A DNA stretch of 64,000 bases. Source: Gloeobacter violaceus PCC 7421. GTDB lineage: Bacteria; Cyanobacteriota; Cyanobacteriia; Gloeobacterales; Gloeobacteraceae. This document shows positions 1 to 64,000 of the stretch, piece after piece. Position numbers and translations under genes: made by a program. Every line of letters starts with the position of its first letter. Position 1 is the first letter of the stretch. The notes beneath the pieces were generated by a model, which worked only from the letters and a program-made list of their open reading frames with translations, was not told where the DNA came from and did no database searches. The DNA lies in contig NC_005125.1 of the NCBI RefSeq assembly GCF_000011385.1, forward strand, positions 4,402,001 to 4,466,000, given 5' to 3'.

Positions 1-348
1 GGCGTTGAGGGTGAACAGCCTGTCGAATTCCGCTTCGCTAATGTCGACCATCGGCTTCATGATCGACAACCCGGCGTTGTTGACAAGAATATCGAGCCGC
101 CCGAAGCGCGCAAACGTTTCGTCGAACAGCGCGTCGATCTGCTCGACGCGACTGACATCCGCCTGGACGGCGATCGCCTGCCCACCCGCCGCCTCGATGG
201 TTTGCACCACTTCCCGGGCTTTGTCCTTGCTGCCCGCGTAGTTGACGACAACCGAGGCCCCTTTGCTTGCGAGGCCCTCGGCGATGGCCCGGCCGATGCC
301 GCGCGACGCCCCCGTGACAATGGCCACCTTTCCTTGCAACGAAGACAT
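1..348 (-). CDS. SDR-family oxidoreductase, N-terminal part (cut by window start)
   Basis: The first 116 residues of a short-chain dehydrogenase/reductase are visible, and the 3' end lies outside the window. The N-terminal dinucleotide-binding motif reads VTGASRGIGRAIAEGL, the classical TGxxxGxG, and NNAGLS is the structural NNAG motif. The start is the ATG read from 348 to 346, which places the glycine-rich loop at the usual distance from the N-terminus. The spacing and the VVNYAGSKDKA stretch resemble FabG-like or glucose-dehydrogenase-like SDRs, which use NAD(P)H in the cytoplasm. The catalytic Tyr-x3-Lys is beyond the edge, so the substrate cannot be guessed. It is divergent from the HxlR regulator, a common arrangement for oxidoreductases controlled by such regulators. 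Confidence 0.9.
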   Translation of the reverse strand, partial: MSSLQGKVAIVTGASRGIGRAIAEGLASKGASVVVNYAGSKDKAREVVQTIEAAGGQAIAVQADVSRVEQIDALFDETFARFGRLDILVNNAGLSIMKPMVDISEAEFDRLFTLNA

Positions 349-407
349 GCGCCAACCCTCGCTCTTGACGATCACCATCCTATTTTGCGGCTTACGATAA
401 TGGAAGT

Positions 408-425
408 ACTTACCGAAAAGTAAGT
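408..425. promoter_or_regulatory. Inverted repeat, candidate HxlR operator
   Basis: ACTTAC (408-413) and GTAAGT (420-425) form a perfect 6-bp inverted repeat with a 6-nt spacer. It lies in the 104-bp divergent region between the SDR gene and the HxlR regulator gene. Dyads of the form TACTTAC/GTAAGTA are typical targets of HxlR-type regulators, so autoregulation plus control of the SDR gene is a reasonable inference. Confidence 0.45.
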
Positions 426-452
426 CGAAGTCGGGATAGGCGGAGGCGCGGC

Positions 453-779
453 GTGGAGCGAACGGAGCTGGAGGGCACCCAGTGGGTGCGCGCGACCCTG
501 GACGTCCTGGGGGGCAAATGGAAAATCTTGATACTTTGGCACCTGCGCAACGGCGCCAAGCGGTACAGCGTATTGCGGCGATCGATTCCGGAAATTTCCG
601 AGAAAATGCTTATCTCACAACTGAAAGAGCTGGAAAAAGACGGGATTGTCCGCCGCACCGTCCTGCGCAGCGTGCCGCCGCAGGTCGAATACGCCTTCAC
701 CCCCCACGGCGACACCCTGTTACCGGTGCTGGAGGCACTGTGTACCTGGGGCGAGCACCACGAAAAACGGTCGGAATAA
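453..779 (+). CDS. HxlR-family winged-helix transcriptional regulator
   Basis: The 108-residue protein spans almost entirely one HxlR (DUF24) domain. The diagnostic LDVLGGKWKILILWHL helix lies near residues 17-32. It is followed by RYSVLRRSIPEISEKMLISQLKELE (given here in summary as residues 37-61), the recognition helix region, and by a wing around VPPQVEYAFTPHG. The usual N-terminal cysteine of redox-sensing HxlR proteins is not seen near residue 5-10, and the only Cys is close to the C-terminus, so thiol sensing of the HypR/YodB kind is uncertain. The gene starts at an ATG-like GTG/ATG context after GGAGG-like purines (GGCGGAGGCGCGGC upstream of 453). It is divergent from the SDR gene and probably controls it. 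Confidence 0.92.
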   Translation: MERTELEGTQWVRATLDVLGGKWKILILWHLRNGAKRYSVLRRSIPEISEKMLISQLKELEKDGIVRRTVLRSVPPQVEYAFTPHGDTLLPVLEALCTWGEHHEKRSE

Positions 780-780
780 T

Positions 781-1247
781 TTACGCAGAAATGACCGATG
801 GCGGGCCGACAATTGAAATGTTTTCAGATTGAAATAGTTGCCAATCTTGAATGTCATAGGTGTAGATCTTGCTCACTCCGGACACCAATGCAGTTGCCGC
901 ATGTCTGGCATCATGAATTCTTCGAGCTGTCAGGTTATGATTCGCGGACATTTCCAACATTTTAAGCGCGCTGCCAAATTGGTTTCCAATATCCTGATTT
1001 TTGAAGGTGGCTGCACCAACAGACCAACAGAACTACAAGCAACTTCAGGAGTTTGTGGAGGGCGTGCGCCAACCCAGGTCAGGGCGGCGTACACCTCGCT
1101 CAAGACTCCCACTGACGTACAAGCTTCGACTTCCCCTCTGCGGGCCGCTTCCACAATATGAAGAGCCTCGTCATGGCGCAGATCCGCGCTCATTAAAGCT
1201 CCTATAAACAAACCCGCATCTAGAAATACCAGGTCTGTAGTTTTCAT
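781..1247 (-). pseudogene. PIN-domain (VapC-like) toxin, frameshifted
   Basis: From the ATG at 1247 the frame encodes 105 residues with a PIN N-terminus (LVFLDAGLFIGALM, metal-binding Asp) and the second acidic motif LSEVYAAL, then ends after LVQPPSKIRILETNLAA. The C-terminal half of a PIN domain continues in another frame: ALKMLEMSANHN, then RRIHDARHAATALVSG with the third conserved Asp, then IYTYDIQDW, ending at the TAA read 783-781. Deleting one GC from the GCGCGC run near 966-971 would rejoin the halves as LAALKM, so a dinucleotide insertion is the simplest explanation. The gene overlaps the upstream antitoxin gene by 4 nt. A sequencing error is the alternative. Confidence 0.75.
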
Positions 1248-1501
1248 TCGTAAGTCGCGTCTTTCCAGCCTTGTGGAACATAACCGTCCAGTACCGGTAA
1301 AGGCTGCAGATCAGGAAAAGAAGTTTGCGAAACAGAATTTTTTTGTTCGGTTGGTGCTTCGTTGGGCAATGAGGGTGGCTGGGATGTCGTCGTCGTATTT
1401 TGCAGTTTGTGTTGCAGAAATTCTACAAAATCCAGGACTTCACTGACTTGCGGTTCCGGCAGAGTCTTGACCAGTTCGTAGATCTTTTCGGGGACGTTCA
1501 T
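1244..1501 (-). CDS. DUF2281-like antitoxin of the PIN toxin
   Basis: The protein has 85 residues. Its N-terminus, MNVPEKIYELVKTLPEPQ followed by VSEVLDFVEFLQHKL, matches the short amphipathic DUF2281 antitoxin domain that is common in cyanobacteria. The middle is a low-complexity Thr/Ser/Pro/Gln stretch, and the C-terminal PLPVLDGYVPQGWKDATYE is the type of tail that would wrap the toxin. ATGA overlap with the PIN gene shows translational coupling in antitoxin-toxin order. With the toxin frameshifted, the pair is probably inactive as a toxin-antitoxin system, although the antitoxin itself is intact. Confidence 0.75.
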   Translation of the reverse strand: MNVPEKIYELVKTLPEPQVSEVLDFVEFLQHKLQNTTTTSQPPSLPNEAPTEQKNSVSQTSFPDLQPLPVLDGYVPQGWKDATYE

Positions 1502-1704
1502 GCCAGCTCGAACTCATTCAACCCTTCTATCTTCGCATCGGCTCAGGTAAACTCGGGCCTGTCGAAAAATCCGCCAAAGTGGTCGTGTCACCAACAACGT
1601 CGACGCTGCCCCGCGGCACGATTATGGTTCACTCACGATCTGGCAATGGCCGGGATACTGCGTCGCTTTGTTACGATCGCCCTGTTGGTCCTGGCGGGAA
1701 GAAC

Positions 1705-3477
1705 GTGGGTACCCTCAAAAAAATCGGGGTCTGGCTGGGGCGCATCCTCGCGGTGATTGGCGCTCTTGTGGTGGTGCTGGTGGTTGTGGCCGTGCTGGGG
1801 TTGCTGCTGTTGGGCCGTGGGCCGCAGATTGCCGACAACTCGGTACTGGAAATCAAACTTTCCGGCGATCTGCCGGAAAAAGCCTCCGAAGACCCGATCG
1901 CCGGGCTGTTGGGTACCCCTGCCCTGACTTTTAAAGATGCGCTCGACAACCTCAAAAAAGCGGCAATAGACACGCGCATCAAGGGGGTGGTGCTGCGCCT
2001 CGACGGCACCAGCTTGGGTTGGGCGAGAGTTGAAGAATTGCGAGAGGCGTTGATGCAATTTCGCCAAACCGGCAAATTTGCCGTGGGCTACGCCGAGGGA
2101 ATAAGCGAGCGGGGGTATTACCTGGCGCTTGCCCTCGACCGCTTTTACCTGCCGCCCACGGGCGGCTTCGAGATGAACGGCCTAGTCAGTTCCAACTCCC
2201 ACCTGCCGGGATTGCTTGCCAAAATTGGCATCGGCGTGCAGTACTTTCGCTACGGCAAATATAAATCCGTCAGCGGCGAGACCTTCGGCCAGCCGGCATT
2301 CAGCGAGCCGGTCAAAGAGATGATCAACTTCAACCTCACCGAGCAGTACGAGACTTTCGTGGGCGCCGTGGCTACCGCCCGCAAGCTCCCCGCATCCGAA
2401 GTGCGCCGGCTCATCGACACCAACCGGCCCACCGCTGAATGGGCACTCGCCAACAAGCTCATCGACGGCATCGCTTACTGGGACGAGGTAGAGGCGGGCC
2501 TCAAAAAGCAGGCGGGCATCGCAGCGGATAAAGATCTGCCGAAAGTGAGCGCCACCGAGTACGCGCGTGTGAGCCTGGAGGAACTGGGTCTCAACCGGGG
2601 GCCGAACAAAATTGGCTATATCGTCGCCGAGGGCTTGGTGGTCTCCGGGGGCAGCGGCCCTGTCAATCCGCTTTCCGGAGGGCCGGTGCAGGGGTCTGAA
2701 CCGCTCATCAAGGCTCTGCGCGAAGCGGGCCGGCGCGAGGACATCAAGGCGGTGGTGATGCGGGTCAACTCCCCCGGTGGGGCGGGTCTGGGGTGCGACC
2801 TGGTGCGCCGGGAAGTCGAACGGTTGCGCGCCAAAAAGCCCGTCGTCGTCTCGATGGGCGATTCGGCCGCGAGCGGCGGCTACTGGATCGCAATGGACGC
2901 CAGTGCGATCGTCGCCCAGCCTTCCACCCAGACGGGATCGATCGGCATCTTCGCGGTAATCCCTAACGTCGAGCAATTGAACCGCGACCTCACCCTCACC
3001 CCGGAAGTGTTCAAGCGCGGGGCACGCGCCGACGTTTTAAGCGGCAACCGGCCGCTCAACCCCGAAGAGGCAAAGATCTTCGATCAGGAATTGCTCTCAA
3101 GCTACCGCCGCTTCGTGGCCCTTGCCGCCAAGGGCCGCAACAAAACGGTCCCCCAGATGGAAGCACTCGCCCAGGGCCGTACCTGGCTGGGTCGCAAAGC
3201 CCTCGAATTAGGGCTGGTGGACCGATTGGGCGGCATCGATACGGCCATTGCCCTGGCGGCGGAAAAAGCGAAAGTTGCTCCCGACACGGTAGCCCTTGAG
3301 CGACTCGAAGGCGAGCAGAGCACGCTCGCAAGCCTACTTGGCGCCGAAGCCACCCGCATGGCGCTGCGCAGCCTGGGCATCGAGCGGACGGTAAGCCGCC
3401 TGGCGCCGCCGTTCAGCCTCGATGTGCTCCTGAGTGAGCATCTCTATCCGCTTGCATTGCCGCAGCGTTTCGAGTAA
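1705..3477 (+). CDS. sppA: Signal peptide peptidase SppA, long (67-kDa) type
   Basis: The protein has 590 residues from a GTG at 1705. An upstream in-frame ATG at 1579 would add a 42-residue unconserved tail that overlaps non-coding-looking sequence, so the GTG, preceded by GGCGGGAAGA, is preferred. One membrane anchor (RILAVIGALVVVLVVVAVLG) lies near residues 9-35. Two tandem S49 domains follow. The catalytic dyad is visible: Lys187 in GKYKSVSGE in the first domain and Ser390 in DSAASGGYWIA in the second. This is the layout of E. coli and cyanobacterial SppA1, which degrades cleaved signal peptides and, in cyanobacteria, phycobilisome or thylakoid proteins under stress. Both catalytic residues are intact. 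Confidence 0.93.
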   Translation: MGTLKKIGVWLGRILAVIGALVVVLVVVAVLGLLLLGRGPQIADNSVLEIKLSGDLPEKASEDPIAGLLGTPALTFKDALDNLKKAAIDTRIKGVVLRLDGTSLGWARVEELREALMQFRQTGKFAVGYAEGISERGYYLALALDRFYLPPTGGFEMNGLVSSNSHLPGLLAKIGIGVQYFRYGKYKSVSGETFGQPAFSEPVKEMINFNLTEQYETFVGAVATARKLPASEVRRLIDTNRPTAEWALANKLIDGIAYWDEVEAGLKKQAGIAADKDLPKVSATEYARVSLEELGLNRGPNKIGYIVAEGLVVSGGSGPVNPLSGGPVQGSEPLIKALREAGRREDIKAVVMRVNSPGGAGLGCDLVRREVERLRAKKPVVVSMGDSAASGGYWIAMDASAIVAQPSTQTGSIGIFAVIPNVEQLNRDLTLTPEVFKRGARADVLSGNRPLNPEEAKIFDQELLSSYRRFVALAAKGRNKTVPQMEALAQGRTWLGRKALELGLVDRLGGIDTAIALAAEKAKVAPDTVALERLEGEQSTLASLLGAEATRMALRSLGIERTVSRLAPPFSLDVLLSEHLYPLALPQRFE

Positions 3478-3533
3478 GGACTGCTTCAAAACCCTGTGAT
3501 AGCGTTGAGGCAGTCGAAAGACGGAGGTGATGT

Positions 3534-3869
3534 ATGGTGCCGGTGATCTCCGAACACATCGAAATTACGCCGGGGGTTTGTGGCGGCAGACCCCGCATTG
3601 CCAGTCATCGGATCAGGGTGCAGGATATTGTACTCTGCCATGAACGGATGGGCATGTCTCCGGATGAGATCATCCTGCACCATCCAAGTATTACCCTTGC
3701 CGATGTCTATGCCGCCCTCACTTACTATCACGATCATCTACAGGAAATTCAACAACAAATTGCAGGAGATGAAATCTTTGCCCGGGAGATGGAAGCGCAG
3801 ACGACTTCACTTGTGCAGCAAAAACTGAAAGATCCGAATGTCAAGAACGATTCGGTTTCATTTGGATGA
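3534..3869 (+). CDS. DUF433 antitoxin-like protein
   Basis: The protein has 111 residues. The DUF433 signature covers residues 7-60: ITPGVCGGRPRIASHRIRVQ, a winged-helix DNA-binding fold, then MSPDEIILHHPSITLADVYA and the helix AALTYYHDHLQEI. DUF433 proteins are usually encoded just upstream of a DUF5615 PIN-like toxin, and here the next frame starts at 3838 inside this gene, as expected for such a pair. GGAGGTG lies 6-8 nt before the ATG. The C-terminal extension (residues 75-111) is charged and unremarkable. Confidence 0.85.
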   Translation: MVPVISEHIEITPGVCGGRPRIASHRIRVQDIVLCHERMGMSPDEIILHHPSITLADVYAALTYYHDHLQEIQQQIAGDEIFAREMEAQTTSLVQQKLKDPNVKNDSVSFG

Positions 3870-4002
3870 AAACGTCAGCAACGCAGTGGCTGCAGGTTTG
3901 CGCCAGCGTGGGGTCGATACCACGACCAGCTTGGAAGTAGATTTGATTTCTGCGCCGGATGCCGCATGGAAGATGCGATCGCCCACTTGGCGGGCGTGCT
4001 GA
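3838..4002 (+). pseudogene. DUF5615 PIN-like toxin, truncated after about 40 residues
   Basis: The ATG at 3838 overlaps the DUF433 gene by 32 nt. It opens with SRTIRFHLDENVSNAVAAGL, the conserved start of DUF5615 toxins (LDEN metal-binding motif), and continues RQRGVDTTTSLEVDLISAPD. A normal family member of about 110-120 residues would go on with SDEEHLAFA and a second acidic site. Here the match ends near 3960 and the frame stops at 4000-4002 inside the neighbouring monooxygenase-like gene. The toxin has lost its C-terminal two thirds, apparently by a deletion that joined it to the next gene. Confidence 0.72.
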
Positions 4003-4235
4003 GTGCCATCGACGGATTTATCGCCCATCGGGATTATCTGGCCTTCGACGGCGAAGTGCTCACCCTGATCGAATTTGCCTCAACCCCGGCGCTTGACCGC
4101 TGGCGCGATCACCCCGAACATATACTGGCAAAACTGCGCGACGGGCAGCGCACGATGGCCTCCTGGACCGTCGAGATTGGCGAAGTGCTCGAAAGATACG
4201 ACTCGGCTCATCCGCGTTTTACCCGGGAAGCTTAA
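3966..4235 (+). pseudogene. Antibiotic-biosynthesis-monooxygenase (ABM) domain protein, N-terminally truncated
   Basis: The 89-residue frame contains the second half of an ABM-type ferredoxin-like domain: LAGVLSAIDGFIAHRDYLAF, then EVLTLIEFASTPALDRWRDH and PEHILAKLRDGQ. ABM proteins are usually 95-105 residues and begin with a beta strand (such as YAVIFEVRP) about 15-20 residues before this point. That strand is missing, and the upstream frame carries a stop at 3945. The sequence before the ATG belongs to the truncated DUF5615 toxin, so the two genes meet at a deletion junction near 3955-3965. The remaining domain may still fold, so it could alternatively be a short functional gene. Its stop overlaps the end of the convergent RHH gene. 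Confidence 0.55.
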
Positions 4236-4468
4236 AAGTCTTTCCAGGAGCGTTTTTCGTAGGGCAGTTCTTCCGGTTCCTCGAAGCGTGCGTCTGCCCA
4301 AACACCGGCCAGGCGCACGAAATACCCTGCGGGCCAGTCCTTTTCGGCTTCAACGGCGTCGGTAACCAGTTCGATGAGGTATTGGGACAGGCTGAGACCT
4401 TTGCGCTCCGCCTGGGAACGCAGCCGCTCCGCCACATCCTCTGAAACTTCAAAATCAAGCCGTATCAT
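4232..4468 (-). CDS. Ribbon-helix-helix/CopG-like small protein
   Basis: The protein has 78 residues from the ATG read 4468-4466. The N-terminal strand and two helices, MIRLDFEVSEDVAERLRSQA then KGLSLSQYLIELVTDAVEAE, are those of an RHH or Arc/CopG-like DNA-binding domain. The C-terminal part (WPAGYFVRLAGVWADARF, then EEPEELPYEKRSWKDF) resembles the toxin-neutralising tail seen in orphan antitoxins. No toxin gene is adjacent: the downstream end meets the convergent ABM remnant, and upstream is the ABC ATPase gene. It may be an orphan antitoxin or a lone regulator. Confidence 0.6.
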   Translation of the reverse strand: MIRLDFEVSEDVAERLRSQAERKGLSLSQYLIELVTDAVEAEKDWPAGYFVRLAGVWADARFEEPEELPYEKRSWKDF

Positions 4469-4512
4469 CGCTTTGCCGCCAGTCACGACGCACATGTTCC
4501 AGTGTCGCACCG

Positions 4513-5487
4513 TCAGGTATCGAGAACACGGCCCTGGTGCTCGGCGACTTTGGCCTGAAAAAATTCTTCCAGCGAGCGTCGCTCCAGTTTGAGGTCGATC
4601 AACACTGCCTGGGGCGGCAGTTGGGCCGTAAATTGGGCCACCGGCACCTTCAGCCGTCCCCGCACCCGCTCGCCGCACTGCTCGCTATGGCTGAGCAGGT
4701 GGGAGAGCTGGGCAATACTGGCACCCGCCACTTCGGCGCTGTAGGTCTGCTCGGTGCCCAATAGCTCACCCAGGCTGCCGCAGCTGACTAGTGCGCCCTG
4801 CACCAACAGCCCGATGCGGTCGCAGAGCACTTCGACATCGGTAAGGATATGGCTGTTGAAAAAAACCGTTTTGCCCTCGGCGCGCAACTGCAGGATGATC
4901 TCGCGGATCTGGCGGCGGCCGGCGGGGTCGAGCCCCGACATCGGCTCGTCGAGAAAGACCAGTTGCGGGTCGTTGATGAGCGCCTGGGCAAGGCCGATGC
5001 GTTGAAGCATGCCCTTGGAATATTTGCGCAGGGGGCGCCTGGCGGCCTCACGCGAAAGACCCACCCGGTCGAGCAACCCAGAGATGCGCCCGGCGAGCAC
5101 GCCCCCGGACAGCCCGAAGAGCTCGCCCACAAAGCGCAGCGTCTCCTCGCCCGTCAGGTACTCATAAAAATAGGGGTTCTCCGGCAGATAGCCGAGGCGC
5201 GCTTTGACGGCTGCGTCGCCCAGCGGCTGACCCAATAGTGTGGCCTTTCCGGCACTCGGGCGCACGATGCCCAAAAGCACCTTCAGCAGCGTGGTCTTGC
5301 CGGCACCGTTGGGACCGAGCAACCCAAAAGTCTCGCCGGCAAACACCTCTAAAGTGCAGCCGCGCAACGGCGAGACGACCCGGTTGAGCCAGAAACCGGT
5401 GCGAAAGGATTTACTCAATCCTTCGACGGCGAGGGCGGGTAAAGGGGATTGCCGGCCAGGCTCGGCCGTGGTGGCAGCAGGTTGCAT
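4513..5487 (-). CDS. ABC transporter ATP-binding protein (CcmA/NatA type)
   Basis: The protein has 324 residues from the ATG read 5487-5485. The frame stays open further upstream, but that part is not conserved. Walker A is GLLGPNGAGKTTLLK, the Q-loop region is GYLPENPYFYEYLTG, the signature reads LRKYSKGMLQRIGLAQALI, Walker B is LVFLDEPMSGLDPAGR, and the H-loop is FFNSHILTDVEVLCDRI. All ATPase motifs are intact. The C-terminal 80 residues form the usual regulatory extension of multidrug, Na+ or lipid exporter ATPases. The permease gene is not next to it, so the substrate is unknown. It is divergent from the response-regulator gene with 211 bp between. Confidence 0.92.
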   Translation of the reverse strand: MQPAATTAEPGRQSPLPALAVEGLSKSFRTGFWLNRVVSPLRGCTLEVFAGETFGLLGPNGAGKTTLLKVLLGIVRPSAGKATLLGQPLGDAAVKARLGYLPENPYFYEYLTGEETLRFVGELFGLSGGVLAGRISGLLDRVGLSREAARRPLRKYSKGMLQRIGLAQALINDPQLVFLDEPMSGLDPAGRRQIREIILQLRAEGKTVFFNSHILTDVEVLCDRIGLLVQGALVSCGSLGELLGTEQTYSAEVAGASIAQLSHLLSHSEQCGERVRGRLKVPVAQFTAQLPPQAVLIDLKLERRSLEEFFQAKVAEHQGRVLDT

Positions 5488-5698
5488 CGTTCGACGGGCA
5501 CGCTTCGCTACTAGAATGCCCAGGGCGTAACGAGCTGATCTTAGCCCGAAGCGCGAATTGTGAAATTTTGCGCAAAGCTTCGCCGATCGCGAACCGGAGC
5601 GCAGTAGAAAATAGACGGCGGGCTGAGGCTTTGTTGCGCGAGCGCAGAGCACGTGCCGCCGGGGTAGCGTGGAAGAGGTTCGAGCGCGCCAGGTTGGT

Positions 5699-7534
5699 AT
5701 GAAAGTGCTGTTGGCGGAAGACGACGAATCCGTAGCCGAGGCGCTGCGGGAGTTTCTGGTGCACCAGCGCCACCTGGTGGACGTCGCGGGCGACGGGGAG
5801 ACGGCCTGGAACTTGATCGAACTGGGCAACTACGACTTGATTTTGCTCGATGTGCTGCTGCCCAAGCTGGATGGGATCAGCCTGTGCCGCCGGTTGCGCT
5901 CGAAGGGGCACCGTATGCCGGTGCTGCTTTTGACCGGACTCGATGCGAGCACCGACAAGGTGGCGGGCCTCGATGCCGGAGCGGACGATTATGTCGTCAA
6001 ACCCTGCGATCTTTCTGAACTGGCGGCGCGCATCCGGGCGCTGTTGCGCCGGGGGGGAGCGGCTTTGCCGCCGGTACTCGAGTGGGGACCGTTGCGCCTC
6101 GATCCGAACACCTGCGAGGTGAGTTATCAGGGACAGCCGCTGCACCTGACCCCCAAGGAGTACAACTTGCTGGAGCTGTTTTTGCGCGGTGGGCGGCGGG
6201 TCTACAGCCGCCGTGCCATCGTCGATCACCTCTGGCCTTTTGAAGAACCCCCCGAGGAAGATACCGTCAAAGCCCATGTCAAGGGACTGCGCCACAAATT
6301 GCGCGCCGTGGGCGCCCCCGCGGACCTCATCGAAACGGTCTACGGCCTGGGATACCGCCTCAAACCCCAGGCAGGCGCCGACGCCGAAGCGCTCACAGTG
6401 GCCGTCTCGCCCGCTTCGATGCGCCAGAAACTGCATTCGGCCCTGGCCGGGGTCTGGGAGCGCAGCAAAGCCAATGTACTGGCCCGCGTGGCGGTGCTGG
6501 AGCGCGCGAGCCTCGCCATGCTCGAAGCACGCCTCGACGATGCGCTCAGGCAGCAGGCCGAGCACGAAGCCCACAAGCTTGCAGGCTCGCTGGGGACTTT
6601 TGGTTTTAGCGAGGGTTCGCGCCTGGCGCGCTCGATGGAGCAAGCTTTGCAGCCGGGGCTGTCCCTCACCCGCGAGCGGGCGCTGCGCTTTGCCGAGGGG
6701 CTCGTCGCCCTGCAGCGCGAACTGGAACGCGCCGCCCCCGCCCCTGAGCGCTCCCCCGAGAATCATCCGCGCGTGCTCGCCGTCGACCCGGACCAACCGC
6801 TTGCCCAGGCACTGCAGGCCGCCGCGCGGGAGGTGTTCCTGCTCGATGTCGTCTGCGGCGTGGAGGCGGCGCACGTTTGGATGGAGCACCATCGCCCAGA
6901 TCTGGTCGTGCTCGACTTGCACCCGGCCTTGGCGGAGCGATTGCCGGCGGCGGACGAAGCGGCGCGCTGGTCGCTTTTGGGGGAACTCGCCGCCCGCCGG
7001 CCGCCCATCCCGGCGCTGGTGCTCAGCGATCGCCATTCTTTTGAGGAGCGCATCGAGGCCACCCGGCTCGGCAGCCGTGCATTTCTCGAAAAACCGGTCG
7101 GACCGGAGCGGGTGGTCGGCACCGTCGAACGGGTGCTCGAGCGCGCCCGCCGCCGCACCGCCAAGGTGATGATCGTCGATGACGATGCGCCGCTGCTCGC
7201 CGCCCTGCGCGCTCTGCTTGCTCCCTGGGGATTGCAGCTGCTCACCCTGGCCGACCCGCTGCAATTTTGGCGGCAGCTTGAATCCTTTCGACCCGATTTG
7301 CTGGTGCTCGACGTCGAGATGCCCCACCTGAGCGGCATCGAATTATGCCGGATCGTGCGCGGCGACCCGCAGTGGCAGTGGCTGCCGGTGCTGTTTCTTT
7401 CCGCCCATACCGACGAAGAGACCGTCGAGCGCGCCTGGGCCGGCGGAGCCGACGACTTTGTGGCCAAACCCGTCTCCGGTCCGAATCTGGCTATGCGCAT
7501 TCTCAACCGTCTTGAACGCAGACGCTCCCTGTAA
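5699..7534 (+). CDS. Multi-domain response regulator: REC - OmpR wHTH - Hpt - REC - REC
   Basis: The protein has 611 residues from the ATG at 5699 (an upstream GTG at 5669 is possible). REC1 carries phosphoacceptor Asp51 in LILLDVLLPKLDG. The OmpR-type winged helix spans about 128-225 (LTPKEYNLLELFLR, then IETVYGLGYRL). An Hpt-like four-helix domain has His292 in EAHKLAGSLGTFGF. REC2 (about 355-480) has Asp406 in DLVVLDLHP but a divergent remainder. REC3 (about 488-608) is canonical, with Asp538 in LLVLDVEMPHLSG. It therefore combines an output domain with relay modules in one chain, as in cyanobacterial RpaA-like/Hpt hybrids. It overlaps the kinase gene by 1 nt (TAATG) and should act with it. 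Confidence 0.92.
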   Translation: MKVLLAEDDESVAEALREFLVHQRHLVDVAGDGETAWNLIELGNYDLILLDVLLPKLDGISLCRRLRSKGHRMPVLLLTGLDASTDKVAGLDAGADDYVVKPCDLSELAARIRALLRRGGAALPPVLEWGPLRLDPNTCEVSYQGQPLHLTPKEYNLLELFLRGGRRVYSRRAIVDHLWPFEEPPEEDTVKAHVKGLRHKLRAVGAPADLIETVYGLGYRLKPQAGADAEALTVAVSPASMRQKLHSALAGVWERSKANVLARVAVLERASLAMLEARLDDALRQQAEHEAHKLAGSLGTFGFSEGSRLARSMEQALQPGLSLTRERALRFAEGLVALQRELERAAPAPERSPENHPRVLAVDPDQPLAQALQAAAREVFLLDVVCGVEAAHVWMEHHRPDLVVLDLHPALAERLPAADEAARWSLLGELAARRPPIPALVLSDRHSFEERIEATRLGSRAFLEKPVGPERVVGTVERVLERARRRTAKVMIVDDDAPLLAALRALLAPWGLQLLTLADPLQFWRQLESFRPDLLVLDVEMPHLSGIELCRIVRGDPQWQWLPVLFLSAHTDEETVERAWAGGADDFVAKPVSGPNLAMRILNRLERRRSL

Positions 7535-9594
7535 TGAACGAATCCTCCCCCTCGCCCGCCAACCTGCACGCCACGCTGCTCAAGGAGCTGGCGGACATCA
7601 AGTTTGCTCTCGATCAATCGTCGATTGTGGCGATCACCGACGCGGCGGGGCTGATCGTCTATGTCAACGACAAATTCTGCGAAATCTCACAGTACAGCCG
7701 CGCCGAGCTTTTGGGCCAGAACCACCGGATTGTCAACTCCGGCTTCCATCCGTCGGCATTTTTCGAGAACCTCTGGCAGACGATCGCGGGGGGCAAAGTC
7801 TGGAGAGGCGAAATCCGCAATCGGGCCAAGGACGGCTCAATCTACTGGGTGGACACGACGATCGTGCCGTTTCTAGACCACCGCGGTCACTCCTACCAGT
7901 ACGTGTCCATCCGCAACGACATCACCGAGCGCAAGCGCGTCGAGGAAGCCCTGCGCCAGGCCAAAGACGAACTTGAAAGGCGCGTCGCCGAGCGTACCGA
8001 CGACCTCAGCACCGCCAACGCCCGGCTGCATGGTGAACTGGCCGAGCGCCGCCGCGCCGAAAAAGCGATCGAACTGTTGAGCCACCAAAACGAACTGATC
8101 TTGAATTCGGCGGGCGAGGGGATCGTGGGCCTCGATCTGCAGGGGCGGGTGGCGTTCGTCAACCCGGCCGGGGCGCGCATGCTGGGCTGCGAGGTGCACG
8201 AACTGCTGGGCCAACCCTTTCACGAGCGGTTGCCCGGTGGGTGGACTGCGCCACCCGCCTATCGGATGAGCGACATCCCGCTTTACGCGTCGCTTATCGA
8301 CGCCTCTGTGCACCGGGTGGGCAGTATTTGCTTCGGCCGCCGGGACGGCTCGTCATTTCCGGTCGAGTACGTGAGCACCCCGATTCTCGAGCAGGGGCAA
8401 ACCCTGGGGGCGGTGATCACCTTTCGCGACATTACCGAAAGGCAGGCCGTCGAGCGGCTCAAAGCCGAATTTGTCTCGGTGGTGAGCCACGAACTGCGCA
8501 CCCCGCTCACCTCTATCCGCGGGGCACTCGGGTTGCTCACCGGCGGGTTGTTGGGGCCGCTGTCCGAAAAAGGCCGGCGCATGCTCGATATTGCCATTGC
8601 CAACACCGACCGGCTGGTGCGGCTTATCAACGACATCCTCGACGTCGAGCGCATGGAATCGGGCAAGGTGATTCTGGTGCGCCGGCGCTGCGATCTGGCC
8701 GAATTGCTCACCCAATCGGCGGACCTGATGCAGTCAATGGCCCAGCAAGGCGGGGTAATGCTGCTCTGTGAGAGCAAATCCGCACCGCTCTGGGCCGATC
8801 CCGACCGCCTTATCCAGACATTTACCAATTTGATCAGCAATGCCATCAAGTTCTCTCCCGCGGGTTCGACGGTGCGGGTGAGCGCCGCGTGCGATGGGCC
8901 GCAGGTGCAGGTGCGGGTCGTCGACCAAGGGCGCGGCATCCCGGCGGAAAAACTCGAAAGCATCTTCGAGCGATTCCAGCAGGTCGACGCGAGCGATTCG
9001 CGCAAAAAAGGCGGCACCGGCCTGGGTCTGGCGATCTGCCGCAGCATCGTCTTGCAGCACGGCGGTCGGCTCTGGGCGGAAAGTGCCCCCGGCAAAGGCA
9101 GCACCTTTGTGCTCACCCTGCCGTTGGCCGTCGGCGAAACGCCCGCCCTTCCGGATACCTCCGCTTCTGCCGACATCCCCAATACGGATGAGAGTGCTTT
9201 GAAGGTTTTGGTGGTCGAGGACGATCTCGAACTGGCCCACGTCCTTACCGTGATGTTCGCCCGCTATGGCGTGCAGACTCTCCACGCCCGCACCGCATCC
9301 GAGGCGTTCGCTTTTTGTTTGGACCACCACCCCGACTTGTTGGTGCTCGGTCTGCTCCTGACCGACGGCGACGGCTTCGCGGTCGTCAATCGCCTTAGGC
9401 AGCACGACCGTCTGCGGTTGATGCCGCTGGTGGTTTATACCGTCCAGGAAATCGATGAAGCCCAGCGCGAACGGCTCAAACTCGGGCCGACCCTGTTTTT
9501 TACCAAAAGCCGCATCCCGCCTGTCGAGTTCGAGCATCAGGTTTTAAGGTTGCTGGCGCGTATCGCCCGCGAGCAGGCCGGGGAGGCCGGATGA
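7534..9594 (+). CDS. PAS-PAS hybrid histidine kinase with degenerate receiver
   Basis: The protein has 686 residues and no membrane segment, so it is a cytoplasmic sensor. PAS/PAC domain 1 (about 25-130) has IVYVNDKFCEISQYSRAELLG. A coiled coil of about 50 residues follows, then PAS 2 (about 185-305). HisKA carries His319 in VVSHELRTPLTSIRG. The HATPase has an N-box around residue 436 (LISNAIKFSP), a G1 box (DQGRGIPAEKL) and a G2 box (GGTGLGLAICRSIV). The C-terminal receiver (about 557-680) begins LKVLVVEDDLELAHVL, but its expected phosphoacceptor Asp is replaced by Gly606 (PDLLVLGLLLTDGDGF), so it is probably a pseudo-receiver. It sits between two response-regulator genes, with 1-nt and 4-nt overlaps. 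Confidence 0.93.
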   Translation: MNESSPSPANLHATLLKELADIKFALDQSSIVAITDAAGLIVYVNDKFCEISQYSRAELLGQNHRIVNSGFHPSAFFENLWQTIAGGKVWRGEIRNRAKDGSIYWVDTTIVPFLDHRGHSYQYVSIRNDITERKRVEEALRQAKDELERRVAERTDDLSTANARLHGELAERRRAEKAIELLSHQNELILNSAGEGIVGLDLQGRVAFVNPAGARMLGCEVHELLGQPFHERLPGGWTAPPAYRMSDIPLYASLIDASVHRVGSICFGRRDGSSFPVEYVSTPILEQGQTLGAVITFRDITERQAVERLKAEFVSVVSHELRTPLTSIRGALGLLTGGLLGPLSEKGRRMLDIAIANTDRLVRLINDILDVERMESGKVILVRRRCDLAELLTQSADLMQSMAQQGGVMLLCESKSAPLWADPDRLIQTFTNLISNAIKFSPAGSTVRVSAACDGPQVQVRVVDQGRGIPAEKLESIFERFQQVDASDSRKKGGTGLGLAICRSIVLQHGGRLWAESAPGKGSTFVLTLPLAVGETPALPDTSASADIPNTDESALKVLVVEDDLELAHVLTVMFARYGVQTLHARTASEAFAFCLDHHPDLLVLGLLLTDGDGFAVVNRLRQHDRLRLMPLVVYTVQEIDEAQRERLKLGPTLFFTKSRIPPVEFEHQVLRLLARIAREQAGEAG

Positions 9595-9977
9595 AGCGCA
9601 TCCTGGTCATCGACGACGAGGCGGATATCCGCGAAGTGATTCAGCTGACTCTGGAATTGACCCGCGGTTGGGAAATTGTTGCTGCCGAGTCGGGATCAGA
9701 AGGGATCGCCTTGGCGACAAGCCGCAATCCGGATGCCATCTTGCTCGATGTGATGATGCCGGAGATGGACGGGGTGTCGACTTTTGCCGGGCTGCAGGCC
9801 GAAGCTGCCACCCGTTCGATCCCGGTGGTGCTGCTCACCGCCAAAGTGCAGAGCGCCGACAGGCGTCGCTTCGCCGAACTGGGGGTGGCTGGGGTGATTG
9901 CCAAACCCTTTGATCCGATGGGCCTCACCGATCAGCTCGAAGCGCTTTTGGGTTGGAATGCCCGACGCGAAGGCTAG
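9591..9977 (+). CDS. Single-domain response regulator (CheY-like)
   Basis: The protein has 128 residues and consists of one receiver domain: acidic pocket IDDEADIRE, phosphoacceptor Asp53 in AILLDVMMPEMDG, the Thr/Lys switch as VVLLTAKVQ, and Lys in VIAKPFDPMGL. All key residues are present. There is no output domain, so it should relay phosphate or bind a partner. ATGA overlap with the hybrid kinase indicates coupled translation in a three-gene operon. It may supply the working receiver that the kinase's own degenerate receiver cannot provide. Confidence 0.93.
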   Translation: MKRILVIDDEADIREVIQLTLELTRGWEIVAAESGSEGIALATSRNPDAILLDVMMPEMDGVSTFAGLQAEAATRSIPVVLLTAKVQSADRRRFAELGVAGVIAKPFDPMGLTDQLEALLGWNARREG

Positions 9978-10127
9978 AGCAAGCTTCAGGTTTGCGGAGC
10001 CGATATGACTCATTGCGCCGCACGGCTTGCCCCAGGCGGGTTGCAGGCAGCCTTCTCCGGTTTTTCACCATTGCTGCCTACGGTGGAGACACAAGGGCCG
10101 ATTGCATTGCATCGAAAGGAGCGCACC

Positions 10128-10631
10128 ATGTTTCGCAAAGTACTGGCAGCCATCGACAGTTCCCCGGCAGGCCGCAAGGTTTTTGAAGACGCGCTCGAAG
10201 TCGCCCGCCTGCATGGGGCGCAGTTGCTGATTTTGCACGTGCTCACCTACGAAGACGACAACTATCTGGCCAATCCCACCCCCGCCCCGGGCGATTTTTA
10301 TGCACTCATCGGCGCGACCGCCTTCGAGCGGTATCTAGAATTGCGCGAGACGATGCAAAAAGAGAGCCTCGAGAAACTCACCGCCCTGGTGGAGGAGGCG
10401 AGGACCGCCGGTGTCGAGGCAAACCATGCCCAGTATGCGGGTAGCCCCGAGCACGCGATTTGCAAAATGGCCAAGGAGTGGAGCGCGGATCTGATCGTGC
10501 TGGGTCGGCGGGGCCGCTCGGGCCTGAGCGAACTGTTCCTGGGCAGCGTCAGCAACCACGTCGTCCACCACGCCCCCTGCGCGGTCTTGGTGCTGCAGCA
10601 ACTGGTCGCCACCGAGGCAAATCGATCTTAG
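10128..10631 (+). CDS. Universal stress protein, UspA family
   Basis: The protein has 167 residues from the ATG at 10128, with AAAGGA about 10 nt upstream. The Usp fold starts with FRKVLAAIDSSPAGRKVF. The ATP-binding loop is present as VLGRRGRSGLSELFLGSVSN, which fits the G-2x-G-9x-G(S/T/N) pattern, so this is an ATP-binding type. A helical insert (residues about 45-85, FYALIGATAFERYLELRETM) is longer than in minimal Usp proteins. It lies alone between the phosphorelay operon and the P-type ATPase gene. A degraded copy of its 3' end follows (see 10648-10685). Confidence 0.9.
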   Translation: MFRKVLAAIDSSPAGRKVFEDALEVARLHGAQLLILHVLTYEDDNYLANPTPAPGDFYALIGATAFERYLELRETMQKESLEKLTALVEEARTAGVEANHAQYAGSPEHAICKMAKEWSADLIVLGRRGRSGLSELFLGSVSNHVVHHAPCAVLVLQQLVATEANRS

Positions 10632-10647
10632 CCAAATCCTGCGCTAT

Positions 10648-10685
10648 CCTGCGCGGTATTGGTGCTGCAGCAACTGGTCGCCGCC
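10648..10685 (+). repeat. Partial second copy of a uspA 3' end
   Basis: These 38 bp repeat 10576-10613 inside the UspA gene with two mismatches, 72 bp downstream. Read in the matching frame, the copy gives CAVLVLQQLVA and continues to APRAQFKASA and a TGA at about 10713. That is the tail a second Usp protein would have, so it looks like the remnant of a tandem uspA paralogue whose body was deleted. Confidence 0.6.
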
Positions 10686-10768
10686 CCGCGCGCGCAGTTC
10701 AAGGCGAGCGCCTGAGCGGTACGGACCCCAGCCGCTCGTCCACTGCCGTGACTTCGGGAGACGATGCG

Positions 10769-13513
10769 ATGCGCAACACTCCGATGGAACCTAGCACCCC
10801 GGTCTGCCGGCCGGACGGTTGGCACTGCCTGCCGGTGGAGCAGGTGCTCGCTGCACTGGCCACGGAGGCCGAGCGCGGCCTGCCGGGTGCCGAGGCGGCC
10901 CGGCGGTTGGCTGAAGGTGGTGCCAACGAACTGGTGGATCGCGGAGCACGCTCGCCGTGGATAATCCTCTGGGAGCAGCTCAGCGCTGTGATGGTACTGA
11001 TTTTATTGGGGGCAGCGGGATTGTCCCTGGTGCTGGGCAAATGGCTGGAGGCAGGGGCTATCCTCGCCATCGTGGTCCTGTTCGTCGTGTTGGGTTTCCT
11101 GCAGGATTACCGGGCCGAAAAGGCGATTGCCGCCCTCAGAAAGCTGGCGGTCCCCGATGTGCGCGTTCGGCGCGACGGCGCTTTGCGCACCGTCGGTGCC
11201 CGCGAACTGGTGCCGGGCGATGTGATTGTGCTGGAGGCGGGCAACCTGGTGCCCGCGGATGTGCGCTTCATCGAGTGCACCAATTTGCGCGTGCAGGAGG
11301 CGGCCCTCACCGGTGAATCCGAGGCGGTCGAAAAAGACACCGCCCCCTTGGCCCGCGCCGATGTGCCCCTGGGGGACCGGCTGAATATGGGCTACATGGG
11401 CACCGTCGTCACCTACGGCCGGGGCAGGGCTGTCGTGGTCGAGACCGGCATGGGCACCGAACTGGGCAAGATTGCCACGCTCATTCAGGAAGTAAAGGCG
11501 GAACTGACGCCTTTGCAGCAGCGCCTCGACGCGGTCGGCAAGCAACTGGCCGCCGCCGGAATCGCCGTGGCGGGGCTGATCATGACCGTCGGTCTGAGCG
11601 CGGGCGAGCCGCTCGATGGGATGATCCTGACGGCCATCAGCGTGGCGGTTGCTTTTATTCCCGAGGGATTGCCCGCCGTCGTCACCTTCACCCTCGCTCT
11701 GGGGGCTCAACGGATGCTGGCCCGCCGGGCGCTCATCCGCAAACTGCCGGCGGTCGAGACCCTGGGCTCGGTGACGACCATCTGTTCCGACAAAACCGGT
11801 ACGCTCACCGAAAACCGCATGAGCGCCACTGCGGCCTGCGTTGCGGGCCGCTGCCTCCGGCGAGGGGAGAGCGGTGGTTTTGGGGACTCCCCCGCCGCCC
11901 TCGAATTGCTGTTGGCGGCAGGAGCCCTGTGCAACGACGCCGTCTGGCAGCCGGACGGCCCGGTGGGCGACCCGACCGAGGGGGCGCTCTTGGCGGCGGC
12001 GGTCGAGGCCGGACTGGCGATGGCCGAGTTGCGCCGGGCACTGCCGCGGGTGGCGGAATTGCCCTTCGATTCGGAGCGCAAGCGGATGAGCACCCTGCAC
12101 CGGTTTGCCCGCTCGATGGCGGATGGTCCGCCTCAGGCGGCCGCTCGGCTCGCGGCGATGGCCGGTACTCCCTACGTCGTCTTCACCAAAGGAGCCCCGG
12201 ACAGCCTGCTGCCCCTGGCCACCAACCTGTGGGACGGCGAGCGGCCGGTGCCGATGGACGAAGCGAGGGCCGCCCACATCCGCTCGCAGCAGGAAGCCCT
12301 GGCCCGGGACGGGATGCGCGTGCTGGGGGTGGCCTTTCGGCCGCTGGCCGAACCGGTGAGCGCCAACGCCCTCGAAGAGCAATTGGTCTTTGTCGGGCTG
12401 GTGGGGCTCATCGATCCGCCGCGGCCGGTGGTGCGCCAGGCGGTGCAGACTTGCCTGCGCGCGGGCATCCGCCCGGTGATGATCACCGGCGATCACCCGC
12501 TGACCGCCTGCAGTATCGCCCGCGAACTGGGCATCTCCGACGGGGGCGTGGTGCTCAGCGGTGAGCAGTTGAGCCGCATGTCCGCCGAGCAACTCGCCGC
12601 CGATGTCGAGACGGTCTCGGTCTACGCCCGGGTGACGCCCGAACACAAGCTCAAAATTGTCGAAGCCCTGCAGCGCAAGGGGCACATCGTCGCGATGACC
12701 GGCGATGGGATCAACGACGCCCCGGCGCTCAAAAAAGCCGACATCGGTGTGGCGATGGGCGTCACCGGCACCGACGTCGCCAAGGAAGCGGCGGATATGG
12801 TGCTCCTCGACGACGATTTCGCCACGATCGTGGCGGCGGTCGAAGAAGGCCGCATGATTTACGACAACCTGCGGCGGTTTATCAAGTTCGCCGTTGCGGG
12901 CAACGTCGGCAAGGTGGGCGTGATGCTCCTGTGGCCAATGCCATTTTTTCTGACGGGTCAACCGCTCGAAAGCACCGTCGCCATCTTGCCGCTGCAGCTT
13001 CTGTGGCTCAATTTGATGACCGACGGGCTTTTGGGCCTCAGCATGGGAGTGGAACAGGCAGAAAAGCGCGTCATGCAGCGCCCGCCCCGCTCGCCCGCCG
13101 ACGGCGTCTTCAGCGACGGCATGGGCTGGCAGGTGGCTTGGGTCGGCGGATTCATCGCCGCCGTCACCCTCGCGGTCGGCTACGGGTACTACCTGCAGGG
13201 ACTGCCCCAGTGGCAGACGATGATCTTCACAACCCTGGCCTTCCTGCAGATTTTTCAGGCCCTTGCGACCCGTTCGAGCCACGAATCGCTCTGGCGCTTG
13301 GGACTGTTCACCAACCGGCTGATGGTGCTGGTCATCTTCCTGATTGTCCTATTGCAGGTGGCTGCCCTCACCGTGCCGCCGCTGCGCGACATATTTCTCA
13401 GACTTACCCCGCTGTCGCCCGTCGACTTTTTGTTGTGCGTCGGGCTGGGCGGCACGCTGCTCCTGGCTGTCGAGGCTGAAAAGTGGCTGTTGCGCCGTCG
13501 GCAAGCCCGCTGA
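10769..13513 (+). CDS. P-type cation-transporting ATPase (type II, Ca2+ ATPase-like)
   Basis: The protein has 914 residues from the ATG at 10769. The frame is open upstream to 10460, but that part overlaps uspA and is not conserved. The N-terminal cation-ATPase domain has [18 protein letters not shown]. The actuator motif is [11 protein letters not shown]. The phosphorylated Asp341 lies in [11 protein letters not shown], and the hinge is [18 protein letters not shown]. Membrane helix M4 carries [11 protein letters not shown] (PEGLP), and M6 carries [14 protein letters not shown]. These are hallmarks of the IIA/IIB Ca2+ pump group, also found in some Na+ or Mn2+ pumps. It would export or sequester a divalent cation at ATP cost. 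All catalytic motifs are intact. Confidence 0.93.
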
Positions 13514-13539
13514 TTCGCACGCGGCAAGTCACAAACCCC

Positions 13540-16506
13540 TCAGCGCGGTCCCTGAATCTGCCAGCCGGTGGGAGCCACCGACGTGAGCGGAGCGCTCGAT
13601 ACAAAGGTGGTTCTATCCATCAGCCAGACGGTATTCGCCCCGGTGGCGCCGTTGCGCCAGAGAATATCCGCCTTGCCGTCGCCGTTGTAGTCGCCGCTGC
13701 CGCCGATGCGCCAGTTGAGATCTGTGACGCTTGTAAGGGCGATGCTGGCCACAAAGGCGGTGCCGTTCATCTGCCAGACGGTGTTCGCTCCGGTGGCGCC
13801 GTTGCGCCAGAGAATGTCCGTCTTGCCGTCGCCGGTCAGATCCCCCGTGCCGCCCATCACCCAGCTGGGATCGGCCACCGTCGGCAGTGCGACACTCGCT
13901 ACAAACGTGGTTCTGTCCATCCGCCAGATGGTGTTCGCCCCGGTAGCTCCGTTGCGCCAGAGAATATCCGCTTTGCCGTCACCGGTGAAATCGCGCACCC
14001 CCTGCACCTGCCAGTTGGGATCGCTCACCCCCGACAGGTCGATAAAGCTGGTGTAGACGCCGTTGTTGAGGATCCAGACCCGGTTGATGCCGAGAACGGC
14101 GTTGCGCCAGAGGATGTCCCGCTGACCGTCACCGTTGAAATCAGCGCTGCCGCCGATGCGCCAGTTCGGATCGCCCACCGTCGGTAAGGCAAGGGTAGTC
14201 AGCAAAGTCGTGCCCTTCATCAACCAGACGGTGTTCTGTCCGGTGGTGGTGTTGCGCCAGAGTATGTCTTCCGGTGTGAGCCGCGAGGTCGTGTTCGAGA
14301 GCACCGAAACGTTGTCGGAGAAGTAGTTCGCCGTCGCCACATCAAGATCGCCGTCGCCGTCGAAATCCCCCGCGGCCACAGCAATCGGGTTGTCGCCGGT
14401 CGCGAAGTTGGGCACTGCGGTGAAGGTGCCGCTGCTGCCCAGCAAGGCCGTCAGGTTGCTGCCGTTGGTTACCGCCAAGTCGAGATCGCCGTCGCCGTCC
14501 AGATCGCCCACCACTGCACCGTTGGGGGTGCCTCCGAGGGCCAGCAGCACCGCCGGAGCAAAGTTGCCGTCGCCGTTGTTTTTCAGAATCGACACGTTGC
14601 CGGAGACGTTTGCAGTAGCGATATCCAGGTCGCCGTCGCCGTCGAAGTCGCCCGCAGCCAAACTATAGGGAACGGTCGGCGTGCTGGAGTCCGGGTTGAG
14701 CGCAAAGCTGACCGGGGCGGCAAAGCTGCCGCTGCCGGTGTTTTTGAGAATCGCCACACTGTTGGCATTGAAGTTGGCAGTGGCGACATCGAGGTCGCCA
14801 TCTTTGTCGAGATCGCCCAGGACCACCGCGATCGGGCTGTCGCCCGCCGCAAAATTGGTAGCGGTGCTGAAGCTGCCGTTGCCGTTGTTTTTGAGAATCG
14901 AGATATTGTCGGTGCCGAAATTGGCGGCGACGATGTCGAGGTCGCCGTCTTTGTCGAGGTCGCCCACGGTGACGGCACTGGGAGTGGCGCCGACAGTCAG
15001 GCCGACGGGAGCGGCGAGGCTGCCTGTACCATTTCCCAACAACACGGCGACACCATCGGGAAAGCGCCTGGCTACCACGACGTCAATATCGCCGTCTTTA
15101 TCGAGATCGCCCGTGGTGACGGCGTAGGGTGAGCCACCGACGCCGAAGTCGCCGCCGTCGCTGAAGGTGCCGCTGTTGTTCTTGAGGACTGTCACATTCG
15201 CCAAAAACCGATTGGCGGCAATCAAGTCCAGGTCCTTATCCTTGTCGAGATCGCCCACGGCGACAGCGGCCGGAAAACCGGCCACCGCAAAGTTGGGGGT
15301 GCTGGCGAAAGTGGCGTTGCCCGTGTTTTTGATCACCGACACGTAGACGGTAAACTGATTGGCCAGCGTCAGGTCGAGATCGCCGTCTTTGTCGAGATCG
15401 CCTGTGAGCACGCGGGTGGTAAAGCCGCCGGTGGGCACGGCGGTGGCGGCGGCAAAGGTGCCGGTGCCGTTGTTTTTGAGAATCGAGACGACATTGTCGG
15501 TGCCGAAGGTGGCGGCGGCAATGTCCAGGTCGCCGTCGCCGTCGAGATCGCCCACGGAGACGGCGTAGGGCTGGTCGGCCACGGTGAGGTCGGTGCGGGC
15601 GAAGGTGGCGTTGCCGTTGTTTTTGAGCACCGAGAGATTGTCGGAACCAAAGTTGGCACTCACCAGGTCGAGATCGCCGTCCTTGTCGAAGTCGGCCGCG
15701 GCAATCGCGTAGGGCGCGCTACCCGTTGCGACGCCCACAGCGGCGGCGAAGCTGCCGGTGCCGTTGTTTTTGAGAATCGAGACGTTGCTGGAGCCGCCGT
15801 TGGCGGTGACCACGTCGAGATCGCCGTCTTTGTCAAGGTCGCCCAGGGCGACGGAGTTGGCGTTCTTGCCGACCCCGAAGTTGACCGGAGCGGCAAAACT
15901 GCCGCTGCCGTTGTTTTTGAGCACCGAGGCACTGCCGTTGTAATCCGGGTAACCGCCCCGGTTGGCGGTGACCATGTCCAGGTCGCCGTCACCGTCCAGA
16001 TCGCCCAGGGCGATACCTGCGGGAGCGTTGCTCACGCCGATGGTCACCGGGGCGGCAAAGGTGGCGTTGCCGTTGTTCTTAAGCACCACCGCGCCGCTGG
16101 TGTAATTCGGGTAGCTGCTCTCTTTGGCGGCGACGATGTCCAGGTCGCCGTCGCCATCGACATCGCCCAGGGCGACGGCAACCGGTGGCCCGCCGGTGGC
16201 GAAGTCGGCGGCGCTGAAAGTGGCATTGCCGTTGTTTTTGAGAACTGTGACGTTGCCCGTGGCGCCGTTGGCGGTGACCACGTCGAGGTCGCCATCCTTG
16301 TCGAGGTCGCCTGCGGCAAGGGCGTAGGGTTCATTGGCCGCCGGGAAGACCCGGGGAGTGGCAAAATCGGCCTGGGCAACAGCGGGCAGTGCGCCCAGCG
16401 CCAGAGTAGCGGCAAGCCCCAGGCCCAACAGCCCGGTCCGGATCGAGAATGCACCGGCGGCGTGTCTTCTTGAAATCAAAGGCGACCGGCGCGCGAATAA
16501 AGACAT
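13540..16506 (-). CDS. Secreted FG-GAP/VCBS repeat protein
   Basis: The protein has 988 residues from the ATG read 16506-16504. A signal peptide ends at ALPAVAQA (residue 46). Fourteen VCBS/FG-GAP units follow, about 45-52 residues each, with cores such as GDLDKDGDLDVVTAN and GDVDGDGDLDIVAAK. Their D-x-D-x-D loops are typical calcium sites of an integrin-like beta-propeller. Residues about 760-988 hold five further repeats of a different type, DILWRNGATGANTVWLM, each ending in a GDxNGDGKAD motif. No catalytic domain is seen, so an exported structural or adhesive role is likely. It is divergent from the DUF1800 gene across 171 bp. High repeat identity implies recent unit duplication. Confidence 0.92.
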   Translation of the reverse strand: MSLFARRSPLISRRHAAGAFSIRTGLLGLGLAATLALGALPAVAQADFATPRVFPAANEPYALAAGDLDKDGDLDVVTANGATGNVTVLKNNGNATFSAADFATGGPPVAVALGDVDGDGDLDIVAAKESSYPNYTSGAVVLKNNGNATFAAPVTIGVSNAPAGIALGDLDGDGDLDMVTANRGGYPDYNGSASVLKNNGSGSFAAPVNFGVGKNANSVALGDLDKDGDLDVVTANGGSSNVSILKNNGTGSFAAAVGVATGSAPYAIAAADFDKDGDLDLVSANFGSDNLSVLKNNGNATFARTDLTVADQPYAVSVGDLDGDGDLDIAAATFGTDNVVSILKNNGTGTFAAATAVPTGGFTTRVLTGDLDKDGDLDLTLANQFTVYVSVIKNTGNATFASTPNFAVAGFPAAVAVGDLDKDKDLDLIAANRFLANVTVLKNNSGTFSDGGDFGVGGSPYAVTTGDLDKDGDIDVVVARRFPDGVAVLLGNGTGSLAAPVGLTVGATPSAVTVGDLDKDGDLDIVAANFGTDNISILKNNGNGSFSTATNFAAGDSPIAVVLGDLDKDGDLDVATANFNANSVAILKNTGSGSFAAPVSFALNPDSSTPTVPYSLAAGDFDGDGDLDIATANVSGNVSILKNNGDGNFAPAVLLALGGTPNGAVVGDLDGDGDLDLAVTNGSNLTALLGSSGTFTAVPNFATGDNPIAVAAGDFDGDGDLDVATANYFSDNVSVLSNTTSRLTPEDILWRNTTTGQNTVWLMKGTTLLTTLALPTVGDPNWRIGGSADFNGDGQRDILWRNAVLGINRVWILNNGVYTSFIDLSGVSDPNWQVQGVRDFTGDGKADILWRNGATGANTIWRMDRTTFVASVALPTVADPSWVMGGTGDLTGDGKTDILWRNGATGANTVWQMNGTAFVASIALTSVTDLNWRIGGSGDYNGDGKADILWRNGATGANTVWLMDRTTFVSSAPLTSVAPTGWQIQGPR

Positions 16507-16677
16507 CGGAAAAGTCTCAAAGGACACTTTTTGTACAGTACAGCCAACGCTTGCAGCGTACTTGTAGCCGAGGCAACACAACAACACCCCGGACCGGTTG
16601 GCGGGATTGAACCCGTAAGCAGCGCCCAGCGTCCAACGGGCGGGATTGGACGGTACAAACCCGGACGACAAAGGGCG

Positions 16678-18246
16678 ATGAAAGGCTGGCGATTTTTGGG
16701 CAGTACAATCTTGGCGGCGGCGGTGCTGAGTGGGGCGACATACGCCCCGGCTGTCGCTGCGCAGACCGCTTCCAATACACAGGTGCTGCACGTGCTCAAC
16801 CGGCTCGGGTACGGGCCGCGGCCCGGGGACATCGAGCGGGTGAGCGCCCTGGGAGTCGAGCGCTACATCCAGCAGCAGCTGTGGCCCGAAACCATCCCCG
16901 AACCCGCTTCGCTGCTGTCGCGTCTGGCGGGCCTGGAGTCGCAGCGCATGAGCAGCGCCGATCTGGCCCGCACCTTCGGTCCGCCGCCGGGCAGCAATTC
17001 AGCGCTCGGCCGCCGCTCGGCCGCTCCCGCGTCTGGTGAACTGGAGCAAGCCAGAGAAGCTTACCGTCGGCGGCTGGGCGGCGTCGCCCGCCAGGCGATG
17101 GAGGCGCGGCTATTGCGGGCTGTGGAGAGCCCCCGGCAGTTGCAGGAGGTGATGACCGATTTTTGGTTCAATCACTTTAACGTCTACGCCAACAAGGGCC
17201 TTACGCGCCTGTGGGTAGGTTCCTACGAGCAGGAGGCGATCCGCCCCGACGCCTTGGGACGTTTTTCGGATTTGCTTGCCGCGACCGCCCGCCACCCGGC
17301 GATGCTGTTCTACCTCGACAACTGGCAGAACACCGGTCCCGGCACACCGGGGGCGCGGGGCCGCCGGTTGGGTCTCAACGAGAACTATGCCCGCGAGCTG
17401 TTGGAACTGCACACCCTCGGCGTCAATGGCGGTTATAGCCAGAACGACGTCACCGAACTGGCGCGGGTTTTTACCGGCTGGGGACTGTGCCCGGCGCAGC
17501 GCATCGCCTCCAGCGGTGCCTTTTGCTTCGACGCGAGCCGCCACGATCCTGGGAACAAGGTGTTGCTTGGACTCACCATCCGCGGCGGCGGATTCGAGGA
17601 GGGTCTGCAGGCGCTCGACCTGCTGGCCCGCCACCCCGCCACCGCCCGCCGCATCGCCTTTAAGCTCGCCCAGGCGTTTGTGGCCGACGAGCCGCCCCCG
17701 GCGTTGGTAGGCCGTCTGGCTGTGCGCTTCGACGAAAGTGGGGGCGATATTCGGGCGGTGCTTGCCACTCTTTTCGAGAGCCTCGAATTCTGGAACAGCC
17801 GCGAGTTATTCGGCGCCAAATTCAAAACGCCCTACCGCTATGTGATTTCGGCGGTGCGGGCCACCGGGATGCCCCTGGAGCAACCCCTCGCCTTAACGGG
17901 TCCACTGACGCAACTGGGAATGCCGCTATTTGGTTGTCAGACTCCAGACGGCTACAAAAACACCCGCACCGCCTGGTTGAGTCCGGAGGCGATGACCCGC
18001 CGCTTGAGCTTTGCAACCATCCTGGCTGCAGGTCGGCTGCCGGCTGTCGCTGCTGTTGACGCAGCACCGGCGGACCTGGCTGTGGCTGCTGAGTGGCCGC
18101 AATTGGGTGTACCCCTCGACCCGGATGCCCTCGCTCTTGTACTGGGCACTCCCTTTTCAGCCAAAACCCGGCAAATCCTCGCCAGAAGTCCGTCGGCGCT
18201 GCGCTCGGCTTTGATTCTGGGTAGCCCCGAGATGATGTCCTATTAG
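16678..18246 (+). CDS. DUF1800 family exported protein
   Basis: The protein has 522 residues from the ATG at 16678. A signal peptide (LGSTILAAAVLSGATYAPA then VAAQ) occupies residues 1-29. The DUF1800 domain starts VLHVLNRLGYGPRPGDIERV and contains the family hallmarks FWFNHFNVYANKG, YLDNWQNTGPG, LNENYARELLELHTLGVNGG and VFTGWGL. The function of DUF1800 is unknown. It is almost always encoded just upstream of a DUF1501 gene, as here, where the next start follows within 10 nt. The two products are inferred to act together at the envelope or outside the cell. Confidence 0.92.
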   Translation: MKGWRFLGSTILAAAVLSGATYAPAVAAQTASNTQVLHVLNRLGYGPRPGDIERVSALGVERYIQQQLWPETIPEPASLLSRLAGLESQRMSSADLARTFGPPPGSNSALGRRSAAPASGELEQAREAYRRRLGGVARQAMEARLLRAVESPRQLQEVMTDFWFNHFNVYANKGLTRLWVGSYEQEAIRPDALGRFSDLLAATARHPAMLFYLDNWQNTGPGTPGARGRRLGLNENYARELLELHTLGVNGGYSQNDVTELARVFTGWGLCPAQRIASSGAFCFDASRHDPGNKVLLGLTIRGGGFEEGLQALDLLARHPATARRIAFKLAQAFVADEPPPALVGRLAVRFDESGGDIRAVLATLFESLEFWNSRELFGAKFKTPYRYVISAVRATGMPLEQPLALTGPLTQLGMPLFGCQTPDGYKNTRTAWLSPEAMTRRLSFATILAAGRLPAVAAVDAAPADLAVAAEWPQLGVPLDPDALALVLGTPFSAKTRQILARSPSALRSALILGSPEMMSY

Positions 18247-18255
18247 GTGCCGGCG

Positions 18256-19491
18256 ATGATCCTCCCCAGACGCGCATTGATCCAGGCGGGCCTCGGCTCG
18301 CTTATCTCCCTCGGGACTACCGGCTGGGCCGTCCGGGTGCAGGCCGCTCCCGACCGGGACCGACGGCTGGTGGTCGTCTTTTTGCGCGGGGCGCTCGATG
18401 GTCTGAGCGTCGTTGTTCCCCACGGCGATGGGGATTACTATCGGGCGCGACCGCGGCTGGCGGTGCCCCGGCCCGGTAAGCCGGACGGAGCTATCGATTT
18501 AGACGGCCACTTCGGTCTGCACCCGGCTTTGGAAGCCTTGCTGCCTCTGTGGCGGCGGGGCAGTCTCGCTTTTGTACACGCCTGCGGTCTACCTGCACCC
18601 AACCGTTCCCACTTCGACGCACAGGAAGTGATGGAAAGCGCTGCCCCCGGCTTCAAAGGTGCTGCCGACGGCTGGATGAACCGGTTGCTCTCCGTTTTGC
18701 CCGCTTCGACCGCCTCGGTGCGGGCGGTCCATCTCGGTTCGACCCTGCCGCGCATCCTGGCGGGAGAGGAGCCGGTGGCAAGCCTCGCTCCCGGCCGCGC
18801 CGCCACCCGCGCTCAGCCCCTCGACAGGCCGCAGGTGGCGGCGGCTTTCGACGCGCTCTACAGCGGCTCCGATCCGCTCAGCCACGCCTACCGCGAGGGC
18901 CGCAACGCCCGGCGGGTGATCCAGGAAAGTCTGTCCGCCACCGGTGAGGACGACGCGGCGAGCAACGGCGCACCACTGCCGGGGGGTGCTTTTGCGGGGG
19001 ATGCGCGGCGCCTGGCGCAGCTGATGGTGCACAACCCGGATGTGCAATTGGGCTTTATGGCCCTGGGCGGCTGGGACACCCACATCAACCAGGGTACCAA
19101 TCAGGGCCAGTTGGCCCTCAGGTTGCGGGCGCTCGGTCAGGGGCTCGCCGCCTTCGCCACCGAACTGGGACCGCTTTTTGAACGCACGGCGATCGCGGTG
19201 ATCTCCGAATTCGGGCGCACCGTGCGCGAGAACGGCAACGGCGGCACCGACCACGGCTACGGCAACGTGCTGTGGCTGGCCGGCGGGGCCGTTAAAGGGG
19301 GCAAAATTTATGGCGGGTGGCCGGGGCTTGCCGCCGACCGACTTTTTGAGGGGCGCGATCTGCCGGTGACCACGGACTTTCGCTCGGTGATTGCTGCGGT
19401 CCTGGAACGCCATCTGCTTCTCGATGGACGCCGGGTGCAGCGGGTGCTGCCGGGTTTTGCCGCCGAGCGGGTTGATGTGATGTATTCGTAA
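18256..19491 (+). CDS. DUF1501 family protein with Tat-like signal
   Basis: The protein has 411 residues from the ATG at 18256 (a GTG at 18247 is possible). The N-terminus ILPRRALIQAGLGSLISLGT has a twin Arg before a hydrophobic stretch and ends VRVQAA, which fits a Tat signal. DUF1501 belongs to the alkaline-phosphatase/sulfatase-like fold. Typical motifs are VVVFLRGALDGLSVVVPHGD, NRSHFDAQEVMESA, LGGWDTHINQGTNQG and AVISEFGRTVRENGNGGTDH then GYGNVLW. It forms an operon with the DUF1800 gene. Its enzymatic role is unproven in the family, and a secreted hydrolase is the usual guess. Confidence 0.92.
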   Translation: MILPRRALIQAGLGSLISLGTTGWAVRVQAAPDRDRRLVVVFLRGALDGLSVVVPHGDGDYYRARPRLAVPRPGKPDGAIDLDGHFGLHPALEALLPLWRRGSLAFVHACGLPAPNRSHFDAQEVMESAAPGFKGAADGWMNRLLSVLPASTASVRAVHLGSTLPRILAGEEPVASLAPGRAATRAQPLDRPQVAAAFDALYSGSDPLSHAYREGRNARRVIQESLSATGEDDAASNGAPLPGGAFAGDARRLAQLMVHNPDVQLGFMALGGWDTHINQGTNQGQLALRLRALGQGLAAFATELGPLFERTAIAVISEFGRTVRENGNGGTDHGYGNVLWLAGGAVKGGKIYGGWPGLAADRLFEGRDLPVTTDFRSVIAAVLERHLLLDGRRVQRVLPGFAAERVDVMYS

Positions 19492-19531
19492 TGGCTGTTG
19501 GTGGTTGCAACTTTCAGGTTGCGATTGGCTT

Positions 19532-20176
19532 CTATACCTGATTTCGTTTATTTTCTACTCTCTGACGAAATGCCTTCGCTGCTGCCAGCGGATTTGGATT
19601 CTGAATACATTCACCCAACAATTCCAAATCCAAATCAGGGAGCAGCTCACTGTGATGGATGGCTTCGTAGCCAAAAGTCTGAGCAAATGGAGTCCAATCC
19701 TCACGCAGATGGTAGATCAAGAAGCGTTGATGTTGCCAGAACCAAACTTCCCGCACACCGAGACGACGAAAACGTTCCAGTCGAGCGATGCCGCCGCTGG
19801 TGACGATTACTTCAATGACCAGATCAGGAAACTCTTTGTCGGTGCCAATGCAGTAGCTTTCATCGGGCTCCGCGCCGACCTGCTGCTCCGGGTTGCGAAA
19901 GGTGGTGGAACCTGTGGGGAAATATTCGGTATCGGTTTCTAGAAAGTAGATTTCCAGCAATGTTCCGATGCGTGTTTTTCCGGTTTCATGCCGCCGACTC
20001 GGTGCCACAATTTCCAATACTCCATCCAAGTAATTCACTCGATACGCCAGACTATCGTCCAGTTCTGCCAACAGGGCTTCGTACTGTGACCAAGTGACAT
20101 TGGCGAAGATGCGTTGTTCTTCCGGGTCATCGATGTTCAACCACCTGGATAAGTCATCGAGTAGCAACATATCCAT
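19532..20176 (-). CDS. Uma2 family (DUF820) putative restriction-endonuclease-fold protein
   Basis: The protein has 214 residues. The Uma2 PD-(D/E)xK-like core is seen in YRVNYLDGVLEIVAPSRRHE, in the second acidic motif FPDLVIEVIVTSGG, and in YRRLG-like FRRLGVREVWFWQHQRF. Cyanobacterial genomes carry dozens to hundreds of these, with no established role. They are often single genes in mobile or variable regions. It is encoded on the strand opposite the DUF1501 gene and ends 41 bp from it. The catalytic-looking acidic residues are present. Confidence 0.85.
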   Translation of the reverse strand: MDMLLLDDLSRWLNIDDPEEQRIFANVTWSQYEALLAELDDSLAYRVNYLDGVLEIVAPSRRHETGKTRIGTLLEIYFLETDTEYFPTGSTTFRNPEQQVGAEPDESYCIGTDKEFPDLVIEVIVTSGGIARLERFRRLGVREVWFWQHQRFLIYHLREDWTPFAQTFGYEAIHHSELLPDLDLELLGECIQNPNPLAAAKAFRQRVENKRNQV

Positions 20177-20230
20177 TCACTTTCGTTTGGACTCATACTA
20201 GAGCAGGTTTCAGGTGTCGGAGCTGGCACC

Positions 20231-20602
20231 TCAGGATGATCTCTCCGGGCGGTAACGGCAGAGCAGGCGGATGTAGTAGACGGTGTGGCGGCCTATACGC
20301 TGGCGGTGGGGCACACGCGAGACTGAGGTTGTCCGACGCCGAGTCGGCTTCAAGCGGCGGTGCGGTAATTCGCCAAGCGATGGACTTTCCAGAGCGAATC
20401 CCGGCGCCCTCTGCAAACGGTCGTACTCCTGCATTTGGCGTCGCAGATCCTCGATTTGGCAGCGGTAGGCTCCGGCCTGCGCTTCGACGGCCGGTCGGAG
20501 CAGCCCGGAATGGGCCGCTTTTTCGGGCAACTCCTCTAGGGCCTTTTCGAATTGGCTGATCCAGTACAGGGTATTTTCGTATTGCTGGCGATTGGTGATC
20601 AT
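20231..20602 (-). CDS. XRE/HigA-like helical N-domain protein with abnormal C-terminus
   Basis: The protein has 123 residues. The first 65 (ITNRQQYENTLYWISQFEKA to CQIEDLRRQMQEYDRLQ) match the helical N-terminal region of small HTH antitoxin-like proteins that start MITNERQY. In relatives this is followed by LPxxLIxARIAxGLSQxELA, the helix-turn-helix. Here the family resemblance stops at LESPSLGELP, and the rest is an arginine-rich sequence (HRRLKPTRRRTTSVSRVPHR) without an HTH, which suggests a frameshift or decay close to 20375. It overlaps the DUF6932 gene by 4 nt, so the two form a coupled module. Confidence 0.5.
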   Translation of the reverse strand: MITNRQQYENTLYWISQFEKALEELPEKAAHSGLLRPAVEAQAGAYRCQIEDLRRQMQEYDRLQRAPGFALESPSLGELPHRRLKPTRRRTTSVSRVPHRQRIGRHTVYYIRLLCRYRPERSS

Positions 20603-21039
20603 GGCAGGCTCTCCAGGTTGACTGAGATGATGCCTTTGGGCTTGCGCGTCTGTCTGTCGCGGCTGAAAAAATCGAAAAAGTCCTCGCTGCGCAGAATGCT
20701 AGACGCCAGAACCGGGAACAGTTGGCCGCTGAAGCGCTCTGTGAGGCTTGCCGCCCCGGCCTCAAAACGCAGGAAAACCGGATCGAGCACTTCCAGATTA
20801 ACCCCGTCCAGTTCCCAACAGGCGTCGAAATCACCGGGGATTGCTTTGCTGGCGACAAAGCTGCCATCTACGTAGACAGCTTTACAACCAGCCAGTTTTA
20901 ACAGTATCAGCGCCTCCAGCAATCCTCCGGCCAGAGTGCGACGTCTTTCGTTGTAGGTATAACGGTTCACGAACTCCGGCCAATCAGCTCGGTGAATGCC
21001 CGGCGGCAAATTGCCGCTGGTATCAAAAGGTGGAGTCAA
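20599..21039 (-). CDS. DUF6932-like protein (nucleotidyltransferase-like, putative toxin partner)
   Basis: The protein has 146 residues. Motifs in order are LPPGIHRADWPEFVNRYTYN, ERRRTLAGGLLEALILLKLA, YVDGSFVASKAIPGDFDACW and GQLFPVLASS, then KPKGIISVNLE. The GSF-x(8)-GDFDxxW core looks like a minimal nucleotidyltransferase active site (G-S plus acidic residues), and the family is usually paired with a small HTH gene, as here. A toxin-antitoxin or phage-defence role is an inference from that pairing. The gene lies 41 bp downstream of the end of the lipid megasynthase cluster on the same strand, but is probably unrelated to it. Confidence 0.6.
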   Translation of the reverse strand: MTPPFDTSGNLPPGIHRADWPEFVNRYTYNERRRTLAGGLLEALILLKLAGCKAVYVDGSFVASKAIPGDFDACWELDGVNLEVLDPVFLRFEAGAASLTERFSGQLFPVLASSILRSEDFFDFFSRDRQTRKPKGIISVNLESLP

Positions 21040-21080
21040 GACCGCTCCTTCACAGGACGGCGAAGGTTTGCAGTTGCCTT

Positions 21081-22625
21081 CTACCCCTGAGAAAGCGGCT
21101 GTGTGAGAGGTCCGTTCCGACCGTTAAAGCTCGAAGCGAGCGCCTTGGGGATGCCCGCAGCCGGTTGGACAGGCACACGGTTGCCGAGCCAGACTTCCAA
21201 GCCGCCTAGGGAATTGTCGGTGTAAGTCCACTGACCGTCTTCTTTGACGGCGACCCGGGGGCCGAAGGGGTTGGCGGTGCCGATGAACAGGCCCGCGGGG
21301 GTCGAGACGATGTTGCGGATGCCATAGTTGTAGACATTGCCGAAACCGCGCCGGTCTACCGGCAGCCAGTTCTCGCCGTCGCAGCTGCGCCAGAGTTCCG
21401 AGCCGCCTTCTTCATCCACCAGGTTGTCGAGGCCAATCAGTTCGATAATCCGGCGGACTTTAGCGCTGGTGGCAATGTCGGGGCTCATGTAGCGCAATAT
21501 CGAACTCCAGTTCATCGTGCCGGCGTACAGCCAGCCATCGTGGGCGCCCATCCGCCAGATGTAGCCGTTGCGGACGTTGTTGAAGCCGTCGGTAAAGCCG
21601 CTGGCCGGAAAGCGGCCGTCGGCGCGCCGCTCGCCAACCAGTAAATCCCAGGAGCCGTCCGGGTGCACCCGCAAAATTTCAGCCCCGGCTGGGCCGATGT
21701 TGTTCTTGAGATCGCAGCCGCCGTTCTGGATACCCGTTCCTAAGTACAGAGCGCCTTTGAAGGGAATCAAGCTCACCGCCACCTGGTTGAGGGCACCGCG
21801 GCCCGCTCCGCCCTCGATCACGCACTGCCAGCGGTAGGGCGGTGTGCCCTCCGCGTCGGTGCGCCACAGTTGAAAACCGGCGTTGTTGAAGGTGCCCGCG
21901 TAGAGGTGATCCTCGAAGGTGTTCATGATAAACACCGTCAGGTTGCCCGGATCGCCAAAGCCGGGTTCGTTGACCGCCCGCCAGATGCCGCTGGCCGGAT
22001 CGTCGCTCTCGAAGATCATGCAGACGCCGCTCGCGTTCTGGTTGCCGCCCTTGGCGCCGGTGGGGGCGGTAAAGAGCTTGCCCTTGAAGGGCACCAGCAG
22101 GCGGATGCTCGTGAAGGCAAGCCCCATCAGGCCGCCCTCGGAGACCGCCTCGAAGTGGACGCCGTCTTCTGAGCGGACGATCTGCGCCCCCGGTCCCTGG
22201 GCGCGGGAGAAGTTGCCCAGGTAGAGCGCCGGTTTGCTGTCCGAGGTGCCCTGAAACAGGGTGAGCGAGCGAAAGCCCATCTCGCGGGCGATGTACTGAC
22301 CGTGGGATCCCAAGATGAGTGGCGAGCGGAAGACCCGCTCCCAGTGGTCGCTCACCGGGTCGAAGCGCCAGATCTCGGCGGGGGCGACGCGCTCCTCGAA
22401 GTCCGTTGCCGTCAGATCCGAGGCGTCCACGGGCCAGAATTCGGTCTGCAGGGGAATCATCGTCTTGAGCTTCTGCAGCACGGCGCGGGTGGTGCCCACG
22501 TAGAGACGGCCCTCAAACCAGCCCATCGCGTGGGCGTAGCTGTTGAAGCCGTCTCCAAGGCCGTTGCGGCAGGTCTTGCGCAGATCTTCCAGGCGCAGGC
22601 CGGGCCGCGGTTCGGGGTTGCCCAT
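21081..22625 (-). CDS. Beta-propeller-like protein at the end of the lipid synthase cluster
   Basis: The protein has 514 residues and no signal peptide or membrane segment. Repeated blade-like motifs are visible: GRLYVGTTRAVLQKL, ALYLGNFSRAQGPG, HLYAGTFNNAGFQLWRT, ALYLGTGIQNGGCDL, WLYAGTMNWSSILRY and GLFIGTANPFGPRV. These LYxGT units about 50-90 residues apart suggest a six- or seven-bladed propeller of the Asp-box or kelch kind. No known enzyme motif was recognised. Only 6 bp separate it from the upstream phosphatase-superfamily gene, so it is almost certainly co-transcribed with the megasynthase and may bind or modify its product. Confidence 0.75.
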   Translation of the reverse strand: MGNPEPRPGLRLEDLRKTCRNGLGDGFNSYAHAMGWFEGRLYVGTTRAVLQKLKTMIPLQTEFWPVDASDLTATDFEERVAPAEIWRFDPVSDHWERVFRSPLILGSHGQYIAREMGFRSLTLFQGTSDSKPALYLGNFSRAQGPGAQIVRSEDGVHFEAVSEGGLMGLAFTSIRLLVPFKGKLFTAPTGAKGGNQNASGVCMIFESDDPASGIWRAVNEPGFGDPGNLTVFIMNTFEDHLYAGTFNNAGFQLWRTDAEGTPPYRWQCVIEGGAGRGALNQVAVSLIPFKGALYLGTGIQNGGCDLKNNIGPAGAEILRVHPDGSWDLLVGERRADGRFPASGFTDGFNNVRNGYIWRMGAHDGWLYAGTMNWSSILRYMSPDIATSAKVRRIIELIGLDNLVDEEGGSELWRSCDGENWLPVDRRGFGNVYNYGIRNIVSTPAGLFIGTANPFGPRVAVKEDGQWTYTDNSLGGLEVWLGNRVPVQPAAGIPKALASSFNGRNGPLTQPLSQG

Positions 22626-22631
22626 GGGGTA

Positions 22632-24224
22632 TTACTCGACGTAGCCGAGCATCTGCAGCTGCTCCAGCAGCTTCGCTTTTTCGGCTTCGCTGATGCTGGC
22701 TTCGTCGGTTTTACCCTGGCCTGCCAGGGCCGCCTCGCCGGTGCGCACGGGGTTCACCATCAGGTAATCGTCGTTGAAAAAGTCGACGGTGACCTTGCCC
22801 TCGAAGTTGTCGGGGATGGGCAGGCCGAGGCTGTAGAGCAGCGTGGCGGGCGCGTCGTGGATGTTGTGGCGCTCGCCCACAAAGCCCGAGCGAATGCCGG
22901 GGCCGTAGGCCAGAAACACCCCGTCGGGGTGGTGGGTACCCAGCGGTTCGGGCCGCTTCTCGACCACCGGGTACACGTCGCGGATCGACACGAAGCCGTG
23001 ATCGCGCAGGGTGAGGGTCAGATCCGGGGCTTCGGGCAAGGCCGCTCCGTTGTAGATGTCCTCGCGCTTGCGCACGGCGGTGATGATCCGCTCGCCGGTG
23101 ACCGGGTCGACGAGCGCTTCGAGATCGGCAATCAGCCGGTCGCGAAACGCTTCGTACTCCGCAGGCGCGATACCAGGATCGCCGGGTTTGGCGGCGACGC
23201 GGATGACGATGCCGTTGCTCGACGGGGTCGGGCAGTAGGCGCTCGTCTTGGTGAAATCGACATTGGCAAACCAGGAGGCGGTGGGACGGCCGTCGTCGTT
23301 GCCATCGCCCGCCTTGAGCACCAGGTAGCCTTTTTGGGCGAGGTAGGCGTTGATGCGCACGACCTCAAAAGAGGCCGTAAAGCCATGATCGGAGTTGAGG
23401 AACACCTGACAGTCGGGACCGGCCAGTTCCACCAGTTGCTCAATCCAGCTATCCAGCTTGCGGAAATATTCGAACGAGAGGGCGCGCAGGGTGAGGTACC
23501 CTTCGCTCGGCTCCTCTGGGATCAAGTTCGGATCGAGGTAGTAATAGATTTGGTGTTGGAGTTTGTCGGTGCCGTCAAACAGGACCGCCATCAGATCCGG
23601 CTTATCTTCGACCAGCAGCTTCTTGGCCACCGCGAACCAGTTTTCGTCGCGGCGGATATGGTAGCGGATCCAATCGGCCAGATCCCCCTGGTTGAGCGCT
23701 TCCATGATCTGCTTTTCGTGCTCGAAGTCCCAGGCGAGGTTTTTGGGGCTGAAGTCGGGCAGTTCTTTGAGGCGTTCGTACAGTTCAGGAGGCGAAGTGC
23801 TGCGCCGCAGGTGCTTCCAGTGGGTAAAACCGGGCACCAGCGAACCGGTGTTGGGCCGGGGCGGGGCGGTAAACGGATAGTTGAGGGCAACCACTTTTTT
23901 GCCTGCCCGGGTGGCAATCGACCAGATCATCTCGGTCTGCACGTCGCGGGCGTCGTAGAGCGTGTAGAAGACGTCGTCGCCCTTTTCTTCCATGCGGATG
24001 AAATCGTAGACGCCATGGTTGCCGGGGGTGCGCCCGGTCATAAACGAGACCCAGGCGGGCGGGGTGAGCGGGTTGGGCGTCGAGAGCAATTTGGAGCGGG
24101 AGCCCTGCTCGAAGATTTTTTTCATAAAGGGCATGGCCAGACCGAGGCCGGGCAGTTCTTCGACCATCTGGTCGAGTACCGTAAAAGTGGCCCCATCCAA
24201 ACCGATTGCTAAAGTTCGAGTCAT
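22632..24224 (-). CDS. Alkaline phosphatase superfamily phosphodiesterase/nucleotide pyrophosphatase-like enzyme
   Basis: The protein has 530 residues. Metal and nucleophile motifs of the phosphodiesterase/NPP branch are in order: LAIGLDGATFTVLD (first Asp), NPLTPPAWVSFMTGRTPGNH (Thr or Ser nucleophile), LFDGTDKLQHQIYYY (Asp and His), FLNSDHGFTASF (DH pair) and LGTHHPDGVFLAYGPG (final His). There is no signal peptide, so it acts in the cytoplasm. Similar proteins accompany polyketide or glycolipid clusters, where they might remove or transfer a phosphate-containing group. The C-terminus ends KLLEQLQMLGYVE. It is separated by 2 bp from the ACP gene and is part of the megasynthase operon. Confidence 0.85.
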   Translation of the reverse strand: MTRTLAIGLDGATFTVLDQMVEELPGLGLAMPFMKKIFEQGSRSKLLSTPNPLTPPAWVSFMTGRTPGNHGVYDFIRMEEKGDDVFYTLYDARDVQTEMIWSIATRAGKKVVALNYPFTAPPRPNTGSLVPGFTHWKHLRRSTSPPELYERLKELPDFSPKNLAWDFEHEKQIMEALNQGDLADWIRYHIRRDENWFAVAKKLLVEDKPDLMAVLFDGTDKLQHQIYYYLDPNLIPEEPSEGYLTLRALSFEYFRKLDSWIEQLVELAGPDCQVFLNSDHGFTASFEVVRINAYLAQKGYLVLKAGDGNDDGRPTASWFANVDFTKTSAYCPTPSSNGIVIRVAAKPGDPGIAPAEYEAFRDRLIADLEALVDPVTGERIITAVRKREDIYNGAALPEAPDLTLTLRDHGFVSIRDVYPVVEKRPEPLGTHHPDGVFLAYGPGIRSGFVGERHNIHDAPATLLYSLGLPIPDNFEGKVTVDFFNDDYLMVNPVRTGEAALAGQGKTDEASISEAEKAKLLEQLQMLGYVE

Positions 24225-24226
24225 GG

Positions 24227-24511
24227 CTAATCCTGATTGAGTTTACGGGTTACAAAGTTGACCAGTTCCTGGACGGAGATATCGCTGACGTACTTGCCGT
24301 CGCGCAAAATCAATTCGCTGAAATCGAGTTTGCGCTGAAAGTGTTCCTCGATTTCCACCACCAGATGCACGTAGTCGATCGAAGCAAATTCGAGTTCTTC
24401 GACCAGGCTGGTCTGGGGCTGGATCTGCTCGACATCGAGATCCCAATCCGCGGTCATCTCCATCAATATTTCGATGATTTCGGTTTCGACTTTCTGGAGT
24501 GTGACGGTCAT
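24227..24511 (-). CDS. Free-standing acyl carrier protein
   Basis: The protein has 94 residues, an ACP-sized four-helix domain. The phosphopantetheine attachment site is Ser44 in EELEFASIDYVHLVVEIEEH, a variant of the common LDSIDxVEL motif in which Phe-Ala precedes Ser. The C-terminal helix is VSDISVQELVNFVTRKL. It differs clearly from the three identical ACP domains inside the large megasynthase, so it probably has a separate task such as receiving or delivering the finished chain. The gene is 20 bp downstream of the KS-AT-DH-PPTase gene. The fused transferase is the likely source of its prosthetic group. Confidence 0.9.
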   Translation of the reverse strand: MTVTLQKVETEIIEILMEMTADWDLDVEQIQPQTSLVEELEFASIDYVHLVVEIEEHFQRKLDFSELILRDGKYVSDISVQELVNFVTRKLNQD

Positions 24512-24531
24512 CAGCTCTCTCTAATGAATGG

Positions 24532-27500
24532 TTAAGGTTGCCAACCGCAGACGGCAAAAACTTCGTCGGGGGCGTACCAGAGCCGCACACTAAAGCGGTG
24601 CTCGCCGTGGACGACGGTCATCTCGGTACCCTCCGGGTTGCGCGCCACCACCTGCCACCGCCGGGGTTCCCCCTCCAGGCCCGTGCCGAAGGCTTTGGCG
24701 GCGGCTTCTTTGGCAGACCAGAGGCCGATGAGGGCCAGCTCCGTAGGCGAACTCACCAGGGCCAGTTCGGACGGATCAAAGGCGGCGGTGAGCCAGTCGG
24801 TGGAGCCGAGCCGCTCCAGGCGCTGCAAATCGATGCCCAGGGCCATGCCGTAGGCGACTGCCGCGACCGCGTGCCCCTCGCTGTGGGCAATCGAGATTTC
24901 CGGCAGCGGACCGAAGGCCGCCAGGGCCGGGCAGGAGACCATGGGTTTGCCCAGTTCGTTGCTCAGGATCTCGAAATCGGCGGGGGCGAGTTGCAGACCG
25001 TAGGCGGCTTCGGTCCACTGCCTGAGCGCCTCTTTGGCTGCGAGGCGCCCCAAAAGCCAGTCGCGCCGCCGGGGGCCTTGCTCGGGCAGGGCATACCAGT
25101 AGGTGCGCTCCGCCTCGTTCAAGATCAGGTGCGCGGTGACCCGCTTCCAGATTTCCCAGCTCTCTTCGAGGTAGTCGTCGGGATTCTCGTAGCGCCGGAC
25201 AAATAGCCCGGTCTCGGCCTGCATCCAGGGCTCGGACAGATAGTTCACCTGCGGCGCCACCCGAAAATCCTGGTAGCGCGGCGGCGAGAGGAAGAAACGG
25301 CTCTGCCAGCCGGTGAGGCGGTAGAGCACGCGCCCTTCGCCATCGATGTAATCGAGGTGCGATTCGGTGGCATTCTCGCTCAAGTAGCGCGAAGTGCAAC
25401 GGCACAGCAGCCTTGTACCGGCCGGGGGGGACGCTCCGAACTGCTCGAAGGAGCGCACCTGGAACGGAAACATGCTGAAATCGGGGCTGTCGATATCCTG
25501 CGAGAGCCAGAAGGCTGCAAGCTGCCCCGCCGCGTCGATCAGGCTCTGCTCGAGCTGAAAGACGCCCGGGCGGCCGTCGGCAAAAAAGTCCCCGGTGCCC
25601 CAGACGCCCAGATCCGCCTGGATGCCCCGTTCGCCGCAGCAGTGGATGTGCTTGAGGCTCTGGAAGCGCGGCCCGTGGAACATGCCGGTGCTGTAGAGCC
25701 GGTCGTCCGCCAACTCTGCGCTGAGCGGCCACAGCGCGCCGGGATCGAGGTCGCGGGGGGCGGGGGAGCTTGTGTAGGCGGCGGCGACTGCGATCACCGC
25801 CTCGAAGGCCGGCAGCCGCACGCTCGCATCTTCGTCGCTCAACTGAAAAAGCTGGGCCTGATAGCGGCCGTCCGGAAGCCGCCGCAGTACCGCTTCGACG
25901 GTAAGGACACCGCGGTCCAGGGCGAGCCAGCGAAAGCCGCGCACCTCGCTCATGGCGGTGACCACACCGTTTCCACCGGCCAGATACACCGCCGCCTCCG
26001 CCAGAAGCTCCATGCTCGTAGTGAAAGGCAGAATCGGCAGGGGCAACAGCGCGGGCTGCAGCGACGAGGGGTTTCCCCCCAGGGTGTGGTCGCGTAGGAA
26101 GATGTCCTCGCCGATGGTGAAGCGGCGGCGACAAACCAGTGACTGCACGTCCAGATGGATCACCTGACCCAAGAGCGGCCAGGGATCGACGCTGACGGCC
26201 ATTTCTGCGGTCTGGGCGGGCGCACCGGTCAGTAGTGCGCTGAGCATACGGTCCTGGCTTGCCAGAAACTCCTGCATCAAGGCGAAGTGGTCGACGATGA
26301 CCGCGGCGGCACCCAGATCGTGGCCGTTGGCGGGTGCCTGGATGGGTGCGGGGACATTAGGGGGATCCTCCGCAATCGGGACTGACCGTTCGAGTGTGGC
26401 CAGGGCTGCTACCGGCGGCTCCTGGGACGGGGCGAGTGTGGATACGGGCGCGGGCGCGGCGGTTAGACTCGTCAGACTCGGCGGATGCGAGCCGTTGGTG
26501 GTTGCTTTGGGCGCAGGGACGGGAACTGCGGGAGCCTGCCGCTCGGGCAGCACAAAATCCGGCGGCAACTCCATGTGCGGCAGCGTCAGATCCAGAACGC
26601 GGCCCCGGCGCTTCGGTTGGGCTTCTCCCGGCGCCGGAGGCTGGGGAAGCAGCCCGCGGCGGCTATAAAAGGGCGCGAAGCTGACGTGCTTGCCCGAAAC
26701 GAACAGTTGACCCACCAGATGCTGAAGTTGTTCCAGGCCGCTCTTGCGCTGGCTGTTGACCGGCACGGCTTTGTAGTCGCGGCCTTTGAGCACATCGTCC
26801 ACGAAACCCGTCAGGTTGCCGCTCGGTCCCACCTCGACGAAGTGGCGCACCCCCTGGCTGTAGAGCGTTTCGAGGGTCTCGCGAAAGCGCACCCGCGAGG
26901 GCCACTGCCGCTCGCCGAGGGTGCGGATGCCCTCCGGATCGTCCGGAAAGAGCCCGACGCTGGCGCAGCTGAACAGCGGCGTGTGGCCGGGACCGACATC
27001 GAGGGCGTCGTAGAAGCCCCGCAATACCTTGCCCGCCTCTTCGAAGAGCGGCGTGTGGTAGGCGCGGTCGAAGGGCAGGCGGCTGCAGATGGCCCCGGAA
27101 GCCTGTAGTCGCTCACTGGCTTGGGTGACGGCCTGCTCGTCCCCAAAAAGCACCACCTGGTTCGGGCAGTTGTCCATCGCCAAATGCAACCGGCCTTCGA
27201 GATCCGCCAGTACCTGCTGCAGATCGTCGCTTTTGACCGCCCCCACGGCCAGCAGCGCCCCGCGCGGCACGATATTCATCTGTTCGAGCCGCTGGTAGAG
27301 CCCATTGAGCAACAGCAACTTTTCCATCATCTGGGAGCGGTCCGTGAGGCGTACCACGCCCGAGGCCACGAGGCTGGTGAGTTCGCCGGTGCTGTGGCCG
27401 ACCATCACATCCGCTTTGATCTCAAATTGCTGGAGCAGTTCGTAGAGGGCCATGCTGGCGGTGGCCACCGAGGCAACGGCCAGTTCCATCTGATAGATCG

Positions 27501-29403
27501 CCCGATGGGTTTGCTCCTGGACTTGCTCGTCGATGGCCGTGGGCGGCGGGAAGATGTAGCGGCTGGGCGGGTGCGGCCTATCTGCGCCCAGGGCCGAATC
27601 GAGAAAATCGAACCACTCGCGCACCACCGGAAAGTGCAGACACAGATCCGCGAGCATGTTCGGGTACTGGCAACCTTCGCCCGGGAAGATCATCGCCGTC
27701 TGCGCGTCTGCCATTTCGGAGGTGACCTCGCCGTACATCACACCGCCGCGCAGACGGACGCGGCCGGGTTCTTTGAGCTTCTCGACGGCTTGCCTGAGTT
27801 TTTTATGGAGATCCGCCCGGTCCTTGGCGACAACGGCCAGACGGTAGTCTCCGGCGGTCCCGGCCGCCTGGTTGCAGGCGATCTGGGCGAGCGGGAGGGT
27901 GGGGTGCACAACCAGAGTGCGCTCGATCTTGGCGATTAACCCCGGGCGATCGTCCGCGGCGAAGACTACCAGCTCGGAGGGCCAGCGCCGGTGCAAAACC
28001 GTATCGGGACCGGTGGGAGTGTGCTCTTCGAGGATGGCGTGGGCGTTGATCCCGCCGAAGCCGAAGGCGTTGATCCCGGCGCGGCGGGGGCGCTGGTTGG
28101 CGCTCACCCAGGGCCGGGTAGCATTGTTCAGGTAAAAGGGTGTCTTCTCGACCCCCAGTTCCGGATTGACCGCATCGAGCAGCGTCGGCGGCAGCACTTT
28201 GTGGTAGAGAGCAAGTGCCATTTTGATGAAGCTTGCTGCCCCTGAAGCCGGGATGCAGTGGCCGATCATCGATTTGACCGAACCCATACCGACGCGGGGC
28301 AAGTCTCCCTCGCGCGCTCCATAGACCTGGGCGAGTGCTTCCATCTCGGTGCGATCACCCACCGGGATGCCGGTGCCGTGGGCTTCGACCAAATCCACCG
28401 AGGCCGGGTCGATGCCGGTAAGCGAGTACGCCTCTTCGAGAGCCAGCACCTCGCCTTCCAGGCGCGGGGCGAGCATGCCGAGGGCTTTACCGTTGCTGGA
28501 GCTGCCGACACCGCGCACCACCGCGTAGATGCGGTCGCCATCCAGCTCGGCGTCGGCCAGACGCTTGAGCACGAGAATGCCGCAGCCTTCGCCCATGACG
28601 TTGCCGTCGGCCGCCCGATCGAAGGGCCGGATGTTGGTGCGCGAGAGCGCCCCCAACTGGCAAAAGGCCATGTTGTACTGCGGCGGCAGCGAAGCTTGCA
28701 CCCCACCGGCCAAAACCAGGTCGCACCGGCCGCTCGCCAGTTCTTTCATGGCCAGTTCGACGACGATGAGCCCCGAGGCGCAGGCGGCATCCACCAGATA
28801 GTTGGGTCCCATCAGATCGAGACGGTTGGCGATCCGGCCGGTGATCACGTTCGGTACCATGCCCGGCACCACCTCGGCGTTAAAAGCCGGGGCACTCTTG
28901 CGCAGAGCCCTGTGCACAGCGGCCAGGGCTTCCTCGCCCAGTTCCGGACAGACCCGCCGCAGGGTGTCCATGGTCTGGTCCAGCACCAGGGTCTGCTGGA
29001 GCATCGCCATGTGGCCCCGGTTGACGTAGACGCCGTGGCCAAGGATGATCCCCGCTTTTTTGCGGTTGAAGGGCCGATCGAGGTAGCCCGCGTCGGCCAA
29101 GGCGTCGCGGGCAAGTTTGAGGGCGATGAAGTGGTCGGGCTCGGCGGCATCGAGGGTGTTGGGCATGATCCCGAATTCGGTCGGATCGAATTCGGCCAGT
29201 TCACCCAGAAAACCGCCCTTGGAGGTGTAGATCCGGTCTTGCTCTTTTGAATTCGGGTCGAAGTAGTGCCGTGCCCAGGAGGCAGGCGCTTCGCTCACCG
29301 CGTCGACTTTGTCGACGATATTCTGCCAGAAATCGCCGACGGTGGCCGCCTTTGGAAACAGCGCGGCCATGCCGACGATGGCGACGGGCTCGATGGGGTT
29401 CAT
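24532..29403 (-). CDS. Megasynthase subunit: KS - AT - dehydratase - 4'-phosphopantetheinyl transferase
   Basis: The protein has 1623 residues from the ATG read 29403-29401, which overlaps the upstream gene's stop as ATGA. KS (about 5-430) has Cys208 in VDAACASGLIVVEL, EAHGTGIPVGD and a His in GSVKSMIGH. AT (about 565-870) has an unusual first motif FPGEGCQYPNM, and Ser671 in VGHSTGELTSL. A Pro/Ala linker spans about 900-1030. A double-hotdog dehydratase spans about 1080-1370, with His1106 in LRDHTLGGNP and Asp1290 in LIDAAGQLAAFW, but with a long insert between H-x-G and the Pro motif. A phosphopantetheinyl transferase fills about 1395-1623, with LGIDLQRLERL and WSAKEAAAKAFGTGL. It has no ACP of its own, so it must work with the partner proteins. 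It resembles PfaB/PfaC plus PfaE functions merged. Confidence 0.9.
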   Translation of the reverse strand: MNPIEPVAIVGMAALFPKAATVGDFWQNIVDKVDAVSEAPASWARHYFDPNSKEQDRIYTSKGGFLGELAEFDPTEFGIMPNTLDAAEPDHFIALKLARDALADAGYLDRPFNRKKAGIILGHGVYVNRGHMAMLQQTLVLDQTMDTLRRVCPELGEEALAAVHRALRKSAPAFNAEVVPGMVPNVITGRIANRLDLMGPNYLVDAACASGLIVVELAMKELASGRCDLVLAGGVQASLPPQYNMAFCQLGALSRTNIRPFDRAADGNVMGEGCGILVLKRLADAELDGDRIYAVVRGVGSSSNGKALGMLAPRLEGEVLALEEAYSLTGIDPASVDLVEAHGTGIPVGDRTEMEALAQVYGAREGDLPRVGMGSVKSMIGHCIPASGAASFIKMALALYHKVLPPTLLDAVNPELGVEKTPFYLNNATRPWVSANQRPRRAGINAFGFGGINAHAILEEHTPTGPDTVLHRRWPSELVVFAADDRPGLIAKIERTLVVHPTLPLAQIACNQAAGTAGDYRLAVVAKDRADLHKKLRQAVEKLKEPGRVRLRGGVMYGEVTSEMADAQTAMIFPGEGCQYPNMLADLCLHFPVVREWFDFLDSALGADRPHPPSRYIFPPPTAIDEQVQEQTHRAIYQMELAVASVATASMALYELLQQFEIKADVMVGHSTGELTSLVASGVVRLTDRSQMMEKLLLLNGLYQRLEQMNIVPRGALLAVGAVKSDDLQQVLADLEGRLHLAMDNCPNQVVLFGDEQAVTQASERLQASGAICSRLPFDRAYHTPLFEEAGKVLRGFYDALDVGPGHTPLFSCASVGLFPDDPEGIRTLGERQWPSRVRFRETLETLYSQGVRHFVEVGPSGNLTGFVDDVLKGRDYKAVPVNSQRKSGLEQLQHLVGQLFVSGKHVSFAPFYSRRGLLPQPPAPGEAQPKRRGRVLDLTLPHMELPPDFVLPERQAPAVPVPAPKATTNGSHPPSLTSLTAAPAPVSTLAPSQEPPVAALATLERSVPIAEDPPNVPAPIQAPANGHDLGAAAVIVDHFALMQEFLASQDRMLSALLTGAPAQTAEMAVSVDPWPLLGQVIHLDVQSLVCRRRFTIGEDIFLRDHTLGGNPSSLQPALLPLPILPFTTSMELLAEAAVYLAGGNGVVTAMSEVRGFRWLALDRGVLTVEAVLRRLPDGRYQAQLFQLSDEDASVRLPAFEAVIAVAAAYTSSPAPRDLDPGALWPLSAELADDRLYSTGMFHGPRFQSLKHIHCCGERGIQADLGVWGTGDFFADGRPGVFQLEQSLIDAAGQLAAFWLSQDIDSPDFSMFPFQVRSFEQFGASPPAGTRLLCRCTSRYLSENATESHLDYIDGEGRVLYRLTGWQSRFFLSPPRYQDFRVAPQVNYLSEPWMQAETGLFVRRYENPDDYLEESWEIWKRVTAHLILNEAERTYWYALPEQGPRRRDWLLGRLAAKEALRQWTEAAYGLQLAPADFEILSNELGKPMVSCPALAAFGPLPEISIAHSEGHAVAAVAYGMALGIDLQRLERLGSTDWLTAAFDPSELALVSSPTELALIGLWSAKEAAAKAFGTGLEGEPRRWQVVARNPEGTEMTVVHGEHRFSVRLWYAPDEVFAVCGWQP

Positions 29404-32400
29404 GGGCACCTCGCCAACCGGTTGAGCGCGCGCGAGCAGTTGCTCTCGCCATCTTCGAGCAGCAGACGCACCCGGCCCTGGGAGTCGATCACCGTCGCGT
29501 CGTAAACAATCTGGTGATCGTGGACGCTGGTGAGGCGAAAAGCAATGCGCATGGGGCCTACCAGCGGCTCGCTGTCGAAGCGGACCACCCGGCCGATACG
29601 GCTGGGAAGCGCAAAAGATCCCTGGTGTGTGCGCGCCCAAAACAGCGCCAGTTGCGGGATCGTATCGAGTAGACCCGGATCGAAGAACCAGGCCGGCAAG
29701 GTCTCGGCGGTCTCGAAGAAACGGGCGGGCTCGCTCGGTCGCACCCGCGCGTCGATGCCCTGTTCGCCCAGGCGGTCGAGGGCGGTGAGCAACTGGAAGT
29801 GCGGGCCGTGGAACGTGTGCTCCCGGTAGGCGGTGGCGATGTCGAGGGCACTGCCCGCGACCGCAAGTGGCGCAGGCACCCCAACAGAGGCCCCTTCAAG
29901 CCGAGGGCGCATGACCACCAATGCCCGGTAAAACGGCGCTTTTTTCTCGGGATCGAAAATTTCGGCGCTCACCTCAAGGGCGTCGGCGTCAGCGTGGACG
30001 GAGGCACGGGCACTCAATGTCACCCGCTTGCTCGCCCCTGCACCGCTGTCGGCATCGAGAACGACGCCGCGCAGCACGCGCAAGTCGCGCACCTCCGAGA
30101 CGATCTGATCGGGCCAGGCGTGCTGGACGAACTCGGCCAGCCATTCGAGGGCGACCGTCGCAGGCAGCACCGCTTTGCCGTCCATGGAGTGATCGCGCAG
30201 GTAGGGGTCGCTTGCCAGGGTGAAAGTGTGATCGAGGGTGACGCTGGTGTTGGGTTGCAGTACAAAAGGTGTGCGAATCAGGGCGAAGGGCCGCACCGGG
30301 GTGGTAGACGCGGCCTCGGGCTTGAAGTTGCCGCGGGTGGCTTCGGCGGTCTCCCAGGGACCTTCGCCGACTACCACCTCGACATCTTCGAGCGGGCCAT
30401 AGGTCAACTCCTCAAGGAACGCCTGCCGGCCCGCCGGTAGCGAAATCGGCACGACGTTGCGCTTGCGGAACTGGGCTTTGATGGCCTCGGTCGCCATGCC
30501 CGAGTCCCACGGTCCCCAGTTAAAGGAGATCACACGGGCGGCGGGCCACTGGCGGCGCATCTCAAAAGCCATGCGGTTGAGCACTTCGTTGGCGGCGGCA
30601 TAATCCACCTGGCCGCGGTTGCCGAAGCGGCCGGCCACCGAGCTGAACAAGACCACCAGTTTGAGGGTCTCCGGCCGCAGGCAGCGGGTCAAAGTAAAAG
30701 CGAGATCGACTTTGGTGTCGAAGACGCGGCTAAAAGACTCGAAGCTCTTGTCGGCAATCAGCTTATCCTCGATGATTCCCGCTCCGTTGATCACCGCGTC
30801 GAGGCGACCGTAGCGCGCGTAGATGTCCTCGACCAGCGCGATCAGCTCCGCCTCACTGCCGACGCTGTGGTAACCCACCCGGGCGCCCAACTGCTCAAAG
30901 CGCGCCAGGTTCCGGGAGATGGCCCGCTCCTTGAGCAGGTTTTGCACCTGCTGCTCGATGGCGGCGGGGGTGGGGGTGCGGCCGGACGCCTGCAGCCGGG
31001 TCATAAAGATCTTGCGCAGGGTGGCGATATTTTCGATGCCCGCCGTCTCTACCGATTCGGGGGTGGGAACCGGGGAGCGCGCGCAGACGATGAGGGTCAT
31101 GCCGGTCGCCGCCAGGTCCGCCGCGATCTCAGCGGTGATCCCGCGCGCGCCGCCCACGACCAGCGTCACCCAGTCGCGGCCCGGGACCAGCCGGGGTGGC
31201 CCATCGCCGGTAAAGGGCGCCGGGGTGGCCTGGAAAACGGTGCGCCGTCCGCCCGGGTAGCCCACCTCCTGGCGGCTGTCGGCCGCCAGCAGTTCGGCTA
31301 CGATACACGCGGCCATCTGAGCCGGATTCTGGCTCTCGTCGAAGTCGAGGGCCTTGGCGTGGGCCTCGGGCCATTCCTGGGCGACGGTTTTTACAAATCC
31401 ACAGGCGGCTCCGCCGACGGCAAGACCGGGGCCGATGGTACCCCCCCGGCCCAGTTGCCCCCCGAGGTAGGAAGCGGCCACGACATGGGCGTTCGCCCCA
31501 GCCGCGAGCAAATCGGCGCTGCAGTCGTGAAGCATTTGAAAGAAACTCTTGGCCTGCACCTGGGTATGCACTCGCCACTCGGCGAGGCTCTGGGGCGAGC
31601 CCGGCCGGGCGAGGGCCGTCAGGTGCACTACACCCGACGCCGGGCCGAAGCGCTCGCGCAACTCGCGCACGCAGGCACCGAGCAACTCGGGCGATTGCAG
31701 CACGGCGGCGGGGATCAAGGCGCTGCGCGCGCCGGCGGCCTGGAGAGCGGGCACCAGGGCACCCGCTACTCCCAGTTCGTCCTCGGCAATCAAAAACAGG
31801 CCGCTCAGGGTGCGGCCCTCAGTCCGCGGTAGAGGCAGGGTCCGCGCTTCCATCAGGTAGCGCGGCGCGGCCTCAGCCGCGGACGAGGATTTTTTTGGGC
31901 TTTGGCCCCCCTCGGCGGCCGTGGAGGGGATAGCACCCAGGGCGAGCAATTGCTCGATGAGGATGTTGAGCGTTTTGGCGCGGGTCAGCGACTCCATCTG
32001 GCTTTGCAAGGGCGCCGTCCACTCGACGGGCAGCGCTTTTTGCAGTGCCCCCATAATCTCGACGCGCTTGATCGAATCGATACCCAGTTCCGCTTCGACG
32101 TCTTGATCGAGGCCGAGCACCTCCGCCGGGTAACCGGTGCGCTCGCTCACCAACTCCAGAATCATCCGCGTCAATCCCTCGCGGTCGAACCGGACGGCGG
32201 GGGCGGCGGCGACTGCAGCCGGGGCAGCAACGGCAGGCGACGCGCCCGCACCACCCAGGGCGAGCAATTGCTCGATGAGGATGTTGAGCGTTTTGGCGCG
32301 GGTCAGCGACTCCATCTGGCTTTGCAAGGGCGCCGTCCACTCGACGGGCAGCGCTTTTTGCAGTGCCCCCATAATCTCGACGCGCTTGATCGAATCGATA

Positions 32401-35400
32401 CCCAGTTCCGCTTCGACGTCTTGATCGAGGCCGAGCACCTCCGCCGGGTAACCGGTGCGCTCGCTCACCAACTCCAGAATCATCCGCGTCAATCCCTCGC
32501 GGTCGAACCGGACGGCGGGGGCGGCGGCGACTGCAGCCGGGGCAGCAACGGCAGGCGACGCGCCCGCACCACCCAGGGCGAGCAATTGCTCGATGAGGAT
32601 GTTGAGCGTTTTGGCGCGGGTCAGCGACTCCATCTGGCTTTGCAAGGGCGCCGTCCACTCGACGGGCAGCGCTTTTTGCAGTGCCCCCATAATCTCGACG
32701 CGCTTGATCGAATCGATACCCAGTTCCGCTTCGACGTCTTGATCGAGGCCGAGCACCTCCGCCGGGTAACCGGTGCGCTCGCTCACCAACTCCAGAATCA
32801 TCCGCGTCAATCCCTCGCGGTCGAACCGGACGGCGGGGGCGGCGGCGACTGCAGCCGGGGCGGCCGGGGCCAGAGTGGCCGCACCGTTTGCACTCTTTGC
32901 CGGTGCCGGGGCGCCGTGGGCTGCAGAACCGTTGGCCACGGGCATAACCGGGAGGACAGGCGGGTAAACCGTAAGCGGAGCAGTGGGAGTGGGTGGCGGT
33001 GGAGCCATTGGAGCGGCCGGAGGCGAAGCCGTTGGTAACACAACGGGCGCGGGCGCAGGCAGCGCCGGTGCCGCCGGGGCCATGGCGCTCAGCATGGGTG
33101 GGGCGGCGGGAGCCGGTGGCGCACTTAGCGGTCTGCCGGCGGCAAACTGCAGGAAGTGGCGCATCACTTGCTCCTCGGTCGCCAGGAACTGGCGCATGGT
33201 CTGCTGGTAGGCCATGTAGGCCTGCAGGGCGAGGTCGTTCGACATGGAGTTGCCTTGCGTGGTGGGTAGCTTGGACGGTCCAGCCGACGCGCCGGAGGGG
33301 GCGACGGGTGAAACAGGAACCGAAGAAACAGGGGCGGCGGCGGGAGCAACCGGCATGTGACCGTTGGTGCGTCCATTGGGGGAGGCGGAAGCCGGGGCCG
33401 ACGCCGTGCCGTTGGCAGCGTGGCTGACGACGGTGATCGCCGGGGCGGACGGCGGCGCCGGGGTAGTGGCGGCTTGAACCGGGGCGGCAGGCTTTGCCGG
33501 TGCCGGGGGCGGCGGGGTAGCGGGTTGCTCCCGGGGCGCGACGACGGCGGTGACCCGCGGGGCGGTTTCCAGTGTCAAAGGGGGTTTGATGCCGGTGTAG
33601 GCTATCGGTTCGCCTGCGGGCCGCGCCACACCGCCGTTGATCAGCCAGGCGGTGGCGGATCTGGGCGGCTGGGAAGCAGCCAGTTGGGCCGGGCTGATCA
33701 GTTGGGCCGGGCGCCCGTCGAACAGCGCCGACCAGCGCATACTGACACCGTTGGCCGCAAGCGTTCCCAGGGCCAGCAGCAATCCCCGCAAACCGCCGCC
33801 CTGACCGTCCAGGGACACAGCCGTGTGCTCGCTATCTGTGAGAATCTGGCCGATGAGGCGGGTGAGCACCATCTTCGGACCAATTTCGATAAAGACCCGC
33901 GCCCCAGCGGTATGCATCGCGCGGATCTGCTCGACGAATTCGACGGAATTGAGCAAATGGTCGCCCAGCTGTTCGCGGATGGCCTGGGGATCCGACGGGT
34001 ACGGGCGAGCGTTGGCGTTGGCGTACACCGGCAGCGTCGGCGGTTGGACCGCCGCCTGCTCAATCGCCTCCGCCATCGGAGCCTGGGCAGCCTGCACCCG
34101 GGGCGAATGGAACGCACCCGCCACGTCGAGCATCCGGGCGTTACCGCCCTGCTCGACAAGATGCTCGACGATCTGGAGGAGCTTCGATCTGTCTCCGGAG
34201 AGGACAATCTGATTCGGGGCGTTGTGGTTGGCCACGATCACCTCGCCGCTGCAGCCGAGTTCGGCCAGGATCGCCTCGACCCGCGCGCGGCCGGCCATCA
34301 CCGCCGCCATCGCTCCGTCCCCTTCGCCGCAGGCGGTGGCCATCACCCGGCCTCTCACCTCCGACAGGCGCAGAAAATCCTCGCGCGTGAGCACGCCCGC
34401 CGCATGCAGCGCCGCGTACTCGCCGTAGCTGTGGCCGCAGACCACCGCCGGTGCAAGACCCAAACTCGCCGCCAAATCGAGAAAACCCGCTGCGATAGCC
34501 CCGAGCGCCGGTTGGGCCACCTGGGTGCGGGTGAGTTCCTGCCGCTGGCGGGTCTCGTCGGCTTCGCCGTGGGCGGCGGGCGGATAAATAAAGGCACTCA
34601 GCGCCCGTGGCAATCGGCCCGCCAGGAGCGCATCGGCCGCTTCGATGCTGTCGCGCAACTCCGGCCGATAGAGGGCGGCTTCTCGACCCATGTTCGGGTA
34701 CTGTGAACCCTGGCCGGGAAAGACGAAGGCGACGCGCTCGGCCGGAACGGCGGGACCGAAGCCCAGGCGGATGTGGTCGGGTAACTCCACCGGCTGGGAG
34801 GAAGCGAGGGCAGCCTCCGCCTGCTCGATAGCCTCGGACAGCTCCTTGAGGTTGCCTGCGACGATAGCGAGGCGAAACGGCTGAACGCCGCGAGTTTGGG
34901 CCTGGCGCGCGCAGGTATAGGCCAGATCGCGCAGGGCATGGTCCACCCCAGAAGTTGCCGCCTGCCGAATAGCGCGCAAGTCCTTGAGCAAGGCGTCCTT
35001 GCCGCCCGCCTGCCAGACGAACAGCTCCAGCGGCCAGCCGTCGGCGCCGGGGGCGCACGCGCGCCCGCCACCGGTGTACTCTTCGAGCACGGCGTGGAAG
35101 TTGGTGCCGCCAAAACCAAACGCACTCACCCCGGCCCGGCGCGGATGCCCCGCCTCGGCAAACCAGGGGCGTGCATCCGAGAGGAGATAGACCGGGCTTT
35201 GCGGATCGGAGATCGCTGCCAGGGGCGTGTCGATCGGATGGGCGGGCAGCACCCGCCGGTGCAGTGCCAGTGAGGCTTTGATGAGAGCCGCCACCCCGGC
35301 GGTGCTCTTGGTGTGACCGATGAGCACCTTCACTGAGCCGATGGCGCAGGACTTGCTCTGCGCCTGCTCGGCCACCAGCGTCTCGGTGAGGGTGGTCAGC

Positions 35401-38400
35401 TCCGAGCGATCCCCGAGGGCGGTGCCGGTGCCGTGGGCTTCGTAAAGCCCCAGTGTCTTGGGCGAGAAACCGGCCTTGCGGTAGGCCCGCTGCACGGCGC
35501 GCTTCTGGCCCGCCGGCAGGGGGGCGGTCATGCCGAGCGCCTTGCCGTCGCTAGAACCGGCGGTCGATTTGATCACCGCGTAGATGCGGTCGCCGTCGCG
35601 CTCGGCGTCAGCCAGGCGCTTGAGGACGACCATCGCCAGCCCTTCGCCGATCACGATGCCGTCGGCCGCCTGATCAAAGGGCCGCGGCTTGCCGCCCGGG
35701 GTAAGCGCCTGGGTCTTGCTGAAGCAAAAGTACGGGAACGGCCCCTGGCTGGTATCGACGCCCCCGGCGATGACCATTGCGCTGTGGCCCGTTTCCAAGT
35801 CGCGCACCGCCAGGTGGATGGCGGCGAGCGACGAGGCGCAGGCGGCATCGACAGTGAAGTTGGAGCCGCCGAAGTTGAAGCGGTTGGCCACCCGGCCGGC
35901 GACGACGTTGGCCAGCAGACCCGGGAAGGACTCCTCGGTCCACTCGGGCAGGCGATCGTAGACCTCGGGATCGGTGTGGCCCACAATGCGGGGAATCTCG
36001 GAGCGCGCCGCGTACTGTTGACCCAGGTCGCCGACGCTGCCGCCGATGCCGAAAATCACCGAAGTGTGCTCGCGATCGAACTCGCCCGTCTCGTAACCGG
36101 CGTCGGCAATCGCCTGGCGCACCGCCTCCAGGGCCAATAGCTGCATCGGTTCGATCGAGCGCAGCGATTTGGGCGGGATGCCGAAGCGCACCGGGTCAAA
36201 GGGCACGTCCTCCAGGAAACTGCCCCAGCGCGAGTAGACCTTGTCGCGCTTGTTGCGGTCGCTGTCGAAGTAGAGCCGCCAGTCCCAGCGGTGGGCCGGG
36301 ATCTCGCTGATCGTGCTCACTTTTTTGAGGATGTTTTCCCAGTAAGTCTGGCCGTCGAGCGCTCCCGGCAGCAGTGTGCCGATGCCGACCACGGCGATGT
36401 CGCAGGGGCAGTTGGCGTGGGCGTCCTGGCCAGCTTCGACTGCGGACTCGGCAAAACCGGCCAGCTGCTCGCTGCCGATTTCACTCACCGTGGCGTGCAG
36501 GTTGCGCACGGTGCAGACCCGGTCGCGCATCGTGGCCACCTGGCCGATCATGTACATGCCGTCTTTGATCTGGGTTGGTTCATCGACCACCTCGATGCCC
36601 GCGGGGCCGCGCACCATACCCTTCGAGGCGGTGCGCAGGCGGCCCAGGGTCAGATCTTCGAGGCCGTTTTTGACTTCTTCCGCCGAATTGCCCGCCTGGA
36701 GCATCCGGCGGCGCGTCTGGTAGAACTCGTGGGCAAAAGGCGTCACCGCACAGCGGCTGGCATGGCCCGGACCGGTCTCCAGGTTGATCGTGCGTCGGCA
36801 GGCGATGGCCTGCTGCTGGAACTGCGGGACGATAGCACCGCAGGAGACGGCCTCTTCGGTGAACAGATAGGCGCTGCCCATTAGCACCCCTACTTTCATG
36901 CCCCGCTCGGCCAGAGGAGCGGCCAGAGCGCTCACCATCGCCGCCGAAGCCGCGTCGTGGATGCCGCCGGCAAACAGAATGTGCATGCGCCCAGCCTTGT
37001 CGGGGCCGACTTCGGCAAGCAGCATCTGCACCATGCTTTCCCAGAGCAGGAAGCTGCTGAGCGGGCCGACGTGGCCGCCGCACTCGCGCCCCTCGAAGAC
37101 GAAACGGCAGGCGCCCTGCTCCAGGAACATCTTGAGCAAGCGGGGCACCGGCACGTGGATATAGGTGGCGATGCCGATCGATTCGAGGTGGGCTGCCTGG
37201 TCGGGCCGCCCTCCGGCGATCAGGGCGAAGGGCGGCTTGATTTCTTTGACGGCCTTGAGTTGCTCTTCGCGCAGCGCGTGGGAGACAAAGCCCAAAATGC
37301 CCACTCCCCAGCTGCGATCCCCGAGCAGGGAGCGGGTCTTGCTGAGCAGCGCATGCACCTGCTCGCCGCGCATCAGCGCCAGAGCCAGCAGCGGCAGGCC
37401 GCCACCCCGTGCGACCGCTTCGGCAAATTCGGCCGTGTCGCTCACCCGGGTCATCGGCCCCTGGACGATCGGGTACTCGGTGCGGTGCGATTCGGCAAGC
37501 GGCGAGGCGGCCTTGAGCGGCTGCAGGCGGCGAGCCGTCTCGATGATCCTGGCACTCTCCTTGAGGATGGCCTGCACCAGGCGGCCGGTGGTGCGGAAGC
37601 GATCGCGCAGACTTGCTGCTAGGCCGATTGCCTGCCCCAGCGGCCAGGCCGTCGCAGCCGGATCGCCCCAGCCGATATGCTCTGCAGCCTCGATGCGCCA
37701 CTGGCGCAGGCACTGGGCGCGATCCTCGCCCAGATCAAGGCGCTCGGCGAGCACCTGCAAAGCAGAGATCGCCGTAAAGCCGGGCCGCGAGAGCACCCGG
37801 CAGGGCGTGTCGAGCCGCTCCCCCAACGCAACGGCTTCCTGGCCGTTGAGTTCGTTCAGGTGGCGCTGCCGCTCGGGATCAAGGGGCGATTCGGGCATCA
37901 GCCACATCTGGTCGTCGAGCACCACCCCGGCCGCTCCCGCCACCCGGCAGGCCGCCGCCGTGTGCACCCCGATGCCGCCCTGCACGTACAGCGGACCGAA
38001 CCCCGCCTGCAACAACTTCTGCGCAAGCACGAACGCCGAATCCTCGCCCACCCAGCCGCCGCACTCGTGGCCGCGGGCCACCAGCCCGTCCACCGCCACC
38101 GCGGCGTGCGCAAGCCGCTCGGCTTGCTCGATATCGATGACCTCCAGCAGCACCCGGCGCCCCTCGACCGCGCCCAGACCCGCCAGGATGGCGGCAAGTT
38201 CCTCCGCTTCCCAGGCGCTGATCACCAGCCAGTGGGGTTGACCTTGAAGCTCCCGCAGCAATTCGACACTCGTACCCACCTGGCCTGCCGCAAGCCGCAG
38301 GCCGCACACGCCGCCCGCCGCTCCAGCCGCCTCGCGCAACTTGCGAAGACTGGCCGCGGCTACCGGCAGCGCACCGTCCGGACAGAACTCCCTGTCCAGA

Positions 38401-38489
38401 ATGCCGACTCCGCCCGCGCGCACCGTGGCAATGGCAATACCGGGATAGGTAAATTCAATAGGACTTATCGCTAAGCAGGCAAAGTTCAT
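29400..38489 (-). CDS. Giant PUFA/secondary-lipid synthase: NPD - NPD - KS - AT - ACP x3 - KR - DH
   Basis: The protein has 3029 residues from the ATG at 38489. Two nitropropane-dioxygenase-like flavin TIM barrels come first: about 1-330 (RAGGVGILD, ARGHECGGWVG) and about 338-690 (PIVQGPMTRVSD, EGRECGGHVGPLSS). The second looks like the PfaD enoyl reductase. KS (about 697-1125) has Cys884 in VDAACASSLAAIH. AT (about 1250-1560) has FPGQGSQYPNMG and Ser1354 in CGHSYGEYAAL. A 240-residue Pro/Ala linker follows. Three identical ACPs carry Ser1927, Ser2033 and Ser2139 in LGIDSIKRVEIMG. KR has GGARGITAEIA and Tyr2630 in VDYAAANEV. The C-terminal double-hotdog DH has His2767 in LRDHSMDGKAVLP and Asp2942 in LLDTIPQLALFW. 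It thus holds a full reductive cycle and opens a five-gene operon that makes an unknown long-chain lipid or polyketide. Confidence 0.92.
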   Translation of the reverse strand: MNFACLAISPIEFTYPGIAIATVRAGGVGILDREFCPDGALPVAAASLRKLREAAGAAGGVCGLRLAAGQVGTSVELLRELQGQPHWLVISAWEAEELAAILAGLGAVEGRRVLLEVIDIEQAERLAHAAVAVDGLVARGHECGGWVGEDSAFVLAQKLLQAGFGPLYVQGGIGVHTAAACRVAGAAGVVLDDQMWLMPESPLDPERQRHLNELNGQEAVALGERLDTPCRVLSRPGFTAISALQVLAERLDLGEDRAQCLRQWRIEAAEHIGWGDPAATAWPLGQAIGLAASLRDRFRTTGRLVQAILKESARIIETARRLQPLKAASPLAESHRTEYPIVQGPMTRVSDTAEFAEAVARGGGLPLLALALMRGEQVHALLSKTRSLLGDRSWGVGILGFVSHALREEQLKAVKEIKPPFALIAGGRPDQAAHLESIGIATYIHVPVPRLLKMFLEQGACRFVFEGRECGGHVGPLSSFLLWESMVQMLLAEVGPDKAGRMHILFAGGIHDAASAAMVSALAAPLAERGMKVGVLMGSAYLFTEEAVSCGAIVPQFQQQAIACRRTINLETGPGHASRCAVTPFAHEFYQTRRRMLQAGNSAEEVKNGLEDLTLGRLRTASKGMVRGPAGIEVVDEPTQIKDGMYMIGQVATMRDRVCTVRNLHATVSEIGSEQLAGFAESAVEAGQDAHANCPCDIAVVGIGTLLPGALDGQTYWENILKKVSTISEIPAHRWDWRLYFDSDRNKRDKVYSRWGSFLEDVPFDPVRFGIPPKSLRSIEPMQLLALEAVRQAIADAGYETGEFDREHTSVIFGIGGSVGDLGQQYAARSEIPRIVGHTDPEVYDRLPEWTEESFPGLLANVVAGRVANRFNFGGSNFTVDAACASSLAAIHLAVRDLETGHSAMVIAGGVDTSQGPFPYFCFSKTQALTPGGKPRPFDQAADGIVIGEGLAMVVLKRLADAERDGDRIYAVIKSTAGSSDGKALGMTAPLPAGQKRAVQRAYRKAGFSPKTLGLYEAHGTGTALGDRSELTTLTETLVAEQAQSKSCAIGSVKVLIGHTKSTAGVAALIKASLALHRRVLPAHPIDTPLAAISDPQSPVYLLSDARPWFAEAGHPRRAGVSAFGFGGTNFHAVLEEYTGGGRACAPGADGWPLELFVWQAGGKDALLKDLRAIRQAATSGVDHALRDLAYTCARQAQTRGVQPFRLAIVAGNLKELSEAIEQAEAALASSQPVELPDHIRLGFGPAVPAERVAFVFPGQGSQYPNMGREAALYRPELRDSIEAADALLAGRLPRALSAFIYPPAAHGEADETRQRQELTRTQVAQPALGAIAAGFLDLAASLGLAPAVVCGHSYGEYAALHAAGVLTREDFLRLSEVRGRVMATACGEGDGAMAAVMAGRARVEAILAELGCSGEVIVANHNAPNQIVLSGDRSKLLQIVEHLVEQGGNARMLDVAGAFHSPRVQAAQAPMAEAIEQAAVQPPTLPVYANANARPYPSDPQAIREQLGDHLLNSVEFVEQIRAMHTAGARVFIEIGPKMVLTRLIGQILTDSEHTAVSLDGQGGGLRGLLLALGTLAANGVSMRWSALFDGRPAQLISPAQLAASQPPRSATAWLINGGVARPAGEPIAYTGIKPPLTLETAPRVTAVVAPREQPATPPPPAPAKPAAPVQAATTPAPPSAPAITVVSHAANGTASAPASASPNGRTNGHMPVAPAAAPVSSVPVSPVAPSGASAGPSKLPTTQGNSMSNDLALQAYMAYQQTMRQFLATEEQVMRHFLQFAAGRPLSAPPAPAAPPMLSAMAPAAPALPAPAPVVLPTASPPAAPMAPPPPTPTAPLTVYPPVLPVMPVANGSAAHGAPAPAKSANGAATLAPAAPAAVAAAPAVRFDREGLTRMILELVSERTGYPAEVLGLDQDVEAELGIDSIKRVEIMGALQKALPVEWTAPLQSQMESLTRAKTLNILIEQLLALGGAGASPAVAAPAAVAAAPAVRFDREGLTRMILELVSERTGYPAEVLGLDQDVEAELGIDSIKRVEIMGALQKALPVEWTAPLQSQMESLTRAKTLNILIEQLLALGGAGASPAVAAPAAVAAAPAVRFDREGLTRMILELVSERTGYPAEVLGLDQDVEAELGIDSIKRVEIMGALQKALPVEWTAPLQSQMESLTRAKTLNILIEQLLALGAIPSTAAEGGQSPKKSSSAAEAAPRYLMEARTLPLPRTEGRTLSGLFLIAEDELGVAGALVPALQAAGARSALIPAAVLQSPELLGACVRELRERFGPASGVVHLTALARPGSPQSLAEWRVHTQVQAKSFFQMLHDCSADLLAAGANAHVVAASYLGGQLGRGGTIGPGLAVGGAACGFVKTVAQEWPEAHAKALDFDESQNPAQMAACIVAELLAADSRQEVGYPGGRRTVFQATPAPFTGDGPPRLVPGRDWVTLVVGGARGITAEIAADLAATGMTLIVCARSPVPTPESVETAGIENIATLRKIFMTRLQASGRTPTPAAIEQQVQNLLKERAISRNLARFEQLGARVGYHSVGSEAELIALVEDIYARYGRLDAVINGAGIIEDKLIADKSFESFSRVFDTKVDLAFTLTRCLRPETLKLVVLFSSVAGRFGNRGQVDYAAANEVLNRMAFEMRRQWPAARVISFNWGPWDSGMATEAIKAQFRKRNVVPISLPAGRQAFLEELTYGPLEDVEVVVGEGPWETAEATRGNFKPEAASTTPVRPFALIRTPFVLQPNTSVTLDHTFTLASDPYLRDHSMDGKAVLPATVALEWLAEFVQHAWPDQIVSEVRDLRVLRGVVLDADSGAGASKRVTLSARASVHADADALEVSAEIFDPEKKAPFYRALVVMRPRLEGASVGVPAPLAVAGSALDIATAYREHTFHGPHFQLLTALDRLGEQGIDARVRPSEPARFFETAETLPAWFFDPGLLDTIPQLALFWARTHQGSFALPSRIGRVVRFDSEPLVGPMRIAFRLTSVHDHQIVYDATVIDSQGRVRLLLEDGESNCSRALNRLARCP
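31934..32861. repeat. Perfect 318-bp tandem repeat, 2.9 copies, encoding three ACP domains
   Basis: Three copies start at 31934, 32252 and 32570. Read base by base they are identical, the last being cut after 292 bp. Each unit encodes one 106-residue ACP plus its Ala/Pro linker (LLALGGAGASPAVAAPAAVA). Absence of even synonymous differences means very recent duplication or ongoing gene conversion. Copy number may vary between strains or assemblies. Confidence 0.97.
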
Positions 38490-39204
38490 CTTCTCTAAAT
38501 CCTCTGTGATATGCGTCGATTGGGTGAGGGTGCCAAAAAATGTCCGATCTTTCTGAGAAACAGTTCAAGGCAAACCCCGGAACAACCTACGACCAGCAAA
38601 TAAATGCGACCTACCAAAGCAAGGCAACGCGCTTGTCGGGCTACCTGACGAGCTATTTGGTGGACACAATTCAATCACCCCCGAATAGAACAGGTTGTAG
38701 CCACTTACACCGTTGCCCAGCGTTCCGGTAGGTACGTTCGGCACCAATTTCAAGCTCAAACCTTCAACTCGGACGGGCAGGCCCCCGCAACCCCGCCGCT
38801 CGCCGATGCATAGGTATCATACTTTCATCGCATTATGCAAGCTCTTGAACTCACTTTGGTTGCGTATCCCGGCTTTGTCAAGCCCAACAAGAGGCACAAT
38901 CATGCCTGTTTCACCGTTTCGCTGGAATGTGTGTTTTAAAGCACTAAAGAAGCAAAATTTACAGTAAATCTTAGTGTTTACTGGATTTATCAAGATGGGT
39001 TGTAATAAAGACGTCTTGTGCAAACTGAATTGCTGAAATTCCACAAATTGGGCTTGTTGATGGGTCGCATCGATTCGGTGATCTTTGGTGGGCAAGTTGG
39101 GGAAAAGTGCGGCTGCTCCGTCGTATTGCAACTTCCTTTAGTTTGTCCGTCTCCCCTGGTACGATGCCCTAAAATGGCTATCGGACGCATCCGAAGGGGG
39201 TATC
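38490..39204. other. 715-bp intergenic region between the megasynthase and ppa
   Basis: No convincing gene was found. The segment from about 38830 to 39140 is clearly AT-richer than its surroundings. Short open frames on both strands (up to about 100 codons) have no recognisable domain. The region must contain the minus-strand promoter of the megasynthase operon and the plus-strand promoter of the pyrophosphatase gene. AGAGAAG just before the ATG at 38489 is a plausible ribosome site. A weak plus-strand promoter candidate is TTTAGT (39137-39142), 17 nt, TACGAT (39160-39165). Confidence 0.6.
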
Positions 39205-39720
39205 GTGATCGACTTGAGTAAGATTCCCGCCCGCCCGAAGGAGGGCCTAATCAACGTTCTGGTGGAAATTCCCGGACGTTCCCATAACAAGTTTGAGTTC
39301 GACAAGGACCTGGGGATTTTTACCCTCGACCGTGTGCTCTATGCTGCAGTGTACTATCCGGGCGATTACGGTTTTGTCCCGAATACGCTGGCGGACGACG
39401 GCGATCCGCTCGATGGGCTGGTATTGATGGACGAGCCGACTTTTACAGGATGTCTTATCGCTGCGCGGCCGATCGGGGTGCTCGGGATGATCGACAGCGG
39501 CGAGGGGGACGAGAAGATTCTCTGTGTGCCCGTCAAAGATCCGCGCTACGCAGGGGTCAAGGATCTTTCGGACATTGCCCAGCACCGCCTCGACGAGATT
39601 GCCGAATTTTTTGCCACCTACAAACGCCTCGAAAAAAAGGTGACCGAGATCACCGGCTGGCAGGGGGTGGAGGTGGCTCAACAACTGGTGGATAAGGCCA
39701 TCGCAGCCTACACGCCGTAA
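39205..39720 (+). CDS. ppa: Inorganic pyrophosphatase, family I
   Basis: The protein has 171 residues from a GTG at 39205, with GAAGGGGG about 6 nt upstream. It hydrolyses pyrophosphate to phosphate with Mg2+ in the cytoplasm, pulling biosynthetic reactions forward. Family I signatures are present: [39 protein letters not shown] with the metal-binding Asp cluster, and the late motifs VPVKDPRY and [17 protein letters not shown]. The length is normal for bacterial soluble enzymes. panD follows after 23 bp on the same strand. Confidence 0.97.
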
Positions 39721-39743
39721 ACCAACAAAGGGGGCAGGAGCCA

Positions 39744-40121
39744 ATGCTACGCACCGTACTACTCGGCAAAATCCACCGCGCCACTGTGACTGGAGCCTGT
39801 CTGGAGTATGTGGGTTCGATCAGCGTCGACAGCCGTTTGCTCGCGGCGGCGGGTATCCTGCCCCACGAACAGGTGCACGTCGTCAACCTCAACAACGGCG
39901 CGCGCCTGGTCACCTACGCCATCGAGGCCAGCGAAGGTTCCGGGGCGGTGGTCCTCAACGGTGCAGCGGCCCGCTTGGCAGCAGCCGGCGATCAGGTGAT
40001 TGTCCTTGCCTACGGCCAGGGCACGGCCGTTGAACTGGAGCACCACCAACCCCAGGTGGTGTACGTCGATGCTCAGAACCGCATCGTCTCGGTCCACAGG
40101 AGCGTCGAACACGCTGGTTGA
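39744..40121 (+). CDS. panD: Aspartate 1-decarboxylase proenzyme
   Basis: The protein has 125 residues. It makes beta-alanine for pantothenate and coenzyme A, so it also feeds the phosphopantetheine arms of the nearby synthases. The self-processing site Gly-Ser is in EYVGSISVDSRLL (residues 24-25), giving the pyruvoyl cofactor. KIHRATVTGACLEY contains the active-site Lys9, and AYGQGTAVELEHH closes the conserved core. GGGGGCAGGAG provides a ribosome site upstream. It is in line with ppa, and its 3' end overlaps the start chosen for the glycosyltransferase gene. Confidence 0.97.
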   Translation: MLRTVLLGKIHRATVTGACLEYVGSISVDSRLLAAAGILPHEQVHVVNLNNGARLVTYAIEASEGSGAVVLNGAAARLAAAGDQVIVLAYGQGTAVELEHHQPQVVYVDAQNRIVSVHRSVEHAG

Positions 40122-41622
40122 GATCTGGGCCTTTGCGCTGTTGGTGCTCAACAGCCTGGCAGCCCTGTGGCTTTTTACCTACGGGATCAATGCCTACTGG
40201 CTGACTGCCCGGCGCGGGGCGCCGCCGCCTGTGCCGCCTTCTCCTGGGCGGTGGCCGCTGGTGACGGTGCAGCTGCCGGTTTTCAATGAACTGTACGTCT
40301 GTCGCCGCCTGCTCGCTGCGACCTGCGCCCTCGACTACCCGCGCGAGGCCCTGCACATCCAGGTGCTCGACGATTCCACCGACGAGACGGTCCAACTGCT
40401 GGCCGCCGCCATCGAGGAGCAACGGCGGCTCGGCTTCAGTATCGAACATTTGCATCGCAAAGAGCGCCACGGCTTTAAAGCCGGCGCCCTGGCCGCCGCC
40501 ACACCCCTAGCGAACGGTGAATACATCGCCATCTTCGATGCGGACTTTTTGCCGCCCCCGGACTGGTTGAAGCGCGCCCTGGTGCACTTTGCCGATGGGC
40601 GCGTCGGGCTGGTGCAGACGCGCTGGGGACACACCAATCCGGGCTATTCGCTGTTGACCAGGTTGCAGGCGCTCGGTATCGACGGCCACTTCGCCGTCGA
40701 ACAGCAGGCGCGCTGCGCCAACGGCTACTACTTCAATTTCAACGGCACCGCCGGTGTGTGGCGCAAGCGGGCGATCGAGGCCGGTGGCGGCTGGCAGGCC
40801 GACACCCTCGCAGAAGACCTCGACCTCAGCTACCGCAGCCAGTTGGCCGGTTGGAAAGCGGTATACGACGGGCGGATCGTCGCCCCGGCCGAGTTGCCGG
40901 TCTCGATGGCCGCCTACAAAATGCAGCAGTACCGTTGGGCCAAAGGCAGCATCCAATGCGCCCGCAAATTGCTCGGCCGGGTGATGGACTGCGGGGGCAG
41001 CCCGATGCAGAAGTTGCAGGCGGCGTTGCACCTGACCGGCTACGCGGTCCATCCGCTGATGGTCTGGATTGTGCTGTGTTCAGTGCCGCTGTTGACGGTC
41101 AGTTGGGTGGGGCAGCACCCGCTCAGCCTGGTCTGGGGAACGCTGATGGTGCCTGCCACCTTCGGGCCGCCGACGCTCTACCTGGCGGCCCGGCGCGATC
41201 TCGATCCGCGCGGTTGGCGCCGCTCACTCGCGGCGGTAGCGCTGCTTGCGGTTCTTGGGACCGGGTTGTCGCTTTCGAATAGCCGCGCTGTACTCGCGGG
41301 CCTTTTTGACCGGGGAGGCGCTTTTCGGCGCACCCCCAAATTTGCCGTGGTGGCCAGGGGCGATCGCTGGGAGCACAAGCGCTACCGGCTCCCCCTCGAT
41401 TGGGGAAGTTTCGCGGAACTCGCCCTGAGCCTCTACGCCGGTTGGGGAATACTCCTGGCTTTCCACGGGCGCGCCTGGGGTATGCTGCCGTTTTTGTTGC
41501 TCTACGTGCTCGGATACGCTTACGTGGGGGGCCTCGGACTGTGGCAGCATCTTCGCCCCACCCGGCAGAGCGACGGGACGCAGGCCCTGGCCGCAAGCGC
41601 GCCCCAGACACGTCGGCTCTGA
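40069..41622 (+). CDS. Processive family-2 glycosyltransferase, cellulose-synthase-like (CslA type)
   Basis: The protein has 517 residues from the ATG at 40069, which overlaps panD by 53 nt. A non-standard CTG at 40111 would fit the conserved N-terminus better. An N-terminal membrane helix (IWAFALLVLNSLAALWLF) precedes the GT2 domain, which has VLDDSTDETV, IFDADFLPPP (about residue 157), LAEDLDLSYR and QQYRWAKGS (about residue 286). These are the D, DxD, ED and QxxRW elements of processive beta-glycan synthases. Several C-terminal membrane helices follow. The nearest well-known relatives are plant CslA/CslC mannan or xyloglucan backbone synthases. The product here is probably a mannan-like or glucan-like polymer. 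Confidence 0.88.
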   Translation: MLRTASSRSTGASNTLVEIWAFALLVLNSLAALWLFTYGINAYWLTARRGAPPPVPPSPGRWPLVTVQLPVFNELYVCRRLLAATCALDYPREALHIQVLDDSTDETVQLLAAAIEEQRRLGFSIEHLHRKERHGFKAGALAAATPLANGEYIAIFDADFLPPPDWLKRALVHFADGRVGLVQTRWGHTNPGYSLLTRLQALGIDGHFAVEQQARCANGYYFNFNGTAGVWRKRAIEAGGGWQADTLAEDLDLSYRSQLAGWKAVYDGRIVAPAELPVSMAAYKMQQYRWAKGSIQCARKLLGRVMDCGGSPMQKLQAALHLTGYAVHPLMVWIVLCSVPLLTVSWVGQHPLSLVWGTLMVPATFGPPTLYLAARRDLDPRGWRRSLAAVALLAVLGTGLSLSNSRAVLAGLFDRGGAFRRTPKFAVVARGDRWEHKRYRLPLDWGSFAELALSLYAGWGILLAFHGRAWGMLPFLLLYVLGYAYVGGLGLWQHLRPTRQSDGTQALAASAPQTRRL

Positions 41623-41675
41623 ACCGCGATTCCCATCGCAGCGTCCGCACCTGTAGATTCAATCGGAGAGATAAC

Positions 41676-42842
41676 ATGCGCTTTTTTGTCCTTCTGGCAC
41701 TGTCGGGCTTGCTGGCCGGTTCGGCTTTGCCGCCGATCCCGGCGGCGGCGGCCCCTGTCGCCCTCGCTTTGCAAAGCGAAGCCTTGCTGGCCGACGGCTC
41801 TTACGCCGTCGCTGAGGCTGAGCAGGTGGTGCTCTTCGACCGCGAACGGGGCAAGGAACTGCCCGTGTACGCGGCCTATCCGCAGCAACCGGGGCGCTAC
41901 CCGGTGATTGTCTTCTCCCACGGCTCGGGCGGTTCCGGCAAAGAAAAAGCGCTGATCGCCCGCTTCTGGGCCAGCCGCGGCTACGTGTGCCTCAATCCGA
42001 CCCACGCCGATTCGATCGCCCTGCAGCGGGCCACAGGTCAGGCCCAAACGGGCGGCATGCTCCAGTCGGCAAAGCGCCTGGCCAATGATCCGGGGGCCTG
42101 GCAAAACCGCGCCCGGGACATTTCTTTTGTGATCAGCTCCCTGGGAGAACTCGAAAGGCAGATCCCCGACCTCAAGGGCAAACCCGATGCGCGCAGCATC
42201 GGAGTGGGCGGCCACTCGCTGGGGGCTTTTAGCGCCATGCTCATCGGTGGCGCACGCATCGATATTCCCGGTGGCGGGCGGGCCGTGAGCTTTGCAGACA
42301 ACCGGGTGCGGGCGATTCTGTTGCTCTCCGCCCAGGGCAGCGGCCAGCAAGGTCTCACCGAGCGCTCGTGGGAGGCGATGAACCGCCCGACGATGACGGT
42401 GACCGGCTCGCTCGACCGGGGGATCACAGGCCAGGGGCCGCAGGAGAAGCTCGAACCGTTTACTTTCGCCCCGCGCGGCGACAAGTACGGCCTGCTGATC
42501 GAAGGGGCGAACCACGGCTCCTACACCGGCCGCTTCGCCGGTGAGGAGGGTGAGCCGGCCCAGGGGGCGGGCGGGATGGGCAATCTCCCCCCGCAGATGC
42601 GCGAAAGACTGCGCGAGAGGCTGCGCGGCGGGCAAGGGGGTGGCGGCATGGAAGGAGGACGCATGGGCGGCGGCCCGCGCGCCCGCGGCGGCGACCAGAC
42701 GGCCATCTTCGGCTATGTCAAAGTGGCTACTGCCGCCTTTTGGGACGCTTATCTCAAAGGCGACGAGCGCGCCCGTGCCTATCTGCAGTCCGACGGGCTG
42801 GCGGAATTTAGCAACGGGGCGGTCGAATTGCGCCGCAAGTAG
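41676..42842 (+). CDS. Secreted alpha/beta hydrolase (dienelactone hydrolase/PAF acetylhydrolase-like)
   Basis: The protein has 388 residues from the ATG at 41676, with CGGAGAG upstream. The signal peptide is RFFVLLALSGLLAGSALPPI ending PAAAA. The hydrolase core has the oxyanion segment VIVFSHGSGGSGKEKALI, nucleophile Ser in VGGHSLGAFSAML and a late His in IEGANHGSYTG. A Gly/Met/Arg-rich low-complexity insert (GGQGGGGMEGGRMGGGPRA, about residues 315-340) sits before the final helix AFWDAYLKGDERARAYL and is unusual for the family. Esterase activity on an exported lipid or glycan ester is plausible. It ends 3 bp from the convergent first paralogue of the propeller cluster. Confidence 0.85.
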   Translation: MRFFVLLALSGLLAGSALPPIPAAAAPVALALQSEALLADGSYAVAEAEQVVLFDRERGKELPVYAAYPQQPGRYPVIVFSHGSGGSGKEKALIARFWASRGYVCLNPTHADSIALQRATGQAQTGGMLQSAKRLANDPGAWQNRARDISFVISSLGELERQIPDLKGKPDARSIGVGGHSLGAFSAMLIGGARIDIPGGGRAVSFADNRVRAILLLSAQGSGQQGLTERSWEAMNRPTMTVTGSLDRGITGQGPQEKLEPFTFAPRGDKYGLLIEGANHGSYTGRFAGEEGEPAQGAGGMGNLPPQMRERLRERLRGGQGGGGMEGGRMGGGPRARGGDQTAIFGYVKVATAAFWDAYLKGDERARAYLQSDGLAEFSNGAVELRRK

Positions 42843-42845
42843 CTT

Positions 42846-44075
42846 TTACTGCTTCGGACCGAGCCCGGTGTCGCAGCGGTAGATCAGTGGAAAAGAGCCG
42901 CCCTCCGGCTTTGCCGCGTAGTAAAGAAAAGGACCGAGGTCGGTGACGTAGACCTCTGGATCTTTGCGCACCTTTTCGCTCGGGTCGCTGCACTGGCGAA
43001 AATTGGGCGCAGCAGGGTCGATTCCGGAAAGCCAAATGTCGGAAGGCAGATCCTTGTTGGTGGACAGCGGATTGTCCGAGGTGACCATGAACAGGTACGA
43101 TTTGCCGTTGTGCTTGAGAAATTCAGGCGACTGGATAAACTTGCCCTTCGACGGCGGCTTCACCGAGTAAACCTTGCTCCAGGCCCCGTTTACCTTGCGG
43201 TAGACCCCAAGGCTGCTCTCATTGATGAGAGTGAAAAAAAGATACTCTTCTGCGTATTCGGGCGCCTGCCACATAAAGATGCTTTCTTTGGGACCGTTGT
43301 CAAAGGTCAACTGTTCGCGCACTTTGGTGTCGACATCGTACAAAAACGCCTGACGCACGCCGTCCACTACAGCGCTGTAGGTCAACGCCCGCCGCCCTTC
43401 CACCCAGCGCAGGCCCTGCACGTCGTCGCCGGGGACCAACCCTTCGCTGCCGGAATCGTCAAGATTGCGCCATTTGGTGAGAATGTCGGTGGTAGCCTGC
43501 TGGGTCGTTCGTTGCAAGTAAGAGATGCGCGGGACGCTATCACCCCGATCCAGGCTGCCGATGGGCGCAAAGCGGTTGTTGCCGAACGGGAGCACGCTGG
43601 AGACCCACACCTCGCCCTCTTTGCGGGCGCGGGCCAGCACCCGCCCGGATGTGGCGGTCGCCACCGTGTACACGATCTGAGGCCCGTACTCCTTCTCGAA
43701 CACCCACTCCGGGCCGTTGCCCACCTCGTTGGGCACCGTCAGCGCACCTTCGCCCACCAGTACCGCCGCTCCGTTGGGAGGCACAAAATTGCCCGTTGCC
43801 CGATCGACGTAGCCGATGAAGACGCGGCCGTCCTGAGCGATCCAGGTGAAGCGGTCGCCCGCCTGATCGAACTCCGGATCAAACAGCCGCACAGTTGGAT
43901 CGGAGACAATCACATCTTCGACCAGTTCCTGGGCGTAACCCGTGGACAGCCATGACAAAACGCCCCACACCGCGGCGAGTACCGCCGGGATCCGACGGGG
44001 GGACCAGCGCAGTCCGCGATTGGATAAACGGCCCGGGAACGTCGGAAAGCAACGATTCTGTGTGCCCTGATACAT
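42846..44075 (-). CDS. Exported propeller-like paralogue 1 of 5
   Basis: The protein has 409 residues with an N-terminal signal-type helix (PAVLAAVWGVLSWLSTGYAQ). Family markers shared with the four neighbours are LFDPEFDQAGDRFTWIAQDG, NGPEWVFEKE, APIGSLDRGD, QAFLYDVDTKVREQLTFD, FMWQAPEY, SDIWLSGIDPAAPNFRQCSD, and VRKDPEVYVTDLGPFLYY near the end. The pattern of WD-like strands is that of a TolB/WD40-type beta-propeller, but no Pfam family is recognised with certainty. It is closest to paralogue 5 (47956-49176), the other minus-strand copy: both have EDVIVSxP...LFDPEFDQ and a final YRCDTxLGP. Confidence 0.75.
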   Translation of the reverse strand: MYQGTQNRCFPTFPGRLSNRGLRWSPRRIPAVLAAVWGVLSWLSTGYAQELVEDVIVSDPTVRLFDPEFDQAGDRFTWIAQDGRVFIGYVDRATGNFVPPNGAAVLVGEGALTVPNEVGNGPEWVFEKEYGPQIVYTVATATSGRVLARARKEGEVWVSSVLPFGNNRFAPIGSLDRGDSVPRISYLQRTTQQATTDILTKWRNLDDSGSEGLVPGDDVQGLRWVEGRRALTYSAVVDGVRQAFLYDVDTKVREQLTFDNGPKESIFMWQAPEYAEEYLFFTLINESSLGVYRKVNGAWSKVYSVKPPSKGKFIQSPEFLKHNGKSYLFMVTSDNPLSTNKDLPSDIWLSGIDPAAPNFRQCSDPSEKVRKDPEVYVTDLGPFLYYAAKPEGGSFPLIYRCDTGLGPKQ

Positions 44076-44383
44076 GCTTGACCGTTCTCGTTGAAAGTCT
44101 GTATTTCATCAACATAAACCGTCGCTCGGCAAGGGCGAAGAAAAATCTTGTAAAGATCTTGCGGCGGATGCAAACAGCGGCTCGCCGTGAAGCGGCAGGA
44201 CTTTCCTGACCCCGTGAGGAATTTTGCGCGTCTGTAATATACTCACTTTGGTTGTCCATCGGCGGGAAACCGGGCGTCTCATGCACTGAATTTCCTGAGC
44301 TCGCCGACAACCCGTTCACCATTGCCTGGAGAAACTACGCCCTCACGATTCACCGTATTTGTCAACCCTACGGCACCTTCTCG
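44076..44383. other. Divergent intergenic region between propeller paralogues 1 and 2
   Basis: This 308-bp stretch has no recognised gene. It carries the promoters of paralogue 1 (minus) and paralogue 2 (plus). The open frame of paralogue 2 extends back to an ATG at 44252, but the added residues do not resemble the other family members. GTAATATACT (44234-44243) is the only strong -10-like string. Confidence 0.5.
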
Positions 44384-45520
44384 ATGCTGAATACTTTCTA
44401 CAAATTGCCGGCTATTGTGTCACTATCTTTCGCGATCTTCTGCGGTACTAGCCTACACAAAACTGCATTTGCCCAGTTCGTACCGACCGACATATTAATT
44501 ACCGAAGCACCGATTATCGACCCGGAATTCGACCAGGCCAACGCCCGCTTCACCTGGGTCGACAGCGCAGGCGACGTTTGGATCGGCAATGTTGATGCGC
44601 AGACGGGCAACTTCGACCCCCTCGACGGTAAAAGCATCGCAGTGGACACCGGGGCAGTACCCGTTGAAGTGATCGGCAACGGCCCGGAGTGGGTCTTTAC
44701 CAGTGCCGGTCCGCAGATTGTCTACACCAAGTTCGACAATAGCCGCTACGCCCTCGGCCGCGCCCTTCAGCAGAACGGTGTCTGGATCGGGGGGTTTTTG
44801 GAGAACGGCCAGGGTCGCTTCGGACCGATAGGCAGTCTTGATCGCAGCGATCCGGCCCCGCGCATCTCCTATATCGGCCGCGATGAGAACCGCAAACAGG
44901 TGACTTTTTGGCGAGGGCTCGACGAACCGTCCACCGAAGAGGTAATCCCCGGTTCCCAACCGCCGGGCGGGCGCTGGGTCGACGGCAAGCGGGCTCTGGT
45001 GCTCACCGAAAGAGTCGGCAGCGGGCGGCAGGGGTTTATGTACGACGTCGATGCCGGTGTGCTCGAACAGCTCACCTTTGATGCCGGCATCAAAAAAGCC
45101 ATCTTCATGTGGCAGGCACCCGAGTACGGCAACGAGTACCTCTTCTTTACACTGATTGACGAAAAAGAGATTGGCATCTATCGCAAGATCGACGGAGTTT
45201 GGACGAAGATCAACACGGTGAAGCCGCCGTCGACAGGCAATTTTCTCTGGTCGCCGGAACTGCTGGTGTACGAGGGAAAATCCTACATCTTTATGGTCGC
45301 TTCGACCAGCCGGGATCAGGCAAGTAAGACGGTTCCCACGGACATCTGGCTGGCGGGGATCGATCCGGAGGCCCCCTTCTACCGGCAACTGAGCGATGCG
45401 ACCAGCCGGGTGCGCAAAGATCCGGAGGTCTTCGTCACCGACGATGGTCCGATGATTTACTACCTAGCCTTTCTCACGCCGCTCACCTCGGCTATCTACC
45501 GGTGCGAGACCGGGCTTTGA
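44384..45520 (+). CDS. Exported propeller-like paralogue 2 of 5
   Basis: The protein has 378 residues from the ATG at 44384, chosen because it puts the signal peptide (PAIVSLSFAIFCGTSLHKTA then FAQ) at the N-terminus. Family markers are IIDPEFDQANARFTWVDSAG, GNGPEWVFTSAGPQIVYTKF, GPIGSLDRSDPAPRISYIG, FMYDVDAGVLEQLTFDAG, FMWQAPEYGNEY, VPTDIWLAGIDPEAPFYRQL and VRKDPEVFVTDDGPMIYYLA. It starts a plus-strand run of three paralogues. The segment 45329-45363 is identical to 46507-46541 in paralogue 3, which indicates gene conversion or recent duplication. Confidence 0.75.
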   Translation: MLNTFYKLPAIVSLSFAIFCGTSLHKTAFAQFVPTDILITEAPIIDPEFDQANARFTWVDSAGDVWIGNVDAQTGNFDPLDGKSIAVDTGAVPVEVIGNGPEWVFTSAGPQIVYTKFDNSRYALGRALQQNGVWIGGFLENGQGRFGPIGSLDRSDPAPRISYIGRDENRKQVTFWRGLDEPSTEEVIPGSQPPGGRWVDGKRALVLTERVGSGRQGFMYDVDAGVLEQLTFDAGIKKAIFMWQAPEYGNEYLFFTLIDEKEIGIYRKIDGVWTKINTVKPPSTGNFLWSPELLVYEGKSYIFMVASTSRDQASKTVPTDIWLAGIDPEAPFYRQLSDATSRVRKDPEVFVTDDGPMIYYLAFLTPLTSAIYRCETGL

Positions 45521-45591
45521 CCCCACTGGCACCGCTTTGCGCCTGCAATCCGTTGGGTTGACAACCTTTTTGCGATGGGAGGAATTCCTCA

Positions 45592-46710
45592 ATGTGCACT
45601 CGGCAATGCGTCGGAACTGCTCTGGCGCTTTTCCTGGCAACCCTGGCGTGGGCACCCGCCGCCCTGCCCGCACCGCTCGACGTTCAGGTCTCTGAACTCG
45701 GCGTGATCGACCCGGAGTTTGATTCGCTTGCGGCCCGCTTCACCTGGGTGGACACCTTCGGAAGCGTCTGGATCGGCCATGTGGACCCGGCTACGGGTGA
45801 CTTCGTTCCCCGCTCGGGTCAAAGCGTGCTGGTGGATACCGGGGCGGTACCCCTCGGCGCGGTCGTCAACGGTCCGGAATGGGTCTACAGCGCTTCCGGG
45901 CCACAAATCGTCTTTACAAAATATGATCAGGCCCGGCGCAGGGCGATCGCCCGAGCCCGAGCCGGTGCAGAGGGCTGGCGCAGCGAAGTGCTCCAGGGTG
46001 GCAGCAACCGTTTTCAGCCCATCGGCAGCCTCGACAGAAGTGATCCCCAACCCCGCATTGCCTACACCGGACCACAGCAGCAAGTCCTCTGGCGGCAACT
46101 GGATGATCCGGCCAGCGAGACGGTGGTCCCCGACGCCGATCCCGGCATCCGCTGGGTTCCCGGGCGGCGGGCGATGACCTACAGCGCCGTGGTGGACGGC
46201 GGGCGCCAGGCGTTTTTGTACGATATCGACACCCAAGTGCGCGAACAACTCACCTTCGACGCCGGGGCGAAAAAAGCCGTTTACCTGTGGCAGGCGCCGG
46301 AATACAACAGTGAGTATTTACTGTTTGCCCTGGTAGACCAGAGCAGCATCGGGGTCTACCGCAAACTTGGGGAAGCTTGGAGCCGCATCGCCACACTCAA
46401 GCCACCTGCGGTAGGCAACTATCTCTTTTCACCCGAGGTGTTCGTCTACGGCGGCAAATCTTATATCTTCATGGCTACCTCCACCAGCCGGGACCAGGCG
46501 AGCAAAACGGTTCCCACGGACATCTGGCTGGCGGGGATCGAGCCGGCGGCACCCTTCTACCGGCAACTGAGCGATGCAACGCCAAGGGTCCGCAAAGATC
46601 CGGAATTTTTTCTGACTGCACAAGGTCCAGTTGTTTTTTACCTGGCCTACCTCGACCCCGAGACTACGGCAATCTTCCGCTGCAATGCCGGTCTGGGTGT
46701 TCTCCGGTAG
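45592..46710 (+). CDS. Exported propeller-like paralogue 3 of 5
   Basis: The protein has 372 residues, with GGGAGGAAT about 9 nt before the ATG, the best ribosome site of the cluster. The signal peptide is VGTALALFLATLAWAPAALP. Family markers are VIDPEFDSLAARFTWVDTFG, VNGPEWVYSASGPQIVFTKY, QPIGSLDRSDPQPRIAYTG, FLYDIDTQVREQLTFDAGAK, YLWQAPEYNSEYLLFAL and VPTDIWLAGIEPAAPFYRQL. It lies 71 bp after paralogue 2 and 36 bp before paralogue 4 and is likely co-transcribed with them. No catalytic residues were recognised. Confidence 0.75.
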   Translation: MCTRQCVGTALALFLATLAWAPAALPAPLDVQVSELGVIDPEFDSLAARFTWVDTFGSVWIGHVDPATGDFVPRSGQSVLVDTGAVPLGAVVNGPEWVYSASGPQIVFTKYDQARRRAIARARAGAEGWRSEVLQGGSNRFQPIGSLDRSDPQPRIAYTGPQQQVLWRQLDDPASETVVPDADPGIRWVPGRRAMTYSAVVDGGRQAFLYDIDTQVREQLTFDAGAKKAVYLWQAPEYNSEYLLFALVDQSSIGVYRKLGEAWSRIATLKPPAVGNYLFSPEVFVYGGKSYIFMATSTSRDQASKTVPTDIWLAGIEPAAPFYRQLSDATPRVRKDPEFFLTAQGPVVFYLAYLDPETTAIFRCNAGLGVLR

Positions 46711-46746
46711 CGCCACCTGTTTTGCACCTGCAAGAGGATAGATCCG

Positions 46747-47904
46747 ATGCTTGTATCACTCGGTATCCCCCAGCGGTTCGCCGTGGCCCTTCTACCGGCC
46801 GTCATCGCCTGCAACGCCTGTACCCAGACATCGGCAACAGCCCAGTCCGCGACGCAGGACGTGCAAGTCTCCGAACCCGGCGTGATCGACCCGGAATTCG
46901 ACCAACCCAGCGGCCGTTTTACCTGGGTCGACGCCCAGGGCAGTGTCTGGATTGGGCGGGTGGACCGGGCGAGCGGCAATTTTATCCCCCCCTCCGGCAA
47001 AGCGGTCCTCGTCGACACCGGAGCAGTGCCCGCCGACGTGGTCGGCAATGGTCCGGAGTGGGTCTACGGTCAGGCCGGCGCCCAGATCGTCTACACCAAG
47101 TACGACGAAGATGGGGGCTATGCCCTCGGCCGCGCCCGCTTCAGCGGCAAGACCTGGTCGGGGGACATTCTGGAAAACGGTACCGACCGCTTCGGCCCTT
47201 TCGGCAGCCTCGACCGCGCCGACCCGGCCCCGCGCATCTCCTACGTCGGTCGCGATCTTAGCGGCCGACTGGTGAGCTTCTGGCGCGAACTGGCCAATCC
47301 GGCGAGCGAGACGGTGGTGCCGGGAGCGACCTACCCGGGCAGCCGCTGGGTCCCCGGCCGGCGCGCCGTTGTCTTTGTTCAGGAAGCGGGCGGTGTGCGA
47401 CAGGTGTTTACCTACGACATCGACCGGCAGATCTCCGAGCAACTCACCTTCGATCCGGGCCTCAAAAAGGCTCCCTTTCTCTGGCAGGCGCCGGAATTTG
47501 GCGGCGCGCTGGTGCTGCTGGCCCTTGTCGACGAGACGCACCTCGGGCTCTACCGCCGGATTCAAGGGCGCTGGACGCGCTTTGCAACCCTCAAACCCCC
47601 CTCGACGGGCGATTATCTCTGGTCGCCGGAGCCTCTGGTCCACAACGGCAAATCCTATGTGTTCATGGTCACTTCCACGTCCTCAGACTCGCAAAGCCGC
47701 ACCGTTCCTACCGACATCTGGCTGGCGGGCATCGACCCGACCGCACCCTTCTATCGGCAATTGAGCGATGCGACGGCTCGGGTGCGCACCGATCCGGAAG
47801 TGTTTGTCACCGATAACGGGCCCTATATTTACTTTTTGGTCTTTCTGGACCCTGAGACTCCGGCAATTTTGCGGACCGACACCGGGCTTGGACCGTCCCA
47901 ATAA
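46747..47904 (+). CDS. Exported propeller-like paralogue 4 of 5, possible lipoprotein
   Basis: The protein has 385 residues with GAGGATAGA before the ATG. The N-terminus FAVALLPAVIACNACTQTSA contains a lipobox-like VIAC, so this copy may be a lipid-anchored version of the family, unlike the other four with ordinary signal peptides. Family markers are VIDPEFDQPSGRFTWVDAQG, GNGPEWVYGQAGAQIVYTKY, GPFGSLDRADPAPRISYVG, FTYDIDRQISEQLTFDPGLK, FLWQAPEFGGALVLLALVDE, VPTDIWLAGIDPTAPFYRQL and VRTDPEVFVTDNGPYIYFLV. It ends 51 bp from the convergent paralogue 5. Confidence 0.75.
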   Translation: MLVSLGIPQRFAVALLPAVIACNACTQTSATAQSATQDVQVSEPGVIDPEFDQPSGRFTWVDAQGSVWIGRVDRASGNFIPPSGKAVLVDTGAVPADVVGNGPEWVYGQAGAQIVYTKYDEDGGYALGRARFSGKTWSGDILENGTDRFGPFGSLDRADPAPRISYVGRDLSGRLVSFWRELANPASETVVPGATYPGSRWVPGRRAVVFVQEAGGVRQVFTYDIDRQISEQLTFDPGLKKAPFLWQAPEFGGALVLLALVDETHLGLYRRIQGRWTRFATLKPPSTGDYLWSPEPLVHNGKSYVFMVTSTSSDSQSRTVPTDIWLAGIDPTAPFYRQLSDATARVRTDPEVFVTDNGPYIYFLVFLDPETPAILRTDTGLGPSQ

Positions 47905-47955
47905 CAGAGCGCCCCGGTGCCTTCGTGCTCCAGGGCAAGCCGTTTGACAGCACAG

Positions 47956-49176
47956 CTACGGAAGAGGGGGGCCGAGTTTGGTGTCGCAGCGGTAGATCAC
48001 TGCACTTTCACCGGGGGCGGGCACCGCGGAGTAGTAAAGATACGGTCCGCTTTGGGTGATAAAGACCTCGGGGTCTTTGCGGGTCTTCTCCGACGGGTCG
48101 CTGCACTGGTAATAAAAGGGTGCCGCCGAGTCGATGCCCGCCAGCCAGATGTCGGTCAGGGCCGTGCGGGTTGTCGATTGCGGGCTATTGGAGGAAGCCA
48201 TAATCAAGTACGACTTGCCGTTGTACACAAACGGCTCTGGAGATTGAACAAATTTGCCCTTAGAGGGCGGTTTGACCGTGGCTATCTTGGTCCACACCCC
48301 GTCGATTTTGCGGTAGACCCCGAGGCTGCTCTCGTTGGTGAGGGCAAAGAAGATATATTCGTTGTCGAATTCCGGCGCCTGCCACATAAAGACGCTTTCT
48401 TTGGGGCCGGCATCGAAGGTGAGTTGTTCGAACACTTTGGTGTCGACATCGTACAAAAACGCCTGGCGCACGCCGTTGACCACGGCGTTGACCGTCAGCT
48501 GGCGCTTGCCGGGCACCCAGCGCAACCCCTGCACCTGCTCGCCCGGCACCCGCTCCTCGGTCTCGGCATTGTCAAGATCGCGCCACTTAAGAATCAGGGC
48601 CGAACCGTTGTTGACTACTTTGGGAAAAGAAATCCGCGGCTTCGGGTCACCCTTATCGAGGCTGCCGATCGGTCCAAAGCCATTTTTGCCATCCTCCAGA
48701 AAAGACGGCACCCACTTGCTGCCGTCCCACTTGGCCTTGGCCAGAAAGCGCACATCGTTGGCATCGAGGGCCGTGTAGGTGATTTGATCGCCGACACTGG
48801 AGTAGACCCATTCTGGACCATTGCCGACCTCGAGAGTACGCGCGGCGTCCTCTGCCACGAGGCGAAACTTGCCCGAGGGCGGATCGAAGTTGCCCGTTAC
48901 CGGATCGATTTTGCCAATCCAAACTTTGCCGTCGTTGCCAGACCAAACGAAGCGGTTTTCGTCCTGGTCGAACTCCGGATCAAACAGACGGCTATCGGGG
49001 CCGGAGACGATCACGTCTTCTTCGGTGGTCTGTCCGGCAACCGGCTGGGACCAAAGCGCCGATGTCGCCGGAATTAGGGCCGCTGCCGCCAGCGGGATGC
49101 ACACGCCAAGGGACCACTTCAACCAGGTTTTCGCAAGGTGCGTGTCGAGCCAAGAGGGTGCGTGTTTTATAGGCAT
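47956..49176 (-). CDS. Exported propeller-like paralogue 5 of 5
   Basis: The protein has 406 residues. The N-terminus has a hydrophobic signal segment WSLGVCIPLAAAALIPATSA. Family markers are LFDPEFDQDENRFVWSGNDG, VGNGPEWVYSSVGDQITYTA, GPIGSLDKGDPKPRISF, FLYDVDTKVFEQLTFDAG, FMWQAPEFDNEYIFFAL, LTDIWLAGIDSAAPFYYQCS and TRKDPEVFITQSGPYLYYSA. Together with paralogue 1 it shares YRCDTxLGP at the C-terminus, and the Cys pair in QCSDPSEK and YRCDT may form a disulfide in these two copies. It is divergent from uvrA across 345 bp. Confidence 0.75.
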   Translation of the reverse strand: MPIKHAPSWLDTHLAKTWLKWSLGVCIPLAAAALIPATSALWSQPVAGQTTEEDVIVSGPDSRLFDPEFDQDENRFVWSGNDGKVWIGKIDPVTGNFDPPSGKFRLVAEDAARTLEVGNGPEWVYSSVGDQITYTALDANDVRFLAKAKWDGSKWVPSFLEDGKNGFGPIGSLDKGDPKPRISFPKVVNNGSALILKWRDLDNAETEERVPGEQVQGLRWVPGKRQLTVNAVVNGVRQAFLYDVDTKVFEQLTFDAGPKESVFMWQAPEFDNEYIFFALTNESSLGVYRKIDGVWTKIATVKPPSKGKFVQSPEPFVYNGKSYLIMASSNSPQSTTRTALTDIWLAGIDSAAPFYYQCSDPSEKTRKDPEVFITQSGPYLYYSAVPAPGESAVIYRCDTKLGPPLP

Positions 49177-49521
49177 ATGTGAACTTCGTAAAACTACTAA
49201 CGCCTTGATAGTCTAGGACATCTGGCAAAGAAGTCAAGCAAAGTAGCTCGGCTAACTTGCCGAATTCGCCGAGATAATCGGCGCTTTTGATGCACGGTGC
49301 GGTCCGCGGCGGTGGGATTGGCTGCCGAATCTGCCCTTGGCAGGCCATCGGGAGCCCCGCGCGCCTTTACTCGGAAACGGCCGATCGAAAGCACAGCAGC
49401 GCTCGTGAATATCCGTCCATGTCCGTGGTACATTGGACGGCACGCCCGGTTCTGTCATCGGCTTCGGCGGCGGATACCATTGGGTAGCGTTGTTCAGATT
49501 TTTGCAACCAGGGCGCAAGGG
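49177..49521. other. Divergent intergenic region upstream of uvrA
   Basis: These 345 bp hold no gene that can be supported. The uvrA frame is open back to 49297, giving 75 extra residues, but they are Arg/Ala-rich, unlike any UvrA N-terminus, and lack a ribosome site. The region should contain the promoters of uvrA and of propeller paralogue 5. No LexA-box-like dyad was recognised by eye. Confidence 0.5.
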
Positions 49522-52467
<2,946 letters not shown>

Positions 52468-52514
52468 GACGCAGCCAGCAGCGAGATATTTGCTATTCTG
52501 AGCCCAGCTTGAAG

Positions 52515-53852
52515 ATGATTCGGATGCTCAGAACGGTTGGCTGTCTGCTGGCGGCACTCTACTGCTTCGTGTGGCTGCGGATTCCCGAGGACGTGTTGGG
52601 GGTGGTGCTGCCGATTCAGCGCCTGGTGGGCTGGCTCGGGCTGGTGGTTGTGCTTGCGGCACTGCTGTTCAATGTCGCTCCCGGGCCGGGGCGGCTCGCC
52701 CGGGGATACCTGGGGGCTGTGGTGTTGTTTGTGGTCTATCTGGGCGTGGACTTTTTGTTGCGATTTTTGGGCAATCCGGACGTGTTCAACGCCTACTTCG
52801 ATCTGCCCCTGTTCGCTTCGGATATAGCAAAATATCTTGCCTCGTTTGCCTCGGCCTATGTGGTCTATTTCACCCTGCGCCGCCATTCGCAAATTGAGAA
52901 TACGCTCATTCGGCTGCTGTTGCTTTCAGGAGGTCTTTCAATCGCGGCGGCCTATGGTTTCCTATTTCTCTATTTCCAGGGTTTTACGACGGACAACGAA
53001 GTGCTTGCCCACCCCTTCGGCGGTTACCTGGGAGTATGGGAAACCGGCGGTGCGCTGCCCCGGTTGGCGGGGACTACTGCCGAACCGCAGCAGTTTGCAA
53101 TCGTCTTTTTGACGCCGCTGCTATTGATGCTTACAAGACGCTATATCGGGCGTTTTTGGCCGATTGCTCTGTTGGGAGCGGCGGCCCTGGCCATCTCTCA
53201 ATCCAAATTTTCGATCGTCTCAATTTTGCTGGTGTTACTCTATCTGTTCTGGGTCTACCAGCGCTTTCGGGTGGGCATTGTCTTGGGGGCCGCGGTGCTG
53301 CTTCCGCCTCTGGGCTACTACATCGCTACACTTCCTACCTTTAGCGATACCTTTGACGATCTATTGGTGAGCGGCGCGGTCGTCGAGCGTGCCTCGAACG
53401 CAGGCAATCTGGTGTCGATTATTCTTGCGAATTTGTTCACGGGGATCGGTGCCGGGCAGTACGGACCGTTCGTCGGTTATGTGGCCATGGGCAACAAGGA
53501 TTTTCTGCCGAAGACTTACTATCCCAACTTCGATTTTCTGAAGATTTTTGCAGAGACCGGCTTGATCGGCTTCGGGCTGGTCGTGGCAATGCTTGCGCGC
53601 TTGTTCGGCAACTTTTTCCGGGCACTGGCGCTTATGGACGACGAGCAGCGGGAGCGCCTGCTTGCTCTGCTGTTGGGCGCTATCGGGATTGTGCTCAATA
53701 TGTTCATCGGCTACGAATTTCTGCACGTCTTCTTCTGGGTGAACATCGGCTTTTTGATGTTCCTGGCTGAAAGGGCGTTCGAATCGACCGAGCCCGCAAC
53801 GAAAGACCCGAGCGGGGTCGAGCCGAATGCCGTGGGTGCCTACCGCGTCTGA
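52515..53852 (+). CDS. O-antigen ligase/polymerase-like multi-pass membrane protein
   Basis: The protein has about 445 residues from the ATG at 52515 (a TTG at 52509 is an alternative). At least ten hydrophobic segments are visible, from VGCLLAALYCFVWLRI at the N-terminus to IGIVLNMFIGYEFLHVFFWV near the C-terminus. A large periplasmic loop around residues 270-345 holds NLFTGIGAGQYGPFVGYVAM and FLKIFAETGLIGFGLVVAML, the typical G-x-G-x(n)-H/N-x(n)-E-x-G-L-x-G arrangement of Wzy/WaaL-type proteins. It would polymerise or ligate lipid-linked glycans in the inner membrane. No sugar transferase is adjacent. It follows uvrA by 47 bp but is probably a separate function. Confidence 0.8.
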   Translation: MIRMLRTVGCLLAALYCFVWLRIPEDVLGVVLPIQRLVGWLGLVVVLAALLFNVAPGPGRLARGYLGAVVLFVVYLGVDFLLRFLGNPDVFNAYFDLPLFASDIAKYLASFASAYVVYFTLRRHSQIENTLIRLLLLSGGLSIAAAYGFLFLYFQGFTTDNEVLAHPFGGYLGVWETGGALPRLAGTTAEPQQFAIVFLTPLLLMLTRRYIGRFWPIALLGAAALAISQSKFSIVSILLVLLYLFWVYQRFRVGIVLGAAVLLPPLGYYIATLPTFSDTFDDLLVSGAVVERASNAGNLVSIILANLFTGIGAGQYGPFVGYVAMGNKDFLPKTYYPNFDFLKIFAETGLIGFGLVVAMLARLFGNFFRALALMDDEQRERLLALLLGAIGIVLNMFIGYEFLHVFFWVNIGFLMFLAERAFESTEPATKDPSGVEPNAVGAYRV

Positions 53853-54571
53853 GGGTCCGGTTTATTGGCTTGCGGCGCAAAGAACCGAGCAATCTCGATC
53901 GATACCAATCCCAAGGTAATCGCCGCTTTGTCGTCCAACACCTGCTGCTCGCCATAACCATGGGCACCAAAACGGCAATAACAGAAGCCAGGCTTTGTAA
54001 GCCGGATGAGATTCGGCGGCTTTGAGAGATGCGATTGCGCGTCTTGCCTGATCCATTTTCTCCAGATATTGCGCAGGCAGTAATGAAGTCCCACGGTGCG
54101 CACTTCACCCAAAATACTGGAGACATCCCATGTCCAACCGTCCTGCTAGGGCGCGGGTGCGGGCACAGGAGTCCTGAAGGCCTGTGAAGACGAACCGGCA
54201 GCAGCAGAGCAGATTTCACCGGCCGGCGGTTTTATGGCCGATGGCCGTCAAGCCACGCAGTTTCGGCAGCTCCTCGCTGCTGACCAGCACCAGCCGGCTG
54301 TTGCTGAAGAGATGGACAAGATACCGAGCCCAAGGGCGAGGGCCGAGCAAACACCGACAAGGCCAATTTGGAGGTGGTAAGCTGCATGGCTTGAACTCCT
54401 TGTACAACGCTTTCACAAGGGACTGTGCAAACCGGGGTGCGTTTGGATCAAAATCTAGAGAACTATTTTCGGGGGTTTGCGCTGCAGGCCAGTCATCCAA
54501 ACGACTGGGAAAGACTGCATTCTGTGCTATCGTGTGCGAACAAAAAATACGTCGTAGCACGGAGAGCTGGC
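53853..54571. other. Gene-poor 719-bp region with degenerate coding traces
   Basis: No intact known gene is seen. On the minus strand between about 53860 and 54112, three overlapping frames each carry plausible-looking peptide pieces (for example MDQARRAIASLKAAESHPAY in one frame and QQVLDDKAAITLGLVSIEIA in another), which could be one gene broken by frameshifts. I could not identify its family. The small minus-strand frame at 54232-54387 is listed separately. Confidence 0.4.
54232..54387 (-). CDS. Small 51-codon open frame with a strong ribosome site
   Basis: The ATG read 54387-54385 is preceded by AAGGAG at a spacing of 8 nt, the best Shine-Dalgarno in this part of the window. The peptide begins MQLTTSKLALSVFARPSPLG and ends AWLDGHRP, with no known domain. 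A neighbouring frame continues with LFSNSRLVLVSSEELPKLRG, so this may also be a longer gene with a frameshift. Translation is possible but unproven. Confidence 0.3.
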   Translation of the reverse strand: MQLTTSKLALSVFARPSPLGSVSCPSLQQQPAGAGQQRGAAETAWLDGHRP

Positions 54572-54805
54572 GTGTCGAAGCACATTTCTTTTCGCATCGA
54601 CGACGACAAACTTGTCGAGCTTGATGCCATCGCCAGGCGTGAGGAGCGGGACCGCTCCTTCATCATCAATCGGCTGATCGAAGATTACCTGGCGCGGGAG
54701 CGCCATTGGGAGCGACGCATCCGCGAGGCCATGGCCGCTGCGGATCGTGGCGAGTTTGCCACGCCCGAACAAGTCCAGGCCGAGTTCGACAAATGGCGGG
54801 AGTAG
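54572..54805 (+). CDS. RHH (CopG/ParD-like) antitoxin
   Basis: The protein has 77 residues from a GTG at 54572, with GGAGAG 6-8 nt upstream. The ribbon-helix-helix is SKHISFRIDDDKLVELDAIA then RDRSFIINRLIEDYLARE. The rest, IREAMAAADRGEFATPEQVQ, is the helical toxin-binding tail of type II antitoxins. It overlaps the ParE-like toxin gene by 13 nt, so the order is antitoxin then toxin, and autorepression by the complex is expected for the family. Confidence 0.85.
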   Translation: MSKHISFRIDDDKLVELDAIARREERDRSFIINRLIEDYLARERHWERRIREAMAAADRGEFATPEQVQAEFDKWRE

Positions 54806-55083
54806 CCATTTTTTGGGCTCCCACGGCTCTTGAGGATCTTGCGGCACTGCGGGCCAACTACCCCGCGTCGTACCCCGAAGTCAAGTCCAAAGCCCTCTCT
54901 CGGTTGGAAGCCGTGCTCGGCAACCTCGCCGTCTTTCCCGACATGGGCAGGCCCGGGAGCATAGAAGGCACCAGAGAGTTCGCCATCTCCGGTACTCCCT
55001 TTGTCCTTGTCTACAGGCGGGAGCCGCAACGCCTGGTCGTCCTTGCCGTCCGCGACGGACGGATGGACCCGCAAGCGCAATAA
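54793..55083 (+). CDS. ParE/RelE-family toxin
   Basis: The protein has 96 residues from the ATG at 54793. The fold is recognisable from FWAPTALEDLAALRANYPAS, then LEAVLGNLAVFPDMGRPGSI and the C-terminal strands FAISGTPFVLVYRREPQRLV then VLAVRDGRMDP. The PDMGRPG-x(5)-R-x(4)-GTPFVLVYR layout is the ParE/RelE pattern. ParE proteins poison gyrase and RelE proteins cut mRNA, and the two cannot be separated by eye here. The gene is intact and paired with the RHH antitoxin, making this the best-preserved toxin-antitoxin module in the window. Confidence 0.87.
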   Translation: MAGVAIFWAPTALEDLAALRANYPASYPEVKSKALSRLEAVLGNLAVFPDMGRPGSIEGTREFAISGTPFVLVYRREPQRLVVLAVRDGRMDPQAQ

Positions 55084-55102
55084 CTTGGGTCCAAAAAAAT
55101 CC

Positions 55103-56644
55103 TCAGCGCCCTGCCGTGGCCAGGGTGCGATCCATCTGGGTGCGGATCTGGCCGCGAATTTCCTCGCGGAACTCGAAAAAGTGCTCGCCGTGGGCGCACA
55201 CCGTCAGGTACGGCCCCAACGCCTGGGGGTTGCGCTGCAGGAGGCTCCACAACTGCGACCAAAACAATACGCGCGTCTCGGGGCGCTGCACTCCCTGCAG
55301 CCAGATGATCTTGAGCAGGCCGCGCAGTTCGGGTAAATCGGGCATTTTGAAGGGGCGTTTGCCCTTGGGCATGCCCAGGTCGAGAGCGTGGCGGTAGCAG
55401 CGGCGCATGAAGCGCGCCGGTTCGTACAACTCCCAAAAGGCTTCCACGTATTCTTCGGCAATTTGCTCGATCGGGCGGGTGGGCCGGAAATTCATCAAAG
55501 TGCTCTGGTTCATGCCGGTGCCCATGGCCACCAGCCGGTTTTCCTTTTCAAGGCGGCTCCAAAGCGCAGTACCGGGCAGGGCCTGCAGCATGCTGAACAT
55601 CGCGTCGGGAATGGCGGTCTGCTCGACAAAGCGGATGATCCGGCCGCCCGCCCCGGCTTTTTCGTTGTCGAAGCCGATGATGAACCCGGCCAAAAGTCTC
55701 AGCCCCGCCCGGGTGATCTTCAGGCACGATTCGCCGAGGGGTTTGCGGTTGTTTTGGAATTTTTGGGTGAGGGTGAGGCTCTCCTCGTCGGGGGTCTCAA
55801 TGCCCAAAAACACCGAGTCGAAGCCCGCCTCGACCATCAGTTCGAGCAACTCGTCGTCTTCGGCCAGATTGATCGAGGCCTCGGTGGTAAAGCGAAAAGG
55901 AAATCCGCGCTCCTGCATCCAGGGGGCAAGTTGCTTGAGCATGAGCTTGACGTTGCGCTGGTTGCCGATGAAGTTGTCGTCGACGACGAACACCGAGCGG
56001 TTCCATCCGAGATCGACCAGCGCCTGCAGTTCGGCGAGCAGCTGCTCGGGGGTCTTGGTGCGCGGCTTGCGGCCGTAGAGCACGATAATGTCGCAAAATT
56101 CGCACTGAAACGGACAGCCACGCGAGAACTGCACCGACATCGAATCGTAAGCGTCCAGTTCCAATAAATCGAAGCGCGGCACCGGGGTGAGGGTGACATC
56201 GGGCTTCTCGGCGGCCCGGAACACCCCGCTCCCCTCGCCCCCGGCCAGGGCCGCCAGAAACTTCGGAATGGTCAACTCGCCTTCGTCAAGCACCAGATAG
56301 TCGGCTCCCGCTTCGAGCGCATCCTCGGGAATCGAGGTCGGGTAGGGACCGCCCACCGCCACCTTGACTCCCCGGCGCACCGCTTCGCGGATCAGGTGCA
56401 AAAAATCGTCCTTCTGCACCATCATCGCCGAGATGATCGCCAGGTCCGCCCAGGCCCAATCCGCCTCGCTCTCAAAGCGAACGTTGCGATCTACCAGACG
56501 AAAGTTCCACTCCTGCGGCAGCATCGCCGCCACCGTCACCAACCCCAAAGGCGGCAACAACACCTTGCGACCGATCAGCTTGAGCACTCGCTCGAAGGAC
56601 CAGAAGGTTTTGGGAAAAATGGGCGAGAACAAAAGCACGTTCAT
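55103..56644 (-). CDS. B12-binding radical SAM protein with DUF4070 (HpnP-like candidate)
   Basis: The protein has 513 residues from the ATG read 56644-56642. The N-terminal cobalamin-binding Rossmann domain spans about 1-140 (LLPPLGLVTVAAMLPQEW, VKVAVGGPYPTSIPE). The radical SAM cluster motif C-x3-C-x2-C is in FSRGCPFQCEFCDIIVLYG, with the SAM-binding TEASINLAEDDELLELM and FLGIETPDEESL. The C-terminal DUF4070 holds GFIIGFDNEKAG and MLQALPGTALWSRLEKENRL. This is the architecture of HpnP, the C-2 hopanoid methylase, and of related enzymes of unknown substrate. Assignment to HpnP itself is uncertain, and no other hopanoid gene is in the window. An inverted repeat lies just upstream of the start. 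Confidence 0.82.
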   Translation of the reverse strand: MNVLLFSPIFPKTFWSFERVLKLIGRKVLLPPLGLVTVAAMLPQEWNFRLVDRNVRFESEADWAWADLAIISAMMVQKDDFLHLIREAVRRGVKVAVGGPYPTSIPEDALEAGADYLVLDEGELTIPKFLAALAGGEGSGVFRAAEKPDVTLTPVPRFDLLELDAYDSMSVQFSRGCPFQCEFCDIIVLYGRKPRTKTPEQLLAELQALVDLGWNRSVFVVDDNFIGNQRNVKLMLKQLAPWMQERGFPFRFTTEASINLAEDDELLELMVEAGFDSVFLGIETPDEESLTLTQKFQNNRKPLGESCLKITRAGLRLLAGFIIGFDNEKAGAGGRIIRFVEQTAIPDAMFSMLQALPGTALWSRLEKENRLVAMGTGMNQSTLMNFRPTRPIEQIAEEYVEAFWELYEPARFMRRCYRHALDLGMPKGKRPFKMPDLPELRGLLKIIWLQGVQRPETRVLFWSQLWSLLQRNPQALGPYLTVCAHGEHFFEFREEIRGQIRTQMDRTLATAGR

Positions 56645-56670
56645 GACTAACCGGGCTGCAAGAATGGGTA

Positions 56671-56707
56671 ACAGTATATCAGACAATGGATTGGATATAC
56701 TGTCTGA
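56671..56707. promoter_or_regulatory. Overlapping inverted repeats upstream of the radical SAM gene
   Basis: ACAGTATATC (56671-56680) and GATATACTGT (56694-56703) form a perfect 10-bp dyad with a 13-nt spacer. TCAGACA (56679-56685) and TGTCTGA (56701-56707) form a second 7-bp dyad with a 15-nt spacer that shares bases with the first. On the minus strand, TATACT within the left arm could be a -10 element. It looks like an operator, 27 bp before the ATG at 56644. Confidence 0.5.
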
Positions 56708-56841
56708 ATGGGCTGATACTCTCTATAGAGGGGAAGGGAGCAATGCAAAAATGCGGTTTTTATCAGCTTCCTTCGCGCGTGATTGGGGTTAGAAGCGTTA
56801 AATACAGACATGCAGTTCGCATCGATTGATCCGAGATGGGT

Positions 56842-58326
56842 TCAGTCGGCTGTCGGCCCCTCCAGCAGTCGCGCGGCGATCAGGCGGGCTTCGAGATCGC
56901 GGCGGCGGGCGATTTCGGCCCTCAGCAACACCTGCAGACGATTGACCAATTGGGCAAGTTTTTGGGCTTCGCGGGCGCTGTAGCGGGCGGGCGGATCAAA
57001 GACCGGTTGCAGGGGACCCCAATCCGGATCGAGCGCTACCGGCGAGGCCGCCTGCCGGACCGCCGGGGAGTAAACGGTATTACCCGGAGCGATCGAGGTT
57101 TTGCCCAGCACGCGGTTGTCCAAGAAATGGTTGTCGCCGTTTTGGCCCCGGCAACTGAGATCGCCCGTAATCACGTTGAAGGCGTAATGGCCGTGGGTGG
57201 CAGCATCGATAGCCAGTGAGGCCAGGGTGCAACTGGTGATGTACACCCCGAGACCCGTGCCGCCCTGCTGGTTGACTGCGACACGGCCCAGATCGCAGTG
57301 GCTGAAGCGCTGATTGGCTGCTCCCGGATAATCGAGGCGCACATCGCCGACCACTGAGTTGACGACTTTGAAGCCGGGCCGCACGGCGTTGCTGTAGAGG
57401 TTGCCCACGCCGGCGCAATTGGAGATAAGCGAACCTGCCACGATATTGGGGGTCGGGTGGCGGATCCCGCAGAGGCTGCGGGAGTTGGCAAAGGTGGCGA
57501 CCCCGTAGCCGGTGAAGACAAAGCCTGTCTTGAAACCTACCAGCGCCATACCCTCGAACTGAAAGTCGCCCCCCTCGGCGCGCAGAAATTCAAATTGGCC
57601 TTGTTGTTTGGCTTCGCGCACCTCCCCGTGCACCTGGGAAAAAAAAATCCCGATCGGGCCGTTGCCCACCCCCAGACGCACCGAGATATAGGGCGAGACG
57701 CGGTTGTTTTCGCACTGCAGCGCGTTGAAGCGCAGCATATTGCAGGCGTCGCCCGGGACCGCACTGTTGGTCAGGTGCAATGCCGAATAGAGCGTCTGGG
57801 CCGGATCGGCGGGATCGCCCGCGCTGCGACCGCAATCTTGAATATTCAGGTTGCGAAATTCGCCGTCCTGGCACTTGTCGATGAGCAGCCCGGCGCCGTC
57901 GAAGCGGTTGACAGCGACATCGGTGCAGAGCGCATAGGCGATCTGCTTGAGGTGGATGCCGTGGCAGCGGGCGGGGCCGCCCCGGTGGCTCCCCTGCAAC
58001 TGGAGGTGTTCGAGCACGATCCCCCAGGAGAAGCCCTCTGCATTGGCGAAGTATTCGAGGGCGCCGCGATCGGCGTAAGTGTCGGGCAGGTCGCACAGGA
58101 TAATGGAGTAGGCGTTGCTCGGCCCAGCGATGCGCACGGTGCTTCCGCGCGTTAGCGAAGCCGGGACGACCAGCGGCCGGGTGATCCGCCAGTATCCTCC
58201 GGGTATACAAAGGTTCGTCCAGCCGTCTGCGAGTGCTTTTTGCAACACCTGCCAGTTGTCGAACTTGCCGTCGCCCACGCAGCCGAACCGGCGGATGTCG
58301 GTCGCCTCTTCTTTGAAAGTTTCCAA
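56842..58326 (-). CDS. Right-handed beta-helix (pectate-lyase-3-like) protein
   Basis: The protein has 494 residues with no signal peptide. The start of the fold is DIRRFGCVGDGKFDNWQVLQ, the variant of DFGAxGDGxTDDTxAIQ found in glycoside hydrolase 28-like and phage tail-spike proteins, followed by LCIPGGYWRITRPLVVPASL. The central part is rich in N-x-x-I/V turns of a parallel beta-helix (VAVNRFDGAGLLIDKC, FRNLNIQDCG, FRNLN, GVYITSCTLASLAI, NHFLDNRVLG). The last 60 residues, REAQKLAQLVNRLQVLLRAE then IARRRDLEARLIAARLL, form a coiled coil that may trimerise it. Polysaccharide binding or cleavage is likely, but export is unclear. Confidence 0.82.
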   Translation of the reverse strand: METFKEEATDIRRFGCVGDGKFDNWQVLQKALADGWTNLCIPGGYWRITRPLVVPASLTRGSTVRIAGPSNAYSIILCDLPDTYADRGALEYFANAEGFSWGIVLEHLQLQGSHRGGPARCHGIHLKQIAYALCTDVAVNRFDGAGLLIDKCQDGEFRNLNIQDCGRSAGDPADPAQTLYSALHLTNSAVPGDACNMLRFNALQCENNRVSPYISVRLGVGNGPIGIFFSQVHGEVREAKQQGQFEFLRAEGGDFQFEGMALVGFKTGFVFTGYGVATFANSRSLCGIRHPTPNIVAGSLISNCAGVGNLYSNAVRPGFKVVNSVVGDVRLDYPGAANQRFSHCDLGRVAVNQQGGTGLGVYITSCTLASLAIDAATHGHYAFNVITGDLSCRGQNGDNHFLDNRVLGKTSIAPGNTVYSPAVRQAASPVALDPDWGPLQPVFDPPARYSAREAQKLAQLVNRLQVLLRAEIARRRDLEARLIAARLLEGPTAD

Positions 58327-58362
58327 GTGTCTGTCCCGAACGAACCCGACTCGAGTTTAGCC

Positions 58363-59067
58363 ATGCATTCCTGGAATCTTACGCCTCAACAGGCGATCGA
58401 AGTGCAAAAACAACTGGCCGTCCAGACCGTCCGCACGGGCAACCCCGAGGGGGTGCAACGCGTCGCCGGTGTGGATGTGAGCTTTAACCCCCGCGAGCCG
58501 AAAGCTCTAGTGCACGCGGTGGTGGTGGTGCTGAGCTATCCGGGCCTGGAGGTGGTCGACCGGCAGGCGGTGAGTGCGGCGGTCGATTTTCCCTACATTC
58601 CGGGATTGTTGAGCTTTCGGGAGGCGCCACCGATTCTTGCCGCCATCGGCCAACTGTCCCAGAAGCCGGACCTGGTGATCGTGGATGGCCACGGCTACGC
58701 CCACCCGCGCCGTCTGGGGATCGCTTCCCACCTGGGTCTGTTTCTCGATTTGCCCACGATCGGCTGCGCCAAATCGATCCTGGTGGGCCGTGCGGATGGG
58801 GATCTGGCCGAAGCGGCCGGTTCGCTCACGGACCTGCTCTGGCGCGGCGAAGTGGTGGGGCGAGCCGTGCGCACCCGCAGCCGCGTGCAGCCGGTCTATG
58901 TCTCCCCCGGACACCGCCTGGGTCTGGACAGTGCCGTCGAATGGGTGCTGCGCTGCTGCCGCGGGTACCGTTTGCCGGAGCCGACCCGCCAGGCCCACAA
59001 CTACAGCAACCTGGTGCGCAAGGCGCGCCAGCCCATCAGCCTCAACGGCCTGAGCGGCGCAAAATAA
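58363..59067 (+). CDS. nfi: Endonuclease V
   Basis: The protein has 234 residues from the ATG at 58363. It nicks DNA one base 3' of deaminated bases, mainly inosine. The catalytic pocket is intact: first Asp in VAGVDVSFNPRE, the DFPYIPGLLSFREAP wedge motif with Tyr and Glu, and VIVDGHGYAHPRRLGIASHL with the third acidic residue and His. TIGCAKSILVGRAD provides the conserved Lys. The length matches bacterial EndoV. Its 3' end overlaps that of the convergent glycosyltransferase gene by 26 bp. Confidence 0.96.
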   Translation: MHSWNLTPQQAIEVQKQLAVQTVRTGNPEGVQRVAGVDVSFNPREPKALVHAVVVVLSYPGLEVVDRQAVSAAVDFPYIPGLLSFREAPPILAAIGQLSQKPDLVIVDGHGYAHPRRLGIASHLGLFLDLPTIGCAKSILVGRADGDLAEAAGSLTDLLWRGEVVGRAVRTRSRVQPVYVSPGHRLGLDSAVEWVLRCCRGYRLPEPTRQAHNYSNLVRKARQPISLNGLSGAK

Positions 59068-60694
59068 AGACTTCCTGGACGCCGACGGGCATCCAGCGCT
59101 CGACACGGTGCCGCTCGTAGATGGTGTAGCCGTCGATGGGTCCGAAAGCAAAGACAAATTCGTCACGGTCCACCCACCACCAGCTCTTTCCCGGCTGGGC
59201 ACGGTACTTCGAGTCGTACAGATACCAGCCGTTGAACTCGAAGCCGCCGTCGGTATTGGTGGGACTGAGCCGACCCTCCGCCATCGCCGAGCGCAACACC
59301 TGCCAGCGCACCCGGTTCCAGGCCAGGTAGTCGTGGGTGGTCGCAGCGGCAAACACCCCGTAGCCCAAAATCAGCGCCAGGGCGACCCTGAAGAGGGCAC
59401 CGGGCACAGCCCGCGGCGGCGGTACGCGGGCGAAGATCATGACAAGCGGGAAAAAGTACAGCAAATAGCGATCGTAGGAAGCGGTGCGCGGGGCAATCAG
59501 CACGAAGTAGAGCGCGATGCCCACCCAGGCGAAGACAAGGCGCCATCGCTCGCTCCGGTCGCAGCCGGCGGCCACAAAGGCAATCAGTCCTGCCCCGAGT
59601 GCGCCGAGCGTCGTGACGGCGAGCCAGAGACCCACCGGGGCCGTCGGGATGTGGGGTAGCCAGAGGGTAAAAGTGTCCTTGAGAATCGGAAAGCCGGCAC
59701 CGCAATCGTAGAGCACCCCACCAAAAATCTGGGGAATCAGGGCGTCGCGCAGCGAAGTCTTGCCGGCGGCGGCGATGGCCACCATCGCCGCTGCAAACAA
59801 TCCTCCCGCCCCGGCGGCCCAGCATTTTTCCCGCCCCGCCAGTTGCCGCCAGCGGCCGGCGGCGACCGGGATGAGCCAGGGCACCAGAAACAGCCCCACG
59901 TAGAGCGCCGCTTGCGCCAGCGAACGGACCGAGCGGCCCAGACCCTCCGCACTCAGGAGCATCCGCACCAGTTCGCCCGCCTGCTCGCTATAGGTCTGGG
60001 GCAACCGCCCGGTAGCGGCAAGCCAACCCTGGTAGATTGCCAGAGTTATCATTACAGCCGCCGCAGGCCATGCCGCCTTGAGCAGCGAACCTACCCGCAG
60101 ACCGTGCTTGACCAGGTAGCCCGCGGCAAAAGCAAGCGGCAACGCCAGGGCAAACTGGCGCGTCAGCACCGCGGCGCAGGCGAATAACGTTCCTAGGACA
60201 ACGCTCAGGCTCGAACCTGTGCGGATCCCCCGGATGAACAGCCAGATGGCGGGGGTGCAGAAGGCGTAGAAGGGCACGTCGGTCATGAACGTGAAGGCCA
60301 GATCTACGTAAATTGGGTTGACCGTCAGCAGCAGCGCCCCGAGCAAGGCGAGCGGCGGCCCGGCTCCCAGTTCACGCCCCAGGGCGTAGGTAGAGGCTGC
60401 CCCCACCCAGGCGAGCACGAGCGTCGATAAGCGCAGCGCCGTGAAGGAAAAACCGCCGGGCAGGCAAAATAGCGACCCCCACAGCACCTGGGCGATCTGG
60501 CTGGCGGGTGCCCAGTCGGTAAGCTGCAAATCCCCTTGGTCCAGAATCGACTGCACGGCCTTGGCGTAGGCCCAGTCGTCGTTGAGGGGAAAGTTCCCCA
60601 CGGGATTGACCAGCAGAGCGAGGAGGCACCAGACGAGGGCGAGCCCGACGATTGCCGCAACGTCTTTCCAGCTGGGGAGGATTGTCCGAGCCAC
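59042..60694 (-). CDS. GT39/GT83-type membrane glycosyltransferase
   Basis: The protein has 550 residues. A first helix (VAAIVGLALVWCLLALLV) is followed by NPVGNFPLNDDWAYAKAVQS, with the acidic pair of PMT/ArnT-like transferases in the first periplasmic loop. About eleven more hydrophobic segments follow, including LALLGALLLTVNPIYVDLAF and FMTDVPFYAFCTPAIWLFI. A C-terminal soluble domain ends IYERHRVERWMPVGVQEVFI. Such enzymes transfer sugars from polyprenyl phosphate to lipid or protein acceptors outside the membrane. It is divergent from the oxidoreductase-GtrA fusion gene (181 bp between), and GtrA-type proteins handle the same kind of lipid-linked sugar, so a shared pathway is plausible. 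Confidence 0.85.
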   Translation of the reverse strand: MARTILPSWKDVAAIVGLALVWCLLALLVNPVGNFPLNDDWAYAKAVQSILDQGDLQLTDWAPASQIAQVLWGSLFCLPGGFSFTALRLSTLVLAWVGAASTYALGRELGAGPPLALLGALLLTVNPIYVDLAFTFMTDVPFYAFCTPAIWLFIRGIRTGSSLSVVLGTLFACAAVLTRQFALALPLAFAAGYLVKHGLRVGSLLKAAWPAAAVMITLAIYQGWLAATGRLPQTYSEQAGELVRMLLSAEGLGRSVRSLAQAALYVGLFLVPWLIPVAAGRWRQLAGREKCWAAGAGGLFAAAMVAIAAAGKTSLRDALIPQIFGGVLYDCGAGFPILKDTFTLWLPHIPTAPVGLWLAVTTLGALGAGLIAFVAAGCDRSERWRLVFAWVGIALYFVLIAPRTASYDRYLLYFFPLVMIFARVPPPRAVPGALFRVALALILGYGVFAAATTHDYLAWNRVRWQVLRSAMAEGRLSPTNTDGGFEFNGWYLYDSKYRAQPGKSWWWVDRDEFVFAFGPIDGYTIYERHRVERWMPVGVQEVFILRRSGR

Positions 60695-60875
60695 GCTTGC
60701 ACCTGTGCCGTTTCCGAAAAGTCTACAGGCTCATCAATGCAGGGGAGGCCGGTGGCCGCTCCGGGGCGATCGCGTTAGCGTGGTTGGAAACTTGTGCGCA
60801 CCTGCAAATCCGTCGGGCGCATTGCAGCCTACCACCTGCCGCGCCGCACCCTTTGCCGCTTTGAGATTAGCCGCC

Positions 60876-62768
60876 ATGTCCCAATTCGACCAGGGTTCCG
60901 CACCCGTTTATGTCCTGGGGGGCGGGCCGGCGGGCCTTGCCGCCGCCTATACGCTCACCAAATTGGGCTACCCCGTCGTGGTCGTCGAGCGCGACCACTG
61001 CGTGGGCGGATTGGCCCGGAGTATCGAACACAAAGGCTTTATTCTCGATTACGGTCCGCACCGCTTTTTCACCAAGCTCGCCCCTGTGCTCGCTTTCTGG
61101 GATGAGGTGCTCGGATCCGAGCAGGTAACCGTCAACCGGCTGACACGCATTTACTACGGCGGCAAATATTTTTCTTATCCGCTCAAGGCTTTCGAGGCGC
61201 TTTTCTCGCTGGGGTTTGTCGAAAGCGCCCGCATCGTGTTGTCCTACGCCCTGGCCCAACTGTTTCCGAACCGCCGGCCCAAGCATTTTGCCGAGTGGGT
61301 GAGCGCCCGCTTCGGCAGGCGGCTGTTTGAAATTTTCTTCGAGGGTTATACCGAAAAGCTCTGGGGCATCAAATGCACCGAGATTTCGGCAGACTGGGCG
61401 GCCCAGCGCATCAAGGGACTTTCGCTGCTGAAGGCCGTCCGTAACGCCCTTTTGGGCAACGACGGCAAGGTCAAAAGCCTCATCGATCAGTTTCAATTCC
61501 CGCGCCTGGGTTCGGGGCAGCTTTACGAGCGCACCGCCGACTACCTGACCGGTCACGGTCAGACAGTTTTGCTCGACACCGAGGTAGTCGGCTTGCACCG
61601 GTCCGGCGAACAGGTTACCGCCCTTACCCTCAAGGACCGCCACAGCGGCCGGGAGGCGGTGGTCGAGTGCTCCGCCGTCATATCTTCGATTCCGCTGTCG
61701 TTGCTTGTCCAGCAGCTGGAACCGGCCGCCCCCCCGGAGGTGCTCTCGGCGGCCCGTTCGCTGAAATTTCGCAACACGGTGCTGGTGTATTTGTTCGTCG
61801 AGGGCGGCAATCTCTTTCCGGACAACTGGCTCTACATCAACGATCCGACCGTCGAGTTGGGGCGGGTGACCAATTTTGCCAACTGGTCGCAGGATATGCT
61901 GGGCGATCGGACTTTGACACCGCTGTGTTGCGAATATTGGTGCCAGTTCGACGGCACTTGGAAGATGGCCGATCACGAATTGCTCGCCCGTGCCGAGCGC
62001 GACTTGCGCCGGATCGGCTTGATGGGCAAACAAAAGGTCGCGGACGGTTTTGTCGTTCGCTTGCCGCGCACCTATCCGATCTACGCCGGCAATTACAAGC
62101 AGGCCCTGGCCACCATCCAGGACTATCTGGGCCGGTTTGCCAATTTGCAGGCGGTGGGCCGCTACGGAGCCTTCAAGTACAACAACCAGGATCACAGTTT
62201 GCTGATGGGTATCCTCGCCGCTGAGAATGTCGCAAATCCCGGCAAGCACGATCTCTGGTCGGTCAACTCCGACAGCGAATATCAAGAAGAAGCCAAATCC
62301 GGCGAGAAAACGACCCCGGCCCCCCAGGGGCCGGTGACCCAGGGGCCGAAACTACCCGAGCCCATCGCCAAACTCGGCTCCCAGATGGGGGGATACCTGA
62401 TCACGGGCGGTCTGGCAACGGTGGTGGACGTGGCGGTGTTTTCGGCCCTCACCCAAATCGGCCTCTGGTACGTGGCGGCGCTGTGCGTCAGTTTCTTCGG
62501 GGGGCTTACCACCAACTTCGTTCTGAGCCGGCGCTTCGTGTTCGGTGTCTACTGGAACAACTGGCGCTGGCAATTCGTGGTCTTCGCCACCGTCGCCCTC
62601 AACAGCCTGCTGGCCAACCTGGGGCTGTTGCAACTGCTCATCAACGACGTGCAGATGGACGCGACCTTGGCCCGGCTGATCAGCGCCGCCTGTGTGGCAC
62701 TCTTGAGCTTCACAGGCCATAAACTCTATTCGTTTGCCAACCACGAGCGGGCGCTCAGCGCGGATTAG
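60876..62768 (+). CDS. FAD-dependent oxidoreductase (UDP-galactopyranose-mutase-like) fused to a GtrA membrane domain
   Basis: The protein has 630 residues from the ATG at 60876. The open frame upstream to 60582 overlaps the divergent gene and is not conserved. Residues about 8-465 form a flavin amine-oxidase-like domain: VYVLGGGPAGLAAAYTLTKL, ERDHCVGGLARSIEHKGFIL, DYGPHRFFTK and a late FAD motif AVGRYGAFKYNNQDHSLLMG. A Pro/Gly linker (TTPAPQGPVTQGPKLPEPIA) joins it to residues about 500-630, a four-helix GtrA-like domain (GGYLITGGLATVVDVAVFSA, TTNFVLSRRFVFG, SFTGHKLYSFANHERAL). GtrA proteins help flip or hold polyprenyl-linked sugars. The fusion suggests a membrane-bound enzyme acting on a lipid-linked sugar. 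Both domains look complete. Confidence 0.88.
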   Translation: MSQFDQGSAPVYVLGGGPAGLAAAYTLTKLGYPVVVVERDHCVGGLARSIEHKGFILDYGPHRFFTKLAPVLAFWDEVLGSEQVTVNRLTRIYYGGKYFSYPLKAFEALFSLGFVESARIVLSYALAQLFPNRRPKHFAEWVSARFGRRLFEIFFEGYTEKLWGIKCTEISADWAAQRIKGLSLLKAVRNALLGNDGKVKSLIDQFQFPRLGSGQLYERTADYLTGHGQTVLLDTEVVGLHRSGEQVTALTLKDRHSGREAVVECSAVISSIPLSLLVQQLEPAAPPEVLSAARSLKFRNTVLVYLFVEGGNLFPDNWLYINDPTVELGRVTNFANWSQDMLGDRTLTPLCCEYWCQFDGTWKMADHELLARAERDLRRIGLMGKQKVADGFVVRLPRTYPIYAGNYKQALATIQDYLGRFANLQAVGRYGAFKYNNQDHSLLMGILAAENVANPGKHDLWSVNSDSEYQEEAKSGEKTTPAPQGPVTQGPKLPEPIAKLGSQMGGYLITGGLATVVDVAVFSALTQIGLWYVAALCVSFFGGLTTNFVLSRRFVFGVYWNNWRWQFVVFATVALNSLLANLGLLQLLINDVQMDATLARLISAACVALLSFTGHKLYSFANHERALSAD

Positions 62769-62876
62769 GCAGAGGGTTTTGGCCGCTGCGGACGGTGTTG
62801 AACCTGTGCAGCAGCCTGAGGCTTCTCGCTAAAACCAGCTAAAATAGCCCTCGGACAAAGTAAGGAGAAGCATCCC

Positions 62877-63389
62877 GTGCTGAAGCGTTTGCTCCGCTGG
62901 TTGGTGGCGGCAAGTTTGGTTCTGGCGGCAGGGGTGTCACCAGGACAGGCGCAGTCGGGCTTCTGCCTGGTGGGCTGCGCGCAGGACGCCGACCTCATCC
63001 TCAACTACAAAGTCGAGGACCGCTCCCACGATTACACCTCCGACCGCTATTTCCTGTGGATCAAACCCCAAAAAATCGCCGTGCGCGAGGTGCAGGTTAT
63101 TGCCGGTCCTGATTTCGATGGCCAGTTCAACACCAAGTTTGTCGAAGTGGCCTCTCGCACCTCCGGCAAGTCCTACACGGTCGAGGATGTGAACTGGGAT
63201 CGGGATCTGCGCGCCTTGACCGTGGTGCTGGCCGGCCCGATTCCCGCCTCCGAAGAAATCCAACTCGTGCTGAGCCAGGTGGTCAACCCGAGCAGCGAAG
63301 GCATCTACAAACTCAACGCCCGCGTTCTGGGCACCGAACCCAACCCGATCTACCGCTACGTGGGCACCTGGGCCATCACCATCGAGTAG
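62877..63389 (+). CDS. DUF2808 exported protein
   Basis: The protein has 170 residues from a GTG at 62877, with AAGGAGAAG 6-9 nt upstream. The signal peptide is LLRWLVAASLVLAAGVSPGQ then AQS. The mature part has the DUF2808 features FLWIKPQKIAVREVQVIAG, then VEVASRTSGKSYTVEDVNWD and IQLVLSQVVNPSSEGIYKLN, ending YRYVGTWAITIE. The family is essentially restricted to cyanobacteria and has no known function. The CLVGCAQDAD segment adds a Cys pair near the mature N-terminus. It supports the cyanobacterial assignment of the window. Confidence 0.88.
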   Translation: MLKRLLRWLVAASLVLAAGVSPGQAQSGFCLVGCAQDADLILNYKVEDRSHDYTSDRYFLWIKPQKIAVREVQVIAGPDFDGQFNTKFVEVASRTSGKSYTVEDVNWDRDLRALTVVLAGPIPASEEIQLVLSQVVNPSSEGIYKLNARVLGTEPNPIYRYVGTWAITIE

Positions 63390-63396
63390 GCGCGCC

Positions 63397-64000
63397 ATGC
63401 ACCTGGTCTACCTGCACGGCTTCGCCTCCGGCCCCAATTCCACCAAGGGCAGCTTCCTGAAGCGGCGGCTTGCCGAATTTGGATACGATCTGCACCAACC
63501 GGATCTCAACGCCCCCGCCTTTGAGGCGATGACCATCAGTTCACAACTGGCGGTGATTGCGCGCACCCTCGAAGGTCTGACAGGACCGGTCACCTTGTTG
63601 GGTTCAAGCATGGGGGGACTGCTGGCAGTGCTGCAGGCGACGCGCGATCCGCGCATCGAACGGCTGGTTTTGATGGCCCCGGCTTTCGGTTTTGCCCGGC
63701 GGTGGCAGGAGCGGCTCGGGGCGGCGGCGGTGGCCGAATGGCGCCGCAGCGGCAAGCTCGCGGTTTATCACTATGCCTACCGCCGCGAGTGCCGGCTCGG
63801 CTTCGAGATGCTCACCGACGCCCTCGGATACGACGAAGTGCAACCGCGCCGACCGGTGCCGACCCTGATCTTGCACGGTCGGCGCGACGAAGTGGTGGAC
63901 TTCGAACTCAGCCGCGCCTTTGCCGCCTCCCGGCCCAACGTCGCTTTGCGCCCCTACGATACCGATCACGCCATGATCGATGTCCTGGAGCCGATGTGGC
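63397..64000 (+). CDS. YqiA/YcfP-like alpha/beta hydrolase, cut by window end
   Basis: At least 201 residues are visible from the ATG at 63397. The fold starts MHLVYLHGFASGPNSTKGSF, with nucleophile Ser in VTLLGSSMGGLLAVLQ, Asp in LILHGRRDEVVDFEL and His in YDTDHAMIDVLE, the complete esterase triad. YqiA-type proteins cleave short acyl esters in the cytoplasm. It begins 7 bp after the DUF2808 gene and is likely co-transcribed with it. The stop codon lies beyond the window. Confidence 0.9.
   Translation, partial: MHLVYLHGFASGPNSTKGSFLKRRLAEFGYDLHQPDLNAPAFEAMTISSQLAVIARTLEGLTGPVTLLGSSMGGLLAVLQATRDPRIERLVLMAPAFGFARRWQERLGAAAVAEWRRSGKLAVYHYAYRRECRLGFEMLTDALGYDEVQPRRPVPTLILHGRRDEVVDFELSRAFAASRPNVALRPYDTDHAMIDVLEPMW

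Follow-up and report, generated by a model that had tools for sequence, protein, structure and literature searches.

Five adjacent genes of an exported, predicted seven-bladed propeller family in a divergence island of the Gloeobacter violaceus genome

Here we describe an array of five paralogous genes that occupies 6.3 kb of the single-contig genome of Gloeobacter violaceus (4,659,019 bases; G000 in the comparisons below). The window analysed, a stretch of 64,000 nucleotides, covers positions 4402001-4466000 of that genome, and the coordinates in Table 1 are counted from its first base. All five open reading frames lie exactly where a preliminary description, made from the sequence alone, had placed them, and they are 48-58% identical to one another over nearly their full length, with about 110 invariant columns in the five-copy alignment, far above chance. 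Most of the motifs by which the genes had been grouped stand: NGPEWV, QLTFD, WQAPE and DIWL(A/S)GI occur in all five copies, but PEFDQ in only four (copy 3 reads PEFDS), and the pattern GSLDR(S/K)D has to be widened to GSLD(R/K)(G/S/A)D, since copies 1 to 5 read GSLDRGD, GSLDRSD, GSLDRSD, GSLDRAD and GSLDKGD. The outer pair, copies 1 and 5, had also been credited with cysteines missing from the inner trio; this holds for the cysteine of QCSD, which is private to copies 1 and 5, but not for the RC cysteine near the C-terminus, which copies 2 and 3 carry as well. Outside the array, the extra QC cysteine of the outer-pair subfamily is also present in two members from another Gloeobacter genome (G294). 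The lipobox noted in copy 4 is there, but it competes with a conventional signal-peptidase site of the AxA type (ATAQ) further on, so its lipidation is ambiguous. The identity of the 35-bp segment between copies 2 and 3 is indeed exact, and copies 1 and 5 have an exact 33-bp tract in common that had been overlooked. With ten pairs tested, both tracts proved longer than in all 300 synonymous-codon shuffles, which suggests that they may have arisen by short gene-conversion events.

Table 1. Features of the propeller array and its surroundings (window coordinates)
Feature	Position	Strand	Description	Basis or remarks
Alpha/beta hydrolase	41670..42842	+	exported; PAF-AH / chlorophyllase-like	PF03403, E 1e-6; convergent with copy 1
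Divergence island	42500..49500	.	57-91% nucleotide identity to G296 and G295 inside, 93-98% in flanks	boundaries approximate
Copy 1	42846..44075	-	exported seven-bladed propeller (predicted), outer-pair subfamily	QC and RC cysteines; ORF, alignment, tree, signal scan
Copy 2	44384..45520	+	exported propeller, inner subfamily	mature form modelled seven-bladed, pLDDT 89.8
Copy 3	45592..46710	+	exported propeller, inner subfamily	exact 35-bp tract common with copy 2
Copy 4	46747..47904	+	exported propeller	possible lipobox VIAC (residues 19-22)
Copy 5	47956..49176	-	exported propeller, outer-pair subfamily	QC and RC cysteines; modelled seven-bladed, pLDDT 87.9
uvrA-like ORF	49297..52467	+	right flank of the island	true start probably near 49500

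The five proteins belong to an exported propeller family that is absent from Pfam and NCBIfam. In profile searches neither the five copies nor 25 family members had a Pfam match above cut-off; NCBIfam likewise gave none over cut-off, just weak TolB matches to several members (best E 2.9e-4), and hmmsearch of PDB chains, with E values up to 10, returned no solved relative. Signal-like N-termini are found in nearly all family members, usually with AxA/Q-type sites, and those of the five copies are of the Sec type. Together with the predicted propellers, these results support the preliminary designation of an unidentified exported propeller family. The window had no match in Rfam, and a structured-RNA reading was rejected on that ground.

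AlphaFold models of mature copy 2 and of copy 5, each built from nine sequences, arrange their strands as seven blades (pTM 0.87 and 0.85; pLDDT in Table 1). As a prediction, the complete seven-bladed beta-propeller is firm; it carries little information on function. The top VIA-align match of both models is a PLL/PHL lectin of Photorhabdus (copy 2: Z 24.1, 2.8 A, 285 residues aligned; copy 5: Z 23.9, 3.1 A, 289 aligned), and an S9 carboxypeptidase propeller comes within 1 Z of it (23.2 and 23.4), with WD40 and other propellers just below. Propeller folds are functionally promiscuous, and since unrelated propellers tie in Z, the modelled fold is no proof of sugar binding. The fold does bear on how the shared motifs are to be read. 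Along the sequence, DPEF, NGPEW, PxGSxD, RWV, WxAPE, SPE(P)F and R(K)DPE(V)F are spaced about 45-56 residues apart, one per blade, and five of the seven blades begin with the consensus x-P-E-aromatic. PEFDQ, NGPEWV and WQAPE thus appear to be mostly one blade motif repeated round the ring, rather than separate signatures. Because the motif recurs once per blade, the conserved residues would chiefly form the blades and the opening of the central channel, and for the same reason a catalytic-motif reading was rejected.

In the G. violaceus genome there are nine family copies, four of them dispersed outside the array. The other Gloeobacter genomes yielded 13 matches (G294, 4.72 Mb), 9 matches (G295, counting the pieces of one broken copy) and 7 matches (G296, 4.92 Mb main contig), while among further Gloeobacterales G293 has 8, contig-end fragments included, G292 has a single member and three more genomes have none. 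Searching the wider cyanobacteria with two profiles, in draws of 292 and 386 genomes, added G331 alone. Three adjacent copies lie on a plasmid of Hymenobacter canadensis. The first (L103:8456-9879) is split by a frameshift, with a T9SS sorting tail (PF18962, E 5e-11) on its second part; the remaining two carry a lipobox at the N-terminus and look like lipoproteins. In the record, the frameshifted propeller is annotated as two separate proteins. The G331 gene lies downstream of a gene for a beta-lactamase-family serine hydrolase, and two insertion-sequence copies flank the locus (L104:5772-6917 and L104:12324-13469), identical at 1098 of 1098 bases of the ORF. Both the plasmid location and these flanking copies suggest that the family may have moved horizontally. 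The insertion-sequence pair encloses the serine hydrolase and propeller genes together, in the manner of a composite transposon. Phage origin was also considered and rejected: phage records and viral contigs held no family relatives, and the Foldseek viral-library matches were generic propellers.

In the maximum-likelihood tree, copies 1 and 5 group with three genes of G294 (support 89/87) and form a clade with their orthologues (95/89); the dispersed copies at L077, L079 and L080 join the inner trio with weak support (93/66). On this tree the outer pair and the inner trio stem from two older subfamilies. A simple recent tandem expansion was rejected, since the tree splits the two sets and places dispersed copies among the trio, and it is opposed as well by a remnant of copy 4 kept in relatives. 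In the close relatives G295 and G296, where no orthologue of copy 3 was found, the final 40 or so codons of a copy-4-like gene (VRTDPEVF...DTGLGP) come immediately after copy 2, so that deletion has removed copy 3 and the bulk of copy 4 there. Copy 1 of G295 (L068:11254-12614) is broken into two ORFs in different frames, by a frameshift or an assembly error; its orthologue in G296 is intact.

The array coincides with an island of divergence from G296 and G295 (Table 1), within which gene identity is mostly 76-85%; the two relatives are 93-99% alike throughout the region. Between G000 and G296, dS is 0.92 for copy 1, 0.76 for copy 2 and 0.64 for copy 5, whereas the glycosyltransferase, hydrolase and uvrA genes on the two sides give 0.13-0.25, and 45 coding-plausible genes hand-picked from sampled loci give a background median of 0.17 (maximum 0.44). 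Beyond uvrA, which itself has a dS of 0.18-0.20 in these comparisons, the next gene (52383-53849) again shows raised values against G296 and G295 (0.43-0.46). The dN/dS ratio is 0.10-0.15 for the array copies and 0.10-0.19 across all orthologous pairs tested for G000 against G296, which shows that the proteins are maintained by purifying selection. The description of the array as diversifying can be kept only with an altered meaning: a divergent haplotype island, gene loss and conversion-like tracts are in evidence, but the proteins themselves are constrained. Positive selection is rejected for the orthologous pairs taken as wholes, with ratios of about 0.1-0.15, and a replaced or anciently diverged haplotype is the better explanation of the island. 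Elsewhere in the genome, the dispersed copy at L078 has a raised dS (0.38-0.57) and its adjoining SBBP gene an ordinary one (0.14-0.18); the other three dispersed copies are ordinary.

What surrounds the family genes gives some idea of the company they keep. The convergent arrangement of copy 1 with the hydrolase gene is kept in G295, G296 and G292, where it involves the only family copy and a hydrolase 37% identical to that of the window. Another group, the c3-type hydrolases, numbers five in G000, of which one lies immediately next to a family gene and another about 4 kb from one; its single member in G294 is located between family genes. Sulfatases and a PhoD phosphatase are also among the neighbours. 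Several family genes, by comparison, have ordinary neighbours (a transporter, an aminotransferase, Msr, AnmK), and with so many copies beside housekeeping genes, hydrolase linkage is not supported as a general rule; the association, noticed post hoc, is taken as suggestive. The association with SBBP genes is stronger. These adjoin family genes in G000 and G294 and lie about 2 kb away in G293; in G292 (L092:7357-10617) the sole family member carries DUF7948 and SBBP domains as a fusion, and no other SBBP ORF was found in that genome; and next to the Hymenobacter array lies a related protein (E 8e-10). Fusions to other domains of extracellular type are to FG-GAP in G294 and to PPC in G331. One region of G000 (L078:1468-13504) is a same-strand island of exported proteins, in which a single family propeller stands with an SBBP propeller, an FG-GAP protein and two each of sulfatases and c3 hydrolases.

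Among known systems, the PLL/PHL lectins are the closest in form, being single-domain seven-bladed propellers of similar size that lead the structural matches for both models (Z about 24). They too come in multiple copies, with five homologues in the genome of P. laumondii (PMC12203525), and inter-blade sugar-binding sites have been described for them (PMC6943638), with fucose/galactose binding as a criterion of the family. They differ from the present family in sequence, at 9-13% identity and with no PLL/PHL chain among the hmmsearch hits in the PDB, even with E values of up to 10 allowed, and the proteins described here have their own x-P-E blade motif and export signals. TolB/PD40 proteins give weak partial matches, and the blade-start motif resembles the PD40 repeat, but the TolB propeller has six blades rather than seven. 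The propeller domain of S9 prolyl-oligopeptidases is seven-bladed (Z 22-23), and exported alpha/beta hydrolases recur as neighbours here; the five copies, however, end at the last blade without a fused C-terminal alpha/beta hydrolase domain, the hydrolases being separate genes. SBBP proteins (PF06739) are likewise exported propellers, recurring beside or fused to the family, but with a different repeat sequence, and the SBBP model matches the family domain in none of 25 members, the match in G292 falling only in the fused N-terminal part.

On this evidence we tentatively propose, as a possibility to which we give somewhat less than even weight, that the proteins are exported, non-enzymatic ligand-binding propellers, probably either lectin-like or polymer-binding. 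Each would be a single-domain module that binds a carbohydrate or some other polymer outside the cytoplasm, whether periplasmic or on the outer surface, and works alongside the exported hydrolases (esterase-like, sulfatase, PhoD phosphatase) and SBBP propellers, which may be its partners; the paralogues would differ in ligand preference and so divide the labour. For Gloeobacter we infer a possible outer-surface location by analogy with the Hymenobacter relatives and their lipoboxes or T9SS sorting tail.

An alternative that we think unlikely is that these are envelope scaffolds, TolB-like propellers for protein-protein contacts that organise other propellers and hydrolases without binding glycan. 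The weak TolB matches and the association with SBBP, FG-GAP and PPC domains are what this leads one to expect; yet the TolB model (NF002183 / TIGR02800) scores just 14-18 bits against a cut-off of 405, the N-terminal alpha/beta domain of TolB is absent, leaving a mature protein that is propeller alone, and the presence of 7-13 paralogues in each Gloeobacter genome points to varied targets more than to one scaffold. A shade less probable still is an enzymatic role, as glycan lyases or hydrolases of the seven-bladed PL42 / GH145 group with the Asp, Glu and Arg residues at the blade starts as active site. Structural matches do include a PL42-type rhamnose-glucuronate lyase (Z 21.4), oligogalacturonate lyase (Z 20.6-21.0) and BT3686-type glycoside hydrolases (Z 20.3), and D37, E39, E93, E238, E283, R335 and D337/E339 (numbering of the first alignment row) are highly conserved. 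PL42/GH145 chemistry, however, uses a catalytic His, and no His column is invariant or nearly so in 25 members; the conserved acids recur once per blade, as structural residues would; and the libraries gave no match over cut-off. GH43 (PF04616), a five-bladed propeller with a catalytic carboxylate triad, differs from our seven-bladed models and reaches 12.6 bits in copy 5 against a gathering cut-off of 32.2 (best of 25 members, E 0.0018). Nor was any well-studied enzyme family found whose catalytic residues are present in each of the five copies, though an active site built from residues not recognised in this analysis is conceivable.

Two further readings concern the history of the locus. Neutral birth and death, with redundant exported propellers under weak selection and an island introgressed by chance from a diverged Gloeobacter, would account for the deletions that took copy 3 and all but a remnant of copy 4 from both relatives, the frameshifted copy 1 of G295 and the ordinary dS of three of the four dispersed loci; we regard it as improbable, the low dN/dS of every orthologous pair tested arguing that the proteins are maintained. 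At the speculative end, and improbable, is a haplotype-exchanging recognition locus, whose whole propeller sets would be swapped among Gloeobacter lineages when recombination takes place in the hydrolase and uvrA regions on its two sides. The sets would persist as old, diverged haplotypes because the partners that they recognise vary, be it neighbour-cell glycans, phage or substrate.

Under our tentative proposal of polymer-binding propellers, the SBBP proteins and exported hydrolases offer testable partners. The family, absent from Pfam and NCBIfam, is expanded in thylakoid-less, early-branching cyanobacteria, a group whose cell surface is little known, and is held in common with a plasmid of the Bacteroidota; the sharp island between close Gloeobacter genomes marks a candidate site for the exchange of envelope proteins by recombination.
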